Assembly (NCBI RefSeq): GCF_013280595.1
Contig: NZ_JAAATY010000030.1
Coordinates: 61,228-125,227 of the forward strand
Direction of reading: 5' to 3'
DNA from: Kibdelosporangium persicum
GTDB lineage: Bacteria; Actinomycetota; Actinomycetes; Mycobacteriales; Pseudonocardiaceae
Length of the DNA: 64,000 bases
In this document: in pieces, positions 1 through 64,000 of the stretch
How positions within the stretch are numbered: the first letter of the stretch is position 1
How the letters are laid out: each line of letters opens with the position of its first letter
Notes under the pieces: generated by a model
Databases searched by the model: none
What the model saw: the letters and a program-made list of their open reading frames with translations, nothing else
What the model was told of the DNA's origin: nothing
Made by a program: the position numbers and the translations under genes

Positions 1-150
1 GGCGGTCTGGTGGCCGTTGGCGGACTCCTCGCCGGTCACGGGGACGTCGAGCGACGGCGTGGCCTCTTCCTCCGAAGGGCGCCGGTGCAGGCCCGCGACC
101 TTGGGGCGCCGGGACGGCGGGGTGGCGGGACGGCGGCGAGGGGGTGGCAC
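1..150 (-). CDS. Mce-operon associated protein, N-terminal fragment
   Basis: Fifty codons run off the left edge of the window. The frame opens with a GTG at 150, with GGAAGG upstream, and encodes a Pro/Arg-rich start (PPPRRRPATPPSRRPKVAGL) followed by a Ser/Thr/Glu-rich stretch. Actinobacterial mce operons commonly end with one or more short Mce-associated proteins after mceF; this is the second after mceF here, 34 bp behind the previous gene. The visible part is a disordered, basic cytoplasmic segment, and a membrane anchor would be expected beyond the edge. Only position and composition support the call. Confidence 0.55.
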   Translation of the reverse strand, partial: MPPPRRRPATPPSRRPKVAGLHRRPSEEEATPSLDVPVTGEESANGHQTA

Positions 151-184
151 GGTCGGTGTCCTTCCGGGAACTTCTGGCCGGGAA

Positions 185-697
185 CTACTGGCCGGTGGCG
201 GAGTACGGGACCTGGCGCAGCGCTTTGACCTTCCAGCCGTCGTCGGTCTGGTCGAGCGCGGCCTCGATCCGCAGCCGCTTGGTCGTCGGCGCCTTGTCGC
301 TCTCCTTCACGGTCGTGTCCACCACGACCAGGAGGCTGGCCTCCTTCTTCTGCAGGTTCACGTCGGTCACCGCGGTCTCCCGGACCGCGGCCGTGGTGAC
401 CACCTTGGCGTCGGAGATCCGCTTCTTGAAGTCGGCCTGGTTCTTGGCGTAGTCGTCGTGCACGGCACCGGTCGACACGTCCAGGAAGCGCTGGTAGGTC
501 GCGTCCACGTTGGTGTGGTCCAGCGAGGTCAGGGTCGCCACGGCGGCGGACCCGACCGTGCTGACCTCTTCCCGGGTGCGCCGCACGTCCGAGTCGTCCC
601 CGCTGGCCGCGGCCCACCAGACGCCGAACACCGCGGCGAAGACGCCCGCGACCACGACCAGCGCGATCGAGCCGTACAGCAGGTAGCGGTTCGTCAT
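185..697 (-). CDS. Mce-associated membrane protein
   Basis: A 170-aa protein starting MTNRYLLYG, with one N-terminal membrane segment (about residues 6-27) and an extracytoplasmic domain of the Mce-associated/NTF2-like type. The ATG overlaps the mceF stop as ATGA, which fixes the start and implies translational coupling. In mycobacteria, proteins of this class (Mam) accompany Mce transporters and help stabilise the complex; whether it does so here is inference. No catalytic motif is visible. Confidence 0.75.
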   Translation of the reverse strand: MTNRYLLYGSIALVVVAGVFAAVFGVWWAAASGDDSDVRRTREEVSTVGSAAVATLTSLDHTNVDATYQRFLDVSTGAVHDDYAKNQADFKKRISDAKVVTTAAVRETAVTDVNLQKKEASLLVVVDTTVKESDKAPTTKRLRIEAALDQTDDGWKVKALRQVPYSATGQ

Positions 698-1953
698 GAT
701 CCTCCGAGCGTCTGCAACAGGTCGAGCGGTCCGGCCGTGTGCGGCTCGCCGAGCACGCCGATCAGGCCCGCGGAGCCCTCGGCCAGCTGCTCGCCCGGCC
801 TGCCCGCGTTGGCGTGGATCTGCGCCTGCGACGGTGCGGCGATTTTCCCACCGTACGGCGCGTTCTGCGCGCCACGCACGTTGATCGGGCTGCCGACCGG
901 TTCCGCGCAGTATGCCTTCTCGTTCGTCGGGGCAGGCGCCACGTCGTTGCCCGGCCGCCGGGTGGTCTGCTCGTAGCCCTTCACGCACGGCGGCGGGTTG
1001 AAGATGTTCAGCGCCAGGCCGAGGTGCGCGGTGCCGTCGCCGGGGGCCACGGTGTTCGCACCGACCGCGACCACCGGGTACGTGACCAGTGCCTGTTCGA
1101 GGCCGGCGGTGCGGGTGACCAGGATGTTCGACGTGGTCAGCAGGTTCGCCAGGACCACGCTCAGCCCGGTGCCGGACTCCCGCAGCAGGCCGCTGACCTG
1201 CTCGGCCGCCTGCGGCGTCGCGGCGATCAGCCTGCGGATGTCGCCGTCGGAGTTCTTCAGCTGCTCGTTCAGCTGGGCCAGGCTGTGGGAGAAGGACTTG
1301 ATGTTGCCGGACTCCGCGTTCTGGGTGTCCAGCACGGTCCCGGCGTTCTCCAGCAGCTCGATGGTTTGCGGCAGGTTCTCCCGCGCGGCCTTGGTGAACT
1401 CGCCGGTCGAGTCGAGCAGCTGCGCCAGGTCCGGGCCGGTGCCCGCGAACGCCTTGTCCAGCTCGTCCACGACCGTCTTCAGCGACTCGGTCGGCACCGA
1501 GACCACCAGGTCGTCGAGGTCCCGCAGGACCTTGTCGGTGGACAGCGGCGTCTTGGTCCGGTCGGCCAGGATCACCGAGTCGCCGCTGAGGTACGGCCCG
1601 GCGTCCTTCGCCGGTTGCAGGTCCACGAACTGCTCACCCACCGCGGACCGGTTGGCCACCACCGCCTGGAGGTCCGACGGGATGCGCGGCGCGTCCGGCC
1701 GGATGTTCAGGTCCACTTCGAGGCCGTCGCGCGTCAGCCGCATCTCGCCGACCCGGCCGACCTGCACCCCGCGGTACGTCACCTCGGCGTTGGTGAAGAT
1801 GCCGCCGGAGTCGTGGAGCTGAAGCCGGACCGTGTAGCCGTCCCGGCCGAAGACCTTTCCGACGTCGGTGAACCGGAACAGCGCGTACACCACCGCGACG
1901 ATCGCGATCACGAAGAACGCGACGATCTGCAACCTCGTCCGCTTGGTCAGCAC
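694..1953 (-). CDS. MCE family protein, MceF position
   Basis: A 419-aa MCE protein, last of the six in the operon. It starts at a GTG (1953) that overlaps the mceE stop by 7 bp. One N-terminal membrane anchor (about 6-28) is followed by an MCE/MlaD domain (about 38-115, containing YRGVQVGRV) and a long helical region. MCE proteins form a hexameric, channel-like periplasmic assembly that passes lipids to the YrbE permeases. The C-terminal part is rich in Pro, Gly and Ala and carries two Cys. The exact substrate (sterol, fatty acid or other lipid) cannot be read from sequence. Confidence 0.88.
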   Translation of the reverse strand: MLTKRTRLQIVAFFVIAIVAVVYALFRFTDVGKVFGRDGYTVRLQLHDSGGIFTNAEVTYRGVQVGRVGEMRLTRDGLEVDLNIRPDAPRIPSDLQAVVANRSAVGEQFVDLQPAKDAGPYLSGDSVILADRTKTPLSTDKVLRDLDDLVVSVPTESLKTVVDELDKAFAGTGPDLAQLLDSTGEFTKAARENLPQTIELLENAGTVLDTQNAESGNIKSFSHSLAQLNEQLKNSDGDIRRLIAATPQAAEQVSGLLRESGTGLSVVLANLLTTSNILVTRTAGLEQALVTYPVVAVGANTVAPGDGTAHLGLALNIFNPPPCVKGYEQTTRRPGNDVAPAPTNEKAYCAEPVGSPINVRGAQNAPYGGKIAAPSQAQIHANAGRPGEQLAEGSAGLIGVLGEPHTAGPLDLLQTLGGS

Positions 1954-3131
1954 CGCTGGCCTCCCAGGATCGAGCCGAGCAGGCCGCCCGCGTTGGAGCA
2001 CGGCTTGCTCGGGGTGCTGGGCTGGTTGCCGAGGTCCGGCACGCCCAGCGGCGGCGGCGCACCGGGCTGGGCGCCGTCCTGGCCGCCCAGCAGGTCCCCC
2101 ACCAACGGGATGTCCTGCAAGGGGTTCTGCCTGCTGCGGGACAGGTTGTTCACCACTTCCTGCAGGTTCAGGTCGATCTTGGCGTACAGGTTGAAGTAGT
2201 CGCCCTTCACGCCCGCGACCGCGGAGTCCGGGAACGGGAAGCTCAGCAGCAGTTCCAGCGCCTTGGGCAGGTTCGCGCCCGCCTCGCTGAGCTTCTGCAG
2301 CGTCGGGGTGAGCGCCTTGAGGTCCGCGACGACGTCCGCCTTGCTCTGGTTGATCGTGCCGACCGCGACGTCGGAGAGCTGGTCGAGGTTCTGCAACATG
2401 GTGACCAGCTGCGGCCGCTGCTCGGCCAGCACCTGCAAGCCGGGGCCGATCTCGTCGAGCACCTGGGCGATCTTGTCCTTCTGCCCGTCCAGCGTGCCCG
2501 ACAGCTTGTTCAGGCCGTCCAGCGCCTTGGTGATGTCACCGCGCCGGGCGTCGAGGCCGGACACCAGCTTGTTCGTGTTGGTCAGCAGGGCACGCAGTTG
2601 CGGCTCGTTGCCGTCGGCCACCTGGTTCAGCTCGTTGGCGATGGTCCGCAACTGGTCGACGCCACCGCCGTTGAGCAGCATCGACAACGCACCGAGGACC
2701 TCTTCGACCTCGGTGTTGCGGTTCGTGCGGTCCAGGCCGATGTACGCGCCGTTGGCGAGCTTGCCCTGTTCCTTGCCCGTGTCCGGCGCGGTCAGCTCGA
2801 TGTACTTCTCACCCAGCAGGCTCGACTGGCGCAGCCGGGCCAGGGAGTTGCCGGGCAGGTCCACGTCGCCGCGCACGCTCATGGTGACCTCGGCGGTCCA
2901 GCCGTCCGGCGCGAGGGTGATCGCCTCGACCCGGCCGACCGGGACCTCGTTGACCTTCACGCCGGACTGCGGCACGAGGTCGAGCACGTCCCGGAACTGG
3001 GCTTTCACCGTGTACGGGTGGTCGCCGAGATCGGCGCCGCCGGGCAGCGGCAGGTCGTAGATGCCCTCGAAGCTGCACGAGCTCAGCAGCAGCGCGCCCG
3101 CGCAGGCGCCGACGATCATGCGCATCCTCAT
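1947..3131 (-). CDS. MCE family lipoprotein, MceE position
   Basis: A 394-aa MCE protein with a lipoprotein signal: the N-terminus ends in the lipobox LLSSC (Cys19), so it is probably lipid-anchored rather than membrane-spanning, as is usual for MceE (LprN-like) members. The MCE domain covers about 40-115 and an alpha-helical rod follows. The ATG at 3131 overlaps the mceD stop as ATGA; internal Met codons at 3 and 5 are less likely starts. The C-terminus is Pro/Gly-rich. Confidence 0.88.
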   Translation of the reverse strand: MRMRMIVGACAGALLLSSCSFEGIYDLPLPGGADLGDHPYTVKAQFRDVLDLVPQSGVKVNEVPVGRVEAITLAPDGWTAEVTMSVRGDVDLPGNSLARLRQSSLLGEKYIELTAPDTGKEQGKLANGAYIGLDRTNRNTEVEEVLGALSMLLNGGGVDQLRTIANELNQVADGNEPQLRALLTNTNKLVSGLDARRGDITKALDGLNKLSGTLDGQKDKIAQVLDEIGPGLQVLAEQRPQLVTMLQNLDQLSDVAVGTINQSKADVVADLKALTPTLQKLSEAGANLPKALELLLSFPFPDSAVAGVKGDYFNLYAKIDLNLQEVVNNLSRSRQNPLQDIPLVGDLLGGQDGAQPGAPPPLGVPDLGNQPSTPSKPCSNAGGLLGSILGGQRC

Positions 3132-4291
3132 CGGCCACCTCCCAGCGGAACCGGGAACTGCGGCACGAACCCGTTGCTGTAGGCGTTGAGCACCTGCGGA
3201 ACCGACGGGATGCCCTTCACGAGCGGCGCGGCGGCCTTGCAGGCGTCGGACAGCAGCGTCGGGATGTCCTTGGGCGTGCCCTGTTCGAGCAGCTTGCAGA
3301 TCATCACGATCGGCGGCTGGGTCAGCTCGTTGAGGTTCGCCCGGGCGTCCAGCGTTCCGGACGCCGCGTTGTACGTGTTGTAGACGTTGCTCAGCGCCAG
3401 CGGGGCGACGTCGAGCACCTCGGCGAGCGCGGCCCGCTGGTCGACGAGCACCTTGGTGACCGACGCCAGTTTGTCCACGTTGGACTTCAGGCGGTCCCGG
3501 TTGTCCCTGATGAACGCCTGCACCTGCTCCAGCGCGGTCGACAGCTGCTGCACAGCCTGCGCGAGGTTGGTGCGCTCGGCGGCGAGGAACTTGCTCACGT
3601 CGGCCAGCTGCTGGGAGAACTGCCGGACCTGCTGGTCGCTCGCGGCCAGCGTGCCGGTGAACCTGTTCAGGTTGTCCACTGTGGAGAACAGCTGTTCCTG
3701 GCTGCCGGACAGGGTTCTGGCCGCCTGGCCGAGCTGTTTGATCGTGTCGTGGGTGGCCTGGCCGTTGCCTTCGAGGTTCTTGGCCAGCGTGTCCAGCAGG
3801 TCCGACAGGGCGCCGTCCTTGTTGGCGCCGTTGGGACCGAGCGTGGTGCTCACCCGGTTCAGGCTCTTGTAGAGCTCGTCGACCTCAAGCGGAGTCGCGG
3901 TGCGCTGACGCGGGATCGTCGCACCCGAGTTCATCTGCGGGCCGGCCACGTAGGCGGGCGCGAGCTGCACGTACCGGTCGCTGACCAGCGAGGGCGCGAC
4001 CACGACCGCGCTGGCGTCCAACGGGATCGCCCGGTCACGGTCGACCAGCAGCTCGACCTTGACCTGGTCGCCCTGCGGCTCCACCTTGTCCACGGTGCCG
4101 ACCGCGACGCCGAGCACGCGCACGTCGTTGCCCTCGTAAAGGCCGACCGCGGCACCGAAGTACGCCGTGATGCGCTTGCTTCCGCTGTCGGTCAGCACGT
4201 ACCACAGCACCACCGCGGCGGCGAGCGCGAGCACACAGGCGATCGCGACGCCACGTCCGAGGTCGCGCCCCTGGCGCGTTTTGAACGTCAT
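3128..4291 (-). CDS. MCE family protein, MceD position
   Basis: A 387-aa MCE protein. The start MTFKTRQG at 4291 is chosen because it overlaps the mceC stop as ATGA; an ATG nine bases further upstream lacks this coupling. A membrane anchor (about 14-34) precedes the MCE domain (about 38-112, motif RVLGVAVGTV). The rest is predicted long helices rich in Gln, Leu and Asp, typical of the coiled rod that builds the transport needle with the other Mce subunits. Confidence 0.88.
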   Translation of the reverse strand: MTFKTRQGRDLGRGVAIACVLALAAAVVLWYVLTDSGSKRITAYFGAAVGLYEGNDVRVLGVAVGTVDKVEPQGDQVKVELLVDRDRAIPLDASAVVVAPSLVSDRYVQLAPAYVAGPQMNSGATIPRQRTATPLEVDELYKSLNRVSTTLGPNGANKDGALSDLLDTLAKNLEGNGQATHDTIKQLGQAARTLSGSQEQLFSTVDNLNRFTGTLAASDQQVRQFSQQLADVSKFLAAERTNLAQAVQQLSTALEQVQAFIRDNRDRLKSNVDKLASVTKVLVDQRAALAEVLDVAPLALSNVYNTYNAASGTLDARANLNELTQPPIVMICKLLEQGTPKDIPTLLSDACKAAAPLVKGIPSVPQVLNAYSNGFVPQFPVPLGGGR

Positions 4292-5271
4292 GGCGCACAC
4301 CCCTGCGGGTTGATCGGGCCGACGGACGGCGGCAGCAGGCCGCAGATGTAGTTGTCGAACCAGCGGCCGTTGCCGAGCGTGTTGGTGAACTGGCGGACGA
4401 ACGGGGCGAACTTCTCGATGCCCTTGCTCAGGTCGTCCTGGTTGCGCTGGAGCATCGCGGTGAACTGGTCCAGCTGCGCCAGCACCGGGTCCAGCTGCTT
4501 GGAGTTGTCGTCGACCAGGCCTTTCAGCTCAGCCGACAGCTTCTTCGTGCCGTCGAGCAACGCGCTGATCGCCTGTTTGCGCTTACGGACCTCGTCGAGC
4601 AGCTTGTTGCCGTCCTCCAACAGTTTCGCCACTTCGGCGTCCCGGTCGGCCAGCGTCTGCGAGATCCGCGCGGTGTTGCCCAGCAGCTGCGCCAGTTGCT
4701 CGTCCCGGCTGGAGATCGTCCTGGACAACGCCGACAGCCCGTCGAGCGCGCCCTTCACGTTGTCCGACGTGTCGGCGAACGTCTGCGACAGCACCTCGAA
4801 GCTCTTGGCCAGCTGCGGCGTGTCGACCGCGTCGACCGTCTCGGCCAAGCCGCGGAACGCTTCCAGCACGTCGTACGGCGCGATCGTGCGGTTGCGCGGG
4901 ATCGGCCTGTCCGGGTCGAGCGTGCCCGAGCCGTCCGGTTCCAGTGCCAGGTACTTCTGCCCCAGCAAGGTCTTGATCTTGATGGCCGCCCTGGTCCGGT
5001 CGCCCATCCAGGCGTCCTTGACCTTGAACGAGACCAGCACCGAGTCGCCGTCCAGGTCGACGTCGGTGACCTTGCCGACCTTCACGCCCGCGATGCGCAC
5101 CTCGTCGCTCGGCTTGATGCCGGCGGCCTCGGAGAACTGGGCCTGGTAGGTCGTGCCGCCGCCGATGATCGGCAGGTCGTCGGAGTAGACCGCGGCCAGC
5201 AGCACCAGCGCGATCACCACCAGACCGGTGACGCCGATCGTGATCGGGTTGCGGGAACGGAAGGACCTCAT
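4288..5271 (-). CDS. MCE family protein, MceC position
   Basis: A 327-aa MCE protein, shorter than its neighbours. The start MRSFRSRNP at 5271 overlaps the mceB stop as ATGA; an in-frame ATG 111 bases upstream lies inside mceB coding sequence and is rejected. One membrane anchor (about 10-30), an MCE domain (about 39-113, motif RIAGVKVGKV) and a helical region follow. The C-terminus has paired Cys (NYICG and PQGCAP) that resemble the Cys pair at the MceB C-terminus and may form a disulfide outside the membrane. Confidence 0.88.
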   Translation of the reverse strand: MRSFRSRNPITIGVTGLVVIALVLLAAVYSDDLPIIGGGTTYQAQFSEAAGIKPSDEVRIAGVKVGKVTDVDLDGDSVLVSFKVKDAWMGDRTRAAIKIKTLLGQKYLALEPDGSGTLDPDRPIPRNRTIAPYDVLEAFRGLAETVDAVDTPQLAKSFEVLSQTFADTSDNVKGALDGLSALSRTISSRDEQLAQLLGNTARISQTLADRDAEVAKLLEDGNKLLDEVRKRKQAISALLDGTKKLSAELKGLVDDNSKQLDPVLAQLDQFTAMLQRNQDDLSKGIEKFAPFVRQFTNTLGNGRWFDNYICGLLPPSVGPINPQGCAP

Positions 5272-6296
5272 CCTTTGCACCTCGGCTGGGAGACCGGCGC
5301 GACCGGGATGCTGATCGGCTGGGTGATCAACGGCGGCAACGAGACCGACCCCGATGCCGAACAGAGATAGAAGTTGAACCACGAGCCGTAGCTGGCTGTG
5401 CGGGTCAGCGTGGACACCTTCTCCGGGAAGAACTGGAAGAAGTGCTCGACGATCTGCTCGTTGTCGTTGAGGTTCTTGGTCAACGTGCCGAGTGCGGCGA
5501 TGTCGTTCCTCAGCGGCTCACGGGCCTCGTCGAGCAAGCCCGCCGTGGTCCCGGCGAGCCCGGACAGCGCCTGGATCGCGTCACCGATCGGCTTGCGGTC
5601 CGCGGCCAGTCCGGAGACCAGTTGCTGCAACTGGACGACGAGGTCGCTCAGCTGCTGGCCGCGGGCGTTCACCGTGTCCAGCAGGCTGTTCAGGTTGGTG
5701 ATCACTTCGCCGATCACCGCGTCCTTGTCCGCGATCGTCTTGGTCAGCGAGGCGGTGTGCGACAGCAGCGATTCGACCGTGCCGCCTTCGCCCTGCAGGA
5801 CCTGGATGATCTCGTAGGACAGCTTGTTCACGTCGTCCGGGGACAGCGCTCGGAACAACGGCTTGAAGCCGTTGAACAGTTCGGTCAGGTCCAGCGCGGG
5901 CCTGGTGCGCTCCAACGGGATCGTGCCGCCCGGCTCGAGCAACCCGGTGCCGGTGCCCTGGCTGAGCGCGATGTACCGCTGGCCCACCAGGTTGCGGAAC
6001 TTGATCGTCGCGGTGACACCGGCGGGCAGCCTGCGGCCCGCGTCGACCGAGAACCTCACCTCGGCCTGCTTGCGGTCCGCGATCCCGACCTCCTCGACCT
6101 GGCCGACCCGGACGCCCGCGATGCGCACGTCGTCACCGGGCAGCAGCGACGTCACGTCGACGAACCGGGCCGAATAGGTGTTGGTGGAGCTGAGGTTCGT
6201 GTTCGCGATGCTGATCGCCAGCACGGCCGTGGCGACCACGGTGACCACGATGAACAGCGTCAGCTTGATCATCGGCGCGGCAAGGGTGTTTTTCAT
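5268..6296 (-). CDS. MCE family protein, MceB position
   Basis: A 342-aa MCE protein with an N-terminal membrane anchor (about 10-32), an MCE domain (about 40-117, motif RIAGVRVGQV) and a helical rod. Two C-terminal Cys (FYLCS and QPRCKG) match the pattern in MceC. It starts at an ATG preceded by GGACGG. Unlike every other junction in this operon, it is separated from the upstream gene (mceA) by 157 bp that contain an inverted repeat, so its expression may be set differently from mceA. Confidence 0.88.
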   Translation of the reverse strand: MKNTLAAPMIKLTLFIVVTVVATAVLAISIANTNLSSTNTYSARFVDVTSLLPGDDVRIAGVRVGQVEEVGIADRKQAEVRFSVDAGRRLPAGVTATIKFRNLVGQRYIALSQGTGTGLLEPGGTIPLERTRPALDLTELFNGFKPLFRALSPDDVNKLSYEIIQVLQGEGGTVESLLSHTASLTKTIADKDAVIGEVITNLNSLLDTVNARGQQLSDLVVQLQQLVSGLAADRKPIGDAIQALSGLAGTTAGLLDEAREPLRNDIAALGTLTKNLNDNEQIVEHFFQFFPEKVSTLTRTASYGSWFNFYLCSASGSVSLPPLITQPISIPVAPVSQPRCKG

Positions 6297-6332
6297 GGTT
6301 GCCGTCCGATGAGAGTCGGGATCGAGGTGGTT

Positions 6333-6397
6333 CCTGGCGGTGCCGCCGGATCGCCCCCATACCGGGCGTATTCGGGTGATTCGGCGGTGCCGCCAGG
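6333..6397. repeat. Inverted repeat in the mceA-mceB gap
   Basis: CCTGGCGGTGCCGCC (6333-6347) is mirrored by GGCGGTGCCGCCAGG (6383-6397), 13 of 15 bases pairing across a 35-base loop. It sits in the only sizeable gap of an otherwise overlapping operon. It could be a processing or attenuation hairpin that changes the ratio of mceA to mceB-F. There is no T-run, so it is not a classical terminator. Confidence 0.5.
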
Positions 6398-6453
6398 GGC
6401 CGCCTCGGCCCGGCTATCGCGGACGGGCAGCCATGAAAGACACCCTCTGCCCC

Positions 6454-7770
6454 TCATCGGGCGGTCACCTCCGCTCCCCGGAACACCGGCGCGGCGAGCA
6501 TCGTCGTCCACGCGGGCACCTGATCAGGCCGCATGCCCATCCGGTCGGCCATCATCGCGGCGACGAACTCCTGCTCGGTACGGGTGTTCGCGAGCCCGAA
6601 GCCGGACGGGGACGTCTGGCCGATCAGGCTCGGCGGCAGCACGCCGTCCTGCGCGGACCGGGCCGCGGGCGGCTGCGTGGAACCGTCCTTCAGCGGGCCC
6701 TCCGGTGGATGCTGCGGGAACGGGTCCGGGAACTGCTTGAAGTCGTAGCAGCGCGGCCCGCGCTTGTCGGCGTACCGCGGCTCGTCCTTGCCTGGCTTGT
6801 AGGCGCCGCGGTTGACCGTGATCTCGATCGTGGCGTGCAGGCCGGGTTCGTCCGTGCCCTTGCCGAAAGCCTTGTCCAGCACCGGGATCGTCTCGGCCAT
6901 CTGCCGCAGGAAGCACGGGTACTCCGGCGCGTACTTGGCCAGCAGCTCCAGCGTCGGCCGGGAGGTGTCCGCGAGCTGGATCAGGTTGTTCTTGTTCACC
7001 GCGAGGAACGTCCTCAGGTCGGTGCCCGCCGTGGTGACACTCGCGTACAGGTTGGACAGGTTGGTGCGCTGCTCGGCGAGGGTCTTCGACGTCGTCGTCA
7101 GGTCCGTCAGCGCCTGCACCAGCTCCGGCGCGGCCGCGCTGTAGGTGTCGGAGAACTTCACCAGCGCCTGCAGGTCGTGTTGCAGCTGGGGCACGTGCGG
7201 GGCCAGTTCGCCGACGTACTGGCCGAGGTCGGACAGTGTCTCGCCGAGCGATTTGCCCTTGCCCTCCAGCGCGGTCGAGATCGCGGTCAGCGTGCTGGAC
7301 AGCTTCTGCGGCTGAACCGCCTGCAACACCGGCAGAAGGTCGTTCAGCGCCTTCTCCACCTCGATCGCGGGCGCCGAGGTGTCCTGCTCGATCACCGCAC
7401 CGTCCGAAATGGACTGTGCCGAGCGGTTCGCCGGGATCTGCAGCGCCACATAGCGTTCACCGAACAACGTCTTCGGCAGGAACCGCGCGGTGACGTCGCT
7501 GGGCACCAGGTTCGCCTTGTCCGGGTCCAGCGCCAGCGTCAGCTCGGCGCCGTGCCTGGTCGGCGTGATCTTCTCGACCGAGCCGACGATCAGCCCGCGC
7601 ACCTTGACGTCCGAGCGCTGCTGGAGCTGGTTGCCGACCTTGTCGGCGGTCAGCGTGACACGCACGAACGAGCTGAACGACTTGTTGAAGAACGCGACAC
7701 TCAGCACCACGAAGCCGATCAGCATCGCGATGAACACCAGGCCCAGCAGCCTGCGGCGGATCGTGCTCAT
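6454..7770 (-). CDS. MCE family protein, MceA position
   Basis: A 438-aa MCE protein, first of the six. The start MSTIRRRLLG at 7770 overlaps the yrbEB stop as ATGA. A membrane anchor (about 8-29), an MCE domain (about 37-112, motif KVRGLIVGSV) and a long helical region follow, with a Pro-rich C-terminus. In the family, one copy each of MceA-F forms the extracytoplasmic lipid channel joined to the YrbE permease pair. Confidence 0.9.
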   Translation of the reverse strand: MSTIRRRLLGLVFIAMLIGFVVLSVAFFNKSFSSFVRVTLTADKVGNQLQQRSDVKVRGLIVGSVEKITPTRHGAELTLALDPDKANLVPSDVTARFLPKTLFGERYVALQIPANRSAQSISDGAVIEQDTSAPAIEVEKALNDLLPVLQAVQPQKLSSTLTAISTALEGKGKSLGETLSDLGQYVGELAPHVPQLQHDLQALVKFSDTYSAAAPELVQALTDLTTTSKTLAEQRTNLSNLYASVTTAGTDLRTFLAVNKNNLIQLADTSRPTLELLAKYAPEYPCFLRQMAETIPVLDKAFGKGTDEPGLHATIEITVNRGAYKPGKDEPRYADKRGPRCYDFKQFPDPFPQHPPEGPLKDGSTQPPAARSAQDGVLPPSLIGQTSPSGFGLANTRTEQEFVAAMMADRMGMRPDQVPAWTTMLAAPVFRGAEVTAR

Positions 7771-8591
7771 CCGGCGATCCTCACGGTCGTCGTCGTGCCC
7801 CAGATCGCCAGGCTCAGGAAGAAGTCGAGCAGCGTGACCGCGACGATCGTCGTCCGCACGGCACGGCCGACGGCGACGCCGACGCCCGCCGGGCCGCCGC
7901 TGGCGCGGTAGCCGTAGTAGCAGTGGGTCAGGATGATCAGCACAGCGAAGATCAGCACCTTGCCGAACGACCAGAAAACGTCCTGGGGCGGGAGGAACAG
8001 GTCGAAATAGTGGTCGTACGTGCCCGCGGACTGGCCGTAGAAGTAGACCGTGATCGTCCGGGACGCGACGTACGAGGACAGCAGACCGATGATGTACAAC
8101 GGGATGACCGCGATGAACCCGGCCATGATCCGGGTGGTCACCAGGTAGGGCAGGCTCGGCACGCCCATCACTTCCAGCGCGTCGATCTCCTCGGAGATCC
8201 GCATCGCGCCGAGCTGGGCGGTGAACCCGGAGCCGACCGTCGCGGACAACGCCAGCCCGGCGACCAGGGGCGCGATCTCGCGCGTGTTGAAGTACGCCGA
8301 GACGAACCCGGCGAACGCGGCCGTGCCGATCTGGTTCAGCGCCGCGTAACCCTGCAGGCCCACGACCGTGCCGACGAACAACGTCAGCCCGAGCATCACG
8401 CCGATGGTGCCGCCGATGACCGCGAGCGCGCCGCTGCCGAAGCTGACCTCGGCCAGCAACCGCATGGTCTCGCGCATGTACCGGGTTGCCGCGCGCGGAA
8501 TCCACGCCAGTGCCCTGGCGTAGAACGACATCTGGTCGCCCGCTTTGTCCAGCATGTCCAGTGGCTTGCGGAGCTGGTCGGAGACCGCCAT
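7767..8591 (-). CDS. MlaE/YrbE-type ABC permease, YrbEB position
   Basis: A 274-aa MlaE-family permease with five or six hydrophobic segments. The signature EEIDALEVMGV (about 133-143) is the loop that contacts the ATPase in this family. It forms the inner-membrane pore with YrbEA and is powered by the ATPase encoded at the head of the operon. Its ATG lies 3 bp after the yrbEA stop. The short basic and amphipathic N-terminus is typical of the actinobacterial B paralogue. Confidence 0.92.
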   Translation of the reverse strand: MAVSDQLRKPLDMLDKAGDQMSFYARALAWIPRAATRYMRETMRLLAEVSFGSGALAVIGGTIGVMLGLTLFVGTVVGLQGYAALNQIGTAAFAGFVSAYFNTREIAPLVAGLALSATVGSGFTAQLGAMRISEEIDALEVMGVPSLPYLVTTRIMAGFIAVIPLYIIGLLSSYVASRTITVYFYGQSAGTYDHYFDLFLPPQDVFWSFGKVLIFAVLIILTHCYYGYRASGGPAGVGVAVGRAVRTTIVAVTLLDFFLSLAIWGTTTTVRIAG

Positions 8592-8594
8592 GTC

Positions 8595-9389
8595 TCAGCT
8601 CCCCTTCGCCGGCACGACCGTCAGGTACACAGTGGTCAGCACGAAGTTCACGAAGAACAGCAACAGGAACGTGATGACCACCGACTGGTTCACCGCGTCA
8701 CCGACGCCCTTGGGGCCGGGAGCGGGGTGCAGGCCGCGGTAGCAGGCGACCACACCGGCGATGAACCCGAAGATCAGCGCCTTGATCTCACTGATCCACA
8801 GGTCCGGCAGCTGGGCCAGGGCGGAGAAACCGGCGAGGTACGCACCGGGCGTGCCGCCCTGCAGGACCACGTTGAAGAAGTAGCCGCCAAGCACACCGAC
8901 AACGCTGACCAAACCGTTGAGCAGCACGGCAACGAGCATCGACGCGAGCACACGCGGCACGACGAGGCGCTGCACGGCGGAGACACCGAGCACCTCCATC
9001 GCGTCGATCTCCTCGCGGATGGTCCGTGCGCCGATGTCCGCGCACATCGCCGAGCCACCGGCACCGGCGACGAGCAGCGCGGTCACCAGGGGTGCGGCCT
9101 GCTGGATGATCGCCAGCACGCTCGCGGCACCCATGAACGACTGCGCGCCGAGCTGCGTGACCAACGATCCCAGCTGCAACGCGATGACCGCGCCGAACGG
9201 GATCGCGACCAGCGCGGTCGGCAGGATCGACACGCTCGCGATGAACCAGGACTGCTGGATGAACTCGCGGAACTGGAACGGCCGCTGGAAGAACCCGCGC
9301 ACGACGTCAAGCCCGAGGGCGAACATCTGCCCTGTTTCCCGAAGCGCGCCGGCACCAGGGAAGGACGACCTGGTGGAGCGAACTGTCAC
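8595..9389 (-). CDS. MlaE/YrbE-type ABC permease, YrbEA position
   Basis: A 264-aa MlaE-family permease. A GTG start at 9389 is chosen because it overlaps the ATPase stop (GTGA); a longer frame would run into the ATPase gene. The signature EEIDAMEVLGV marks the cytoplasmic coupling helix, and hydrophobic segments cover most of residues 45-255. It pairs with YrbEB, each Mce system needing one of each. Confidence 0.92.
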   Translation of the reverse strand: MTVRSTRSSFPGAGALRETGQMFALGLDVVRGFFQRPFQFREFIQQSWFIASVSILPTALVAIPFGAVIALQLGSLVTQLGAQSFMGAASVLAIIQQAAPLVTALLVAGAGGSAMCADIGARTIREEIDAMEVLGVSAVQRLVVPRVLASMLVAVLLNGLVSVVGVLGGYFFNVVLQGGTPGAYLAGFSALAQLPDLWISEIKALIFGFIAGVVACYRGLHPAPGPKGVGDAVNQSVVITFLLLFFVNFVLTTVYLTVVPAKGS

Positions 9390-10543
9390 GCGCCACCACC
9401 CGGACCGTGCTGGGGCGGCTGCCACTGGGTCGGCGGGATGTCGGCGACGTTCAGGTCACCCTGGATGCGTTCGCTGTTCAGGTTGCCCCGCGGCGCCGGT
9501 GACGGTCTGCGTCCGGCCGGGACAGTCGCCATCGTGTGCGGGCGCACGCCGTAACGCCGCTGCTCCTCGGGCGTCAGGCTTTCGATGATGCCTTCCTGCG
9601 CGGCAGGCGGAAGCGTGTGCAGGATGCTCATCACCCGGTCCTTGCGGCGCCGGACGCCCATCCGCTCGGGCAGCCCCGGGGTCGGCTGCAACTGCGGCAC
9701 GACACCACGAACGTCCTCAGTGGACCCGTCGTGGTGACCGGCGTCGGCCATGGCCTGCTCGGCGGCCATCGTGGCGACGTCCTTCTCCTCGGACATGCCG
9801 ATCGGGCCCATCCGGCGGCCGTTGAGGAACTGCTCGACAACGGGCTCGTCGGAGGTCAGCAGGACCTCGCGCGGGCCGAACATGACCAGCTCACGGCGGA
9901 ACAGCATGCCCAGGTTGTCCGGAACGGTGCGCGCGAGGTTGATGTTGTGCGTGACGATCAGGATGGTCGCGTCGATCTGCGCGTTCAGGTCGATCAGCAG
10001 CTGGCTGAGGTACGCGGTGCGGACCGGGTCGAGACCGGAGTCCGGCTCGTCGCACAGGATGATCTCCGGGTCGAGCACGAGCGCACGGGCCAGACCGGCT
10101 CGTTTGCGCATACCGCCGGAGATCTCACCGGGGAGTTTCTTCTCCGCGCCGGTGAGGCCGACCATCTCCATCTTCTCGAGCACGATCCGCTTGATCTCGG
10201 TCTCGGACTTCTTGGTGTGCTCGCGCAGCGGGAAGGCCACGTTGTCGTACAGGTTCATCGACCCGAACAGCGCGCCGTCCTGGAACAGCACGCCGAAGAG
10301 CTTGCGGACCTCGTACAGCTTGTGCTCGGAGCACGAGACGATGTCGACGCCGTTGATCACGCACTTGCCGCGGTCGGGCTTGAGCAGCCCGATCATGGAC
10401 TTGAGGAAGACGGACTTCCCGGTCCCTGACGGGCCGAGCATCACGCTGACCTCGCCAGGCGGCAGTGTCAGGGTGACGTCCCGCCAGATGGTCTGCCGAC
10501 CGAAGGACTTGGTGAGACCCTCGACGACCACTTCGGCGCCCAT
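9386..10543 (-). CDS. Mce/MlaF-type ABC transporter ATPase (MceG/Mkl-like)
   Basis: A 385-aa ABC ATPase. Walker A GPSGTGKS (37-44), Q-loop LFQDGALF, signature ISGGMRKRAGLARAL, Walker B IILCDEPDSGLDP and the H-loop VTHN are all intact. The first 245 residues form the nucleotide-binding domain; the last 140 are a charged, Pro-rich, probably disordered tail usual in actinobacterial MceG/Mkl. It is the first gene of the operon. In Mycobacterium tuberculosis the homologue mkl also lies close to rplJ-rplL, but apart from any mce operon; here it heads the operon and is also close to rplJL. Confidence 0.92.
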   Translation of the reverse strand: MGAEVVVEGLTKSFGRQTIWRDVTLTLPPGEVSVMLGPSGTGKSVFLKSMIGLLKPDRGKCVINGVDIVSCSEHKLYEVRKLFGVLFQDGALFGSMNLYDNVAFPLREHTKKSETEIKRIVLEKMEMVGLTGAEKKLPGEISGGMRKRAGLARALVLDPEIILCDEPDSGLDPVRTAYLSQLLIDLNAQIDATILIVTHNINLARTVPDNLGMLFRRELVMFGPREVLLTSDEPVVEQFLNGRRMGPIGMSEEKDVATMAAEQAMADAGHHDGSTEDVRGVVPQLQPTPGLPERMGVRRRKDRVMSILHTLPPAAQEGIIESLTPEEQRRYGVRPHTMATVPAGRRPSPAPRGNLNSERIQGDLNVADIPPTQWQPPQHGPGGGA

Positions 10544-10766
10544 CGACCCTCCCGAGCTCGCTTCCTCTTCACCCCAACGACTGAGGCCGGTCGGGGTTAC
10601 TACCTGGTACGGCGGACTGTCGGATCTGCCACCCGGACCTGCACCCTAGACCAGGCGGCGCAGCGGTAAGCATTCACTACGAACGGATGCTGTGCGTAAC
10701 GGGATCATCTGGATACCGTCAGTTGTCTTTTCCCTGCTTCTTCCCTGCAACGGACGGAGAATGGAC
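10544..10766. other. Divergent intergenic region, mce operon / protease
   Basis: This 223-bp gap must hold the promoters of the mce operon (leftward) and of the protease gene (rightward). I see no convincing -35/-10 pair or operator. A GGAG at 10756-10759 serves as ribosome binding site for the protease. Confidence 0.5.
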
Positions 10767-11621
10767 ATGGGTAAGCGTCTGGCCGCGTTACTCAGCGGAG
10801 TCCTGGCAGCCGGTCTGGTCCTGGCGTCGCCCGCGAACGCGAGCGGCACACTGACCGGGGTCCCGGCCTACGAAGGCAGCGGCATCCAGGACCCCGCACT
10901 CGTCGGAGCCGACCCGGTGCGGCCCGGTCACAAGATCGAGGGCTTCAGCGGGATCGGCATCCAGTCCATCATCGGCCCGGACAACCGCGTCAGGGTCAGC
11001 CCGACAACCACCTTCCCCGCCCGCGCGACCGTACTGATCACCCGTACGTCGGGCGGAGTGGAACGGCAGCACTGCACCGGCTGGATGTTCGGCCCGTCAC
11101 TCGTGCTGACTGCCGGGCACTGCGTGTACGGCAGCGGCGCGTTCTACACAGGACTGCGTTTCTACCCCGGTTACGACGGCACGACCGCGCCTTACGGCTC
11201 GTGCACCGCGACCCAGCTGCGAGCCAGCTCCGGCTGGATCAGCTCAGGCTCCGCCGACCACGACTACGGCGGTGCGAACCTGAACTGCACCATCGGCAAC
11301 ACCGTCGGCTGGTACGGCGCGTACGCCACGACCGCCTCGCTGAACGGCACGCCCACGACGATCCAGGGCTACGGCGGCGACAAGAACAAGCAGCAATGGC
11401 TGTCCACTGACCAAATCCGCGTATCCAACACCCTGCGGCTCTACTACCAGAACGACACCATCGGCGGAAACAGCGGCAGCGCGGTCGCGACAAACCGCCC
11501 GGCCGGTTCCCCCGGCTGCTCCGGCTGGTGCTCACTGGCGTTCCACGCCTACGGCGGCTCCCAGAACAGCGGCGCCCGGATAACGGCCGCCCGCCTGACC
11601 GAGGTCACCGGCTGGCGGTAA
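10767..11621 (+). CDS. Secreted trypsin-like serine protease (S1 family)
   Basis: A 284-aa secreted endopeptidase. The start at 10767 is chosen because GGAG lies 7 bases upstream and because it gives a clean Sec signal peptide ending SPANA (about residue 25). The catalytic triad is visible: His118 in LTAGHC, Asp166 in DYGGANL and Ser236 in GGNSGS. Cys pairs around the His (HCTGW/AGHC) suggest a disulfide. The layout resembles glutamyl-endopeptidase-like S1B proteases of actinomycetes. The stretch between signal peptide and domain (about 26-80) may be a propeptide. The gene stands alone. Confidence 0.88.
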   Translation: MGKRLAALLSGVLAAGLVLASPANASGTLTGVPAYEGSGIQDPALVGADPVRPGHKIEGFSGIGIQSIIGPDNRVRVSPTTTFPARATVLITRTSGGVERQHCTGWMFGPSLVLTAGHCVYGSGAFYTGLRFYPGYDGTTAPYGSCTATQLRASSGWISSGSADHDYGGANLNCTIGNTVGWYGAYATTASLNGTPTTIQGYGGDKNKQQWLSTDQIRVSNTLRLYYQNDTIGGNSGSAVATNRPAGSPGCSGWCSLAFHAYGGSQNSGARITAARLTEVTGWR

Positions 11622-11632
11622 CCCCACCGCGC

Positions 11633-11838
11633 GTGTCCACCTTTGCAGCACCCGTGTCCACCACTCCGGCACCCCGAAAACCCCGTTCCGGCACCCCGAA
11701 TCCCCAACCAGCCCGACTAGGGAATTTCACAGTGCCGCAACGGTGGACACGGGGTGCCGCAACGGTGGACACGGCGTGCCGCAACGGTGGACACGGGGTG
11801 CCGCAACGGTGGACACGGGGTGCTGGGACGGTGGAGAC
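11633..11838. repeat. Dispersed repeat family A, copy 1 (with 22-bp tandem array)
   Basis: Twelve bases after the protease stop, two direct GTGTCCACC...GCACC units (from 11633 and about 11653) are followed, after about 70 bp, by four perfect 22-bp units beginning GTGCCGCAACGGTGGACAC at 11732, 11754, 11776 and 11798, plus a degenerate fifth. The right-hand units are the reverse complement of the left-hand ones, so the RNA can fold on itself. A second copy of the family is at 35625-35768. The array is too short and its spacing too tight for a CRISPR. Confidence 0.8.
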
Positions 11839-11842
11839 GCGA

Positions 11843-11870
11843 AGAGCCCCGAGGTCGGCCTCGGGGCTCT
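11843..11870. terminator. Intrinsic terminator, probably bidirectional
   Basis: AGAGCCCCGAGG (11843-11854) pairs perfectly with CCTCGGGGCTCT (11859-11870) over a TCGG loop, and short T-rich tails occur on both sides. It separates the protease (plus) from the rplJL operon (minus). Confidence 0.75.
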
Positions 11871-11872
11871 TT

Positions 11873-12027
11873 GGCTGTCTGTTCCAGCATGGCTGGTTGG
11901 GTGAATTACCGCGTGTCCGCCTTAGCGGGTGGCGTGAGTCCTCCATCCGACTCGCTTCCAGCTGGCTTGCTTCTCGCTGTTCGCCGCGGATGGAGCGACT
12001 CACACGCCGCAAAGGCAGACACGCGCG
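11873..12027. repeat. Dispersed repeat family C, copy 1
   Basis: A roughly 155-bp non-coding element that recurs in inverse orientation at 57903-58062. Shared blocks are CTGTCTGTTCCAGC, TTACCGCGTGTCCGCC, a run around GACTCGCT.CCAGC, and GGCAGACACGCGCG at the far end. The CGCGTGTCCGCC and GGCAGACACGCG blocks are near-inverted copies, so the element is bounded by inverted repeats and could fold as RNA or be a miniature mobile element. It lies just downstream of rplL; no protein is encoded. Confidence 0.65.
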
Positions 12028-12089
12028 GACACCCGTCACCGACTCACATGGCTCGCTGCGCTCGCCTGTTCGTCGATGTTGCTCGGGTG

Positions 12090-12482
12090 TTACTTCAGGG
12101 TGATCTTGGCGCCGACGGCCTCGAGCTTCTCCTTGGCGGCCTCGGCGGCCTCCTTGGCGACCTTCTCCAGAACCGGCTTCGGGGCGCTCTCGACCAGCTC
12201 CTTGGCCTCCTTCAGGCCCAGGCCCGAGACGACCTCGCGGACGACCTTGATGACCTGGATCTTCTTGTCGCCCGCCGACTCCAGGACGACGTCGAACTCG
12301 TCCTGCTCCTCGGCCTCGGCCGGAGCGGCGCCGCCGCCACCGGGGCCCGCGACGACCTGCGCGACCGGGGCAGCCGCGGTGACCTCGAAGGTCTCCTCGA
12401 ACTGCTTCACGAACTCGGACAGCTCGAGCAGCGTCATCTCCTTGAACGCGTCGAGCAGCTCGTCGGTGCTGAGCTTCGCCAT
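12090..12482 (-). CDS. rplL: 50S ribosomal protein L7/L12
   Basis: A 130-aa protein with the N-terminal dimerisation domain (about 1-35), an Ala/Gly/Pro-rich hinge (about 38-58) and the C-terminal factor-binding domain ending [11 protein letters not shown]. It forms the L7/L12 stalk that recruits elongation factors. It follows rplJ by 43 bp in the usual rplJ-rplL order. GGAG lies close to the ATG. Length is normal. Confidence 0.98.
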
Positions 12483-12525
12483 GATGGCGGCTCCTTTCTT
12501 TCAGCTAAGCGGGTGGGGGTGAACT

Positions 12526-13062
12526 TCAGCTCTCGGCGGGAGCTTCCGCGGCTGCCTTCTTCTCCTGCAGCGCGGCGGCCAGGCGGGCGACCTGCGAGGC
12601 CGGGGCGTTGAACAGCCCGGCGGCCTTGGCGAGGTTGCCCTTCATCGCGCCCGCCAGCTTGGCGAGCAGCACCTCACGGCTTTCCAGGTCAGCGATCCGC
12701 GTGACCTCGTCCACCGAGAGCGGGCGGCCCTCCATGTAGCCGCCCTTGATGACCAGACCCTTGTTGTCCTTCGCGAAGTCACGCAGAGCCTTGGCCGCGT
12801 CGACGGGCTCGCCGTCGACGAACGTGATCGCCGTCGGACCCTCGAAGAGGGCGTCGAGGCCCTCCACTCCGGCGTCCTTGGCGGCCAGCTTGACCAGGGT
12901 GTTCTTCGCGACACGGTAAGACGCGTTGGTGCCGAGAGCGCGGCGCAGCGTGGTGAGCTGCGACACGGAGAGGCCGCTGTACTGCGTGACGACGGCGGCC
13001 GAGCTCGTACGGAACTTGTCCGCGATCTCGGCGACTGCGGCCACCTTGTCCGGCTTCGCCAT
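12526..13062 (-). CDS. rplJ: 50S ribosomal protein L10
   Basis: A 178-aa protein, the base of the ribosomal stalk that binds L7/L12 dimers through its C-terminal helix (about 140-170). The start [10 protein letters not shown] is preceded by GAGGAGG. A recognisable L10 leader lies upstream, so the L10-(L7/L12) complex probably represses its own mRNA. The Ala/Glu-rich C-terminus is typical of actinobacteria. Confidence 0.97.
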
Positions 13063-13169
13063 GTTCGCCTCCTCTCTGGGCTACGACCGCTTGTCCCAGG
13101 CCCGGAAAAGACGAAACGCCCGGCGCGCAGGCACGGGCGTGAAGAAAGAAGGCACTTCTTCGCTCAGCT

Positions 13170-13245
13170 CGTTCCTCCTGCGCGGGCCACCCTTGCGGGA
13201 TCTTCATCTTCACGGGGGAAGAGACCAGCGGTCTTCGGTAGAACG
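13170..13245 (-). promoter_or_regulatory. Ribosomal protein L10 leader RNA
   Basis: On the minus strand, CCGAAGACCGCTGGT (13238-13224) and then CCGCAAGGGTGGCCCGCGCA (from 13198) recall the conserved blocks of the actinobacterial L10 leader. They lie 110-180 bases upstream of rplJ. By family knowledge the L10-(L7/L12) complex binds this structure and represses translation. Boundaries are approximate. Confidence 0.75.
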
Positions 13246-13304
13246 GCCACAACGATACGGGACACACGGCTGCCTCTCCAAATCGCCCCCGGCATGATGG
13301 GGAC

Positions 13305-14009
13305 GTGGCCGAAGACGAGCGCCCCAACCACCCGGCTCCGATTGACCCTGAGCAGCAGCGTCAGTTCGAGCAGTTCCAACAGTTCCAGCAGTTCATGAAG
13401 TTCCAGGAGATGCAGGGACAAGGGCAGCTGCCGCCCGCCGCGCCCGCCCGCGGGACCCCGCTGTGGAAGAAGATCCTGTTCAGCAAGGCCCTCCGCAAGC
13501 TGGTGGTGTTCGCGCTCGTGGTCATCGGCCTGATCTGGGCGTACGACTACTACTTCGGCCCGCCGCCGGACGACAACACCGTGCAGGGCGGCGCCGGTCC
13601 CGGTTCGCCGAACGACCCAGGGCGTGAGCCGGGCAGGCCCAACGAGGTGGTCGACACGCTGTACCGGAGCATCGCGCTGGGGCAGCCGCAGGTCGCGTGC
13701 TACCTGTTCACCAAGGAAGCCGAGGCCGCGTTCGCCCGCAACTTCGACGCCCCGGACTGCGCGGCGGCCGTGGCGAAGCTCAGGCCCGAGGTCGCCGCCC
13801 TGACCAGGGTTCCCCGGGTGGACACGTCCGGCAAACAGATCATCGAGGTCGACTCCTGCACGCTGGCGGTCAAGCCGGGCACCACCACGCTGGGCACGTT
13901 CACGTTCACGCCGTTCGGCGCGGCATGGATCATCTCCGGTCACCAGACCAAGGAGTGCGCCACGACCACGCCCACGACCGCCCCGAGGACCACCGTCACG
14001 TCGCGCTAG
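13305..14009 (+). CDS. Single-pass membrane protein of unknown function
   Basis: A 234-aa protein with a GTG start. A Gln/Phe-rich N-terminus with QFEQFQQFQQF repeats (about 17-35) precedes a Pro/Ala linker, one membrane segment (about 67-86, VVFALVVIGLIWAYDYYFG) and an extracytoplasmic domain with three Cys (CYLF, DCAAA and SCTLAV). A Thr-rich tail follows a fourth Cys. The outer domain resembles small NTF2-like/lipoprotein-type folds seen in many actinobacterial membrane proteins, but I do not recognise a family. It diverges from rplJ and converges on the TetR gene. Confidence 0.7.
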   Translation: MAEDERPNHPAPIDPEQQRQFEQFQQFQQFMKFQEMQGQGQLPPAAPARGTPLWKKILFSKALRKLVVFALVVIGLIWAYDYYFGPPPDDNTVQGGAGPGSPNDPGREPGRPNEVVDTLYRSIALGQPQVACYLFTKEAEAAFARNFDAPDCAAAVAKLRPEVAALTRVPRVDTSGKQIIEVDSCTLAVKPGTTTLGTFTFTPFGAAWIISGHQTKECATTTPTTAPRTTVTSR

Positions 14010-14034
14010 TTCAGCACCGCACACGCCTGGAAAG

Positions 14035-14583
14035 TCAGTGCCGGACCGACGCGGTGATGACCGCCTTGACGGCCTCGGTGATCCGCTCGACGGCCTGGTC
14101 CGGATCGGGACTGCCGACCTCGAGCCACGTCATGGTCGCCTCGACGGTCACGGTCAGCGCCAGGTGCGCGGCCCACGTCGCCCATTGGGCGTCCGGGATC
14201 ACGTCGCGCATCCGGTGTTCGAGCGTCTCGATCAGTTCGGCCCGCAGGGCGTCGATGTCCGCGCGGAACTCGGCTTCCCGGGCGGCCTGGTGGAACAGCA
14301 GGCGGAACTCGGCGGTCTCCTTGGCCGCCCACATCACCAGAGCGCCCACAGTGGACTCGGTGAGTTCGTCCCCCGTCGCCGCGGCAAGCCTTTCGCCTGC
14401 GCGCTCGCAGGCCGCCCGGTACAGGTCCGCTTTGGACTCGAAGTGCCGGTACAGGATCATCCGGCTGATCCCGGCCGCCTCGGCGATCTCCTCCAGCCCG
14501 GTCGACGCGTAGCCACGGTCGGCGAGAACCCTGGTGGCGCACCCAAGAATCTGTTCCCGGCGGTCCGCCCTCGCCAGCTTCAC
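14035..14583 (-). CDS. TetR family transcriptional regulator
   Basis: A 182-aa regulator. The helix-turn-helix is at about residues 25-48 (LEEIAEAAGISRMILYRHF) and the C-terminal ligand domain is all-helical. Two GTG codons are possible; 14583 is preferred because GGAGG lies about 10 bases upstream, whereas the GTG at 14592 almost abuts it. A near-perfect palindrome just upstream (14601-14619) suggests autorepression. Its targets and ligand are unknown. In M. tuberculosis a TetR gene (Rv0653c) also neighbours rplJL. Confidence 0.88.
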   Translation of the reverse strand: MKLARADRREQILGCATRVLADRGYASTGLEEIAEAAGISRMILYRHFESKADLYRAACERAGERLAAATGDELTESTVGALVMWAAKETAEFRLLFHQAAREAEFRADIDALRAELIETLEHRMRDVIPDAQWATWAAHLALTVTVEATMTWLEVGSPDPDQAVERITEAVKAVITASVRH

Positions 14584-14600
14584 CCGTGTCACACCTCCAT

Positions 14601-14619
14601 GTACACAAGCGGTGTATAC
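14601..14619. promoter_or_regulatory. Candidate TetR operator
   Basis: TACAC (14602-14606) and GTGTA (14611-14615) form an inverted repeat inside GTACACAAGCGGTGTATAC, placed immediately upstream of the TetR start codon. This is the expected position for autoregulation. Confidence 0.5.
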
Positions 14620-14644
14620 GGCGTTGTAACACCAACGGCCGAAA

Positions 14645-14678
14645 AGAAAGGCGGACCCGTGAGTGGGTCCGCCTTTCT
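14645..14678. terminator. Intrinsic terminator downstream of rplA
   Basis: AGAAAGGCGGACCC (14645-14658) pairs perfectly with GGGTCCGCCTTTCT (14665-14678) over the loop GTGAGT. It lies 16 bp beyond the rplA stop and ends the rplK-rplA transcript. Confidence 0.85.
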
Positions 14679-14693
14679 CGTGCCTTGGGCCGC

Positions 14694-15416
14694 TCAGACC
14701 GCGGCGGCCTCGTCGGCGAGCAGGTTACGGGTACGAGCCGGGTCCACCGGGATACCGGGGCCCATCGTCGTGGTGAAGGTGACCTTCTTCAGGTACTTGC
14801 CCTTGGCCGAGGACGGCTTGGCCCGCAGGATCTCGTCCAGCGCGGCGGCGTAGTTCTCGACGAGCTTGTCGTTGTCGAACGAGGTCTTGCCGATCACCAG
14901 GTGCAGGTTGGCCTGCTTGTCCACCCGGAAGTTGATCTTGCCGCCCTTGATGTCCTGCACGGCCTTGGCCACCGCGGGGGTGACCGTGCCGGTCTTCGGG
15001 TTGGGCATCAGGCCACGCGGGCCGAGGATCCGGGCGATCCGGCCGACCTTGGCCATCTGGTCCGGGGTGGCGATCGCGGCGTCGAAGTCGAGCCAGCCAC
15101 CCTGGATGCGCTCGATCAGGTCCTCGGCGCCGACCGCGTCGGCTCCGGCGGCTTCGGCCTCGGCGGCCTTGTCACCGGTGGCGAACACGATGACCCGGGC
15201 GGTCTTACCGGTTCCGTGCGGCAGGTTCACGGTGCCGCGGACCATCTGGTCGGCCTTGCGGGGGTCGACACCCAGCCGGATCGCGACCTCGACGGTCGCG
15301 TCCATCTTCACCTTGGAGGTCTCCTTGGCGAGCTTGGCGGCCTCGAGCGGCGAGTACAGCCGCTCCTTGTCCACCAGCTCGCTGGCCTGACGATAGGCCT
15401 TGCTGCGCTTTGCCAT
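14694..15416 (-). CDS. rplA: 50S ribosomal protein L1
   Basis: A 240-aa protein that forms the mobile L1 stalk at the ribosomal E site. The L1 signature is visible around [15 protein letters not shown]. It follows rplK; the usual short gap is expanded to 173 bp here by a duplicated piece of rplK. In many bacteria L1 represses the rplK-rplA mRNA. Length and domains are normal. Confidence 0.97.
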
Positions 15417-15486
15417 CTGTCGTTCCTCACTAACAGTTGTGGTAGCGGGCCGCGCGAGGCCCTCCCACGTGTCTTGCGTAAAGTTC

Positions 15487-15566
15487 TATTCGACCGTGAT
15501 GCCCATCGAGCGGGCGGTGCCCGCGATGGGTATTGATCGACACTGTGCCGCCTGGTCGATGTCGTT
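15487..15566 (-). repeat. Partial duplication of the rplK 3' end
   Basis: A 42-bp block at 15487-15528 is identical to 15591-15632, the last codons and stop of rplK. A second 20-bp identical block follows (15547-15566 versus 15639-15658). Between them the copy has about 18 bp that replace 6 bp in the original. The copy reads as [13 protein letters not shown] plus a stop in one frame but has no start of its own. It is best explained as a local tandem duplication followed by a small rearrangement. Confidence 0.9.
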
Positions 15567-15589
15567 ACCCACCGACCACACCATCAGAC

Positions 15590-16021
15590 TTATTCGACCG
15601 TGATGCCCATCGAGCGGGCGGTGCCCGCGATGATCTTGGCCGCCTGGTCGATGTCGTTGGCGTTGAGGTCGGCCTGCTTCTGCTGGGCGATCTCCTTCAC
15701 CTGGTCCCAGGTCACCTTGGCGACCTTGGTGCGGTGCGGCTCGCCGCTGCCCTTCTCCACACCGGCGGCCTTCAGCAGCAGCTTCGCGGCCGGCGGGGTC
15801 TTGAGCTTGAAGTCGAACGACCGGTCCTCGTACACGGAGATCTCGACCGGCACCACGGTGCCACGCTGCGACTCGGTCGCGGCGTTGTAGGCCTTGCAGA
15901 ACTCCATGATGTTGACGCCGTGCTGGCCGAGCGCCGGACCGACCGGCGGAGCCGGGTTGGCCTGGCCGGCCGTGATCTGCAGCTTGATGATCGCCGCAAG
16001 CTTCTTCTTCTTGGGTGGCAT
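15590..16021 (-). CDS. rplK: 50S ribosomal protein L11
   Basis: A 143-aa protein of the GTPase-associated centre, binding 23S rRNA together with the L10 stalk. The N-terminal domain has the conserved Pro-rich loop ([18 protein letters not shown], about 22-39) and the C-terminal RNA-binding domain ends ARSMGITVE. It lies between nusG and rplA. The 3' end is repeated about 105 bp downstream, but this gene is intact. Confidence 0.98.
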
Positions 16022-16107
16022 TCTCGTATTCCTGTTTCCTGCGTGGGTCCGCGCGACGAACCTGCCGTGCCGCCGCGCGGCCGCCGACCTTCAAGCCGAG
16101 AGGCCGG

Positions 16108-16887
16108 TCAGATCTTGGAGACCTGGCTGAACGACAGCTCGACCGGAGTCTCGCGGCCGAAGATCGACACCAGGACCTTGAGCTTCTGCGCGTCCGCGTT
16201 GACCTCGTTGATAGTCGCGGGGAGCGTGGCGAACGGGCCGTCCATCACTGTAACCGACTCGCCGACCTCGAAGTCGACCTCGACGGTCGGCTTGGCGGCG
16301 GCGGCAGGCGCCTTGCCCGCGGCCGGCTTGCTCTGCTCGACCTGCGGCAGCAGGAACTTCGCCACCTCGTCGATGGTCAGCGGGGACGGCTTGGAGGTCG
16401 CACCGACGAAGCCGGTGACCCCCGGGGTGTTGCGGACCGCGCTCCAGGAGGGGTCGTTGAGGTCCATCCGGACCAGGATGTAGCCGGGCAGCACCTTGCG
16501 CTGCACCTGCTTGCGCTGGCCGTTCTTGATCTCGGTGACCTCTTCGGTCGGCACCTCGACCTGGAAGATGTAGTCCTCCATGTCGAGGGTCTGGATACGG
16601 GTCTCGAGGTTGGTCTTGACCTTGTTCTCGTAGCCCGCGTAGGAGTGGATCACGTACCACTCGCCCGGCGCGCGGCGCAGTGCCTCACGCAGCTCGGCGA
16701 CCGGGTCCTCCTCCTCGGCGACGGCCTCTTCCGCTTCCGCAGGCGCGGCGGGCTCCTCGGCGTCGTCGACGACGTCCTCGTCGGTCTCCGCCTGGTCGAG
16801 GAACTCCTCGTCCTGAGTGGCGACGACCTCGTCGTCGGCCGGACTGGGCAGCCCCTGGCCGCCAGCGGCGCCGTTCTCGGAGGTCAC
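16108..16887 (-). CDS. nusG: Transcription termination/antitermination factor NusG
   Basis: A 259-aa protein with an acidic, Glu/Asp/Ala-rich extension (about 1-68), the NGN domain that binds RNA polymerase (about 74-185, starting [15 protein letters not shown]) and a C-terminal KOW domain (about 205-259). An Ala/Lys/Pro insert ([14 protein letters not shown]) links the two domains. The GTG start at 16887 lies 43 bp beyond the secE stop. The long acidic N-terminus is common in actinobacteria but its role is not settled. Confidence 0.96.
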
Positions 16888-16930
16888 AGTGATCTCGCTT
16901 CCTAATCTCTACATCTCGCGTGCGGCTTGC

Positions 16931-17347
16931 TTACCCGAAGATTGCCTGCACGCCCTTGCCGATGCCCAGGTCAAGCCCGGCGATGATGGCGACCATCACG
17001 GCGAGGAAGACCAGCACCACCGCGGTGTAGGTGATCATCTGCTTACGGGTCGGCCAGATGACCTTGCGCAGCTCGGCGACCACCTCTTTGAGGAACCGGA
17101 CGAGGCGCGCGAACAGGCCGGGGCGCTTCTCCTTGCCGTCCCGTGACGGGGTGGCGCGGCCCTTCTTGCCCTCGGCCTCGGTCTCGGCCGCCGGCTTGCC
17201 CTTCGGCTTGGCCTTGGCGGCCGGTGCGGCGTCCTTGCGCGCTGCGGGGCGCGCCGACGCACGGCGCTCGCGCCGCGCAGCGGCGGTGACCGGACGGGAC
17301 TGAGGCTTCTGGTCCTCTTCCCGATCCTTGCCCGGCTCCTCGCTCAC
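16931..17347 (-). CDS. secE: Preprotein translocase subunit SecE
   Basis: A 138-aa protein. The GTG at 17347 is preceded by GGAGGAA; a longer frame would overlap tRNA-Trp. The N-terminal 75 residues are a basic, Ala/Lys/Arg-rich, probably disordered extension. The conserved amphipathic helix and single membrane segment are at about 80-130 (FLKEVVAELRKVIWPTRKQM followed by the hydrophobic stretch). SecE clamps SecY in the Sec channel. The order tRNA-Trp, secE, nusG, rplK, rplA is the standard actinobacterial arrangement. Confidence 0.95.
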   Translation of the reverse strand: MSEEPGKDREEDQKPQSRPVTAAARRERRASARPAARKDAAPAAKAKPKGKPAAETEAEGKKGRATPSRDGKEKRPGLFARLVRFLKEVVAELRKVIWPTRKQMITYTAVVLVFLAVMVAIIAGLDLGIGKGVQAIFG

Positions 17348-17383
17348 GCCAGTTCCTCCGCTCGCCAGCCTTGACCTTCGTTG

Positions 17384-17456
<73 letters not shown>

Positions 17457-17635
17457 GTGGTGACCCGAGGACCACCGGTGGACGAGATCCACTGTCCCCA
17501 CTCTGTCAGGTCTGACCGCGTGGGGCAAAGTGACTTTCGTTCCGAGTTCGAAAGTGTACGGCAAGCCCGTCCCGGGCCTGAAATCGCGGTCACCCCAGCC
17601 GCCGTGCGCACGGCCCGATCTGCGACGATGCTGCC

Positions 17636-18835
17636 ATGGCACGTGTCTCGGCAAGGATCGGTGGCATCAGCGAGTCGGCGACCCTGGCGGTCGACGCCAA
17701 GGCGAAGGCGCTCAAGGCGGCGGGCCGCCCGGTGATCGGCTTCGGCGCGGGCGAGCCGGACTTCCCCACCCCGGACCCGATCGTGCGGGCGGCCGTCGAG
17801 GCCGCGGCCGATCCCCGTAACCACCGCTACACGCCCGCGGCGGGCCTGCCCGAGCTGCGGGAGGCGATCGCGGCGAAGACCAAGCGCGACAGCGGCTACG
17901 ACGTCGAGGCCGGCCAGGTCATCGTGACCAACGGCGGCAAGCACGCGGTCTACCAGACCTGCGCGACCCTGCTCGACCCCGGCGACGAGGTCATCCTGCC
18001 CGCGCCGTACTGGACCACCTACCCCGAGTCGATCACGCTGGCCGGCGGCGTGCCGGTGCCTGTGGTGACCGACGAGACCCAGGACTACCTGGTCACGGTC
18101 GAGCAGCTGGAAGCGGCCCGCACGCCGCGCACCAAGGCGCTGATGTTCGTCTCGCCGTCCAACCCGACCGGCGCGGTCTACCCGCGTGAGCAGGTCGAGG
18201 CGATCGGCCGCTGGGCGGTCGAGCACGGCATCTGGGTGATCGCCGACGAGATCTACGAGCACCTGGTCTACGACGGCGCCACGGCCGAATCCATGCCGGT
18301 CGTGGTGCCCGAACTGGCCGACACGTGCGTGATCGTCAACGGCGTCGCCAAGACGTACGCGATGACCGGCTGGCGGGTCGGCTGGATGATCGCCCCCAAG
18401 GACGTCACGAAGGCCGCGGCGAACCTCCAGTCGCACCTGTCCTCGAACGTGGCGAACGTGTCCCAGCGGGCCGCCCTGGCGGCCGTTTCGGGGCCGCTGG
18501 ACGCCGTGCGGGGGATGCACGTGGCGTTCGACCGCCGTCGCCGCACGATCGTGGACATGCTCTCGGCCATCCCGGGCGTGGAGGTGCCGACGCCGAAGGG
18601 CGCGTTCTACGTGTACCCGTCGGTGAAGGGCCTGCTGGGCAAGGAGATCCGCGGTGTGCGCCCGCAGACCAGCGTCGAGCTGGCCGCGTTGGTGCTGGAG
18701 CAGGCCGAGGTCGCGGTGGTGCCCGGTGAGGCGTTCGGAACCCCCGGCTACTTCCGGCTGTCGTACGCGCTGGGCGACGACGACCTGGCCACCGGCCTGA
18801 CGAGGATGGGCGACCTCCTGCGCGAAGCCAGGTAA
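17636..18835 (+). CDS. Pyridoxal-phosphate aspartate aminotransferase
   Basis: A 399-aa class I/II aminotransferase that interconverts aspartate and oxaloacetate with glutamate. The PLP-binding lysine is in [16 protein letters not shown], and the substrate/PLP contacts SNPTGAVY and [12 protein letters not shown] are present. Length is normal for the 1-gamma subgroup (AspC/Aat of actinobacteria). It starts at an ATG and stands alone, divergent from tRNA-Trp. A 48-bp palindrome follows its stop. Confidence 0.93.
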
Positions 18836-18838
18836 ACA

Positions 18839-18886
18839 CCTCGTGAGTGTTTATCGGTGTTCTAACGCCGATAAACACTCACGAGG
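18839..18886. repeat. Palindromic repeat family B, copy 1
   Basis: CCTCGTGAGTGTTTATCGG (18839-18857) and its perfect complement (18868-18886) flank a 10-base loop. It lies between the convergent aspartate aminotransferase and hadB genes, 3 bp after one stop and 4 bp before the other, and probably terminates both. A diverged copy occurs at 49789-49834 between nuoG and nuoH. Confidence 0.85.
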
Positions 18887-18890
18887 GGGG

Positions 18891-19295
18891 TTAGGGGAGG
18901 CGCAGGACTGCCTGGGCTTTGCCGAGGACGGTTTTGCCCTCGAACTTGGCGGTGATGTCGACCTTGGCCGTGCCGTCCTCGTTGATCTCACGGACTTTGC
19001 CGGAGAGCTCGACGGTCGCGCCCTTGTCGTCGTTGGGAACGACGACGGGCCGGGTGAACCGCACGTAGTACTCGAGGATGTTGCCCGGGTCGCCGGTCCA
19101 GTCGGTGAGCACACGCCCGGCGAGCGCCATGGTGAGCATGCCGTGGGCGATCACGTTCGGCAGGCCGACTTCCTTGGCGAACGGCTCGTTCCAGTGGATC
19201 GGGTTGAAGTCCAGCGCCGCGCCCGCGTAGCGGACCAGGTCCTTGCGGGTGACGTGCACGGTGAGCGACGGCAGTTCGTCGCCGACGGCGGTCAT
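18891..19295 (-). CDS. hadB: (3R)-hydroxyacyl-ACP dehydratase subunit HadB
   Basis: A 134-aa MaoC-type hot-dog dehydratase. The hydratase-2 catalytic motif is visible as DFNPIHWNEPFAKEVGLPNVIAHG (split here: Asp in YAGAALDFNPIHW, His in NPIHW). In mycobacteria HadB is the catalytic partner of HadA or HadC in the FAS-II elongation cycle. The start overlaps the hadA stop (ATGA). No hadC follows; a palindrome and a convergent gene come next, as expected if only the HadAB pair exists here. Confidence 0.9.
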   Translation of the reverse strand: MTAVGDELPSLTVHVTRKDLVRYAGAALDFNPIHWNEPFAKEVGLPNVIAHGMLTMALAGRVLTDWTGDPGNILEYYVRFTRPVVVPNDDKGATVELSGKVREINEDGTAKVDITAKFEGKTVLGKAQAVLRLP

Positions 19296-19759
19296 GCGGG
19301 CACCTCTTCGGGCTTCGCTGCCTCACGCACCACAAGCTGGGCACGGGTGACCACGACGACCTGGTCGTCCGCGTCGCACAGGTCCGCGCGCAGGTTGATG
19401 AAGTCGTTGCCGGCCCGGTACATGATGTCGTCGATGTGCACGATGGCACGCAGTTCGTCGCCCGCGTGCACCTGCCGGTGGTACGTGAAGCTCTGGTCGC
19501 CGTGCACCATCCGGCTGTAGTCCAGCCCCAGGTCCGGATCGGTGATCACGATGTTGATCGCGGCCAGGTTGATGATGGTGAGGAACGTCGGCGGGGTGAC
19601 AACATCCGGATACCCGGCGGCCTGTGCGGCAGCCGGGTCGGAGTACAGCGGGTTGTCGTCGCCGATCGCCTCCGCGAACTCCCGGATCTTCGCCCGGCTC
19701 ACCTGGTAGACGGGTGATGCGGGGTACGTGCGTCCGATGAAGGAGGGATCGAGAGCCAT
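19292..19759 (-). CDS. hadA: (3R)-hydroxyacyl-ACP dehydratase subunit HadA
   Basis: A 155-aa MaoC N-terminal-type hot-dog protein (FAS1-like dehydratase domain), with YPASPVYQVSRAKIREFA at the start and GDQSFTYHRQVHAGD later. It is the acyl-binding, non-catalytic partner of HadB. The gene starts 13 bp after the rpmG stop, the same order as rpmG2-hadA-hadB in M. tuberculosis. Whether the acyl chains feed mycolic or ordinary fatty acids is unknown. Confidence 0.9.
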   Translation of the reverse strand: MALDPSFIGRTYPASPVYQVSRAKIREFAEAIGDDNPLYSDPAAAQAAGYPDVVTPPTFLTIINLAAINIVITDPDLGLDYSRMVHGDQSFTYHRQVHAGDELRAIVHIDDIMYRAGNDFINLRADLCDADDQVVVVTRAQLVVREAAKPEEVPA

Positions 19760-19772
19760 GAGGAACTGGCGC

Positions 19773-19937
19773 TCAGCGAGTTTCCTTGTGCGCGCGGTGC
19801 GTGCCGCAGTTCGGGCAGAACTTCTTCAGCTCGATGCGGTCCGGGTCGTTGCGCCGGTTCTTCTTGGTGATGTAGTTGCGGTGCTTGCACACCTCGCACG
19901 CGAGCGTGATCTTCGGTCGCACGTCAGTGGCAGCCAC
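19773..19937 (-). CDS. rpmG: 50S ribosomal protein L33
   Basis: A 54-aa protein starting with GTG ([17 protein letters not shown]) and ending [11 protein letters not shown]. Two CxxC pairs (CEVC and CPNC) are present, so this is the zinc-binding form. GGAAGG precedes the start. It lies between tRNA-Met and hadA. Small but unmistakable. Confidence 0.96.
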
Positions 19938-20109
19938 AGCAGTACCTTCCTAGCTAAAGCGGGGTTTCCCGACACCCCTCAGGTCCTCCAGGCGAACCTT
20001 CGGGGGTCCAGGGGGCTTGCCCCCTGGGCGGGGTCTGGGGGTCGCACCCCCAGTGTAATGCGGAGCGATGAAGGCTCGCGCTTTCGCGAGCACACCTCTC
20101 CCAATCGCG

Positions 20110-20182
20110 TAGCGGTGGCCGGACTTGAACCGGCGACACAACGATTATGAGCCGTTTGCTCTACCACCTGAGCTACACCGCC
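20110..20182 (-). tRNA. trnM: tRNA-Met (CAT anticodon, elongator type)
   Basis: A 73-nt cloverleaf: acceptor GGCGGTG pairs with CACCGCT (one G-T wobble at the first pair), anticodon loop CTCATAA, T-arm GGTTCAAGTCC. The standard first-pair and the location in the Thr-Met-rpmG cluster favour the elongator. No CCA is encoded. Confidence 0.95.
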
Positions 20183-20234
20183 ACATGGATCTAGCCGCGA
20201 TGCCACATCGATGACATCACGGCTGGGCCCACCG

Positions 20235-20307
20235 AGCCCCAATACGGAATCGAACCGTAGACCTTCTCCTTACCATGGAGACGCTCTACCGACTGAGCTA
20301 TTGGGGC
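20235..20307 (-). tRNA. trnT: tRNA-Thr (GGT anticodon)
   Basis: A 73-nt cloverleaf: acceptor GCCCCAA pairs with TTGGGGC, the anticodon loop reads ATGGTAA, and the T-arm contains GGTTCGATTCC. It lies 52 bp upstream of tRNA-Met and is probably co-transcribed with it. Confidence 0.95.
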
Positions 20308-20370
20308 GTGCTCTAGGAGCGAGGAGAACTTTACACACCCGCTCCAGGGATTAAAAACCGGGGGTCGGTT

Positions 20371-22977
20371 TCACGCCAGCAACGTGAGCACGGTCTCGTC
20401 CAACCGGCCCGGGGTCTTCGTCGTGCGGGCCTGCAACCAGGCTTCCAGCCTGCTCTCCGACAGCGGCCGGGAGATCAGGTAGCCCTGGATGACGTCGCAG
20501 CCCATCGCGGACAGCTGGTCGCGTGCCACGTCCTCCTCGACGCCCTCGGCCACCACGGACAGGCCCAGCGAGTGGCCGAGCTCGACGATCGAGCGCACCA
20601 CGGCGAGGTCCGACAGGTCCGTGCCCATGCCGAAGACGAAGCTCTTGTCGATCTTCACCTCGTCCACGGGCAGCTGACGCAGGTACGCCAGCGAGCTGTA
20701 GCCGGTGCCGAAGTCGTCCACCGCCAGGATCACGCCGAGCGCGTGCAGCCTGCGCAGCACCGGCAGGGCCTTCTGCGGGTCGGCCATCACGCCGGACTCG
20801 GTCAGCTCCAGCGTCAGCAGCTCGGCGGGCACGCCGTAGCGGGTCAGCAGGTCCGAGACCTGCTCGGGGAAGTCCTGTTCGGCCAGGCTGCGCACGGAGA
20901 TGTTGACCGCGGCGGAGATCCGCAGGCCCTTGTCGAGCCACCTGCGGACCTTGGTCAGCGCCTGCTCCATCACGAACCCGGTGAGCGCGCCGACCAGGCC
21001 GGCGGCCTCGATGGCCGGCACGAACTCGTCCGGGTCGAGGTTGCCGTACTCCGGATGCGTCCAGCGCACCAACGCTTCCACGCCCAGCACGTTGCGGCTC
21101 GGCAGCGCGACCTTGGGCTGGTAGTGCACCTTGACCTGGCCGGTCTCCACGGCGTGCCGGAACTGGGTGACCAGCTGGAACCGGCGCAGGAAGATCTGCC
21201 CCATGCTCGGCATGTACGCCCGGACCGGCTCGCCGCCCGCCTTGGCGGCACGTACGGCCACATCCGCGTGCTGTAGCAACGTGTCCACGTCGACGACCGT
21301 GCTGTCGTCCTCCATCGCCGCGGAGACGAAACCGACGACCGCTCCGGCGTCGAGCGTGAGGCGTTCCACGATGTACGGCGCGATCAGCATGTCCCGCAGG
21401 CGTTCGGCGAGGGAGTGCATCTCGTCGATCGGACGGCTGTGCAGCAGCGCCGCGAAAGCCATGCCCTCAAGCCGGGCGATCATGCTCTCCGGGCCGAGGG
21501 TGTCCCTGATCCGGCGGGCGGCCGCGGAGACCATCCGGTCACCCCAGGCGTAGCCGAGTGCGTCGCTGACCGTGGACAGCACGTCGAGGTCGATCCGCAC
21601 GACCATGGCCTGCGGGTCGGACCGCAGCGCCTCGGTGGCGGCCTGCCGGAAGCCTGGCCGGTTGAGCAGGCCCGTCAGCGGATCGTGGTACGCGTCGTGC
21701 CGCAGCCGCGACAGCAGCCTGCGGTTGTCCAACGCCGTCGCCAAATGGCTGGCCATGGTGCCGATCAGGCGCATGTCGGCCGTACCGAAACCGCGCCAAC
21801 GGCTCTGCCTGTCGTGCGCTTCGACGACACCGAGCAGGTGGCTCGCGCTGCGCAACGGCACCACAAGCGCTTCCGTCGCGTCCCTGCGCAGCAAGGACTG
21901 ACGGATCTCAGGCATCGCGTCGATCCGACGGAAGTGCCGTACGTGTGATCCAGGCAGGCGCAGCAACGGGTCGCCCTTGGCGCCCATGACCTCTTCGGCT
22001 TGGAGTTCCTGCGGCAGATCCGTACCCGCGGTCACGGTTCGCATCGGCGCTTGCGGATCGAACCTGATGTGCAGCACGACCCGGGTCGCGGACAGCTGGT
22101 CCTTGATCCGTTCGGCGATCGCGTGCCACTCGTCGTCGGCCACGTTCGCGGAGATGTCGTCGAGCCCGGTCGCCGGTTTCGCGGCGGCCTGCTGGCCCGA
22201 CCGCGCCACGATAAGGCTGACCTGGGACAACGCCTCAAGGTCACGCTGGTCGCGGAGCAGGCCCGAGTAGGCGACGTACAGGGCGCCGAAGCCGGAAAGT
22301 GCGAGCAGGATCAACGGCCAGCCGCCCTCTTCCTGAACGGCCACCACGTAGCCGACGACGCCGACCGCGGAGTTGACCATGCCGAGCACCAGGGTCCGGC
22401 CGACCAGCAGGACGCCCGCGGAAAGCCGCATCCGCCTGCCGAGGACGTGCACCGTGACCAGGCCGAGCAGGGTGCTTGAGACCGGTGCGGCGAAGGCGCC
22501 GACGAACGCGCCCGCCCAGCTCGGGCCGGCGCCGTCGAGGCCGACCTGGAACGCGTTCAGCACGGCGAAGGCGGTGCTGATCTCGATCACCAGCACACCG
22601 GCGTTGTAGAGCACGCGGTCATGCACGCCACGGATGAGCAAGGTGCTCACACCGGCGATGACGTGCGCGAGCAGCACGAGTTCGAAGGGCGCGACGAACA
22701 GGCCGATCGCGAGCGGGATCTCGGTGAACGAGATCGACCAGCTCACGCCGCTGCGGACGTCGACGTTGACGGCGAGCTGTTCGGCGACCAGGAAGCCGAC
22801 GATCAGCAGCAGGCCGGTCCAGATGTGGCCGCTGTTGTAGTCCGTCGGCGGCAGCCACCACGAGACCAGTAGCGCGGCGAGCACGCCGATGATGACGACG
22901 CTGACTGAGTAGAAACGGAAACGACGGACAAGCGGGGTCTCATCTACCGGCTCCACGGCATCCGGTCGCTCCGCCAT
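20371..22977 (-). CDS. Membrane GGDEF-EAL protein, probable c-di-GMP phosphodiesterase
   Basis: An 868-aa protein. The start MAERPDAVE is preferred because GAGGAGG lies 4 bases upstream. About seven hydrophobic segments (about 20-240) precede a GAF-like region (about 260-430), a GGDEF domain (about 440-600) and an EAL domain (about 620-855). The GGDEF signature is degenerate (LEGMAF in its place), so cyclase activity is unlikely. The EAL domain keeps the motifs VEALVRW, ELTESG, DDFGTGYSS, KIDKSF and AEGVE, so it can probably hydrolyse c-di-GMP. A diguanylate cyclase and a YajQ protein lie elsewhere in the window. Confidence 0.9.
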   Translation of the reverse strand: MAERPDAVEPVDETPLVRRFRFYSVSVVIIGVLAALLVSWWLPPTDYNSGHIWTGLLLIVGFLVAEQLAVNVDVRSGVSWSISFTEIPLAIGLFVAPFELVLLAHVIAGVSTLLIRGVHDRVLYNAGVLVIEISTAFAVLNAFQVGLDGAGPSWAGAFVGAFAAPVSSTLLGLVTVHVLGRRMRLSAGVLLVGRTLVLGMVNSAVGVVGYVVAVQEEGGWPLILLALSGFGALYVAYSGLLRDQRDLEALSQVSLIVARSGQQAAAKPATGLDDISANVADDEWHAIAERIKDQLSATRVVLHIRFDPQAPMRTVTAGTDLPQELQAEEVMGAKGDPLLRLPGSHVRHFRRIDAMPEIRQSLLRRDATEALVVPLRSASHLLGVVEAHDRQSRWRGFGTADMRLIGTMASHLATALDNRRLLSRLRHDAYHDPLTGLLNRPGFRQAATEALRSDPQAMVVRIDLDVLSTVSDALGYAWGDRMVSAAARRIRDTLGPESMIARLEGMAFAALLHSRPIDEMHSLAERLRDMLIAPYIVERLTLDAGAVVGFVSAAMEDDSTVVDVDTLLQHADVAVRAAKAGGEPVRAYMPSMGQIFLRRFQLVTQFRHAVETGQVKVHYQPKVALPSRNVLGVEALVRWTHPEYGNLDPDEFVPAIEAAGLVGALTGFVMEQALTKVRRWLDKGLRISAAVNISVRSLAEQDFPEQVSDLLTRYGVPAELLTLELTESGVMADPQKALPVLRRLHALGVILAVDDFGTGYSSLAYLRQLPVDEVKIDKSFVFGMGTDLSDLAVVRSIVELGHSLGLSVVAEGVEEDVARDQLSAMGCDVIQGYLISRPLSESRLEAWLQARTTKTPGRLDETVLTLLA

Positions 22978-23471
22978 GCCGCCTCCTCGTCCCACGGGGG
23001 TACGGGCATCTCGGGTGCGTCGCGGCATCACCACAGCGTCACCACAGCTTGCGCAGTCGGGCTACTGTACCCCGATCAGGCGAAATAGCCACCCATTCCG
23101 ACGGCACAGAGTTCCCGCTGACCTCGCGAACCGGTGAAGACCAGGAGCATTCGGGATCAGACTCGGGCATGACGTTGATCACTTTCCAACCCCTTGGACG
23201 GTCAGCGAAGTTTCCACGCCGAAATCGGCTGGTAGCGATGATTCCGCCGGCAGAACGGCGCCGCGACCAAGACTTTATCCGGCCACCACGGACGTTGTGA
23301 CCAACCTGTTATCGCGGACACAGCGAAGTACGCCCGTCTGGGCTAGTTCGCCGCCGCCCTCCTGGCGACCACGGGGTTGACAACCGTGCCCGCGACACTC
23401 GTACCCGATCGGGTACGGCCGAACTGGACCGCCCAGGCTGACCGGCGAGCGGCGCCTTACATTGAGCGGCG
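22978..23471. other. Divergent intergenic region with a 16-bp palindrome
   Basis: This 494-bp stretch has no supportable gene. It must hold promoters for the GGDEF-EAL gene (leftward) and the siderophore-interacting protein gene (rightward). The only clear signal is the palindrome at 23401-23416, with TTGACA at 23377-23382 just upstream of it. Confidence 0.6.
23401..23416. promoter_or_regulatory. Candidate operator upstream of the siderophore-interacting protein
   Basis: GTACCCGATCGGGTAC is a perfect 16-bp palindrome 55 bp upstream of the gene and about 18 bp after a TTGACA (23377-23382), which places it over a possible -10 region. It does not match the iron-box consensus. Confidence 0.45.
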
Positions 23472-24236
23472 ATGAGTACCGAACGTCGCCGGGCACGCAG
23501 GCAGCCCACCAAACTGTGGCGGGTGCCGGTGATCCGCACGCGCCGGATCACCCCGCGGATGGCCAGGATCACCGTCGGCGGCCCGCAGATCGACGACTTC
23601 GCCGGTGCGGGCACGGACGAGAACGTGATGCTCTACCTGTACGAACCCGGCGCCGAACTGCCCGAGCCGCTCACCCTGGAGTCGGCGCGGGTGGCGATGT
23701 CGCGGGTCCGTCCGTACATGCGCACGTACACCATCCGCAGGCACGACCCGGTGGCGAACGAGATCGACTTCGACTTCGTGCTGCACGGTGATCACGGGCC
23801 CGCGTCGAAGTGGGCGTCGAACGCCCAGCCCGGTGACGAGGTGATCTTCGTCGGCCCGTCGCCCGCGTACCAGCCCGACCCTGACGCCGACTGGCACCTG
23901 CTCATCGGCGACGAGACCGCGTTGCCGGCCATCAGCTCGATCATGGAGGCGTTGCCCGGGGCACGAATCAGGGCGTTCGTCGAGATCGAGAACGCCGCCG
24001 AGGAGCAGGACGTCGACGTCACGTGGGTGCACCGCGACGGCGTTCCCGCAGGCAGCAGCGAACCGTTGGTGAAGGCGCTCACAGCCGCGGAGTTCCCGGA
24101 CGGCACACCCGCGGTCTGGGCCGCGGGCGAACGCCAGGTCATGCAGGCCGTGCGTGAGGTCCTGGCCGAGAAGGGCATCGACCGGGCGAGCGTGCGCCCG
24201 GCCACGTACTGGCGGCTCGGCCACACCGGGTCCTAA
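23472..24236 (+). CDS. Siderophore-interacting protein (FAD-binding ferric-siderophore reductase)
   Basis: A 254-aa protein of the SIP/ViuB family that reduces Fe(III)-siderophores in the cytoplasm with NAD(P)H via FAD. The FAD-binding motif is visible as [10 protein letters not shown] (about 76-85), followed by [14 protein letters not shown]. The NADPH-binding part starts near [13 protein letters not shown] (about 140). C-terminal [13 protein letters not shown] is typical of the family. No siderophore genes lie nearby. Confidence 0.9.
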
Positions 24237-24295
24237 CAGGAACTTCCCTTCCCACAAGAGCGTTGTTCCGAAAGGAACTCGGGAAGGAGGGCACC

Positions 24296-25159
24296 GTGCA
24301 CCGGCACTACAACGGGGTGAAGACCGCATTCCTGCTTGGCGGCATGAGTGCTCTCATCCTGCTGGTCAGCTCGCTGTTCGGGCGCACCGCGCTGATCATC
24401 GGGCTGCTGATCGCGCTCGGTGTGAACGCGTACGCGTACTTCAACTCCGACAAGATCGCGCTGCGCGCCATGCGGGCGCGTCCCGTGTCGCAGTGGGAAC
24501 AGCCCGCGATGTACCGGATCGTCAGCGAGCTCGCGAACGCCGCCCGGCAGCCGATGCCGCGGCTGTACATCAGCCCGACGCAGGCACCCAACGCGTTCGC
24601 GACGGGGCGTAACCCCCGCAACGCCGCCGTGTGTTGCACCACAGGCATCTTGGAGATCCTCAACGAGCGTGAGCTGCGGGCCGTCCTCGGCCACGAACTG
24701 TCGCACGTCTACAACCGCGACATCCTGATCTCGTGCGTGGCAGGCGCGCTGGCCAGCGTCATCAGCTTCCTCGCCAACTTCGCGATGCTGTTCGGTTTGT
24801 TCGGCGGCGAGGACGACGACCGGCCGAACCCGCTGGCGATGCTCGTCATCGCGATCCTCGGCCCGGTCGCGGCCGGCGTGGTGCGGATGGCCATCAGCCG
24901 TTCCCGCGAGTACCAGGCGGACGAGTCCGGTGCCGAGCTGACCGGCGATCCGCTCGCGCTGGCCTCGGCGTTGCGCAAGCTGGAGATCGGCACCCAGCAG
25001 GCTCCGCTGGCGCCCGAACCGGCGATCGCGTCGCAGTCACACCTGATGATCGCCAACCCGTTCCGGCCGGGTGAACAACTGGCACGGTTGTTCGACACGC
25101 ATCCGCCGATCGCCGAGCGAATCCGGCGACTGGAGGACATGGCCCGTCGCGGGCTGTGA
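24296..25159 (+). CDS. htpX: Membrane zinc metalloprotease HtpX
   Basis: A 287-aa M48 protease that degrades damaged membrane proteins. The GTG at 24296 is chosen because GGAAGGAGGG lies just upstream; an ATG 33 bases earlier lacks a binding site. Two N-terminal membrane segments (about 10-52), the zinc motif GHELSHVYN (about 130-138), two more hydrophobic segments and the third ligand region [13 protein letters not shown] are present. Length is normal. Confidence 0.92.
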
Positions 25160-25205
25160 CGTCTGGCGGTGTGAACGGACCGCTTCCACTGGGATGGTCC
25201 GAGTC

Positions 25206-25664
25206 ATGGTGGACGGTGACCTCCGGCAGCGATTGGTCTACGGCGACCAGGACGCGCTGACTGAGGTGTACGACCTGCACAGCGCGACGGTCTACGCCGT
25301 CGCCTTGAGCGTGACGGGTGATTCCTCGGTGGCGGAGGACATCACGGTTGACGCGTTCGTGAGCCTGTGGAATCGTCCGCTCGCCTACGATCCCGCTCAG
25401 GCGAGCCTGCGGTGCTGGCTGGCTGTGCTGGCCCACCGGCTCGCGGTGCAGTGGTTGCGGCACAACAACATTCCCAGTCAGCGAGTCGAGGTGGAACGGC
25501 CCGTGGCGTTGGCGTCCTTACCGGACCTGACCAGACAGGCACTGGAACTGGCCTACTACCAGGGCCGGACGTACCAGCAGATCGCGATCGAGCTCGGAAT
25601 CCCCGCCGGGACAGCGAAATCCCGGCTCCGCGCCGGTTTGCGGGAACTGGCGGCCGGGCGGTGA
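25206..25664 (+). CDS. ECF-type RNA polymerase sigma factor
   Basis: A 152-aa sigma factor: region 2 (about 12-85, DALTEVYDLHSATVYAVAL with DITVDAFVSLW) and region 4 (about 100-148, YQQIAIELGIPAGTAKSRL). The ATG at 25206 is taken as the start, with 25194 an alternative. The stop overlaps the start of the downstream anti-sigma gene (GTGA), a classic sigma/anti-sigma pairing. Its length and HTH are normal, but I cannot assign a subgroup. Confidence 0.9.
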   Translation: MVDGDLRQRLVYGDQDALTEVYDLHSATVYAVALSVTGDSSVAEDITVDAFVSLWNRPLAYDPAQASLRCWLAVLAHRLAVQWLRHNNIPSQRVEVERPVALASLPDLTRQALELAYYQGRTYQQIAIELGIPAGTAKSRLRAGLRELAAGR

Positions 25665-26605
25665 GTGACCACGCGGCGGTCTCGTCGCTGCTCGCCGCCT
25701 GGACGATGGACGCGTGCTACCGGCCGGAATCCGAAGCCGTCGAAGCGCACCTGCGGACATGCGAGACGTGCCGTGCCGAGGTCCGTACGCTCACCGAAGG
25801 CACTCAATACCTTGCCGGAACAGGGAGTCCGCCGCCCGAGCGGGTGCGGGACAGAGTCGCGGCCGTAGTCGGTCCCTGCGCAATCCCTCCGTACGCCAAG
25901 GCTTACGCGGCGTCCGTCGCCGCACTTGACGCACTGTTGAAGGAACTTGACGCGCACGAGTGGACCGGAGTCGTGGCACACGACCCGTGGACCGTGCTGG
26001 AACTGGTCGTCCACCTGACCGCCACCGACAACCTCGTCGCCGACCAATTAGGTCTGCACGTCCACCCGCCGGTACGACCCGGCGACGACCCGGACACGCG
26101 CACGGAGCAGTTGCTGGCCATGCCGCGTGACCAAGAGCGGGTCTGGCAGGAGTGGCGGCGCCAAGCCGACGCGATCTGCCAGGCACTGGCCGTCCGATCC
26201 CTGCCACAGGACCTGATGCTGTCCCGGGCGTACGAGACGTGGATTCACGCGCGCGACATCGCTTTGGTGACGCGGAAAGCACTACCGCCGCCACCACCGG
26301 AGCACATGCACGCCATCGCGGACTTCGCCGCACGACTGCTGCCCCACGCCGCCGCCTACCGCCGGGTGGCACGTCCGGGCAACGTCGTCCGGCTGGTGCT
26401 CACCGGACCTGGCGGTGGCACGTGGACGCTCCCGCTCGGCGGGCCGGACCTCGGCGTCACCGTCGAGATGACCATGGACGTGATCCAGTTCTGCCTGCTC
26501 ATGGCGGACAGACGGGAACCACGCTCGGTCGATGTGATGATCAGGGGAGACGTCGAACTGGGCTACGACCTGCTCGACGCCGGACCGGCGCTAGCGCCGC
26601 GCTGA
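25661..26605 (+). CDS. Zinc-finger anti-sigma factor fused to a maleylpyruvate-isomerase-like domain
   Basis: A 314-aa soluble protein. Residues 1-45 form a ZAS zinc finger (His30-x3-Cys34-x2-Cys37, with Cys19 upstream). From about 78 onward it resembles the mycothiol-dependent maleylpyruvate isomerase N-terminal (DinB-like) domain: His118 in VVHLTATD and Glu192/His196 in [10 protein letters not shown] match the three metal ligands of that family. The C-terminal part (about 225-314) resembles the SCP2-like tail of such proteins. No membrane segment is visible. The fusion suggests an anti-sigma factor that senses metal or a low-molecular-weight thiol; this is inference. Confidence 0.82.
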
Positions 26606-27475
26606 CAGGGCCGACTTCGCGACGGACATCACATAGTCGCCGTACCCCGACTTCGCCAGCCGCGCCCCCAGCGCGAAGCACTCGTCCGGTGTGATGTACC
26701 CCATCACCAGCGCGATCTCCTCGAGGCACGCGATCCGCACACCCTGGCGGTGCTCCAGGACCTGCACGAACTGGCCCGCCTCCAGCAGCGAGTCGTGCGT
26801 GCCCGTGTCCAGCCAGGCGAACCCGCGGCCGAGGTCGACCAGCTTGGCCCGGTCCTGCCGCAGGTACGCCAGGTTCACGTCGGTGATCTCCAGCTCACCG
26901 CGGGCCGACGGCGTCAGGCCCTTGGCGATCTCGACGACCTGGTTGTCGTAGAAGTAAAGACCGGTGATCGCCCGGTTCGACTTCGGCTCGGCCGGCTTCT
27001 CCTCGATGGACAACAGCCTGCCGGACGCGTCCACCTCGCCGACGCCGTACCGCTGCGGGTCCTTGACCGGGTAACCGAAAAGCGTGGCGCCGTCCAGTGA
27101 CGACGCCTCCCGCTTCAACATCCCGGAGAAACCCTGGCCGTAGAAGATGTTGTCGCCCAACACCAACGCGACGTCATCGTCACCGACGAACTCGTCACCG
27201 ATGATGAACGCCTCCGCCAGACCGTTGGGCTCGGCCTGCTCGGCGTACGAGAAGCTCAATCCGAACTGGGAACCGTCCCCCAGCAGACGCGCGAAGTTCG
27301 GCAGATCAGCGGGCGTGGAGATGACCAGGATCTCCCTGATCCCGGACAGCATCAGCACCGAGATCGGGTAGTAGATCATCGGCTTGTCGTACACCGGCAG
27401 CAACTGCTTGGAGATGGCCTGGGTGATCGGGTGCAACCGGGTCCCGCTGCCCCCGGCGAGCACGATGCCGCGCAT
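26591..27475 (-). CDS. rfbA: Glucose-1-phosphate thymidylyltransferase
   Basis: A 294-aa enzyme that makes dTDP-glucose from dTTP and glucose-1-phosphate, the first step to dTDP-rhamnose. The nucleotide-binding motif [13 protein letters not shown] is at the N-terminus, followed by KPMIYYPIS and the catalytic region around [11 protein letters not shown]. It overlaps the convergent anti-sigma gene by 15 bp at the 3' ends and the yajQ stop by 1 bp at its start. Other dTDP-rhamnose genes are not in the window. Confidence 0.94.
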
Positions 27476-27966
27476 CAGCGGTAGTTGGTGAACTGGAGGG
27501 CGATCCCGAAGTCCTTGTTCTTCAACAACGCGATCACATCCTGCAGGTGGTCCTTCTTCTTGCCGGACACCCGCAGCTGGTCGCCCTGGATCTGCGCCTG
27601 CACACCCTTCGGGCCCTCGTCACGGATGGCCTTCGCGATCTCCTTGGCCTTGTCGGCCGCGATGCCCTGGAGGATCTTGCCGGACGCCTTGTAGACCTTG
27701 CCGGACGGCTTGGGCTCGTCGGCCTCGAACGCCTTGAGCGAGATCCCCCGCTTGATCAGCTTCTCCTTGAAGACCTCGATGGCGGCCAGACACCGCTCCT
27801 CGGTCTCGGCCTGGATGGAGAGCGACTCCTCGCCGGTCCAGTCGATCTCGGCACCGGTGCCACGGAAGTCGAACCGGGTCGACAGCTCCTTGCCGGCCTG
27901 GTTGATCGCGTTGGTCACCTCCTGCCGGTCGACCTTGCTCACCACGTCGAACGACGGGTCCGCCAC
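27475..27966 (-). CDS. YajQ family cyclic-di-GMP/nucleotide-binding protein
   Basis: A 163-aa protein of the YajQ (DUF520) family with the typical start [16 protein letters not shown] and end [12 protein letters not shown]. It has two ferredoxin-like halves. Some homologues bind cyclic di-GMP and act as transcription co-factors; that role here is inference. It is upstream of and coupled to rfbA (TGATG). Start ATG at 27966 follows GGAGGTGCGGTGACG. Confidence 0.93.
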
Positions 27967-28080
27967 GTCACCGCACCTCCGAGTCGATCCACCAAAAGCC
28001 CAGGCGATGCTACCGCTGAACGCGCAACGGGATACCCGTTGGCACCCGGCTTAGGGGGTTGGGTACAGTTTGGTCACCCC

Positions 28081-28161
28081 GGCGGGTTGCCCGAGTGGCC
28101 AAAGGGAGCTGACTGTAAATCAGCCGCGCAAGCTACGGCGGTTCAAATCCGTCACCCGCCA
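28081..28161 (+). tRNA. trnY: tRNA-Tyr (GTA anticodon)
   Basis: An 81-nt tRNA with the long variable arm usual for bacterial tRNA-Tyr: acceptor GGCGGGT pairs with ACCCGCC, anticodon loop CTGTAAA, T-arm GGTTCAAATCC. No CCA is encoded. Its 3' half and the following 120 bp are repeated 1.48 kb downstream, marking it as an integration site. Confidence 0.97.
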
Positions 28162-28279
28162 CGGGCTCAGGGCGACTCTGCTCGTTGCTTCGCAACTTCG
28201 CAGGGTCGCCCTTCCATCATTTTGGGGGGCCGAGCCCCCCACACCCCCCACGGTGCTTGCTCCGCACCTTCCAGCGCTG
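28117..28279 (+). repeat. Left copy of the element-flanking direct repeat (att site, tRNA side)
   Basis: It begins in the tRNA-Tyr anticodon loop and runs past the tRNA end through a hairpin-rich stretch (GGCGACTCTG...AGGGTCGCC and GGGGGGCCGAGCCCCCC). It matches 29594-29755 with only a few differences, near positions 28240-28250. Confidence 0.85.
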
Positions 28280-28361
28280 GCCGCGTTCGGCTCGGACCAG
28301 CGGCTCGACCCCGGCCGCGAGCCGGGCGTTCGCGCCTGATGTGGTTGCCTCCCCTTGTTAA

Positions 28362-28487
28362 GCGCCGTACGACCTGCGTCATGCGGCCGTGTCGCTGCGG
28401 GTGTACGCAAAGTGTCTGACGGTGGCGAACAAGAGGCCCGACGACGGGTACAGGAGGGGTTGGCCGGGCTGCAAGCAGACTCTGTAG
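28362..28487 (+). pseudogene. Tyrosine recombinase (integrase) C-terminal remnant
   Basis: The frame between a TAA at 28359 and a TAG at 28485 reads APYDLRHAAVS followed directly by LRVYAKCLTVANKRP. DLRHA is the box-II Arg region of actinomycete integrases and LRVYAKC carries the catalytic Tyr. The roughly 25 residues normally between them, with the second Arg and the GH pair, are missing, and so is the whole N-terminal part. There is no start codon. It is a deleted relic inside the tRNA-Tyr element. Confidence 0.7.
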
Positions 28488-28535
28488 AGCCCTCAACGAT
28501 CTTGATGGGACATCCATGGACCCCTATCCGTCGGC

Positions 28536-28576
28536 CTGGTGCACTTGTGCACCAGGCCGGTGTAGTATTGCACCGG
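28536..28576. promoter_or_regulatory. Tandem inverted-repeat operator upstream of the two-gene cassette
   Basis: CTGGTGCAC-TT-GTGCACCAG (28536-28555) is a perfect 9-2-9 palindrome, and CCGGTG-N8-CACCGG (28557-28576) is a second, looser one directly after it. They share the GGTGCAC core. They lie 90-130 bp upstream of the 73-aa gene and just before a strong GAGGAGG site, a position suited to autoregulation by the cassette's HTH protein. Confidence 0.55.
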
Positions 28577-28602
28577 GGTAGGCACGCACGAGGAGGACCG
28601 CC

Positions 28603-28725
28603 ATGTCAGGTGCGCAAAGGTCACATCCGGTGGCCGCTGCAAGATTCACACATCTTTGGAGCGGAAATGGCCAGTTCGGGTCGGCACCCGAAGAAAGAGA
28701 TTGCCGATGCGCTTCGCCGAGCTGA
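28603..28725 (+). CDS. Possible 40-aa leader peptide
   Basis: An ATG at 28603 follows the strong site GAGGAGGACC. The frame gives 40 residues (MSGAQRSHPVAAARF...) and ends at 28725, inside the 73-aa gene in another frame. It has no recognisable domain. It could be a leader peptide, or the binding site may belong to a lost start. Evidence is only the ribosome binding site. Confidence 0.25.
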   Translation: MSGAQRSHPVAAARFTHLWSGNGQFGSAPEERDCRCASPS

Positions 28726-28888
28726 AAAGATCGGGCTTGTCGTCCGAGAGATCGGCCGCGGTCACCGGTGGGGTGAGGTGATGTGCGAGCCATGTCGAGC
28801 AAGTCGGGGTATTTGGTCAACGCCTCGCGACCCAGGCACGCATGCCAAGCAGATCGACCGGTTTGCCGCGCAGCACACCCATGGCTAG
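28667..28888 (+). CDS. Small HicA-like protein with Cys pair (putative toxin-type partner)
   Basis: A 73-aa protein, pI basic. The start at 28667 follows GGAG with normal spacing. Order of features: SSGRHPKKE, a helix (IADALRRAEKIGL), a strand, then GRGHRWGEV, Cys-x2-Cys (CEPC), SRGIWSTPRDPGTHAKQI and RFAAQH. HicA toxins have a similar small fold with one catalytic His in a GSHH-like turn; GRGHRWG occupies that place. The CxxC between the strands suggests a zinc knuckle, which HicA lacks. The resemblance is by pattern only, so function is uncertain. The partner gene is 46 bp downstream. Confidence 0.7.
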   Translation: MASSGRHPKKEIADALRRAEKIGLVVREIGRGHRWGEVMCEPCRASRGIWSTPRDPGTHAKQIDRFAAQHTHG

Positions 28889-28934
28889 GTACTTTTAAGT
28901 CTCGATGGCCTGAAGCACAGAGAGGAGGTAGGCC

Positions 28935-29453
28935 GTGGCCGCACATGTGTTCACCTTAGTGCTCAATCGTCGGCCTACCGACAACGAGCTGGACGAGCTT
29001 TTCGCAGCAGGCTGCGATGACGCGTCGTTCGGCATGGAGGACAGTCTCCCGATCGCAGAATTCGATCGGGAGGCACCTACTATGGCAGACGCGATTGTTT
29101 CAGCGGTCCGCTCGGTTGAGTCGGTTGGGCTGGTGGCTGTTCGTGTTCTAGACCAGGACCTGGTGACCTTGGCCGATATTGCGGACCGCATCGGACAAAG
29201 TCGCGAGTCGGTGCGGCGGTATGCCACAGGCGCAAGAGGGAACGGGGGCTTTCCACCGCCCGTCAACCCCGTACGTGACGGCACCGTCTTCTACCGGTGG
29301 AGCGAAGTCGCGCCATGGCTCCGACAGCATCTCGGGATGGACGTATCTGATGCCGACCCGGCGCTAGTGGTGGCGAATCTGGTGCTCCAGGCTAGACAAC
29401 ACCGGGACCGGGTAGCTCACATGGCCGCGCTGTCAGAACTACTGATCGCGTAA
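28935..29453 (+). CDS. HTH-containing partner protein of the cassette
   Basis: A 172-aa protein starting GTG at 28935 after AGGAGG. The N-terminal half (about 1-70, HVFTLVLNRRPTDNELDEL) looks like a small alpha/beta domain. Residues 75-110 form an HTH of the excisionase/MerR kind (LVTLADIADRIGQSRESVRRYATG), followed by GGFPPPVNP, FYRWSEVAPWL and a helical tail (LVVANLVLQARQHRDRVAHM). It probably binds DNA, and the inverted repeats upstream are obvious candidates. An antitoxin-like role next to the HicA-like gene is inference. Confidence 0.75.
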   Translation: MAAHVFTLVLNRRPTDNELDELFAAGCDDASFGMEDSLPIAEFDREAPTMADAIVSAVRSVESVGLVAVRVLDQDLVTLADIADRIGQSRESVRRYATGARGNGGFPPPVNPVRDGTVFYRWSEVAPWLRQHLGMDVSDADPALVVANLVLQARQHRDRVAHMAALSELLIA

Positions 29454-29593
29454 ACGCCTGACGACTCCCCGGAAGGCCTACAACGAAGCGTGGCGTGGGC
29501 CATCCGTGGGCCCGTGGACACACTCCGCACTATGAGTACCACGTGTAATTCCAGGTCAGAAGGTACATGGATCTTGAGCGGCGAGCATTCTGC
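29454..29593. other. Short intergenic stretch before the right repeat
   Basis: Between the HTH gene and the right repeat I see no supportable gene or terminator. Confidence 0.5.
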
Positions 29594-29755
29594 AAATCAG
29601 CCGCGCAAGCTACGGCGGTTCAAATCCGTCACCCGCCACGGGCTCAGGGCGACTCTGCTCGTTGCTTCGCAACTTCGCAGGGTCGCCCTTCCATCATTTT
29701 GGGGGGCCGAGCCCCCACACTCCCCACGGTGCTTGCTCCGCACCTTCCAGCGCTG
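29594..29755 (+). repeat. Right copy of the element-flanking direct repeat
   Basis: It carries the 3' half of tRNA-Tyr (29594-29638) and the same downstream hairpin-rich stretch as 28162-28279. One difference is at the anticodon edge (CTGC instead of CTGT). It cannot make a functional tRNA because the 5' half is absent. Confidence 0.85.
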
Positions 29756-29875
29756 GGCACTTTCGCTGGGACCAGCGGCGCGGCTTCGCCGCGAAGCTAA
29801 GGGTCAAGGGCGTCGGGGTTGAGAATCGGGACCCCGCGAGTCGCACAAGATCGACTGTGTGTGATCATCATCTCC

Positions 29876-29980
29876 ATGCTCAAGCGGGTTGGTGCCACTT
29901 TGTCTCTGGCGGTGTTGTGGATGGCTGCCGCCTCCGTGACGTCGCCTGCGCTCGCGTACGCCTGGTATGGCATGACCTGA
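29876..29980 (+). CDS. Possible small secreted peptide (34 aa)
   Basis: The frame encodes MLKRVGATLSLAVLW followed by a hydrophobic core and SPALA, a typical Sec signal with an ALA cleavage site. Only YAWYGMT would remain outside. No clear ribosome binding site precedes the ATG; a GTG at 29861 is an alternative. A perfect terminator follows 8 bp after the stop, which supports a real transcript. It might be a pheromone-like peptide precursor or chance. Confidence 0.35.
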   Translation: MLKRVGATLSLAVLWMAAASVTSPALAYAWYGMT

Positions 29981-29988
29981 TAGGCAGA

Positions 29989-30010
29989 GCCCCCTGGTGG
30001 ACCAGGGGGC
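29989..30010 (+). terminator. Intrinsic terminator
   Basis: GCCCCCTGGT (29989-29998) pairs with ACCAGGGGGC (30001-30010) over a 2-base loop. It follows the small secreted-peptide frame and also faces the end of the minus-strand pseudogene. Confidence 0.75.
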
Positions 30011-30022
30011 TTGCGCTTGGGT

Positions 30023-30222
30023 TCAGAATTCGTGGGGTTTTTCGGGTAGGCGGTCGAGTATCCGGCCCACCAACTTGATCAGGTGCTGAAGCTGGCTGTC
30101 GATCGAGTCGAAGCGCGCCGTGTGCTCGTTCAGGGTCACCGTGTGCTCGTTGAGGACGCCGTGTGCCTCCGCTGTATGGCGACGGCCTCCCGCAGCAGGG
30201 CGGTGCTATCCCTCTCGACCAC
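30023..30222 (-). pseudogene. Frameshifted small coiled-coil gene
   Basis: On the minus strand a GTG at 30222 opens VVERDSTALLREAVAIQR, which looks like coding sequence, and a second frame continues VLNEHTVTLNEHTARFDSID to HEF and a stop at 30023. The total length (200 bp) is one base short of a codon multiple, so a single insertion or deletion separates the parts. The repeated NEHT units suggest a short helical bundle. Family unknown. Confidence 0.4.
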
Positions 30223-30281
30223 GGGCCGAGTGTCTCACAATCGAACACACGTGCGGCATGTCACGGATGGGTGATTCGTGG

Positions 30282-31106
30282 TCAGCCGCGGATCTCCATG
30301 GTGCAGCACTTGGGGCCGCCGCCGGACTTCTTCAGCTCCGAGATGTCCACGAAGATCGGTTCGTAGCCGCGGTCCTCGATCTGGGCGGCGAGGGCGGTCG
30401 ACTCGGTCGGCAGGATGACGTTGCGGCCGTCGGACACGGCGTTGAGGCCGAAGGTCTCCGCGTCCTCGGCCGTGGCGATCACCGCATCCGGGAAGAGACG
30501 CCGCAGGACGCGCTGTGAGCCCTCGGAGAACGCGCCGGGGTAGTAGGCGACGTTGGGCTCGTCCTCGTTGAGCACGAACAGTGCCGTGTCGAGGTGGTAG
30601 TAGCGCGGGTCGGTCAGGTGCAGGGACACCACCGGGACGCCGAGGACTTCCTGGGCTTCGGCGTGGGCGCCGGGGTCGGTGCGGAAACCGGTGCCTGCCA
30701 GCAGGTAGCGGCCGGTCCACGCGAAGTCGCCTTCCGCTTCGTTGATGCACGTGGGCATCACGATGTTGTGGTAGCCGTTCTCGTTGAACCACCTGCGGTA
30801 GTGGTCCGCCTCCGCGGCTCGTTGTTCCGCGCGGAACCGGGCGCCGAGGACGCGGCCGTCGATCACGGTCGCCGAGTTGGCCGCGAAGACCATGTCGGGC
30901 AGTCCGGGCTGGGGTTCGATCGTCTCGACCTTGTGGCCGAGGTCGACGTAGGTGTCGTGCAGCGTCTGCCACTGCCGCATCACGAGGTCGTGGTCCACCG
31001 GCTTCGCCGGGTCCATCCACGGGTTGATCGAGTACGCGACCTCGAAGTACCGCGGTGGGCACATCAGATACCGCCGGGTCGTGGGCATCCGGTCCGCAGA
31101 TGTCAT
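30282..31106 (-). CDS. ddaH: Dimethylarginine dimethylaminohydrolase
   Basis: A 274-aa amidinotransferase-fold enzyme that hydrolyses N-omega-methylated arginines (or related guanidines) to citrulline and amines. The substrate-binding NPWMDPAKPVDHDLV, the FAANSATV loop, the catalytic His region YYHLDTALF and the active-site Cys in GGGPKCC (Cys267 or 268) are present. It diverges from an Lrp-type regulator, a common arrangement for this gene in actinobacteria. Arginine deiminase is an alternative, but the length fits DDAH better. Confidence 0.87.
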   Translation of the reverse strand: MTSADRMPTTRRYLMCPPRYFEVAYSINPWMDPAKPVDHDLVMRQWQTLHDTYVDLGHKVETIEPQPGLPDMVFAANSATVIDGRVLGARFRAEQRAAEADHYRRWFNENGYHNIVMPTCINEAEGDFAWTGRYLLAGTGFRTDPGAHAEAQEVLGVPVVSLHLTDPRYYHLDTALFVLNEDEPNVAYYPGAFSEGSQRVLRRLFPDAVIATAEDAETFGLNAVSDGRNVILPTESTALAAQIEDRGYEPIFVDISELKKSGGGPKCCTMEIRG

Positions 31107-31131
31107 GGATCGAAATGTATGGCCCCCTTCG

Positions 31132-31152
31132 AGTACGGATCAAGGTCGTACT
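31132..31152. promoter_or_regulatory. Candidate Lrp operator between ddaH and lrp
   Basis: AGTACG (31132-31137) and CGTACT (31147-31152) form an inverted repeat with a 9-base spacer in the 66-bp divergent gap, where an Lrp regulator would be expected to act on both genes. Confidence 0.4.
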
Positions 31153-31172
31153 GTTGCGCTTGAGCATGCAGA

Positions 31173-31634
31173 ATGTTGCGTGTGGACTCGATAGATCAGC
31201 GAATCGTTTCGGAGCTTGTCGCCGACGCCCGATCGAGCTATGCCGAGATCGGCAAGGTCGTCGGGCTGTCGGCGCCTGCGGTCAAGCGCAGGGTTGACCG
31301 GCTGCTCGACCGCGGCGTGCTGCGCGGCTTCACGGCCGTGGTCGACCCGGAGGCCCTCGGCTGGGGCACCGAGGCCTTCGTGGAGGTCCGTTACCGGGGC
31401 AACGTCTCCCCCGGGCAGATCCGCGCGAGCCTCGAACCGCTGCCGGAGGTGGTTGCGGCTTACACGGTCTCCGGCGCGGCCGACGCGATCGTGCATCTGC
31501 GGGCCGCGGACATCCACCACCTCGAGGACGCGCTCGAGCGGCTGCGAGGTGTGGACATGATCGACCGCACGGTCTCCACGGTCGTACTGTCCACGCTGCT
31601 CGAACGGTCACCCGCCCCCGAGCCCCGGACGTGA
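31173..31634 (+). CDS. Lrp/AsnC family transcriptional regulator
   Basis: A 153-aa regulator with the N-terminal winged HTH (about 5-50, DQRIVSELVADARSSYAEIG and LSAPAVKRRVDRL) and a C-terminal RAM ligand-binding domain. It is divergent from ddaH and likely controls that gene in response to an amino acid such as arginine; the ligand is inferred, not visible. Confidence 0.9.
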   Translation: MLRVDSIDQRIVSELVADARSSYAEIGKVVGLSAPAVKRRVDRLLDRGVLRGFTAVVDPEALGWGTEAFVEVRYRGNVSPGQIRASLEPLPEVVAAYTVSGAADAIVHLRAADIHHLEDALERLRGVDMIDRTVSTVVLSTLLERSPAPEPRT

Positions 31635-31703
31635 CTTGACGGACTGTCCGATCCGCCGGGACGCCAGGTGGATCACCACGGTCCGCACCGTACGGTTCAA
31701 GGC

Positions 31704-32453
31704 ATGACCGAGGTGCTGCTGGAGCGTGACGGCGGGGTCGCAGTCATCACGCTCAACGTTCCGCAACGGCGTAATGCGTTGACGCTGCCCATATCGGCGG
31801 CGCTCGTGGATGCCGTGCGGGAGTGCGAGAACGACGAGAGCGTGCACGCGATCGTCGTCACAGGTGCGCCACCGGCGTTCTGCGCGGGTGCCGACCTCAC
31901 CACTCTCGGCGACGCCCACGAAGAGGGACTTCGCCGGATCTACGCGGGTTTCCTGGCGTTCGCCGACTGCGGCCTGCCGACCATCGCCGCGGTCAACGGC
32001 GCCGCGGTGGGCGCGGGCCTGAATCTGGCGCTCGCATGCGACATACGCATTGCCGGTCCGAACGCAAGGTTCGACGCCCGGTTCCTACAGATTGGGATTC
32101 ACCCGGGTGGCGGCATGACGTGGATGTTGCAGCGCGCCGTCGACCGGCAGACGGCCGTCGCCATGACGTTGCTCGGGCACATCCTGGACGCCGAAGCCGC
32201 AGTTGAGCGGGGCCTTGCCTGGCAGGCCGCCGACGACCCGGTCGCCGCCGCCGTCCAACTGGCGAGCGGTGCGGTGAACGCGCCACGGGACCTTGTCAGG
32301 ACCACGAAACAAACTTTGCGCACGACCTCGGGCAACGTTGATCATGCGAATGCCGTTGAAACTGAATTGAGAGCACAGGTGCACACCCTGGAGTCGGCCG
32401 AGTTCGCCGAGCGGCTGGAGAGGCTGCGAACGCGGATCACCGGCCGCTCGTAG
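31704..32453 (+). CDS. Enoyl-CoA hydratase/isomerase family protein
   Basis: A 249-aa crotonase-fold enzyme. The start MTEVLLERDGG is preferred over an upstream GTG. The oxyanion-hole motifs GAPPAFCAGADL (about 53-64) and AVNGAAVGAGLNLALACD (about 93-110) are intact. The C-terminus has the helix that packs on a neighbouring subunit. The substrate cannot be told from sequence; no beta-oxidation partners are adjacent. Confidence 0.88.
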   Translation: MTEVLLERDGGVAVITLNVPQRRNALTLPISAALVDAVRECENDESVHAIVVTGAPPAFCAGADLTTLGDAHEEGLRRIYAGFLAFADCGLPTIAAVNGAAVGAGLNLALACDIRIAGPNARFDARFLQIGIHPGGGMTWMLQRAVDRQTAVAMTLLGHILDAEAAVERGLAWQAADDPVAAAVQLASGAVNAPRDLVRTTKQTLRTTSGNVDHANAVETELRAQVHTLESAEFAERLERLRTRITGRS

Positions 32454-32662
32454 GTGTTACCGCCGGTAACATATACTTATGGCATGTGACGTAGACCGCT
32501 TCGCCAGGTGCCGGTCCAACCCCGGTATCTACCTTTGGTAACAGGTAATGACTAGCCCGACTGCGGCCAGGTGCGAGGCCGGCTCGACATTCGAGGACTA
32601 GGCTCGAAGCGGGGTAAGCAACTGAATTCACGGTTGCGGCAGAGAGGGATCAGGCGAGCCCA

Positions 32663-34566
<1,904 letters not shown>

Positions 34567-34570
<4 letters not shown>

Positions 34571-35622
34571 CCGCCATCGACCTCGGGCTGCCCGGCCTGG
34601 CCGGAATTCCGACCACGGACGAGAAGCAGACCGCGAAGGACTACAAGTCGGACCAGGAGGTCCGCTGGTGCCCGGGCTGTGGCGACTACATCGTGCTGAA
34701 CGCCGTGCAGGCGTTCATGCCGACGCTCGGCCTGAAGCGCGAGAACATCGTGTTCGTGTCCGGCATCGGGTGCTCGTCGCGGTTCCCGTACTACATGAAC
34801 ACCTACGGCATCCACTCGATCCACGGCCGCGCGCCGGCGATCGCGACCGGGCTCGCGGTGGCGCGCCCGGACCTGTCGGTGTGGGTGGTGACGGGTGACG
34901 GCGACGCGTTGTCGATCGGCGGCAACCACCTGATCCACGCGCTGCGCCGGAACGTGAACCTCAAGATCCTGTTGTTCAACAACCGGATCTACGGCCTGAC
35001 CAAGGGGCAGTACTCCCCGACGTCGGAGACCGGCAAGATCACCAAGTCCACGCCGATGGGGTCGCTCGACCACCCCTTCAACCCGATCTCGCTGGCGCTG
35101 GGCGCCGAGGCGACGTTCGTGGGCCGCGCGCTGGACTCCGACCGCAAGGGCCTGACCGAGGTCCTGCAGGCGGCGGCGCAGCACCGCGGTTCGGCGCTGG
35201 TGGAGATCTACCAGAACTGCCCGATCTTCAACGACGGCGCGTTCGACGTGCTGAAGGACCCGGAGGAGAAGGAGCGCAGGCTGATCCCGCTGCGGCAGGG
35301 TGAGCCGGTCCGCTTCGGCCCGGACGGCGACTACGGCCTGGTGCGCAGCGGGTTCGGCGGTCTGGAGATCGCCAAGGTCTCGGAGGCGGGCGAGGAAAAC
35401 CTCGTCGTGCACGACCCGACCATCGACGACCCGACGTACTCGTTCGCGCTGTCGCGCATCGGCGGCGAGGACCTGTCCCACACGGTCACCGGCATCTTCC
35501 GCAACGTGCAGCGGGCGACGTACGACGACCTGGCCCGCGACCAGATCACGACCGCCAAGGCCGCGAAGCCCGCGGACCTGCAGTCGTTGCTGCGCGGCCG
35601 GGACACCTGGACCGTCGAGTGA
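34567..35622 (+). CDS. korB: 2-oxoglutarate:ferredoxin oxidoreductase, beta subunit
   Basis: A 351-aa TPP-dependent subunit. The iron-sulfur ligands WCPGCGD and GIGCSS, plus a later Cys (NCPIF), and the TPP motif GDGDALSIGGNH...NN are visible. It ends 3 bp before the repeat that separates it from the minus-strand genes. Regulation is not visible. Confidence 0.94.
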
Positions 35623-35624
35623 TC

Positions 35625-35768
35625 GTGTCCACCATTCCGGCACGCTGAAAGTCACGTTCCGGCACCTCGAAATGCCCCCAGGCGATCGCCTGGGGGCATT
35701 TCGAGGTGCTGGAACGGGTGTTTCGATGTGCCGGAAAGGTGGACACGGGGTGCCGGAAAGGTGGACAC
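35625..35768. repeat. Dispersed repeat family A, copy 2, with a 46-bp perfect palindrome
   Basis: GTGTCCACCATTCCGGCAC (35625-35643) pairs, with one mismatch, with GTGCCGGAAAGGTGGACAC (35728-35746). Inside this is a perfect 46-bp palindrome at 35663-35708 centred on GCGATCGC. A second 22-bp unit follows at 35750. The whole can form a very long hairpin between the convergent korB and EspG-like genes and probably terminates both. The same units make up the array at 11633-11838. Confidence 0.85.
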
Positions 35769-35778
35769 GGCGCTGGCG

Positions 35779-36546
35779 TCAGGCGCTGACGGACTTGAGC
35801 AGTTCGTTGAGCTGGTGGGTCATCCGGGTGATGTCGGCGGGGAAGAACGTGCCGCCGTCGACGTCGTCGCGGCCCAGTGTCTGCACGAGGTAGCGGCCCG
35901 CGTCCGTGTCGACCCAGCCGAGGCCGGGTGCCCGTTTGACGTTGCCGTTGCGGTCGCGGCCGGTCACCACGAAGTGGCCGGAGCCGACACGCTTGCGGCG
36001 CAACATCTCCTCGGCGGCGCGCAGCTGGGCCGGGTTCGTGGTCTGGGCGCGGGCCACCGGCTGACGGAAGCCGACTTCCTCGTCCGCTGGCACCGGGTGC
36101 GCCTTGGGTTTGGTGATGGTGACCGACTGGCCCGGTCCCGCCTTCAACGGCGGCAGCAGCGCGGCGATGCCGCGGGCCAGGCCTTCCGGCCGGATCATCT
36201 GGAACTTGAGCACCTGGTCGTCCTGGACGACGATCATGCCGCGCCTGGCCGTGACCGCGCCGCGGGCGTAGACCTTCCGGCCGCCTTCGACGTCGCCCAT
36301 CACGGCGATCGCCACCTGGTAGTCGTTGAACAGCCGTAGCGCCGTGGTCACTTCCGGGCCAAGGCGCTGGTGGTCGGCCAGGCCGCGGTTGATCAGGTCG
36401 TCCCTGATCGCGCCGGCGATCCGTACCCGGTCCTCGGCGTACTGGCCGAAGCTCGGAATGTCGAACGGGTACACCCGGCAATTGAGCTGCAGTCCCTCGG
36501 ACAGGATGTCGACCGCCGCGAAGGACAACCCGAACGTCGTGGGCAT
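35779..36546 (-). CDS. EspG family (ESX secretion-associated) protein
   Basis: A 255-aa cytoplasmic protein with the EspG-like architecture: N-terminal SFAAVDILSEG, a central beta-rich region (VYARGAVTARRGMIVVQDD) and a helical C-terminus. In mycobacteria EspG is a chaperone for PE-PPE substrates of type VII secretion. No ESX genes are in the window, so it is an orphan here and its partner is unknown. Confidence 0.75.
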   Translation of the reverse strand: MPTTFGLSFAAVDILSEGLQLNCRVYPFDIPSFGQYAEDRVRIAGAIRDDLINRGLADHQRLGPEVTTALRLFNDYQVAIAVMGDVEGGRKVYARGAVTARRGMIVVQDDQVLKFQMIRPEGLARGIAALLPPLKAGPGQSVTITKPKAHPVPADEEVGFRQPVARAQTTNPAQLRAAEEMLRRKRVGSGHFVVTGRDRNGNVKRAPGLGWVDTDAGRYLVQTLGRDDVDGGTFFPADITRMTHQLNELLKSVSA

Positions 36547-36585
36547 CTGCCGCCAATCTACTTCTGTGCAATCCCCGCGAGCACG

Positions 36586-37740
36586 TTACCAACCCGGCGC
36601 CTGCGGGGCAGCGAAAAGCAAAGTTCGGTTGCGGCCCGCGGTCTTGGCCGCCAGCAACGCCAGATCGGCCGCGTTGACCACCTCGTCGAGCGACGAGCCG
36701 TGCTCCGGGTGGGCGGCCACGCCGACCGACACCGTCACGGTGCCCAGGTTGTCGATCCGGCGGCGGATGCGCTCGGCCACGGCCAGCGCGTCGTCCAGCG
36801 ACGTGCAGGGAAGCAGGATCACGAACTCCTCGCCGCCGAACCGGCCGACCACATCGGTACCGCGGACTTCGGATTTCAGCACGTCCGCGACGGCTTTCAG
36901 GTGTTTGTCGCCGACCAGGTGACCGTACTTGTCGTTGATCGTCTTGAAATTGTCCAGGTCCAGCATGAGCAAGGCGGAACTTCCGCCGTGCCGCAACCGC
37001 GCCGTCGCGTCCTTCGACCACGAAGCGGAATTCAGCAGACCCGTTTTCGAATCGACTCTGACCTGATCCCGTAACTGACGAATCAGCACACCGCGGTGCA
37101 ACGCGAGCGCTATCCCGACGATCAGCACAAGAATGATCGGCCAGTCGACCAGAGCCCAGGCGAGCACGATGCCGAGCGCGATCGCGGACCCGCTCAACGC
37201 GTAGTCACCCGCTTCGAGATCATGCGGGGCCGCGTAATAGATCAACACGGAATCGACGATCAGGAAAACCAGGCCCGCACTCACCACGAGCCCGAAGGAC
37301 GCCACGTCACGCGGCATGCGGTCGAACGGCACGACGCTCACCCACGCGAGGAACGCGTAGGCCGCGTATCCGGCGACGATCGTCGCCGCGGCCGAGACCG
37401 CCTTCCCCGACCGGTTGCGAATCCATTGGGAGGTGTACGAGGCCACGATCACCGCGGCCGACAACGCCGGGTGCAGCAACAGCACCGCCGCGAACATCCA
37501 CACCGAATTGAGGTCGATGAACGGCCGGCCGGTCCGGCGCAGCCGCTCGATCGGCCGGGACAGTTCCGGGTAAACCACCGCGCAGAAGATCAGCAAACCG
37601 AAAGGCAGCAGATTTTCCGAGCGCACCGGAATGGTCGACAATGCGGTGAAGGCGCCCGCGAGCGAAAGTATCGGATAACCGATCAGAGCCCGTCGCGGGA
37701 GCCGCCACAATGTCCAGCGCCGCGCGATCTGATCTGTCAT
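36586..37740 (-). CDS. Membrane diguanylate cyclase (GGDEF)
   Basis: A 384-aa protein with about seven hydrophobic segments (about 20-220) and a C-terminal GGDEF domain (about 225-375). The active site GRFGGEEF is intact, with LDNFKTINDKYGH upstream, so it should make cyclic di-GMP. The inhibitory RxxD site is not obvious. It may supply c-di-GMP to the EAL protein and YajQ seen in the window. Confidence 0.9.
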   Translation of the reverse strand: MTDQIARRWTLWRLPRRALIGYPILSLAGAFTALSTIPVRSENLLPFGLLIFCAVVYPELSRPIERLRRTGRPFIDLNSVWMFAAVLLLHPALSAAVIVASYTSQWIRNRSGKAVSAAATIVAGYAAYAFLAWVSVVPFDRMPRDVASFGLVVSAGLVFLIVDSVLIYYAAPHDLEAGDYALSGSAIALGIVLAWALVDWPIILVLIVGIALALHRGVLIRQLRDQVRVDSKTGLLNSASWSKDATARLRHGGSSALLMLDLDNFKTINDKYGHLVGDKHLKAVADVLKSEVRGTDVVGRFGGEEFVILLPCTSLDDALAVAERIRRRIDNLGTVTVSVGVAAHPEHGSSLDEVVNAADLALLAAKTAGRNRTLLFAAPQAPGW

Positions 37741-37800
37741 GTCCCAGCACCGTAACGGACGGTGTGGTGCGCGTCACTCCGACATCAGGGGCATAGAAAC

Positions 37801-39000
37801 CTAGGACAGGACACGGAAACCCACACGTTCGGCGTCGCTCGGGGACCGGAACCACACCTCCGCGACAATCCGGTCGAATTGCGGGTTGTCCTGAGTGCAG
37901 TACCGCAGCGCGGTCACGCTCGCCTTGACGTTGAACTCCGGCGCGGGCGCGCCGCCACCGGGCAGCGGCATCGCCGAACCCGGGCCGAACGGGCCCGGCG
38001 GCACGAAGTCCTCCGGCTGGGACGACTCGGCCTGCTCCTGGCCGGCGACCGGGACGACCGGCTCGAACAGTGACCGGCCGGCGTTCTGGGCTTCCTGCGC
38101 CGGGGCAGCGGCGGGCTCGAACTGTCGCGTCTGCTCGGGCGCGGGCAGTGGCTCGGGCTTGGGCTCGGGCTTGGGCTCGGGCTTGGGCACCTGAGGCGGC
38201 TCGATGTGCTGCGCGGGTTCGGAATCCGGCGCGGCCGCCGCCTTGGGCTGGTAGGGCTGGACCTGCTCGGGCGGTGCCTCGTTGTCCAGCGTGCGGATCA
38301 CGTCGTCGGAGATCGGCGTGGTGTGCTGGGTGAAGATCGTGCCCCGCTCGTCGACCCGCTCGTCGTCCTGGACGTCGGTGATCAGGTGCGGGTCCGGTTC
38401 GTCCTCCTTGGCGAACCAGTCCTCACCCGTCGGCTCGGCCTTGTCCGGGATGCGCAGGTCCGCGGGCGGCACGAACACCGTGGTGCTCTCGGTGAACTCA
38501 CGGAACGGGCGGTCCGACAGTTCCGTGTCGTTCTCGTCGGGGATCGGCGGCTCGGGCGGAGCCGTCGGGTCCAACCGGGACGAGAACGTCTGCGCCGGCG
38601 GTTTCGCCACCGGCTCAGGCAACGGCGGCAGCTCCGGCGGAGCGGTCGGGCCCGGCTGCGCGGAGGCCGGCATCGGTGGCGGCGGCAACTTCGGCACCGG
38701 CGGCGGCAACACCGGCTGCTGGACCAGCGGCTGCTGAACCGACTCCTGCGGCGGCATGGGCGGTGCCTTGGGCGTGTCGAAGAGGTCGTCGAGGAAGCGG
38801 TCGGCCTCCCGTCCCATCGGCGGACCGACGGGCTCCACGACACGGGTCGGCTGCCTGGGCTCACGAGGCGAGCGCGTGGCCGCCTCCTCCAGCTCGACCA
38901 CCCGCCTGCGGGTCGGCTTGACCAGCAGCAACCAGGTGAACAACACCCCAAGCAGGAACGACCCGAGGCTCCAAAGCCAGACCTGGCCGAAGATCTGCAT
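37801..39000 (-). CDS. Proline-rich single-pass membrane protein
   Basis: A 399-aa protein. The start MQIFGQVWLWSLG is chosen because AGGGAG lies upstream and it begins directly with a membrane segment (about 6-28). A long Pro/Glu/Ala-rich, acidic central region includes KPEPKPEPKPEP (about 275-290). The last 40 residues (FNVKASVTALRYCTQDN...AEVWFRSPSDAERVGF) resemble a short C-terminal domain seen on several actinobacterial proteins. The likely layout is a membrane anchor, a long flexible arm and a small globular tip. Role unknown. Confidence 0.75.
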   Translation of the reverse strand: MQIFGQVWLWSLGSFLLGVLFTWLLLVKPTRRRVVELEEAATRSPREPRQPTRVVEPVGPPMGREADRFLDDLFDTPKAPPMPPQESVQQPLVQQPVLPPPVPKLPPPPMPASAQPGPTAPPELPPLPEPVAKPPAQTFSSRLDPTAPPEPPIPDENDTELSDRPFREFTESTTVFVPPADLRIPDKAEPTGEDWFAKEDEPDPHLITDVQDDERVDERGTIFTQHTTPISDDVIRTLDNEAPPEQVQPYQPKAAAAPDSEPAQHIEPPQVPKPEPKPEPKPEPLPAPEQTRQFEPAAAPAQEAQNAGRSLFEPVVPVAGQEQAESSQPEDFVPPGPFGPGSAMPLPGGGAPAPEFNVKASVTALRYCTQDNPQFDRIVAEVWFRSPSDAERVGFRVLS

Positions 39001-39062
39001 GCACTCGCTCCCTCGTGGACCCCACCCCTTTGTCAAGATTACGGGGTTAAGGAATCACGGAC

Positions 39063-40073
39063 TTAGCGGGTCCGCTCGATGACGTACCGTGTCAGCAGCT
39101 CGAGGGCGTCGCGTGCGGAACCTGCGGGCAGAGGCGCCAGCGCGGCGTGTGCGCGCTCGGCGTACTGCTCCAGGGTCTCCCGTGCACGCTGCATGCCCGT
39201 CGAGTCGCGCAGCAGTTCGAGCGCTTCCTCGACCTCGGCGTCGTCGGAGATCGGTCCGGCGAGCAGCTCGGTGAGACGGTCGTTGCCGGGATGCGACAGT
39301 GCGTAGATCATCGGCAGGGTCCTGACGCCCTCGCGCAGGTCCGTGCCGGGGGTCTTGCCCGACTCGGCGGCGGGGGACGCGATGTCGATGATGTCGTCGG
39401 AGATCTGGAACGCCGCGCCGATGATCTTGCCGTAGCGGTGCAGTGCCTCGGTCTGCTCGGCCGTGGCGTTGGAGAACATCCCGGCGTAGCGACCGGCGGT
39501 GGCGATCAGCGAGCCGGTCTTCTGGCCGATGACCGTGAGGTAGTGGTCCACCGGGTTCTCGCCGGGCGCCGGGCCGACGGTCTCCCGCATCTGGCCGGTG
39601 ACCAGTTCGGAGAAAGTCTCGGCGATGATCCGGGCGGCGTCCGTGCCCAGGTCGGCGACGAGGCCGGACGCGTGGGCGAACAGGAAGTCCCCGGTCAGGA
39701 TGGCGATGGTGTTGTCCCACCGGGCGTTCACGCTGGCCGCGCCGCGCCGCATGGTCGCCTCGTCCATCACGTCGTCGTGGTACAGCGTCGCCAGGTGCAC
39801 CAGCTCGACGGCCGCGGCCGCGGTGATGACCTCGGGCAACGGGCCGTCGGCCACGTGCGAGGAGATCAGGGTGAACAGCGGACGGAAACGTTTGCCACCC
39901 GCGTTGACCAGGTGCAGGGCTGCCTCGTCGATGAACGAGACGTCGCTGTCGGCGACCCCGTGCAGGATCTTCTCCACGTCGGAGAGCGCCAGGCCAACGG
40001 CCTTCACCAGGTCCGGATCGGCCGCGCTCAGCCCTAGTGGCAGGCGCGGGTCAGGCGTCTGTTCGGCTGTCAC
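39063..40073 (-). CDS. Heptaprenyl (polyprenyl) diphosphate synthase
   Basis: A 336-aa trans-isoprenyl diphosphate synthase. GGKRFRP, the first Asp-rich motif DDVMD in YHDDVMDEATMRRG and the second, DDIID, are intact. It builds the polyprenyl side chain, in this organism probably for menaquinone. A GTG start at 40073 is used. menG and menJ are 20 kb away, and nuo lies in between. Confidence 0.9.
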   Translation of the reverse strand: MTAEQTPDPRLPLGLSAADPDLVKAVGLALSDVEKILHGVADSDVSFIDEAALHLVNAGGKRFRPLFTLISSHVADGPLPEVITAAAAVELVHLATLYHDDVMDEATMRRGAASVNARWDNTIAILTGDFLFAHASGLVADLGTDAARIIAETFSELVTGQMRETVGPAPGENPVDHYLTVIGQKTGSLIATAGRYAGMFSNATAEQTEALHRYGKIIGAAFQISDDIIDIASPAAESGKTPGTDLREGVRTLPMIYALSHPGNDRLTELLAGPISDDAEVEEALELLRDSTGMQRARETLEQYAERAHAALAPLPAGSARDALELLTRYVIERTR

Positions 40074-40145
40074 GTCGTTGTCGCTCCCCCGGCAGCAGTG
40101 GTACCAGTCCGCTCAGCGTAATCGCTGATACGGCGGTGACAGCCG

Positions 40146-40451
40146 TCAGGGCTGCAGACCGTGGCGCACAGCACGCTCCCAGGTAACGGAAGGTATCCGA
40201 AGCTCGCCGCCCTCGGGGTTCTTGCTGTCCCGAACCCGCACTAAGCCAGGGGCGTCAAGGTTCACCTCGACACAGTCACCGTTGGGGTTGCTGAAGGTGG
40301 ACTTGAACCAGCCGCTGGACGGTAACCGCAGCTCGCCGCCCTGTGGGTTCTTGCTGTCCCGAACCCGGACGAAATGAGGGGTATCGAGGTTCACTTCAAC
40401 ACAGTTGCCGTTGGGACTGCTGAAACTCGACTTGAACCAGCCCTGAGTCAT
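40146..40451 (-). CDS. Tandem DUF397 protein
   Basis: A 101-aa protein with two DUF397 domains in tandem, each WFKS.FS.PNG.CVEV (about 5-20 and 48-63) followed by VRVRDSKNP.GGEL (about 28-42 and 71-85). Single-domain DUF397 proteins are very common in actinomycetes next to XRE/DUF5753 regulators. The start overlaps the stop of the XRE gene (ATGA). By analogy it is a partner or target of that regulator. Confidence 0.88.
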   Translation of the reverse strand: MTQGWFKSSFSSPNGNCVEVNLDTPHFVRVRDSKNPQGGELRLPSSGWFKSTFSNPNGDCVEVNLDAPGLVRVRDSKNPEGGELRIPSVTWERAVRHGLQP

Positions 40452-41296
40452 GCCAACTCCTTGAGCGCCTGCCGGATGCGAGCCTGTGAATCCGCCTGGT
40501 CCAGTGCACGCTCCGAGGCATCCTCGAAGCTCGCGGCCACTTCGAGCACCTTACCGCGATTCTCGACAATGGTCTGCGCGGTAACGCTCTCATGCCACAA
40601 CACATCCGGCAGCCGTGGCGCGGCGAAGGTGAACACCACCGCCGAGTTCCCGATCAACGGATGCGAGCCGACGCTGAACGGCATCACCCGGAGCTCGACC
40701 GATTCTCGGGGCAAGCCAAGGAGATGTTCCAGTTGGCCACGCATGACTTCTCGGCCACCGACCTGCTGAAGCAGTGCGGCTTCGCCGACAACTGCCCATA
40801 GCTTCAGCGGATCCTCACCGGTCAGCCGCTCCTGGCGGCGCATCCGGGACTCCACCCGGGCGTCCACGTCGACCGGCCGGATGTAAGGGCCGCCGCCACG
40901 GATCATCGCCCGCGCATAGTCGGCGGTCTGCAACAAACCTGGGATGACCTCGCCCTGATAGGTCCGCACACTCGCCGCACCGGCCTCGAATCCGAGGAAC
41001 CGGACGAAGTCGTTCGAGTAGATCTGGGCGTAGTCGTGGTACCACTCGCGGCGGTCCGCGCCAACGCGCAGCTCCTCCAAAGTGGACATCTCATCCTCGG
41101 TCAGCCCATAGACCTTGGCCACGTCCGGCATCCGGAAGGCAGGCATCTTCCGCTTGCCCGTCTCGATGGCCGAGAGGTTCGCGCCGCCAAGCCCGGTCGC
41201 CTTGCCCGCGGCGGCGACGGTCATCCCCAGTTCGTCACGCCGCTCCTTGAGGCGGATGCCCAGTTCCCATGCCTGGACGGTGCTTGAAGTCGCCAT
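40448..41296 (-). CDS. XRE-family regulator with DUF5753 domain
   Basis: A 282-aa protein. The start at 41296 gives MATSSTVQAWELG, with the HTH at about 17-70 (LGMTVAAAGKATGLGGANLSAIE). The C-terminal part (about 100-275) is the DUF5753 domain typical of DUF397-linked regulators. The upstream divergent gene is 76 bp away. Confidence 0.9.
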   Translation of the reverse strand: MATSSTVQAWELGIRLKERRDELGMTVAAAGKATGLGGANLSAIETGKRKMPAFRMPDVAKVYGLTEDEMSTLEELRVGADRREWYHDYAQIYSNDFVRFLGFEAGAASVRTYQGEVIPGLLQTADYARAMIRGGGPYIRPVDVDARVESRMRRQERLTGEDPLKLWAVVGEAALLQQVGGREVMRGQLEHLLGLPRESVELRVMPFSVGSHPLIGNSAVVFTFAAPRLPDVLWHESVTAQTIVENRGKVLEVAASFEDASERALDQADSQARIRQALKELA

Positions 41297-41372
41297 GTCA
41301 CCCGATCGTGGATTGCTCGCTTGATTACTATCTGCCAGCCTAATAGGAGAATAATCGCACAGGAGGTCGGAG

Positions 41373-41687
41373 ATGGCTAACCGGTTCGCGTACACCTTGC
41401 TCGACCTGCGCAAGCAGGAGCTTGATCGGGCCTACTACGAGATCGTCCACCAGCTTGAGGTCGACCCGGCCGACGTCGGACTTGAGGCACTGGCGAAACG
41501 ACTCACCGCCTGGGCGATGGAGATCCTCCGGGCCGAAGTCGTCGCCAGCGGCATGTACAGCGCCGAACTCAGCACGCTCGACGAACAGGACGAGCCCGAC
41601 ACGTACATCTACGCCGTGACCATCTGCCAAAACGGGTCCGACCAGGTTGTCACCTGGCCGGACCCGCGTGGATTCATCGATGTCTAG
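41373..41687 (+). CDS. Small protein of unknown function
   Basis: A 104-aa protein starting at an ATG after AGGAGG. It is acidic and partly helical, with no motif I recognise. It diverges from the XRE/DUF397 pair with 76 bp between, so it may share their control. Its stop codon and that of nuoN overlap in a single CTAG. Such small genes opposite XRE/DUF397 pairs are common in actinomycetes. Confidence 0.65.
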   Translation: MANRFAYTLLDLRKQELDRAYYEIVHQLEVDPADVGLEALAKRLTAWAMEILRAEVVASGMYSAELSTLDEQDEPDTYIYAVTICQNGSDQVVTWPDPRGFIDV

Positions 41688-43249
41688 AAGGCGAACGTGC
41701 CTGTCCCCGCCCAGTCCAGGGCGAAGGCGGGCACCAGGCCCAGCACGAGCGTGACCAGCACGCCGAGGGTGATGGCAGCGGTGGTGAACGTGCCGGGGAC
41801 CGTCACGGTCGGGCCGTCCGGCGCCGGGTCGCTGAAGAACATCAGCACGATGACCCTCAGGTAGAAGAACGCCGCCACCGCCGAGGCGACCAGCGCGATC
41901 ACCACGAGCGGCGCCATGCCGTCCTGGATACCGGCCGAGAACACCACGAACTTGCCGATGAACCCACTGGTCAACGGGATACCGGCCATCGCGAGCAGCA
42001 GGAACGCGAACACCCAGGCGAGCACGGGCGAGCGCTTGGCCAGCCCCGCCCACTGGGACAGGTGCGTCGCCTCGCCGTTCGAGTCACGCACGAGGCTCAC
42101 CGCGCCGAACGCGGCCAGCGTCGTGAAACCGTACGTGAGCAGGTAGAACAGCGTGCCCGACAGGCCTTCCGGCCGCAGCGCCAGCGCACCGACGAGCAGG
42201 AAGCCCGCGTGCGCGATCGACGAGTACGCGAGCATCCGCTTGATGTCGGTCTGCGTCAGGCCGAGCACCGCGCCGATCACCATCGAGGCGACCGCCACGA
42301 CCCACAGCACGCCACGCCATTCCCAGCTGGTCGACTCGAAGCCGACGGTCAGCACGCGCAGGATGCCGCCGAACGCGGCGACCTTCGTGCACGCGGCCAT
42401 GAAAGCCGTGATCGGGGTCGGCGAGCCCTGGTACACGTCCGGCGTCCACGCGTGGAACGGACCGACCGACGCCTTGAACATCAGGCCGACGACCAGCAGA
42501 CCGAAGCCACCGAACAGCAGCGTGTCGGACGCGGCCGAACCCGCGGCGGCGTTGGCGATGTCGGCCAGCTTGACCGAACCCGCGTAGCCGTACAGCAGAG
42601 CCAGGCCGTACAGGAAAAACGCCGAGGCGAACGCGCCGAGCAGGAAGTACTTGACCGCCGACTCCTGCGAGATCAGCCTGCGCCGCCTGGCCAGACCGCA
42701 CATCAGGTACAGCGGGAGGCTGAGCACCTCGAGTGCGATGAACATGGTCAGCAGGTCGTTGGCCGCGCAGAAGATCATCATCCCGGACAGCGCGAACAGC
42801 GTGAGCGGGAAGACCTCCGTCTGCATGCCGCCGGACGCCATCTGCGCGCGGTCCTGCACCGTGCCGGGCCGGATACCGGCCTGGGCGACGAACGCGCCAC
42901 CGCGCTCGACCGTCCGGTCGGCGATCAGCAGCAGCGCACCCAGCCCGAGGGCGAGCAGCGTGCCCCACAGGAACAGGGCGGGCCGGTCGACCGCGATGGT
43001 CCGGTACAGCGTGGTCAGCCCGCGCTCCGGCGAGTCGGTGACGTACAGGACGAATGCCAGTCCCGCGCCGAGGATCGCCAGCAGGGACAGCGTGACCTGC
43101 GCCGCCCACCGGCTCGCCTTGGACACGAACGCCTCGACCAGCACCCCGATGCACGCCGCGCCGAGCAGGATCAGGACCGGCAGGATCGCCGAGTACTCGA
43201 TCTGCGGCGCGTCGATCGGCGCCTGCGGTGGTGGTTGTAGAGCCAACAC
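41684..43249 (-). CDS. nuoN: NADH-quinone oxidoreductase subunit N
   Basis: A 521-aa antiporter-like membrane subunit of complex I with about 14 hydrophobic segments. It ends the nuo operon. GTG start at 43249, one base after the nuoM stop. Conserved Lys/Glu residues sit in the membrane helices (for example PDVYQGSPTPITAF and FKASVGPFHAW). It pumps protons with NuoL and NuoM. Confidence 0.95.
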   Translation of the reverse strand: MLALQPPPQAPIDAPQIEYSAILPVLILLGAACIGVLVEAFVSKASRWAAQVTLSLLAILGAGLAFVLYVTDSPERGLTTLYRTIAVDRPALFLWGTLLALGLGALLLIADRTVERGGAFVAQAGIRPGTVQDRAQMASGGMQTEVFPLTLFALSGMMIFCAANDLLTMFIALEVLSLPLYLMCGLARRRRLISQESAVKYFLLGAFASAFFLYGLALLYGYAGSVKLADIANAAAGSAASDTLLFGGFGLLVVGLMFKASVGPFHAWTPDVYQGSPTPITAFMAACTKVAAFGGILRVLTVGFESTSWEWRGVLWVVAVASMVIGAVLGLTQTDIKRMLAYSSIAHAGFLLVGALALRPEGLSGTLFYLLTYGFTTLAAFGAVSLVRDSNGEATHLSQWAGLAKRSPVLAWVFAFLLLAMAGIPLTSGFIGKFVVFSAGIQDGMAPLVVIALVASAVAAFFYLRVIVLMFFSDPAPDGPTVTVPGTFTTAAITLGVLVTLVLGLVPAFALDWAGTGTFAF

Positions 43250-43250
43250 G

Positions 43251-44852
43251 TCACTTGCCTCCCACTGGGTCGGCCAGGCCGACCGACTGCAGCGTTGCGT
43301 CCACCGTCGGCTGGAGCACGTCCAGCACCGGCGCCGGGTAGAAGCCCAGGAAGATGATCAGGATGACCAGCGGGGCCAGCACGACCTTCTCGCGCACGCC
43401 GAGGTCGGAGATGCCGACCTTGGCCGGGTCGGTCGCCGCGCCGGGACCGCCCGCCACGCCGACCAGCGCGTTGCCGCGCACCGGCCCCTGGAAGACCCGC
43501 TGGTACGCCCAGAGCACGTACGCCGCGGCGAGGATCATGCCGACCGCGCCGAGGATCGCGTAGACCGGGGCGTTCGGGTACGACCCGACCAGCACCAGGA
43601 ACTCGCTGACGAAGGAGTTCGTGCCGGGCAGCGACAACGCCGCCAGACCACCGAACAGGAACAGCCCGGCCAGCAGCGGGGTGACCTTCGACAGACCGCC
43701 GTAGTCCGAGATGAGCCGCGAGTCGCCCCGCGCGATCACCATGCCCACGACCAGGAACAGCATTCCGGTCGCCAGACCGTGGTTGACCATGTAGAGCGCC
43801 GAACCGGCGATCGACTGGGTCGAGAAGGCGAAGATGCCCAGGCCGATGAACCCGAAGTGGGCGATGGAGATGTACGCCATCAACCGCTTCATGTCGTTCT
43901 GGCCGGTGGCCAGGATCGCGCCGTAGATCAGGCCGAGCACCGAGAGCACCAGCACCAGCGGCGCCAGTTCCTGGCTGGCCGCCGGGAACAGCGGCAGGCA
44001 GTAACGCAGGAAGCCGAACGTGCCGATCTTGTCCAGCACACCGACCAGCAGCACGCCGGTGCCGATCGGGGCCTCGGCGGTCGCGTCCGGCAGCCAGGTG
44101 TGCAACGGAACCAGCGGCGCCTTGATCGCGAACGCCACGAAGAAGCCGAGGAACAGCCAGATCTGCGTGCTCAGCGGCGCCTGGTCCATCACGTTCGACA
44201 GCGTCTGCCAGTCCAGCGTGCCGACACCGTTGTTGTAGTCCGCGCTCACCACGTACAGGCCGATCACCGACGCGAGCATGATCAGCCCGCCGAGCAGCGA
44301 GTACAGGAAGAACTTCATCGCCGCGTACTGCCTGCGCGGCCCGCCGAACCGGCCGACCAGGAAGTACATCGGGACCAGCACGGCCTCGAAGAACACGTAG
44401 AACAGGAACACGTCGGTCGCGGCGAACACGCCGACCATGCCGGTCTGCATCACCAGCAGCAGCGAGTAGAAACCCGCCGCGCCACGGCCTTCCGGCAGCT
44501 TGTCGGCCCACGACCCGCCGATCACGATCGGGGTGAGGACGCCGATCAGCGCGATCATCGTCAGCGCGATGCCGTCGATGCCGAGCGAGAAGTGCACGCC
44601 GAACGCCGGGATCCAGTCCACCGACAGGGCCAGCTGGATGCGCGAACCGTTGGGCACGAACGTGATCCACGCCGGGATGACCAGCGCCAGCTCGACCAGG
44701 GAGACCGTCAGCGCGGTCAGCTTGGCCATCCGGTCGTCCTTGAGGAACGCCACCACGATGCCGCCGAGCAGCGGCAGCAGCAGCAACGCGAGCAGATAAG
44801 CCGCGCCGCCACTGGACGTGCCCGCGGCCATCGGGGCCGAAGAAAAGTTCAT
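43251..44852 (-). CDS. nuoM: NADH-quinone oxidoreductase subunit M
   Basis: A 533-aa antiporter-like subunit with about 14 hydrophobic segments. Conserved PLHTWLPDA and the proton-channel Lys region IKAPLVPLH are visible. The ATG overlaps the nuoL stop (TGATG). Confidence 0.96.
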   Translation of the reverse strand: MNFSSAPMAAGTSSGGAAYLLALLLLPLLGGIVVAFLKDDRMAKLTALTVSLVELALVIPAWITFVPNGSRIQLALSVDWIPAFGVHFSLGIDGIALTMIALIGVLTPIVIGGSWADKLPEGRGAAGFYSLLLVMQTGMVGVFAATDVFLFYVFFEAVLVPMYFLVGRFGGPRRQYAAMKFFLYSLLGGLIMLASVIGLYVVSADYNNGVGTLDWQTLSNVMDQAPLSTQIWLFLGFFVAFAIKAPLVPLHTWLPDATAEAPIGTGVLLVGVLDKIGTFGFLRYCLPLFPAASQELAPLVLVLSVLGLIYGAILATGQNDMKRLMAYISIAHFGFIGLGIFAFSTQSIAGSALYMVNHGLATGMLFLVVGMVIARGDSRLISDYGGLSKVTPLLAGLFLFGGLAALSLPGTNSFVSEFLVLVGSYPNAPVYAILGAVGMILAAAYVLWAYQRVFQGPVRGNALVGVAGGPGAATDPAKVGISDLGVREKVVLAPLVILIIFLGFYPAPVLDVLQPTVDATLQSVGLADPVGGK

Positions 44853-46804
44853 CAGGAGAACCTCACCATCAGCAGCGCGGCGACCACGAGGATCCCGCTC
44901 GCCAGCATGCTCAGCGCGTACGAACGCACGAACCCGGTCTGCAGCCGGCGAAGTCTGCCGGAACTACCGCCGAACGACGCCGCGATCCCGTTCACCAGGC
45001 CGTCGACGCCCTTGTTGTCCACGTAGACCAGAGCGCGGGCCAGCCAGGTGCCCGGCCGGGCGACCAGGGCCTCGTTCAGGTGGTTGCCGTACAGGTCCGC
45101 GCGAGTGGCGCGAACGACCGGCGAGACCCGGGCGGGCTTGACCACCGGGACGTCCTTGCGGCCGACGATCAGCCACGCCAGCAGCACGCCGAGCACCGAC
45201 AGGCCGATCACCAGGATCTGGATCATGCCGTGCGAGAGGACTCCGTGCTCGACCTCCTGCAACGGCTGCAGCGACGGCGCCAGCCAGGTGACGAACCGGT
45301 CGCCGGAGGTGAAGAAGAAGCCCGCGCCGACCGAGCCGATCGCCAGGATGATCATCGGGATGGTCATCACGGACTTGGCCTCGTGCGGGTGGAAGTCCGA
45401 GCCGTCCTCGGCCTTCAGCTCCTTCCAGCGCTGCTTGCCGAAGAACGTCATCAGCACCAGACGGGTCATGTAGAACGCGGTCAGCCCGGCGCCCAGCAGC
45501 GCCGCGCCGCCGAACACCCAGGCGCGCCAGCCTTCCTGGCCGAACGCCGCCGCGATGATCGCGTCCTTGGTGAAGAAGCCGGAGAACGGCGGGATGCCGA
45601 TCAGCGCGAGGTAGCCGAGCAGGAACGTGCCGAACGTGATCGGCATGATCCGCCACAGGCCGCCGTACTTGCGCATGTCCACTTCGTCCTTCATGGCATG
45701 CATCACCGAACCGGCCCCGAGGAACAACCCGGCCTTGAAGAAGCCGTGCGCGACCAGGTGCATGATGCCCAGCGCGTAGCCGAACGGGCCGAGGCCGACC
45801 GCCAGGATCATGTAGCCGATCTGCGAAACCGTCGAGTACGCCAGGACTTTCTTGATGTCGTCGTACGCGCAACCGATGACGCACCCGATCAGCAACGTGA
45901 TCGCACCGATGATGACCACGACCAGCCGGCCGTCGGCCGAGAGGTTGTAGATCGGGTTGGCGCGGGCGATCAGGTAGACACCCGCGGTCACCATCGTCGC
46001 GGCGTGGATCAGGGCGGAGACCGGAGTCGGGCCCTCCATGGCGTCCGGCAACCACGCCTGCAACGGGAACTGGCCGGACTTACCGCAGGCACCCAGCAGC
46101 AACAGGATCGTGATCGCGGTGACCGTGGCCGGCGACAGCTCGCCGACCCGGGCGAACACCTCGGTGTACTGCGTGGTGCCCAGGTTCTTGAACAGCAGGA
46201 AGATCGCGACCGCCAGGCCCACGTCACCGACGCGGTTCATCAGGAACGCCTTCTTCGCCGCGGTGGCCGCGGACGGGCGGTTCTGATACCAGCCGATCAG
46301 CAGGTAGGACGCCAGACCCACGCCTTCCCAGCCGAGGTACAGCGTCACGAAGCTGTTGCCCAGCACCAGGATCAGCATCGCCGCGACGAACAGGTTCAGG
46401 TAGCCGAAGAACCGGCGCCTGCCGTCGTCGTCGGCCATGTAGCCGACCGAGTAGATGTGGATCAGCGAGCCGACACCGGTGATCAGCAGCACGAACGTGA
46501 TCGACAGCGGGTCGATCCGCAGTCCGAAGTCGACGTTCAGCGCGTTCACGTTGATCCAGGAGAACAGCTTGGCTTCCTGGACCTGGCTGCTGCCGGAGTC
46601 GAAGAACAGCGCGATGCCGATGGCGAACGAGGCGACGACCGTCGCGATGCCGAGCAGGTGGCCCCACGCGTTGGTGCGACGGCCGCCTACCAGCAGGACG
46701 AGTGCGCCGAGGGCGGGCAGCGCGATCAGAAGCCACGCCGAGCCGGCCAGTCCGCTCGCCGGGACCACCTGCTCCGCGGCGGCGAGGCTGAATGTCTGGG
46801 ACAC
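44852..46804 (-). CDS. nuoL: NADH-quinone oxidoreductase subunit L
   Basis: A 650-aa antiporter-like subunit, the most distal proton pump of complex I, with about 16 hydrophobic segments plus the long lateral helix at the C-terminus. The motifs [20 protein letters not shown] and HIYSVGYM are typical. GTG start at 46804. It lies 13 bp after nuoK. Confidence 0.96.
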
Positions 46805-46817
46805 CTGCTCTACCCCT

Positions 46818-47117
46818 CTAGTACTTCAGCAAGTTCGCGTCGTCCACCGAGGCGGTGCGACGGGTGCGGAAGATGGACATGATGATCGCCAGGCCGACCA
46901 CGACCTCGGCGGCCGCCACGACCATCACGAAGAACGCCATCACCTGGCCGTCCAGCGAACCGTTGATCCTGGCGAAGGTCACCAGGGTCAGGTTCACCGC
47001 GTTGAGCATCAGCTCGACGCACATGAACACCACGATCGCGTTGCGCCGGACCAGCACGCCCACCGCGCCGATGGTGAACAGCAGCGCGGAGAGCAGCAGG
47101 TAGTAGGTGGGGGTCAC
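46818..47117 (-). CDS. nuoK: NADH-quinone oxidoreductase subunit K
   Basis: A 99-aa three-helix membrane subunit with [14 protein letters not shown], including the conserved membrane Glu. The GTG start overlaps the nuoJ stop (GTGA). Confidence 0.95.
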
Positions 47118-47959
47118 TTGTCACCCTCCTTGGCAGCGGCAGGCTTCAACGCGTGGGCGTCGGGACCTGGGATCGCGCCCGCGACGGTCTCGATGTCCGT
47201 GGCGAGTTCCCGCGACGCGGTGGCCTCGATGATCGCGGACACCGACTCCGGCGCGATCGAACCGTCCGGCAGCAGGGCCGGGACGGCGACCGAGTTGGCC
47301 GTGGCGTACACACCCGGGCCGGGCAGCGGGCTCGGCCGGTCGTGCTCGCCGCGGAAGCGCGCGTCCGCGGTCTCCCGCTGGGTGCGGCGCTTCGACTTGT
47401 CGGTGTAGCCGAGCACCATCGCACCGAGCGCGGCCGTGATCAGCAGCGCCGAGGTGAGCTCGAACGGGAACAGGTAGTCGGTGAAGACCGACCGGCCGAT
47501 GTTCGCGACGTTGGCGCCACCCGCGTTCTGCTCGGCCAGCCCGACCGGCCGGACCGAGGTCAGCGCCTCGGCGACGCCGGTGACCAGCAGGCCGGCCAGC
47601 CCGATGCCCAGGATCGCCGCCCAGACCCGTTGCCCGCGAAGGACTTCGACCACCGAGTCGGACGAGTCCCGGCCGACCAGCATCAGCACGAACAGGAACA
47701 GCATCATGATCGCGCCGGTGTAGACGATGATCTGCACGAAGCCGAGGAACGGCGCCTGCTGGACCATGTACATCACGCCGAGCGAGAGCATGGTCAGCAC
47801 CAGGAACATCGCCGAGTGCACGGCGTTGCGGGCGAAGATCATGCCGAGTGCGCCGCCCAGCGCGAGCGGGGCCAGGATCCAGAACGAGATCGCCTCACCG
47901 GTGGAGACCTTGGCGACCTCGGCGCCTGCCTGGGCCAGCAGCATGGCGGAGTTGCTCAT
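47114..47959 (-). CDS. nuoJ: NADH-quinone oxidoreductase subunit J
   Basis: A 281-aa membrane subunit with about five helices and a hydrophilic C-terminal extension of about 110 residues that is longer than in most bacteria. The membrane part ends with the segment [23 protein letters not shown] start overlaps the nuoI stop. Confidence 0.93.
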
Positions 47960-48486
47960 TTGGCTTCCTCCTGCGCCCGCTTCGCCAGCTCAGGACCGTT
48001 CACGTAGTAGTCCTGCTCCGTCTCGCCGAGACGCATCGGGTGCGGCGGGGCCTCCATGCCCGGCAGCAGCGGGGCGAGCAGGTCCTCCTTGGTGAAGATC
48101 AGCACCTGGCGGTTGTCGTTGGCCAGCTCGTACTCGTTGGTCATGGTGAGCGAGCGGGTCGGGCACGCCTCGATGCACAGGCCGCAGCCGATGCACCGCA
48201 GGTAGTTGATCTGGTAGTCCGCGCCGTAGCGCTCACCCGGGGAATAACGCTCCTCGTCGGTGTTGTTGCCACCTTCGACGAAGATCGCGTCCGCCGGGCA
48301 GGCCCACGCGCAGAGCTCACAGCCGACACACTTCTCCAGCCCGTCCGGGTGCCGGTTGAGCTGGTGCCGCCCGTGGTACCGAGGTGCGGTGACCTTCTTG
48401 ACCTCGGGGTACTTCTCGGTGGCGACCTTCTTGAACATCATCCCGAAGGTGACGCCGAAACCCTTTACCGGATCAAGAAACCCCAT
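47956..48486 (-). CDS. nuoI: NADH-quinone oxidoreductase subunit I (2 x [4Fe-4S])
   Basis: A 176-aa peripheral-arm subunit with two ferredoxin-type motifs, [12 protein letters not shown] and [12 protein letters not shown], binding clusters N6a and N6b close to the quinone site. The start at 48486 lies 14 bp inside the 3' end of nuoH. Confidence 0.96.
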
Positions 48487-49765
48487 CGTCGCCCTCCTTT
48501 GCCCCGGCCGCCACGGTCTGGCGACGGCCGGCGCGTGAGCGGGCCTGCTTGGTCCGCCTCGGTTTGCTCGGAATCTGCAGGTCGATCGGCGGCACCGGGT
48601 AGCCGCCGCCGGACAGCGGCACGCGGCCCGCCCTCGGCTCCCGGCGGTCCGGGATCATCATCACCAGTGCGATCAGCAAGAGGATGAAGAACCCGGCCGA
48701 GATCAGGATTCCCGTGGTGCTGAGCTGGTCGAACACGTTGATGACGGTCAGCGCGACGATGAACACCAGGCTGATCGGGACCAGGAACTTCCAGCCCAGC
48801 TTCATGAACTGGTCGTAGCGGTACCTCGGCAGCGTGCCGCGCAGCCAGATGAAGAAGAACAGCGCCAGCCCGATCTTGCCGATGAACCACAACATCGGCC
48901 ACCAGCCGCTGTTGAAGTAGTTGTCGCCGATCAGCGAGATCGGCCACGGCGCCATGTAGCCGCCGAGGAACAGCGTCGTGCCCATCGCCGACACCACGAT
49001 CATGTTGATGTACTCGGCGATGTAGAAGATCACGAACTTCATCGAGCTGTACTCGGTGTGGAAGCCCGCGACCAGTTCCGACTCCGCCTCCGGCAGGTCG
49101 AACGGGGCCCGGTTGGTCTCACCGACCATCGCGACGAGGTAGATGAAGAACGCCGGGAACAGCGCGATACCGAACCACAGGCCCTGCTGCGAGTCGACGA
49201 TGTCGCCGAGCGACAGCGAGTGCGTCTGCAGGATGACCGCGACGATCGCCAGGCCCATCGCGATCTCGTACGAGATCACCTGCGCGGCCGACCGAAGACC
49301 ACCGAGCAGCGGGTAGGGCGTGCCGGAGGACCAGCCCGCGAGCACGACGCCGTAGACACCGATCGACGCGGCCGCCAGCACCACGAGCACGCCGACCGGG
49401 AGGTCGACCAGCTGCAGCACGGTCCGCTCACCGAAGATCGAGACCTCCGGGCCGAACGGCATCACCGCCAGGCCGATCATGGTCGGCGACAGTGCCAGCA
49501 CCGGAGCGAGCCGGTAGGTCACCTTGTCCGCCGTGCGCGGGACGATCTCTTCCTTGAACGGCATCTTGATCGCGTCGGCGATCGGCTGCAGCAGACCGAA
49601 CGGGCCGACCCGGTTGGGACCAGGCCGGTTCTGCATCCGGCCGATCAGCCGCCGCTCGGCCCACACCGTGATCATCGCGGTGAGCAGCGCGAACAGGAAG
49701 ATGCACAGCACCTTCAGCAGGATCAACCAGATCGGGTCGTCGGCCAGCAGCTCTGCCCTGCTCAT
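48473..49765 (-). CDS. nuoH: NADH-quinone oxidoreductase subunit H
   Basis: A 430-aa membrane subunit that docks the peripheral arm and forms part of the quinone chamber. [20 protein letters not shown] and the conserved [14 protein letters not shown] loop are visible. The C-terminal extension (about 375-430) is basic and overlaps nuoI by 14 bp. The ATG overlaps the stop of a 30-codon frame that links it to nuoG. Confidence 0.96.
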
Positions 49766-49854
49766 GCCACATCCCCCCAGGTCATCAGTCGTGAGTGGTT
49801 ATCAGGGTTAGAACACCGATAAACACTCACGAGGGTTTCGAGGGCGTTGGTCAT
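49762..49854 (-). CDS. Repeat-derived 30-codon frame bridging nuoG and nuoH
   Basis: The frame starts with an ATG overlapping the nuoG stop (ATGA at 49854-49851), runs through the palindromic repeat as [20 protein letters not shown] and ends with a TGA overlapping the nuoH ATG. Translation could therefore pass from nuoG through it to nuoH without release. No protein family is recognisable, and its value is probably the coupling itself. Confidence 0.5.
49789..49834. repeat. Palindromic repeat family B, copy 2
   Basis: The right arm (CCGATAAACACTCACGA) is identical to the copy at 18839-18886; the left arm has a few substitutions (GTGGTTATCAGGG), so the hairpin is weaker. It lies inside the nuo operon between nuoG and nuoH. 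Confidence 0.8.
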
Positions 49855-52295
49855 TCGGTCCCTCCTGGGTGGACGTTCACGGGGCTGCCGTGCAGGGCGC
49901 CGAGCTCGCGGCGGACCCTGACGTCGCCGGAGTTCCCGGGCAGCCACACGACACCGTCGGGCAGGTCCGCGTACTCGAACGGCACGGTGACCGAACCACG
50001 GTCGGTGGAGACCCGCACGGTTTCCGCCTTGTCGACACCGAGGACTTCGGCCGTGTGCTCGGACAGGCGGGCCACCACGCGCCGGGCGGTCCCGGCCAGG
50101 TGCGGCTCCTCCTCCTGCAACGAACCGTTGTCCAGCAGCTGACGCCACGTGGCCAGCAGCGCCTGCCCGTCGCTCTGCGGCAGGCTCTGCTGGCGCGACT
50201 CGACGGTCGGCGCGGCGGCCCTGGCGGTGCTGGTCGTCCCCAGCCTGGCCAGGTCACCGGCGGCCGCGGTCGGCGTCTGGGTGAACAGGTCCGCGTCCAT
50301 CTCGACGGCCAGCGTGTCCAGCACCCGGCAGTCCGGCAGCGCGCCGGTCCCGTCCAGCGTGGTGCCGAACTCGCGGCGGCGGCCTTCCCAGTTGAGGAAG
50401 GTCCCGGCCTTCTCGACCGACGGCGCGATCGGCAGGACCACGTCGGCGAACTCGGTGACCGCGCTGTGCCGCAGCTCCAGGCTGAGCACGAAGTCCGCGG
50501 TCCGCAACGCCTTCAGGGCCAGCTGCGGGTCCGGCAGGTCGTACGGGTCGACGCCGCCCACCACCAGCGCGCGAAGCTCGCCGTTCGCGGCGGCCTCGAT
50601 GATGCCGTTGGTGTCACGGCCCGGAACGTCCGGCAACGAGCCCGGCTCCAGGCCCCACGCCTGCTCGACCTCGGCACGGGCCGCGGCGTCCGCGACCAGC
50701 CTGCCGCCGGGCAGCAACGTCGGCAGCGCACCGACCTCGACCGCACCACGCTCGCCGGCGCGCCGCGGAATCCACGCGATCCTGGCGCCGGTCTGCTCCG
50801 ACAGCCGCAGCAGCGCGGAGAACAGTCCCGGGACCTGCGCGGCGCGCTCGCCGACCAGGATCACCGAACCCGGCTTGCCGAGCCCTTCGGTGACGTCCGG
50901 CGCGTGGCTGCTCAGGGCGTCCACCGCGGCGGCCTCGCCGCCGGGCGGCGTGGCCAGCAGCGTGCCGAAGGTCTTTTCGACCGCCGGGGACGTCCACTGT
51001 CCGATGTGGAAGACCTTGGTCCGGCCCTTGCGGGCGGCCTTGCGCAGCCGCAGGAAGACGATCGGCGCTTCCTCCTCCGGCTCGAAGGCCACGCACAGCA
51101 CGGTCGGCGCGGCCTCGATGCCGGTGAAGGTGACCCCGGTCTCCGGGGTCGTACCGACCACAGTGGACGCCAGGAACTCCTGCTCCTCACGCGAGTGCGG
51201 CCGGGCGCGGAAGTCGATGTCGTTGGTGCCCAGGGCGACCCGGGCGAACTTCGAGTACGCGTAGGCGTCCTCAAGGGTCAGCCGGCCACCGGTCAGCACA
51301 CCGGCCGAGCCGCGGGCCTTGGTCAGCGCCTCGGCCGCGACCTGAAGCGCCTCGGTCCACGAGGCCTGCTTGAGCTCACCGGTCGCCTTGTCCCGCACCA
51401 TCGGCCGCAGCACTCGGTCGGCCGCACCGGTGTACCGGAACGCGAAGCGGCCCTTGTCGCAGATCCACTCCTCGTTGACCTCGGGGTCGTTGGCGGCGAG
51501 CTTGCGCATAACCTTGCCCCGCCGCCAGTCCGTGCGCTCGGCACAGCCGGAGGAGCAGTGCTCGCACACGCCCGGCGTGGACACCAAGTCGAACGGCCGC
51601 GACCGGAACCGGTACGCGGCACTGGTCAACGCACCGACCGGGCAGATCTGGATGGTGTTGCCGGAGAAGTACGACTGGAACGGCTTCTCCTCCGCGATAC
51701 CGATCTGCTGCTGCGCACCGCGCTCCAGCAGTTCGATGAACGGGTCACCGGCGATCTGCGCGGAGAACCGCGTGCAGCGCTGGCACAGCACGCAGCGCTC
51801 GCGGTCCAGCAGCACCTGGGTGGAGATCGGGATCGGCTTGGCGAACGTCCGCTTGCGGTCCACGAACCGCGAGTCGGTCCGGCCGTGCGCCAGCGCCTGG
51901 TTCTGCAGCGGGCACTCACCGCCCTTGTCGCAGATCGGGCAGTCCAGCGGGTGGTTGATGAGCAGCAGCTCCATCACACCCTGCTGGGCCTTGTCCGCGA
52001 CCGGCGAGGTGACCTGCGTCTTGACGACCATGCCGTCGGCGACGGTGATCGTGCAGGACGCCTGCGGCTTGGGCATCGGCCTGCCGCCCATCTCCACCTC
52101 GACCAGGCACTGCCGGCAGGCACCGGCCGGGTCGAGCAGCGGGTGGTCGCAGAACCGCGGGATCGTGATGCCCATCCGCTCGGCGGTGCGGATCAGCAGC
52201 TCGCCCTTGGGGGCCACCACCTCGATACCGTCGATGACGAGCTTGACGTGTCCCTCCGGGACGACAAGCTCGTTCTTCTCGGGTGCAACGGTCAT
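49851..52295 (-). CDS. nuoG: NADH-quinone oxidoreductase subunit G
   Basis: An 814-aa peripheral-arm subunit. The N-terminal ferredoxin domain carries the [2Fe-2S] motif ([15 protein letters not shown]) and two [4Fe-4S] motifs ([21 protein letters not shown]). A further Cys set (CEHCSSGC with a later CDKG) matches the extra cluster N7. The rest is the molybdopterin-oxidoreductase-like fold. Start ATG overlaps the nuoF stop (TGATG). Confidence 0.96.
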
Positions 52296-53593
52296 CAGTT
52301 CGCTCCCGCCATGGCAGGCTTACGGTTCTTCTCGCGGTTCTTCTGGCAGAGCGCGAGGAACTCGTCCCTGAAGTACTTGATGCCGCTCTGGATCGGGCTG
52401 ACCGCACCGTCCCCGAGCGCGCAGAAGGACCGGCCGAGCACGTTGTCGCAGACGTCGAGCAACGTGTCGATGTCCTCTTCGGTGCCGTTACCGTCGACCA
52501 TCCGCTCGAGGATCTGCACCAGCCAGTACGTGCCCTCCCGGCAGGGAGTGCACTTGCCGCAGGACTCGTGCTTGTAGAACTGCGTCCACTTCATCACGGC
52601 CCACGGCACCGAGACCGTCTCGTTGAAGACCTGCACCGCGGTGGTGCCGAGCATCGAGCCCGCCTCGGCCGCGCCCTCGAAGTCCAGCGGCACGTCGAGG
52701 TGCTCGGCGGTGAACATCGGCGTGGACGAGCCACCCGGCGTCCAGAACTTCAGCGGGATGCCGTCCTTCATGCCGCCGGCCATCTCCAGCAGCTGGCGCA
52801 GCGTGGTGCCCAGCGGCGCCTCGTACTGGCCGGGCCGCTCGACGTGGCCGGAGATCGAGTAGATCTTCGGGCCGGGCGACTTCTCCGTGCCCATCCTGCG
52901 GAACCAGTCGGAGCCGCCGTTGATGATGTAGGGAACCGACGCGATCGTCTCGACGTTGTTCACTGTGGTGGGAGCGGCGTAGAGACCCGCCGCCGCCGGG
53001 AACGGCGGCTTCAGGCGAGGCTGGCCACGGCGGCCTTCGAGCGAGTCCAGCAGAGCCGTCTCCTCGCCGCAGATGTAGGCGCCCGCACCGGCGTGCACCG
53101 TGATCTCCAGGTCGTAGCCGGAGCCGAGGATGTTCTCACCGAGGTACCCGGCGGCCTTCGCCTCCTTGACCGCCGCGTTGAGCCGGCGGATGCAGTGCAG
53201 GACCTCACCGCGCACGTAGATGAAGCAGTGGTGCGAACGCATCGCGTAGGAGGCGATGACACACCCTTCGATCAGCGAGTGCGGGTCCGCCATCATCAGC
53301 GGGATGTCCTTGCACGTGCCCGGCTCGCCCTCGTCGGCGTTGATCACCAGGTAGTGCGGCTTGTCCTCGTTGGGCGGCATGAAGGACCACTTCAGGCCGG
53401 ACGGGAAGCCCGCGCCGCCCCGGCCGCGCAGGCCGGAGTCCTTGACCACCTGGACGATCTGCTCGGGCGTCGCGGTCAACGCCTTGCGCAGCGCGGTGTA
53501 GCCCTCCAGCTGCTCGTAGGTCTGGATGGACCAGGAGCGGGGAGACAGCCAGCGCTTGGTGAGTACCGGCGTCACCGGGTCGACTGTGCTCAT
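52295..53593 (-). CDS. nuoF: NADH-quinone oxidoreductase subunit F
   Basis: A 432-aa subunit that binds NADH and FMN ([26 protein letters not shown]) and cluster N3 ([12 protein letters not shown] and later FCALGD). It is where electrons from NADH enter complex I. ATG start overlaps the nuoE stop. Confidence 0.97.
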
Positions 53594-54453
53594 TTCTTCT
53601 CCAGGTCGGGGAACGCCACGTTCGCCGGCATCGCCGGCGCGGTCCAGCCGCGGTCCTGGGCCAGCTGCGCGCCCGCGAGCGTCTCCGCCGCCTGCGACGG
53701 ACCCTCCACATCGGACTCGCGGTCGAAGAAGCCGGCCAGCTGCAGCGACGCGTCCTTGAAGTCGGTCAGCGGGGCGCCCCGGGTCGGCGCGGGCTTCTCG
53801 CCGCGCCGCAGGGCGTCCACCAGCTCGACCGCCTTCTCCGGCGTCTGGTTGTCGTAGAACTCGTAGTTCACCTGGAGCACCGGCCCGAGGTCACAGGCCG
53901 CCAGGCACTCGGCGTGCTCGATCGTGATCGACCCCGGCTCGCCCGGCGTGCCCGCGGTTTCCTCGTGCCCCAACGGTTTGCCCGGCTCACCGAGGTGCTC
54001 GCGCAGCGTCTGGTAGATCTCGTCGCCGCCGAGCGCCGCGCACAGGGTGTTCGTGCACACGCTGACCAGGTGCTCGCCGCAGGGCTTGCGCTTGTACATC
54101 GTGTAGAACGTCGCCACCGCGCTGACCTCGGCCGGCGCGAGCTCCAGTTCCCTTGCGCAGAACTGGATCCCGGCCTGGCTGACGTAGCCCTGCACCGACT
54201 GCACCAGGTGCAGCATCGGCAGCAGCGCCGAGCGGGACTGCGGGTAGCGGGCGATGATCGCCCGCGCCTTGTCCACGATCCCGTCGAAGACGCTGAGGTC
54301 CTCACGGATCTCGGTGATCAGCGGCGTGGTCTCCGCCCGGCTGAGGACCGACGCGTCCATCGCGGTGGTGGAATCGTCGTGCCCCGCCTGGTAGGTCTCA
54401 CCCCCGGTGACGGAGGAGCCGCCGTAGGTCTGCCCTGGCCCGGAAGTCGTCAT
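53590..54453 (-). CDS. nuoE: NADH-quinone oxidoreductase subunit E ([2Fe-2S])
   Basis: A 287-aa thioredoxin-fold subunit with Cys ligands in CTNTLC and CLAACDLGP for cluster N1a. It is longer than usual (about 160-240) because of a 65-residue acidic C-terminal extension and a Thr/Gly-rich N-terminus. ATG overlaps the nuoD stop. Confidence 0.95.
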
Positions 54454-55814
54454 CGGTCCACACCGCCCATGACTGGATCGATCGAAGCGACCGCGGCGAT
54501 CAGGTCCGCGATCAGCCCGCCCTCAGCCATGGCGGGCATTGCCTGCAGGTTCACGAAGCTTGGTTCACGGGCGTGCACACGCAACGGCCTCGTGCCGCCG
54601 TCGGACACCAGGTGGTAGCCCAGCTCACCGCGCGGCGACTCGATCGGCAGGTACACCTGACCCGCCGGGACCTGGAAGCCCTCGGTCACCAGCTTGAAGT
54701 GGTGGATCAGCGACTCCATCGACTGACCCATGATCTTGCGGACGTGCTCGAGCGAGTTGCCCATGCCGTCCGGGCCGATCGTCAGCTGCGCGGGCCACGC
54801 GATCTTCTTGTCCTCGACCATGACCGGGCCCGGCTCGAGCAGCTTCATCGTCTGCTTGATGATCTTGATCGACTGGGTCATCTCCTCCATGCGGATGAGA
54901 TAACGAGCCCAGCAGTCCGCGTCGGTCGAGGTCGGGACCTCGAAGTCGACCTCGTCGTACGCCAGGTACGGCTCGACCTTGCGCAGGTCCCAGGCCAGAC
55001 CGGCGGACCGCAGCACCGGGCCGGTGATGCCCAGCGCCAGGCAGCCGTCCAGGGACAGGTAGCCGACGTCCTTCAAGCGGTTGCGCCAGACCGGCTGTCC
55101 GGTGAACAGCTTGTGGTACATGACGATGCGCTCTTCCATCGTCTTGACGAACTTGGTCAGGTAGTCCTTCCAGTCCTCCGGAAGGTCCTGAGCCACCCCG
55201 CCCGGCCGGATGAACGCGTGGTTCATCCGCAGACCGGTGATGTACTCCAGCGTGTGCAGCAGCACCTCGCGCTCACGGAAGCCGAGCGCGGCCGCGGTGG
55301 TGGAGCCGAGCTCCATGCCGCCGGTGGCCAGGTAGACGAAGTGCGACGAGATCCGGTTGATCTCCAGCAGCAGCTGACGGATCAGCTGCGCGCGGCGCGG
55401 CGCCTCGATGCCCAGCAGCTTCTCGACACCCATGCAGTACGCGGCCTCGTGCGACAGCGGCGCGAGGTAGTCGGTACGCGTGATGAAGGTGACGCCCTGC
55501 GTCCAGGTCCGGTACTCGCAGTTCTTCTCGATCCCGGTGTGCAGGTAACCGATCACCGAACGGGCCTGGGTGACGGTCTCGCCCTCGATCTCGATCACCA
55601 GGCGCAGCACGCCGTGCGTCGACGGGTGCTGCGGACCGAGGTTGATCACCATGCGCTCGTCGTGCGTGGCGTCCTCGAGCACCTGGTCCCAGTCGCCACC
55701 GGTCAGCGTGTAGACCGGACCCTCGGTGGTCTTCCTCGGTTCGGCCGCGTACGGGTCGCCGCTCGGGGCGGTCTCGTTCGTCGCAGTGCCGGTCTTCATG
55801 TTCTCGGTCGTCAC
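54450..55814 (-). CDS. nuoD: NADH-quinone oxidoreductase subunit D
   Basis: A 454-aa subunit related to the large subunit of NiFe hydrogenases; it lines the quinone pocket. [13 protein letters not shown] and the C-terminal [15 protein letters not shown] are conserved. A GTG start overlaps the nuoC stop (GTGA). Confidence 0.96.
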
Positions 55815-56557
55815 GAGTAAGACCTCCGCTGGTCGGGCGGTGGGATCTCCGCGCCCTTGTACTCAACCGGGATGCCGCCGAGCGGGTAGTCCTTGCGCTG
55901 CGGGTGGCCGTCCCAGTCGTCCGGCATGAGAATCCGGGTCAGCGCCGGGTGCCCGTCGTAGACGATCCCGTACATGTCCCAGGTCTCGCGCTCCTGCCAG
56001 TCCGCCGTCGGGTAGACCTCGACGACGCTGGGGATGTGCGCGTCGTCGACGTCGACCGCGACCTCAAGCCGGATGCGGCGCCGGAACGTCATCGATGTCA
56101 GGTGGTACACCGAGTGCAGCCGCTGCGGCACGTCCACCCCGTAGTCCACACCGGACACCGAGCTGCACAGCTCGAACCGCAGTGCGGGCTCGTCCCGCAG
56201 GGTCTGGCAGATCTTCAGCAGGTGCTCGCGCGCGACGTAGTACGTGATCTCGCCGCGGTCGACGGTGACCTGAAGGACCGCCTCGGCCGGGATGCCGCGG
56301 CGGGAGAAGGCCGCCATCATCTCGTCGGTGACCTCGTCGAACCAGCCGCCGTACGGCCGTTCCGCCGGAGGCGGGCTGTACGCGGGCAGGTGCAGACCAC
56401 CGAAGCCCGAGGTGTCACCGGAGTCGCTGACACCGAACATGCCCTTACGGGTCCGGCCCGCGACCACACCGGGCTTCGGGGCCGTGTCGCGGGCCTCGAT
56501 GCCCTGGCCCTCGGCCGGCCGGTCGGTGCTCGAGTGCTCGTCGCCTGGGGTAGTCAC
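55811..56557 (-). CDS. nuoC: NADH-quinone oxidoreductase subunit C
   Basis: A 248-aa subunit with a 70-residue N-terminal extension before the conserved domain. [18 protein letters not shown], the family signature, is present. GTG start lies 3 bp after the nuoB stop. Confidence 0.95.
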
Positions 56558-56560
56558 CGC

Positions 56561-57121
56561 TCAGCCCTTCTTCTTGGCGTAGCGCTCGGATGACGGGATC
56601 AGCTCCGCCGGCTGGAAGCCCTGTTCGGCCAGCTTCGCGGCCCGGCGGGCACCCAGCGGCTCCTCGGAGATCCGCTGGTGCAGCTTGAGGATCGCGTCGA
56701 GCAGCATCTCCGGGCGTGGCGGGCAGCCCGGCAGGTAGATGTCGACGGGCACGATGTGGTCGACACCCTGGACGACGGCGTAGTTGTTGAACATGCCGCC
56801 CGACGAGGCGCAGACACCCATCGCGATGACCCACTTGGGCTCGGGCATCTGGTCGTAGATCTGGCGCAGCACCGGGGCCATCTTGTTGGTGACCCGGCCG
56901 GCCACGATCATCAGGTCGGCCTGCCTCGGGCTGGCGCTGAAGCGCTCCATGCCGAACCGGGCGTAGTCGTAGCGGGCACCGCCGACCGTCATCATCTCGA
57001 TCGCGCAGCAGGCAAGACCGAACGTGGCGGGCCAGACGGAGTTCTTCCGCGCCCAGTTCACCAGCTTTTCCAAGCCGGCCAGCATGACCCCGTTGGGAAG
57101 GAGCTTCTCTTCGATTCCCAT
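56561..57121 (-). CDS. nuoB: NADH-quinone oxidoreductase subunit B ([4Fe-4S] N2)
   Basis: A 186-aa subunit carrying the last cluster before quinone. The Cys ligands are in [17 protein letters not shown] and LPGCPPRPE. The start at 57121 is the standard [11 protein letters not shown], 10 bp after nuoA. Confidence 0.97.
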
Positions 57122-57131
57122 GCTTGCCCCT

Positions 57132-57539
57132 CTAGTTCCAGTCCAGTCCGCCGCGGCGCCAGACGTACGCGTAGGCGAACCCGACGGTCGCGATGAACAG
57201 GACGATCTCCACCAGGCCGAACACGCCCAGAGCGTCCGCGGACACCGCGAACGGGTAGAGGAAGACCATCTCGATGTCGAACAGGATGAACAGCATCGCG
57301 GTGAGGTAGTACGCGACCGGGACACGGCCACCGCCGACCACCGGTTGCGGTGACGGCTCGATTCCGCACTCGTAAGCCTCGAGCTTCGCGCGGTTGTACC
57401 GCTTCGGCCCGACCAACGCGCCCAGCGTCGCCGAGACTCCCGCGAAGATCGCTCCCAGTGCCAGCAGGAACACCAACGGGAGGTACGAGCCGAGGTCTGA
57501 ACCACTGCTCTGCGCCATCACGCTCACGTCGCCGACCAT
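57132..57539 (-). CDS. nuoA: NADH-quinone oxidoreductase subunit A
   Basis: A 135-aa membrane subunit with three helices, and the conserved loop [12 protein letters not shown] (including Cys). It is the first gene of nuoA-N. The ATG at 57539 is taken as start, with AGGA 11 bases upstream; an alternative ATG at 57518 is possible. Two Rex-type operators lie 150-200 bp upstream, so the whole operon is probably redox controlled. Confidence 0.93.
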
Positions 57540-57613
57540 TGACAACGCCGTCCTTTCCCCGCGCCTCGTTCGCCCTCGTCGGCACCCTAAGGGGTGTTCC
57601 TCACACCCCTCGT

Positions 57614-57631
57614 GGTTAGGCACGCCTAACC
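57614..57631. promoter_or_regulatory. Perfect 18-bp palindrome upstream of nuoA
   Basis: GGTTAGGC-AC-GCCTAACC is a perfect 8-2-8 palindrome. Its core TTAGGCACGCCTAA resembles half of an IdeR/DtxR iron box, but spacing and flanks do not match the 19-bp consensus (about 13 of 19). The regulator is unknown. Confidence 0.4.
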
Positions 57632-57690
57632 AGACTTGCCTTTCCCCAGCCCTTTCAGGCCTCGACCAGCACGAACGGTTGTCGCCGAGC

Positions 57691-57708
57691 TTGTGAAAGT
57701 CTTCACAA
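57691..57708. promoter_or_regulatory. Rex operator 1 upstream of nuoA
   Basis: TTGTGAA-AGTC-TTCACAA matches the actinobacterial Rex consensus TTGTGAA-N4-TTCACAA exactly, and the palindrome extends two bases on each side. Rex is a repressor released at a high NADH/NAD+ ratio, and in Streptomyces nuo is a known target. Confidence 0.85.
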
Positions 57709-57722
57709 GCTGTCCCACGATG

Positions 57723-57740
57723 GTGTGAAACCATTCACAA
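57723..57740. promoter_or_regulatory. Rex operator 2 upstream of nuoA
   Basis: GTGTGAA-ACCA-TTCACAA, one mismatch from the Rex consensus, lies 14 bp from the first site. Two sites close together suggest cooperative or layered repression. Confidence 0.75.
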
Positions 57741-57902
57741 GACGTGACGGGAGTCTAAGACTTGGCTCACAGAAGGGAACCCCCAGGGCCACGAAGCGTC
57801 CCTGTGAATCCCGTCATGCCACCCAGCGAGGGCCGTCCGCCACCGCGCCCATGCACGCCAGTGAGCGAAGCGAACAGGCGTGAGTAGGGCGCGAACCACC
57901 GT

Positions 57903-58062
57903 CGCGCGTGTCTGCCGCTCCGGCATGGTGGGTTGAACCCGCGAGCGGCGCACGGCGAAAACCAGCCGGGCTGGTAGCGAGTCGAGCAGTTCGACGCACC
58001 GTGCCGGTGGGGCGGACACGCGGTAATCCGATTCGCCCAGCCAAGCTGGAACAGACAGCAGA
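57903..58062. repeat. Dispersed repeat family C, copy 2
   Basis: This 160-bp stretch is the reverse-complement relative of 11873-12027. The end blocks CGCGCGTGTCTGCC (57903) and GGCGGACACGCGGTAA, then GCTGGAACAGACAG, match. It lies between the menJ stop and the Rex sites. Confidence 0.65.
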
Positions 58063-58106
58063 AGACCGACCCGTGAACATCGCGGGCCTCTTTGGCGCGT
58101 GCTGCT

Positions 58107-59396
58107 CTAGCGCAGGGCGGGGGCGATCTTGCTGGCCACCGAGATCATCCGGTCCACCACGTCGCCGTCCTTCGGGTCGAAGCAGCCCGAGAGGCCTTTG
58201 TGGATCAGTGGGATCAGGGAGTTCACGCGCAGGCCGTACTTCGTCGCGGCCCGCATGATCTTCGGCTTGCCGATGATCTTGGCGAAGAGGTTGCCCAGCC
58301 GGTAGTAGCCGCCGTAGAGCTCGCGCATCGCGACCGGGTAGGCCCGCAGGGCCCGTTCTCGTGACGGGCCTTCCGCCCTGGCCAGCGCCTGCACCACGAT
58401 CTCGGCCGCGATCTTGGCGGACTCCATCGCGGACTGGATGCCTTCACCGTTGAACGGGCTCACCATGCCGCCCGCGTCGCCCAGCAACAGCATCCCGTCG
58501 CGGTAGTGCGGGGTGCGGTTGAAGCCCATCGGCAGACCGGCGCCGCCGACCTTGCCGATCGCGTTCTCCTCACGGAAACCCCATTCCTCCGGCGTTCCGT
58601 CGAGCCACTGGCGCAACAAGGCCCGGTAGTCCGTGCTGCGGAAGGAGGACGAGGTCGACAGCATGCCCAGGCCGACGTTGACCGTGCCGTCGCCGAGCGG
58701 GAAGACCCAGCCGTAGCCGGGCAGCAGTTTCGGGTTCGCCGGGTCGCTGCGGTCCCACAGTTCGAGGTGGCCCTCGATGAAGTCGTCCTTGGACCGCGGC
58801 GAGGAGTAGTAGCGACGGACCGCCACGCCCATCGGACGGTTCTCGTGCTTGTCGATCCCGACCGACAACGCCAGCCGGGCGGACACGCCGTCGCACGCCA
58901 GCACCAGCGGCGCCGAGTACGTGACCTCGGTCCTGTCCGGGCCGATCTTGGCGCGCACACCGGTCACCCGGCCGGTGCGGTCCTGCACCGCGCCGGTCAC
59001 CGTCGTGTTCTGTTGCAGACGGGCGCCGTCGCGTTCGGCGACCTTGGCCAGCAACTCGTCGAAGTCCTGCCTGGTGCGCGAGACGCCGTAGGGCGGCATT
59101 GAGGACAGCTCCGGCCACGGCAGGTGCAGCTGCAGGTCACCGGTGATGATCCGCAGCGCGTTGTTGTGCACCCAGCCGGCTTCCTCGCTGGTGTCGATGC
59201 CCAGGTCGATCAGCTGCTTCACGCCGCGCGGGGTCAGCCCGTCGCCGCACACCTTCTCGCGCGGGAACTGCGATTTCTCCAGCAGCAGCACATCCACACC
59301 GGCGCGGGCGAGGTACGCCGCCGCGGTCGATCCGGCTGGGCCCGCGCCGACGACGATCACTTCGGCGTCGTCACCCGGGCGTCGTCGCGTACCCAC
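58107..59396 (-). CDS. menJ: Menaquinone reductase-type flavoprotein (geranylgeranyl reductase family)
   Basis: A 429-aa flavoenzyme that saturates one double bond of the menaquinone side chain (MenJ in mycobacteria). A GTG start at 59396 is preferred because AAGGGAG lies just upstream. The FAD-binding VVGAGPAGSTAAAYLARAG, the family motif VCGDGLTPRG and the late GDAGGMVSPFNGEGI are intact. A Rex-type site lies just before the gene. menG is encoded 2.9 kb away. Related GGR enzymes act on archaeal lipids or chlorophyll, but the quinone context favours MenJ. Confidence 0.85.
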   Translation of the reverse strand: MGTRRRPGDDAEVIVVGAGPAGSTAAAYLARAGVDVLLLEKSQFPREKVCGDGLTPRGVKQLIDLGIDTSEEAGWVHNNALRIITGDLQLHLPWPELSSMPPYGVSRTRQDFDELLAKVAERDGARLQQNTTVTGAVQDRTGRVTGVRAKIGPDRTEVTYSAPLVLACDGVSARLALSVGIDKHENRPMGVAVRRYYSSPRSKDDFIEGHLELWDRSDPANPKLLPGYGWVFPLGDGTVNVGLGMLSTSSSFRSTDYRALLRQWLDGTPEEWGFREENAIGKVGGAGLPMGFNRTPHYRDGMLLLGDAGGMVSPFNGEGIQSAMESAKIAAEIVVQALARAEGPSRERALRAYPVAMRELYGGYYRLGNLFAKIIGKPKIMRAATKYGLRVNSLIPLIHKGLSGCFDPKDGDVVDRMISVASKIAPALR

Positions 59397-59406
59397 AGCG
59401 GCTCCC

Positions 59407-59424
59407 TTGTGAATGGTTTCACGA
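59407..59424. promoter_or_regulatory. Rex operator upstream of menJ
   Basis: TTGTGAA-TGGT-TTCACGA differs from the Rex consensus at one position and lies 11 bp upstream of the menJ start codon, overlapping the region where RNA polymerase or ribosomes must act. Confidence 0.65.
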
Positions 59425-59613
59425 TCTCCCCTTGCCGCAATTCTAGCTACGCCGGGGACGTGACCTGGGACACGATGGCGTGCACGACCCTCGCCGGACC
59501 CCGCCCCGGCGCCGCCGCCCCGGCGGGAACTGGACGAAATCACTGCTTTCCTTGCCAGACGGTCACGACGCGGATACAACCGGTTGCCCAGGGACAACCG
59601 GAGGGAAATCCAC

Positions 59614-62250
59614 ATGCGCTTACTCAGGCTGACACTGCCTGTGCTGGTCGTGGCCGCCTTGGCCACCCCGGCACACGCGGCCCAACCACAGACCGGTCCG
59701 CCGCAGGCACCATCGGGGTGGTCGGTCAGCGGAACGCAACTCGTGTGGCGATCGGCCGAACCCGTGCCGGTCGGCGACGCCGCGATCGAGTTCTGGTCGG
59801 GCGACCACCTGCTGGGCCGCCCGCGCCCGTCCGCCGACCACCGCACTTTCACACTCACCGCGCCGACCGTCGTCAACCCGCATGACCTGTCGGTCCGCGC
59901 GGCGGGCAGGCGGCTGGACGTGGCGGAACAGCCGCAGCCGATGAAGTCGCCGCTGCCGCCCGCTCCGCCGGCGTTCCCGGCAGGCACGGTCGATCCAGGC
60001 ACGCCCGGGCCGTTCGGGACGACGCGTGGCGAGTACACAGTGGACTCGATCACGTTACCGGACTACCCGCGGGCCATCGAGATGCAGGCGGTGGTGGTGG
60101 CGCCGACGAACGCGCCGGGAAAGCGGCCGCTGGCACTTTTCCTGCACGGCAGGCACAGCACCTGCTACGACCCCACGAACGAGGACCAGATCCTGCTGGA
60201 CTGGCCGTGCCCCGCGGGCACCAAGCCGGTTCCCAGCCACCGCGGTTACCTACAGGCCCAGCAACTGCTCGCCTCACAGGGCTATGTGACCGTGTCGATC
60301 TCGGCCAACGGGATCAACGCCCAGGACGGGGACACCGTCGACCAAGGCGCACAAGGCCGTTCTTCCTTGGTACGCCAGCACTTGACGCGGTGGGCGGACT
60401 GGGCCGGGGCAGGCCGTGACTCCGCGCCGGACATCGTGCGGGCCGCCCCGATCACCGACATGTCGAACGTGTTCCTGATGGGACACTCGCGAGGTGGCGA
60501 AGGCGTGAACCGTGCCGCGATGGACAGCATCAGCCCGCCGCCCGGCGACAAGCTGCCCGCGCGCTGGACGGTCCGCGGCACGTTGCTGATCGGTCCGACG
60601 ATCTTCGGGCACAACCCGGCACCGGACGTGCCGTCGGCGACCATCCTGCCGGGGTGCGACGGCGATGTCAGTGACCTGCAAGGTCAGATGTTCATCGACG
60701 CCACCCGTGGTGTCAGCCGGGGTGCCGCGTTACACAGCGCGCTGTACTTCGTCGGCGCCAACCACAACTTCTTCAACACCGAGTGGACGCCGGGACAGTC
60801 GGAAGCGCCGTCCTGGGACGACTTCGGTGCTCCCGGAGACGCGGTGTGCTCGCCTGGCGCGCCGACGCGGCTGACCGCGACCCAGCAACAGACCGCAGGA
60901 GCCACGTACATCGCCGCTGCCGCAAGGCTTTTCGTCGGCGGCGACCAGCGAGTCCTGCCGTTGCTCGACGGCACCGGGGTTCGCGCGCCTTCGGCAGACC
61001 CGGCACGTGTGGTCACCCACGCCGTGGGCGGCGCCCGGACCTCGTTCGTCGTGCCGGAGTCGTCGACCAAGGTCAGCGGCGACGGGCGGCTCTGCCGGCA
61101 GACCGCACGGGACGCGGACGCCTGCGCCGAGCCACTCGACAACTCACGGTTCGCGCACTTCGTCCGGCTCTGGGGCGTCGACGACCCCGACCGGTTCTCG
61201 GTCGCGCTGTCGGGGACGGCTGAGGTCCGTCCGGCGAACGCGGTGTCTTTGGCCGGATCGCGCAACCTGGCCGTGCGCCTGGTCGTCCCGCCGAACACGA
61301 CCGGCGCCAAGGTCGACATCGCCATCACCGACACCCAGGGCCGCAAGGCGGACCTCGGTTCGGCCACCCTCGACGGACTGCCGGCCACGCAGTACCGGAC
61401 AGCGTTCGTGGCGCAGGAGGTCCGGGTTCCGCTGCCGTGGCACGGCATTGACCTGCATCAGGTCGCGTCGCTCGAGATCCGGAGCAGCGGACAGGCATGG
61501 CTGATGGACGCGTACGGCTGGAACAACGGCCTGCCCGACCCGCGTCCGGTCCCGTTGTCCCGTGTCGACGTGGGCATGTTGTCGGTGCAGGAAGGCGATT
61601 CCGGCACCAAGACCTACCAGGTCCCGGTCAAGCTCACCGGCAACAGCCCAGGCACGGCACGGCTCTTCATCCCCCAGGCGGCGGGCGGCTACTCGACTCG
61701 CGTGATCACGGTCCAGCCAGGTCAGCACACCGTCGAGATCCCGTTCGACGTCGTCGGCAACACCCGGTGGAGCTGGGGATCGAGTCGCCAGATGTTCGCC
61801 AAGGCCCTCACCGGCGTCGTCGCGGGCGGTTACATCGGCGGGCTCACGATCGTCGAAGACGATCCCGAACCCGTCCTCACCGTCACACCGGCCACCGTCA
61901 CCGAGGGCGGCGAGCTGAAGTGGACGATGACCGCGTCCGCCGTGGCGGACTCGCCGATCATCCGGTCCGGCGAGCTGATCAAGGCTCAGGACCCGGAACT
62001 GTCGACGACCGACGTGGACCCGAAGTGGCTGAAGGACCGCACCGGTCAGGACCCGCTGCCCGCGCGGCCGCTCTCCCAGGTCGGGGTGTGGCTGTCGGCC
62101 CAGATCCAGCCGGGGTCGCTGACCGCCGAGCTGAGCATCCCCACGGTGACCGACACGGAGGCCGAACCCGCGGAGCACGTGCGGGCAGTGCTCTCGTCCT
62201 ATCCGCCTGGTGGCGCCGACGTCGAGATCGCCGGCTCGGTCACCGACTGA
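59614..62250 (+). CDS. Secreted alpha/beta-hydrolase with C-terminal Calx-beta-like region
   Basis: An 878-aa secreted protein. The start at 59614 follows GGAGGG, with a signal peptide ending PAHA (about 24). The hydrolase core (about 130-470) contains LFLHGRHSTC (His178) and the nucleophile elbow GHSRGG (Ser292), with a likely catalytic His at about NHNFFN. Residues about 660-760 (VQEGDSGTKTYQVPVKL, VITVQPGQHTVEIPF) resemble a Calx-beta-type beta-sandwich, with a second weaker one near 770-870. Substrate unknown; lipase, esterase or cutinase-like activity is possible. The end abuts the menG stop (TGATCA). Confidence 0.8.
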   Translation: MRLLRLTLPVLVVAALATPAHAAQPQTGPPQAPSGWSVSGTQLVWRSAEPVPVGDAAIEFWSGDHLLGRPRPSADHRTFTLTAPTVVNPHDLSVRAAGRRLDVAEQPQPMKSPLPPAPPAFPAGTVDPGTPGPFGTTRGEYTVDSITLPDYPRAIEMQAVVVAPTNAPGKRPLALFLHGRHSTCYDPTNEDQILLDWPCPAGTKPVPSHRGYLQAQQLLASQGYVTVSISANGINAQDGDTVDQGAQGRSSLVRQHLTRWADWAGAGRDSAPDIVRAAPITDMSNVFLMGHSRGGEGVNRAAMDSISPPPGDKLPARWTVRGTLLIGPTIFGHNPAPDVPSATILPGCDGDVSDLQGQMFIDATRGVSRGAALHSALYFVGANHNFFNTEWTPGQSEAPSWDDFGAPGDAVCSPGAPTRLTATQQQTAGATYIAAAARLFVGGDQRVLPLLDGTGVRAPSADPARVVTHAVGGARTSFVVPESSTKVSGDGRLCRQTARDADACAEPLDNSRFAHFVRLWGVDDPDRFSVALSGTAEVRPANAVSLAGSRNLAVRLVVPPNTTGAKVDIAITDTQGRKADLGSATLDGLPATQYRTAFVAQEVRVPLPWHGIDLHQVASLEIRSSGQAWLMDAYGWNNGLPDPRPVPLSRVDVGMLSVQEGDSGTKTYQVPVKLTGNSPGTARLFIPQAAGGYSTRVITVQPGQHTVEIPFDVVGNTRWSWGSSRQMFAKALTGVVAGGYIGGLTIVEDDPEPVLTVTPATVTEGGELKWTMTASAVADSPIIRSGELIKAQDPELSTTDVDPKWLKDRTGQDPLPARPLSQVGVWLSAQIQPGSLTAELSIPTVTDTEAEPAEHVRAVLSSYPPGGADVEIAGSVTD

Positions 62251-62937
62251 TCAGCTCTTCCTGGCGCGGTGCAGCGCCACGACACCGAAGGTGAGGTTCA
62301 TCCACTCCACCTCACCCCAGCCGGCCTTGGCGACGATCTCGGCAAGGCCGCGCTGGGAGTGCCAGTCCTTGATCGACTCGCCCAGGTAGCGGTACGCCTC
62401 CGGGTTGGAGGACACCACCTTCGCGATCGTCGGCGCGACCCGCTTCATGCCCCAGTAGAAGACCTTCCGGAACGGCTTGAACCGCGGCTGGGAGAACTCA
62501 CAGACCAGCAGCCGCCCGCCCGGCTTGACCACGCGCCGCATCTCGCGCAGCGCGGCCTCCGTGTCGAAGAAGTTCCGGATCCCGAACACGACGGTCACCG
62601 CGTCGAAGGAGTCGTCGGCGAACGGCAGCCGCATCGCGTCGGCAGCGACCTTGGGCACGTCCCGCGACGCCCCGCTGCTGAGCATGCCCACGGAGAAGTC
62701 GGCGGCGACGCACCACGCACCACCCCGCGCGAACGCGGCCGTCGACACGCCCGTCCCGGCGGCGAGGTCGAGAATCCGCTCGCCCGGCTGGGCGTCGAGG
62801 ACCCTCCTGGTCATCTCGCGCCAACGCCGGTCGTAGCCCAATGTCAGGACTGAGTTCGTCCGGTCGTATCCACGCGCGACGCCGTCGAACATCTCGGCGA
62901 CCTCGCGCGGCTTCTTGTCCAGGCTGGCACGCGACAT
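62251..62937 (-). CDS. menG: Demethylmenaquinone methyltransferase
   Basis: A 228-aa SAM-dependent methyltransferase of the UbiE/MenG family that completes menaquinone. [11 protein letters not shown] (SAM motif I, about 45-55) and [20 protein letters not shown] (about 112-131) are present. It lies near menJ, making a small quinone-finishing group. The start is an ATG at 62937. Confidence 0.93.
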
Positions 62938-63133
62938 GACCGAACTCTAGGCGAGAACGAAGGTGCGCATGATGCCACCTGAGCACCCTCTAAGCCATCA
63001 TCGACACGAAAGTGTGAACCACCTGGTGGGGCCATAGCCATGCCGCTGAAGTGAACGCATGAGCGAAACACTGTTACGGTCAGGGATGTCTTTCGTGCCA
63101 TAACACCGGAGTGGTGAGAGGCGATGCAGTGAC

Positions 63134-64000
63134 GTGGCCACCACGGCGGACCAGCCGCAGTCCTCACTGTCCCCGGTCGAGCAACGACTGATCGAGCACA
63201 TCACGTGTGGCGACGTACTCGACCTGGCCGGTGACCAACCGGTCGACGAGGCAGCCATGCGGTCGTGGGACGACACACGCACGATCTCCGCCAGCGTCAT
63301 CCGCGACATCCTGCGCGGCCGACACGTCACAGACCCCGACCCCCACGGGTTGCGACTGCGCGGCGCCCGAATCGACGGCCGGCTGGATCTGGAGAACATC
63401 ACCAGCGGCATGTGGCTCGAACTCGTCGACTGCTTTCTTGAGCTGGGCGTCAATGCTCGCAACGCTGACCTCAAGGGCCTTGTGTTGAGCGGGTGCCGAC
63501 TCAGCCACCCCACCGAACCACCGCTCGATGGCGACCGCCTGACCACGAGCGCAGTCTTCCTGAACCGCACGGTCATCGACGCACACGCTGCTGGAGGTGC
63601 GGTCCGGCTGCTCGGCGCGCACCTCGGCGAACAGCTCGATTGTTCAGGTGCACGGCTGGTCAACGACTCCGGCCCCGCCCTGGACGCCGACAGTCTCCAG
63701 GTCGGCCACGGCATGTTTCTCAACAACGGGTTCCAGGCCATCGCATCGAGTGACCTGGCCGCGGTACGACTGCTCAGCGCACACATCGCCGTGTTGGACT
63801 GCGACACTGCACGGTTGGTCAACGACTCCGGCCCCGCCCTGCACGCCGACAACCTCCGGGTCGACCACGGCATGTATCTCCGCGGCGGATTCCAGGCCAC
63901 CGGGTCGAGCGAATTGGGTGCGGTACGACTGATCGGCGCGCACCTCGGCGGACAACTCGATTGTTCAGGTGCACGGCTGGTCAACGACTCCGGCCCCGCC
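63134..64000 (+). CDS. Pentapeptide-like repeat protein, N-terminal 289 residues
   Basis: The frame runs from a GTG at 63134 (preceded by an in-frame TAA at 63101) to the window edge. After a 60-residue N-terminus it contains leucine-rich strands, RLRGARIDGRLDLENI, and then a 54-residue repeat: AVRLLGAHLGEQLDCSGARL...NDSGPALDADSLQV, seen twice and starting a third time. Such repeats form a right-handed beta-helix like pentapeptide-repeat proteins, and similar actinomycete proteins end in membrane segments. The 36-bp NDSGPA-encoding blocks are nearly identical, which suggests recent repeat expansion. Confidence 0.75.
   Translation, partial: MATTADQPQSSLSPVEQRLIEHITCGDVLDLAGDQPVDEAAMRSWDDTRTISASVIRDILRGRHVTDPDPHGLRLRGARIDGRLDLENITSGMWLELVDCFLELGVNARNADLKGLVLSGCRLSHPTEPPLDGDRLTTSAVFLNRTVIDAHAAGGAVRLLGAHLGEQLDCSGARLVNDSGPALDADSLQVGHGMFLNNGFQAIASSDLAAVRLLSAHIAVLDCDTARLVNDSGPALHADNLRVDHGMYLRGGFQATGSSELGAVRLIGAHLGGQLDCSGARLVNDSGPA

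What the first reader, a model, noticed from the sequence alone, without database searches (positions are those of the whole stretch)
28536..29453. Possible undescribed toxin-antitoxin-like cassette: HicA-like CxxC protein plus HTH protein
Two small genes are the only intact genes kept in an otherwise decayed element. Seen in the sequence: a 73-aa protein with GRHPKKE, GRGHRWG, CxxC and WSTPRDP; a 172-aa protein with an excisionase/MerR-type HTH; strong ribosome binding sites; a tandem palindrome upstream. HicA toxins are similar small folds with a catalytic His in a GSHH turn, but they lack CxxC and their antitoxin is a HicB protein. Selective retention of just this pair fits an addiction or defence module. 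The functional reading is inference.
Basis: partly seen in the sequence, partly recalled or inferred. Interest (0 to 1): 0.75.

Follow-up and report, generated by a model that had tools for sequence, protein, structure and literature searches.

The report
HicA-like addiction pair stranded at tRNA
Two neighbouring genes, likely a poison and its antidote, are the only intact genes left between the two repeat scars of a decayed mobile element in an actinomycete's tRNA gene, and a sister species holds a different likely poison-antidote pair between copies of the same repeat, so this site would allow a direct test of whether such pairs hold foreign DNA in a chromosome.

Summary
Gene A (73 aa, 28667-28888) and gene B (172 aa, 28935-29453) lie behind two 16-bp palindromes, between 50-bp tRNA-Tyr repeats. 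The element is a remnant: a broken integrase 3' end lies left of the pair, and its ends match a 15-kb integrative element in the same tRNA of a sister genome. A third genome keeps a PIN-toxin pair between copies of the same repeat; five are empty.

A and B match PADLOC's unvalidated candidate PDC-M06, with relatives in actinomycetes, phage-plasmids and cyanobacterial plasmids. Of 32 other full-length B loci, 27 have A upstream by profile. A has a weak but consistent HicA-like fold, its conserved His in HicA's catalytic turn; B is not recognisably HicB. In 17 of 39 loci A is missing, broken or stripped of key residues beside an intact B; two loci outside these show the reverse (B without its HTH). 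The palindromes recur upstream of A in relatives. Best reading: a type II toxin-antitoxin module, annotated as HicAB in one phage-plasmid, so not undescribed. Toxicity is untested.

The parts
28081..28162 (+). tRNA-Tyr (GTA), insertion site; its 3' 50 bases (28113-28162) are the left att core
   Evidence: ARAGORN; the 50-bp core recurs at 29590-29639 (one mismatch) and, 100% identical, in L131 and L132
28163..28307 (.). left copy of a dispersed repeat that follows this tRNA in sister genomes
   Evidence: 91% to the right copy; 17-32 matches per genome in the 8 genus genomes
28302..28471 (+). decayed 3' end of an AICE-type tyrosine integrase gene
   Evidence: tblastn of the 463-aa integrase of L132: two pieces, E 8e-10, stop and internal deletion inside; DNA 79-82% up to the integrase stop
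28532..28574 (.). predicted tandem operator: GGTGCACTTGTGCACC (28538-28553) and GGTGTAGTATTGCACC (28559-28574), 21 bp apart
   Evidence: exact matches recur upstream of A in L025 (one, plus one with a mismatch), L027 (two), L028 (two), L030 (one); 0 exact in 81,402 bp of flanks of L025-L031
28667..28888 (+). gene A: 73-aa HicA-like predicted toxin (PDC-M06A); conserved His33 in the b1-b2 turn
28935..29453 (+). gene B: 172-aa predicted antitoxin and repressor (PDC-M06B); N-terminal babbab domain 1-74, winged HTH about 75-134
29442..29589 (.). right-end sequence of the element
   Evidence: 29442-29639 is 83% identical to the right end of the 15-kb element in L132
29590..29639 (+). right att core (copy of the tRNA-Tyr 3' part)
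29640..29782 (.). right copy of the dispersed repeat, the likely original tRNA-downstream sequence
   Evidence: 82-83% to sister genomes L133 and L134 against 77% for the left copy

Best explanation
The window holds two adjacent genes that are predicted to form a type II toxin-antitoxin operon: the 73-aa HicA-like protein A would cut RNA, and the 172-aa protein B would bind and silence it and likely represses their shared promoter through two 16-bp palindromes. Shown: the two genes, the palindromes, the A-then-B order in relatives, A's conserved His, and the remnant state of the element. Predicted: A's HicA-like fold and B's two domains. Inferred: an integrative element of the actinomycete type (AICE) entered tRNA-Tyr with the pair lying between its integrase gene and attR; most of it, including the working part of the integrase, was then deleted; the pair was kept because a cell that loses B would be left with longer-lived A. 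The remnant, still bounded by both att cores, would be a cis-mobilizable element that a related integrase could move.
Confidence: 0.7

Rival explanations
1. The pair is mainly an anti-phage module (PDC-M06): A is held silent by B and would be released when a phage attacks, so that the infected cell stops growing.
For: Both proteins match PADLOC's candidate PDC-M06 A and B; B also matches mad1 of MADS weakly (1.7e-4). PDCs come from a 'guilt-by-embedding' approach (PMC12988326, passages).
Against: PMC12988326 says that most PDCs lack experimental validation (passages). Within the remnant there is no defence gene: only tRNA, broken integrase piece, repeats and the pair. Carriage by phage-plasmids fits addiction or superinfection exclusion equally well. 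It does not exclude the toxin-antitoxin reading.
Confidence: 0.2
2. B is an excisionase or lysogeny regulator of the element and A a minor accessory protein; they survive by chance as a regulatory remnant.
For: PHROG 2620, 'excisionase and transcriptional regulator', matches B at 95 bits; B-like gp52 lies near the integrase in Gordonia phage Horus.
Against: The sister element has its own excisionase-like protein (below the model's cut-off) just upstream of its integrase, with no significant BLASTP match to B. The pair also occurs on plasmids, and only 2 of 29 other loci (2-12.5 kb) hold a tRNA. An excisionase would need no conserved A partner.
Confidence: 0.06
3. Chance remnant: the pair has no selected role in this strain and is simply the last piece not yet deleted.
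For: The rest of the element is lost or broken; in many relatives A itself is broken.
Against: Both ORFs, their ribosome-binding sites and both palindromes are intact here while the adjacent integrase piece has a stop and a deletion; third codon positions carry most differences to relatives.
Confidence: 0.04

Closest known systems
PADLOC candidate PDC-M06 (A and B)
   Same: Both proteins match its models (A best 3.6e-14, B 2.6e-20) as adjacent genes
   Different: PDC-M06 is only a computational candidate; 0 papers in the held library name it. The stranded tRNA setting and the palindromes are seen here, not taken from its definition.
HicA-HicB type II toxin-antitoxin systems
   Same: Small first protein with predicted a-b-b-b-a fold and a His in the b1-b2 turn, second gene with a DNA-binding domain, plasmid and phage carriage
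   Different: A matches no HicA model; B has a predicted babbab N-domain with a winged HTH and no recognisable HicB domain
CYRAN_51 / CYRAN_50 of phage-plasmid Cyrano, annotated HicA toxin / putative antitoxin HicB
   Same: Relatives of A (1.7e-19) and B (1.6e-45), same order
   Different: Carried by a phage-plasmid, not an AICE remnant; listed among genes expressed above prophage background (values 30 and 14 in the paper's table); no toxicity test in the passages that I saw (PMC9928086)
AICEs and cis-mobilizable elements (CIMEs)
   Same: tRNA-borne att cores on both sides; a sister genome has an element with integrase, Prim-Pol and a weakly FtsK-like protein in the same tRNA
   Different: Only 1.48 kb from core to core, one toxin-antitoxin-like pair as sole intact content, no working integrase
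VapC-type PIN-toxin pair in sister genome G364
   Same: Two small genes between copies of the same 50-bp tRNA-Tyr core
   Different: Unrelated proteins, opposite strand, partner without a known family, no integrase remnant found

Membership tests
PDC-M06 | Matches to the M06A and M06B models in adjacent genes | tested here: met
   A: six M06A models, best 3.6e-14, weakest 1.5e-6; B 2.6e-20
PDC-M06 | Protects against phages | not testable with these tools
   No experiment found; passages say that most PDCs are unvalidated
HicA toxin | Match to Pfam HicA_toxin PF07927 | tested here: not met
   P0001: 0 Pfam families up to E 10; PF07927 not among the 25 of 40 families shown for 84 A proteins
HicA toxin | dsRBD-like a-b-b-b-a fold | tested here: met
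HicA toxin | Catalytic His in the turn after the first strand | tested here: met
   H33 lies in that turn of the model and aligns with HicA GSH by profile, 0 of 200 shuffles as high; invariant in 84 close and 24 diverse open A, lost in L023, L039, L044, L045. That it is catalytic is not shown.
HicA toxin | mRNA cleavage and growth arrest | not testable with these tools
   Needs expression
HicB antitoxin | HicB sequence family | tested here: not met
   No HicB model among Pfam and NCBIfam hits of B; B N-domain profile against HicB 14.9, 3 of 100 shuffles as high
HicB antitoxin | HicB partial RNase H fold of the N-domain | tested here: inconclusive
   Model gives babbab, best rows RluB and metallochaperones; no HicB row among those shown, which does not exclude it
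type II toxin-antitoxin module | Conserved adjacent pair of small genes, patchy and mobile | tested here: met
   27 of 32 B loci by profile; plasmids and phage-plasmids
type II toxin-antitoxin module | Autoregulation by the DNA-binding antitoxin | tested here: inconclusive
   Conserved palindromes and a predicted HTH; binding not tested, no sigma-70 site found
type II toxin-antitoxin module | Toxicity neutralised by the partner | not testable with these tools
   Needs expression
excisionase (PHROG 2620) | Profile match | tested here: met
   95 bits, 9.9e-27
excisionase (PHROG 2620) | Works with a neighbouring integrase | tested here: inconclusive
   The only integrase piece here is broken; the sister element has its own excisionase-like gene
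cis-mobilizable AICE remnant | Two att cores and no working integrase | tested here: met
   Cores 28113-28162 and 29590-29639; integrase piece broken; the only match in the own genome is 30% identical
cis-mobilizable AICE remnant | Can be excised in trans | not testable with these tools
   Needs an integrase assay

The most novel reading that the evidence does not exclude
A separate class of toxin-antitoxin module: a HicA-fold RNase whose antitoxin is not HicB but a babbab domain fused to an excisionase-like winged HTH, spread over actinomycetes, cyanobacterial plasmids and enterobacterial phage-plasmids; and a natural experiment on addiction, where one tRNA-Tyr site in sister species has been reduced, independently, to islets that each hold only a toxin-antitoxin pair (this pair in one, a PIN pair in another).
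Probability: 0.45. Interest if true: 0.7.

Novelty: new variant of a known kind. Interest (0 to 1): 0.52.

Why it matters
Whether chromosomal toxin-antitoxin pairs stabilise the DNA around them is a long argument (recalled, not looked up here). One tRNA site in one genus shows three states: empty (5 of the 8 genomes compared), a 15-kb element (1), and islets reduced to a two-gene pair (2, with unrelated pairs). That makes the stabilisation idea testable by deletion. The pair is also a widespread family for which I found no Pfam or NCBIfam entry, listed only as an unvalidated phage-defence candidate; a predicted fold, a conserved His and conserved palindromes give it a concrete mechanism to test.

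Tried and rejected
A as a zinc or CxxC protein: CxxC is not conserved. B as HicB: no support by profile; no HicB row shown. tRNA insertion as a general habit of the pair: only 2 of 29 other loci, 2-12.5 kb long, hold a tRNA. Neighbours of the pair in relatives (10 proteins from L025, L026, L027, L028, L030) are ordinary chromosomal proteins or have no family. HTH-less partners of A-like genes in L038 and L043 as shortened B: weak or no support (11 and 2 of 100 shuffles as high). Viral-contig scans: none for B, one locus for A. Solved-structure sequence searches: nothing significant. A paper search with MADS/HicA/PDC terms listed unrelated papers.

Rows dropped before counts: L001, L004, L087, L095, L117 are copies of the window; nine of 22 non-window loci match only the HTH (L012, L014, L015, L017, L018, L019, L021, L022, L024); L129 and L130 have an N-domain-only B and stand outside the 39; L035 (A with stops, no B found), L038, L041, L042, L043 have no full B. 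Of the 21 HicA matches I used 15, of the 15 HicB matches I used 12. The 84 rows of A1 are P0001 and 83 of the 93 relatives; the 59 rows of A2 are P0002 and 58 of the 120 listed.

Full report
What is there. Gene A (28667-28888, 73 aa) and gene B (28935-29453, 172 aa) follow one another on the plus strand, 46 bp apart. Between 129 and 93 bp upstream of A lie two copies of a 16-bp palindrome, GGTGYA-N4-TGCACC, 21 bp apart (28538-28553, 28559-28574). It most likely belongs to Pseudonocardiaceae: family genome G081's 23,960-bp contig (L010) has the length of the contig given for an Actinophytocola protein (that this genus is in that family is recalled); this is inference. A relative of A was found once in the genome, the window itself.

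The element. The pair lies between direct repeats that begin inside tRNA-Tyr. The shared core is 50 bp, the 3' part of the tRNA. I compared the tRNA-Tyr site in all 8 genomes of the genus that searched. Five (L133-L137) show one core in the 5.5-6 kb read. Genome G363 (L132) has two cores about 15.1 kb apart, with between them a tyrosine integrase (463 aa; Pfam 4.3e-4 and XerC 3.4e-9, both below cut-off), a Prim-Pol protein (2.8e-29), a DUF3631 protein (6.1e-57) and an 877-aa protein with weak FtsK and Zot matches: an AICE-like element. Window 28302-28471 is a broken 3' end of that integrase (tblastn 8e-10, with a stop and an internal deletion), and 29442-29639 is 83% identical to the right end of that element. 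The window element is thus a remnant in which the pair sits between the integrase end and attR. A search of the genome with that integrase gave one match, 30% identical.

A second reduced islet. In G364 (L131) two copies of the same core lie about 1.67 kb apart. Between them are a PIN-domain protein (Pfam 9.9e-10; NCBIfam VapC models below their cut-offs) and an overlapping 82-aa ORF with no family. I found no integrase remnant there, and its flanks share a longer repeat (520 columns, 80%), so its history need not be the same.

The family. PADLOC's PDC-M06A and M06B match A and B; Pfam and NCBIfam give nothing over a cut-off (two weak HTH-like Pfam matches for B); PHROG 2620 calls B 'excisionase and transcriptional regulator'. 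Searches of 5.8 billion proteins gave 93 relatives of A, 697 of B (120 listed), and 452 with a diverse A profile (120 listed); named sources include Micromonosporaceae and, for A alone, Planctomycetes and Chloroflexota; none of the listed rows carries a Pfam domain. In plasmid and phage records B has relatives in 280 and 5 records, A in 25 and 2, at E 1e-3. A lies directly upstream of B in SSU5, Cyrano, three plasmids that I opened and viral contig L033. Gordonia phage Horus has B without a detectable A. A Mycobacterium plasmid has an A-like match just upstream of B only at E 8.

Co-occurrence. Searches gave 22, 8 and 13 non-window matches to B. By the iterated profiles, 8 and 11 hold a full-length B (in L011 and L031 split by frameshifts). 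A lies directly upstream in 27 of these 32 by profile, and in 29 with L032 and L128 read by eye. The iterated profile includes some of these loci; the un-iterated one finds A in 17 of the 21 loci. L023 holds A and B in one ORF.

Asymmetric decay. To the 32 I add the 7 loci with full-length B from the A search (L034, L036, L037, L039, L040, L044, L045). Of the 39, A is open with a start codon and the key His in 18 (L002, L005, L006, L010, L013, L016, L020, L028, L118, L120-L124, L126, L034, L036, L037; L126 divergent), plus L128 by eye. It is open but without the His in 4 (L023, L039, L044, L045; the last three from one genome), open with the RHPKK, GHRWG and STP motifs lost in L029 (by eye; the profile still places a His there), and open with an altered N-terminus in L003. 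It is broken by stop, frameshift, missing start or deletion in 11 (L007, L008, L009, L025, L027, L030, L031, L032, L040, L119, L125) and absent in 3 (L011, L026, L127). B is broken in L011 and L031. Leaving L003 aside, B is intact while A is lost or disabled in 17 loci: 10 broken, 4 without His, L029, and L026 and L127. The reverse cannot be counted fairly, because loci were chosen for a full B; L129 and L130 show an open A beside a B that lacks its HTH. Some genomes are fragmented drafts and a few breaks may be assembly errors; L027 is titled a chromosome of 10.1 Mb.

Operator. Among 137 loci the exact pattern occurs, apart from window copies, only in L025 (one, with a one-mismatch copy 20 bp away), L027 and L028 (two each, 20 bp apart) and L030 (one), all upstream of A; L029 has degenerate copies; L026 and L031 have none; flanks of L025-L031 hold 0 in 81,402 bp. 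The second copy holds a -10-like string (my reading); the consensus scan found no sigma-70 promoter. B as the binder is inference.

In print. 'PDC-M06' is in 0 of 5.39 million papers. PMC9928086 (passages only) lists CYRAN_51 as HicA toxin and CYRAN_50 as putative antitoxin HicB among genes expressed above prophage background. PMC12988326 (passages only) describes PDCs as putative, mostly unvalidated candidates from guilt-by-embedding. PMC2701414 (passages only) gives the HicAB criteria; the passages shown do not name this pair. PMC8565338 (search for 'PDC' in the text: 0; passages only). Other papers were seen as listings only.

Verdict. A toxin-antitoxin-like pair of a known but unvalidated candidate family, HicA-like in its first protein and unlike HicAB in its second, stranded in a small tRNA-borne remnant. 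The setting, with a different pair in a sister genome, is the most interesting part; function needs the bench.

Noticed in passing
28163-28307 and 29640-29782; L096-L116: The ~145-bp sequence after tRNA-Tyr is a dispersed repeat in each of the 8 genus genomes (17-32 matches per genome, the tRNA locus included, 40 candidates scored). It flanks the remnant on both sides, so the direct repeat is longer than the 50-bp att core; how the left copy arose is unexplained.
   Followed up: partly
28603-28725: A 40-codon ORF with a strong GAGGAGG site starts upstream of A and overlaps A's start in another frame (by eye); L028 and L029 also have an ATG behind a purine-rich site there. It may be a leader that tunes translation of A.
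   Followed up: no
L131:1770-2419: VapC-like PIN gene and an 82-aa gene between two copies of the tRNA-Tyr core in a sister genome.
   Followed up: partly
L023, L039, L044, L045: A copies that stay open but have lost the conserved His (one in the same ORF as B, three in one genome); they may be non-catalytic parts of B-type regulators.
   Followed up: partly
L038, L043: Other A-like proteins with CPCG/CPCP motifs beside partners without an HTH, perhaps sister families.
   Followed up: partly
L052, L054, L056, L057, L058, L060, L061: Actinomycete HicA proteins that carry a CPCG or CACG motif just after the His turn.
   Followed up: partly
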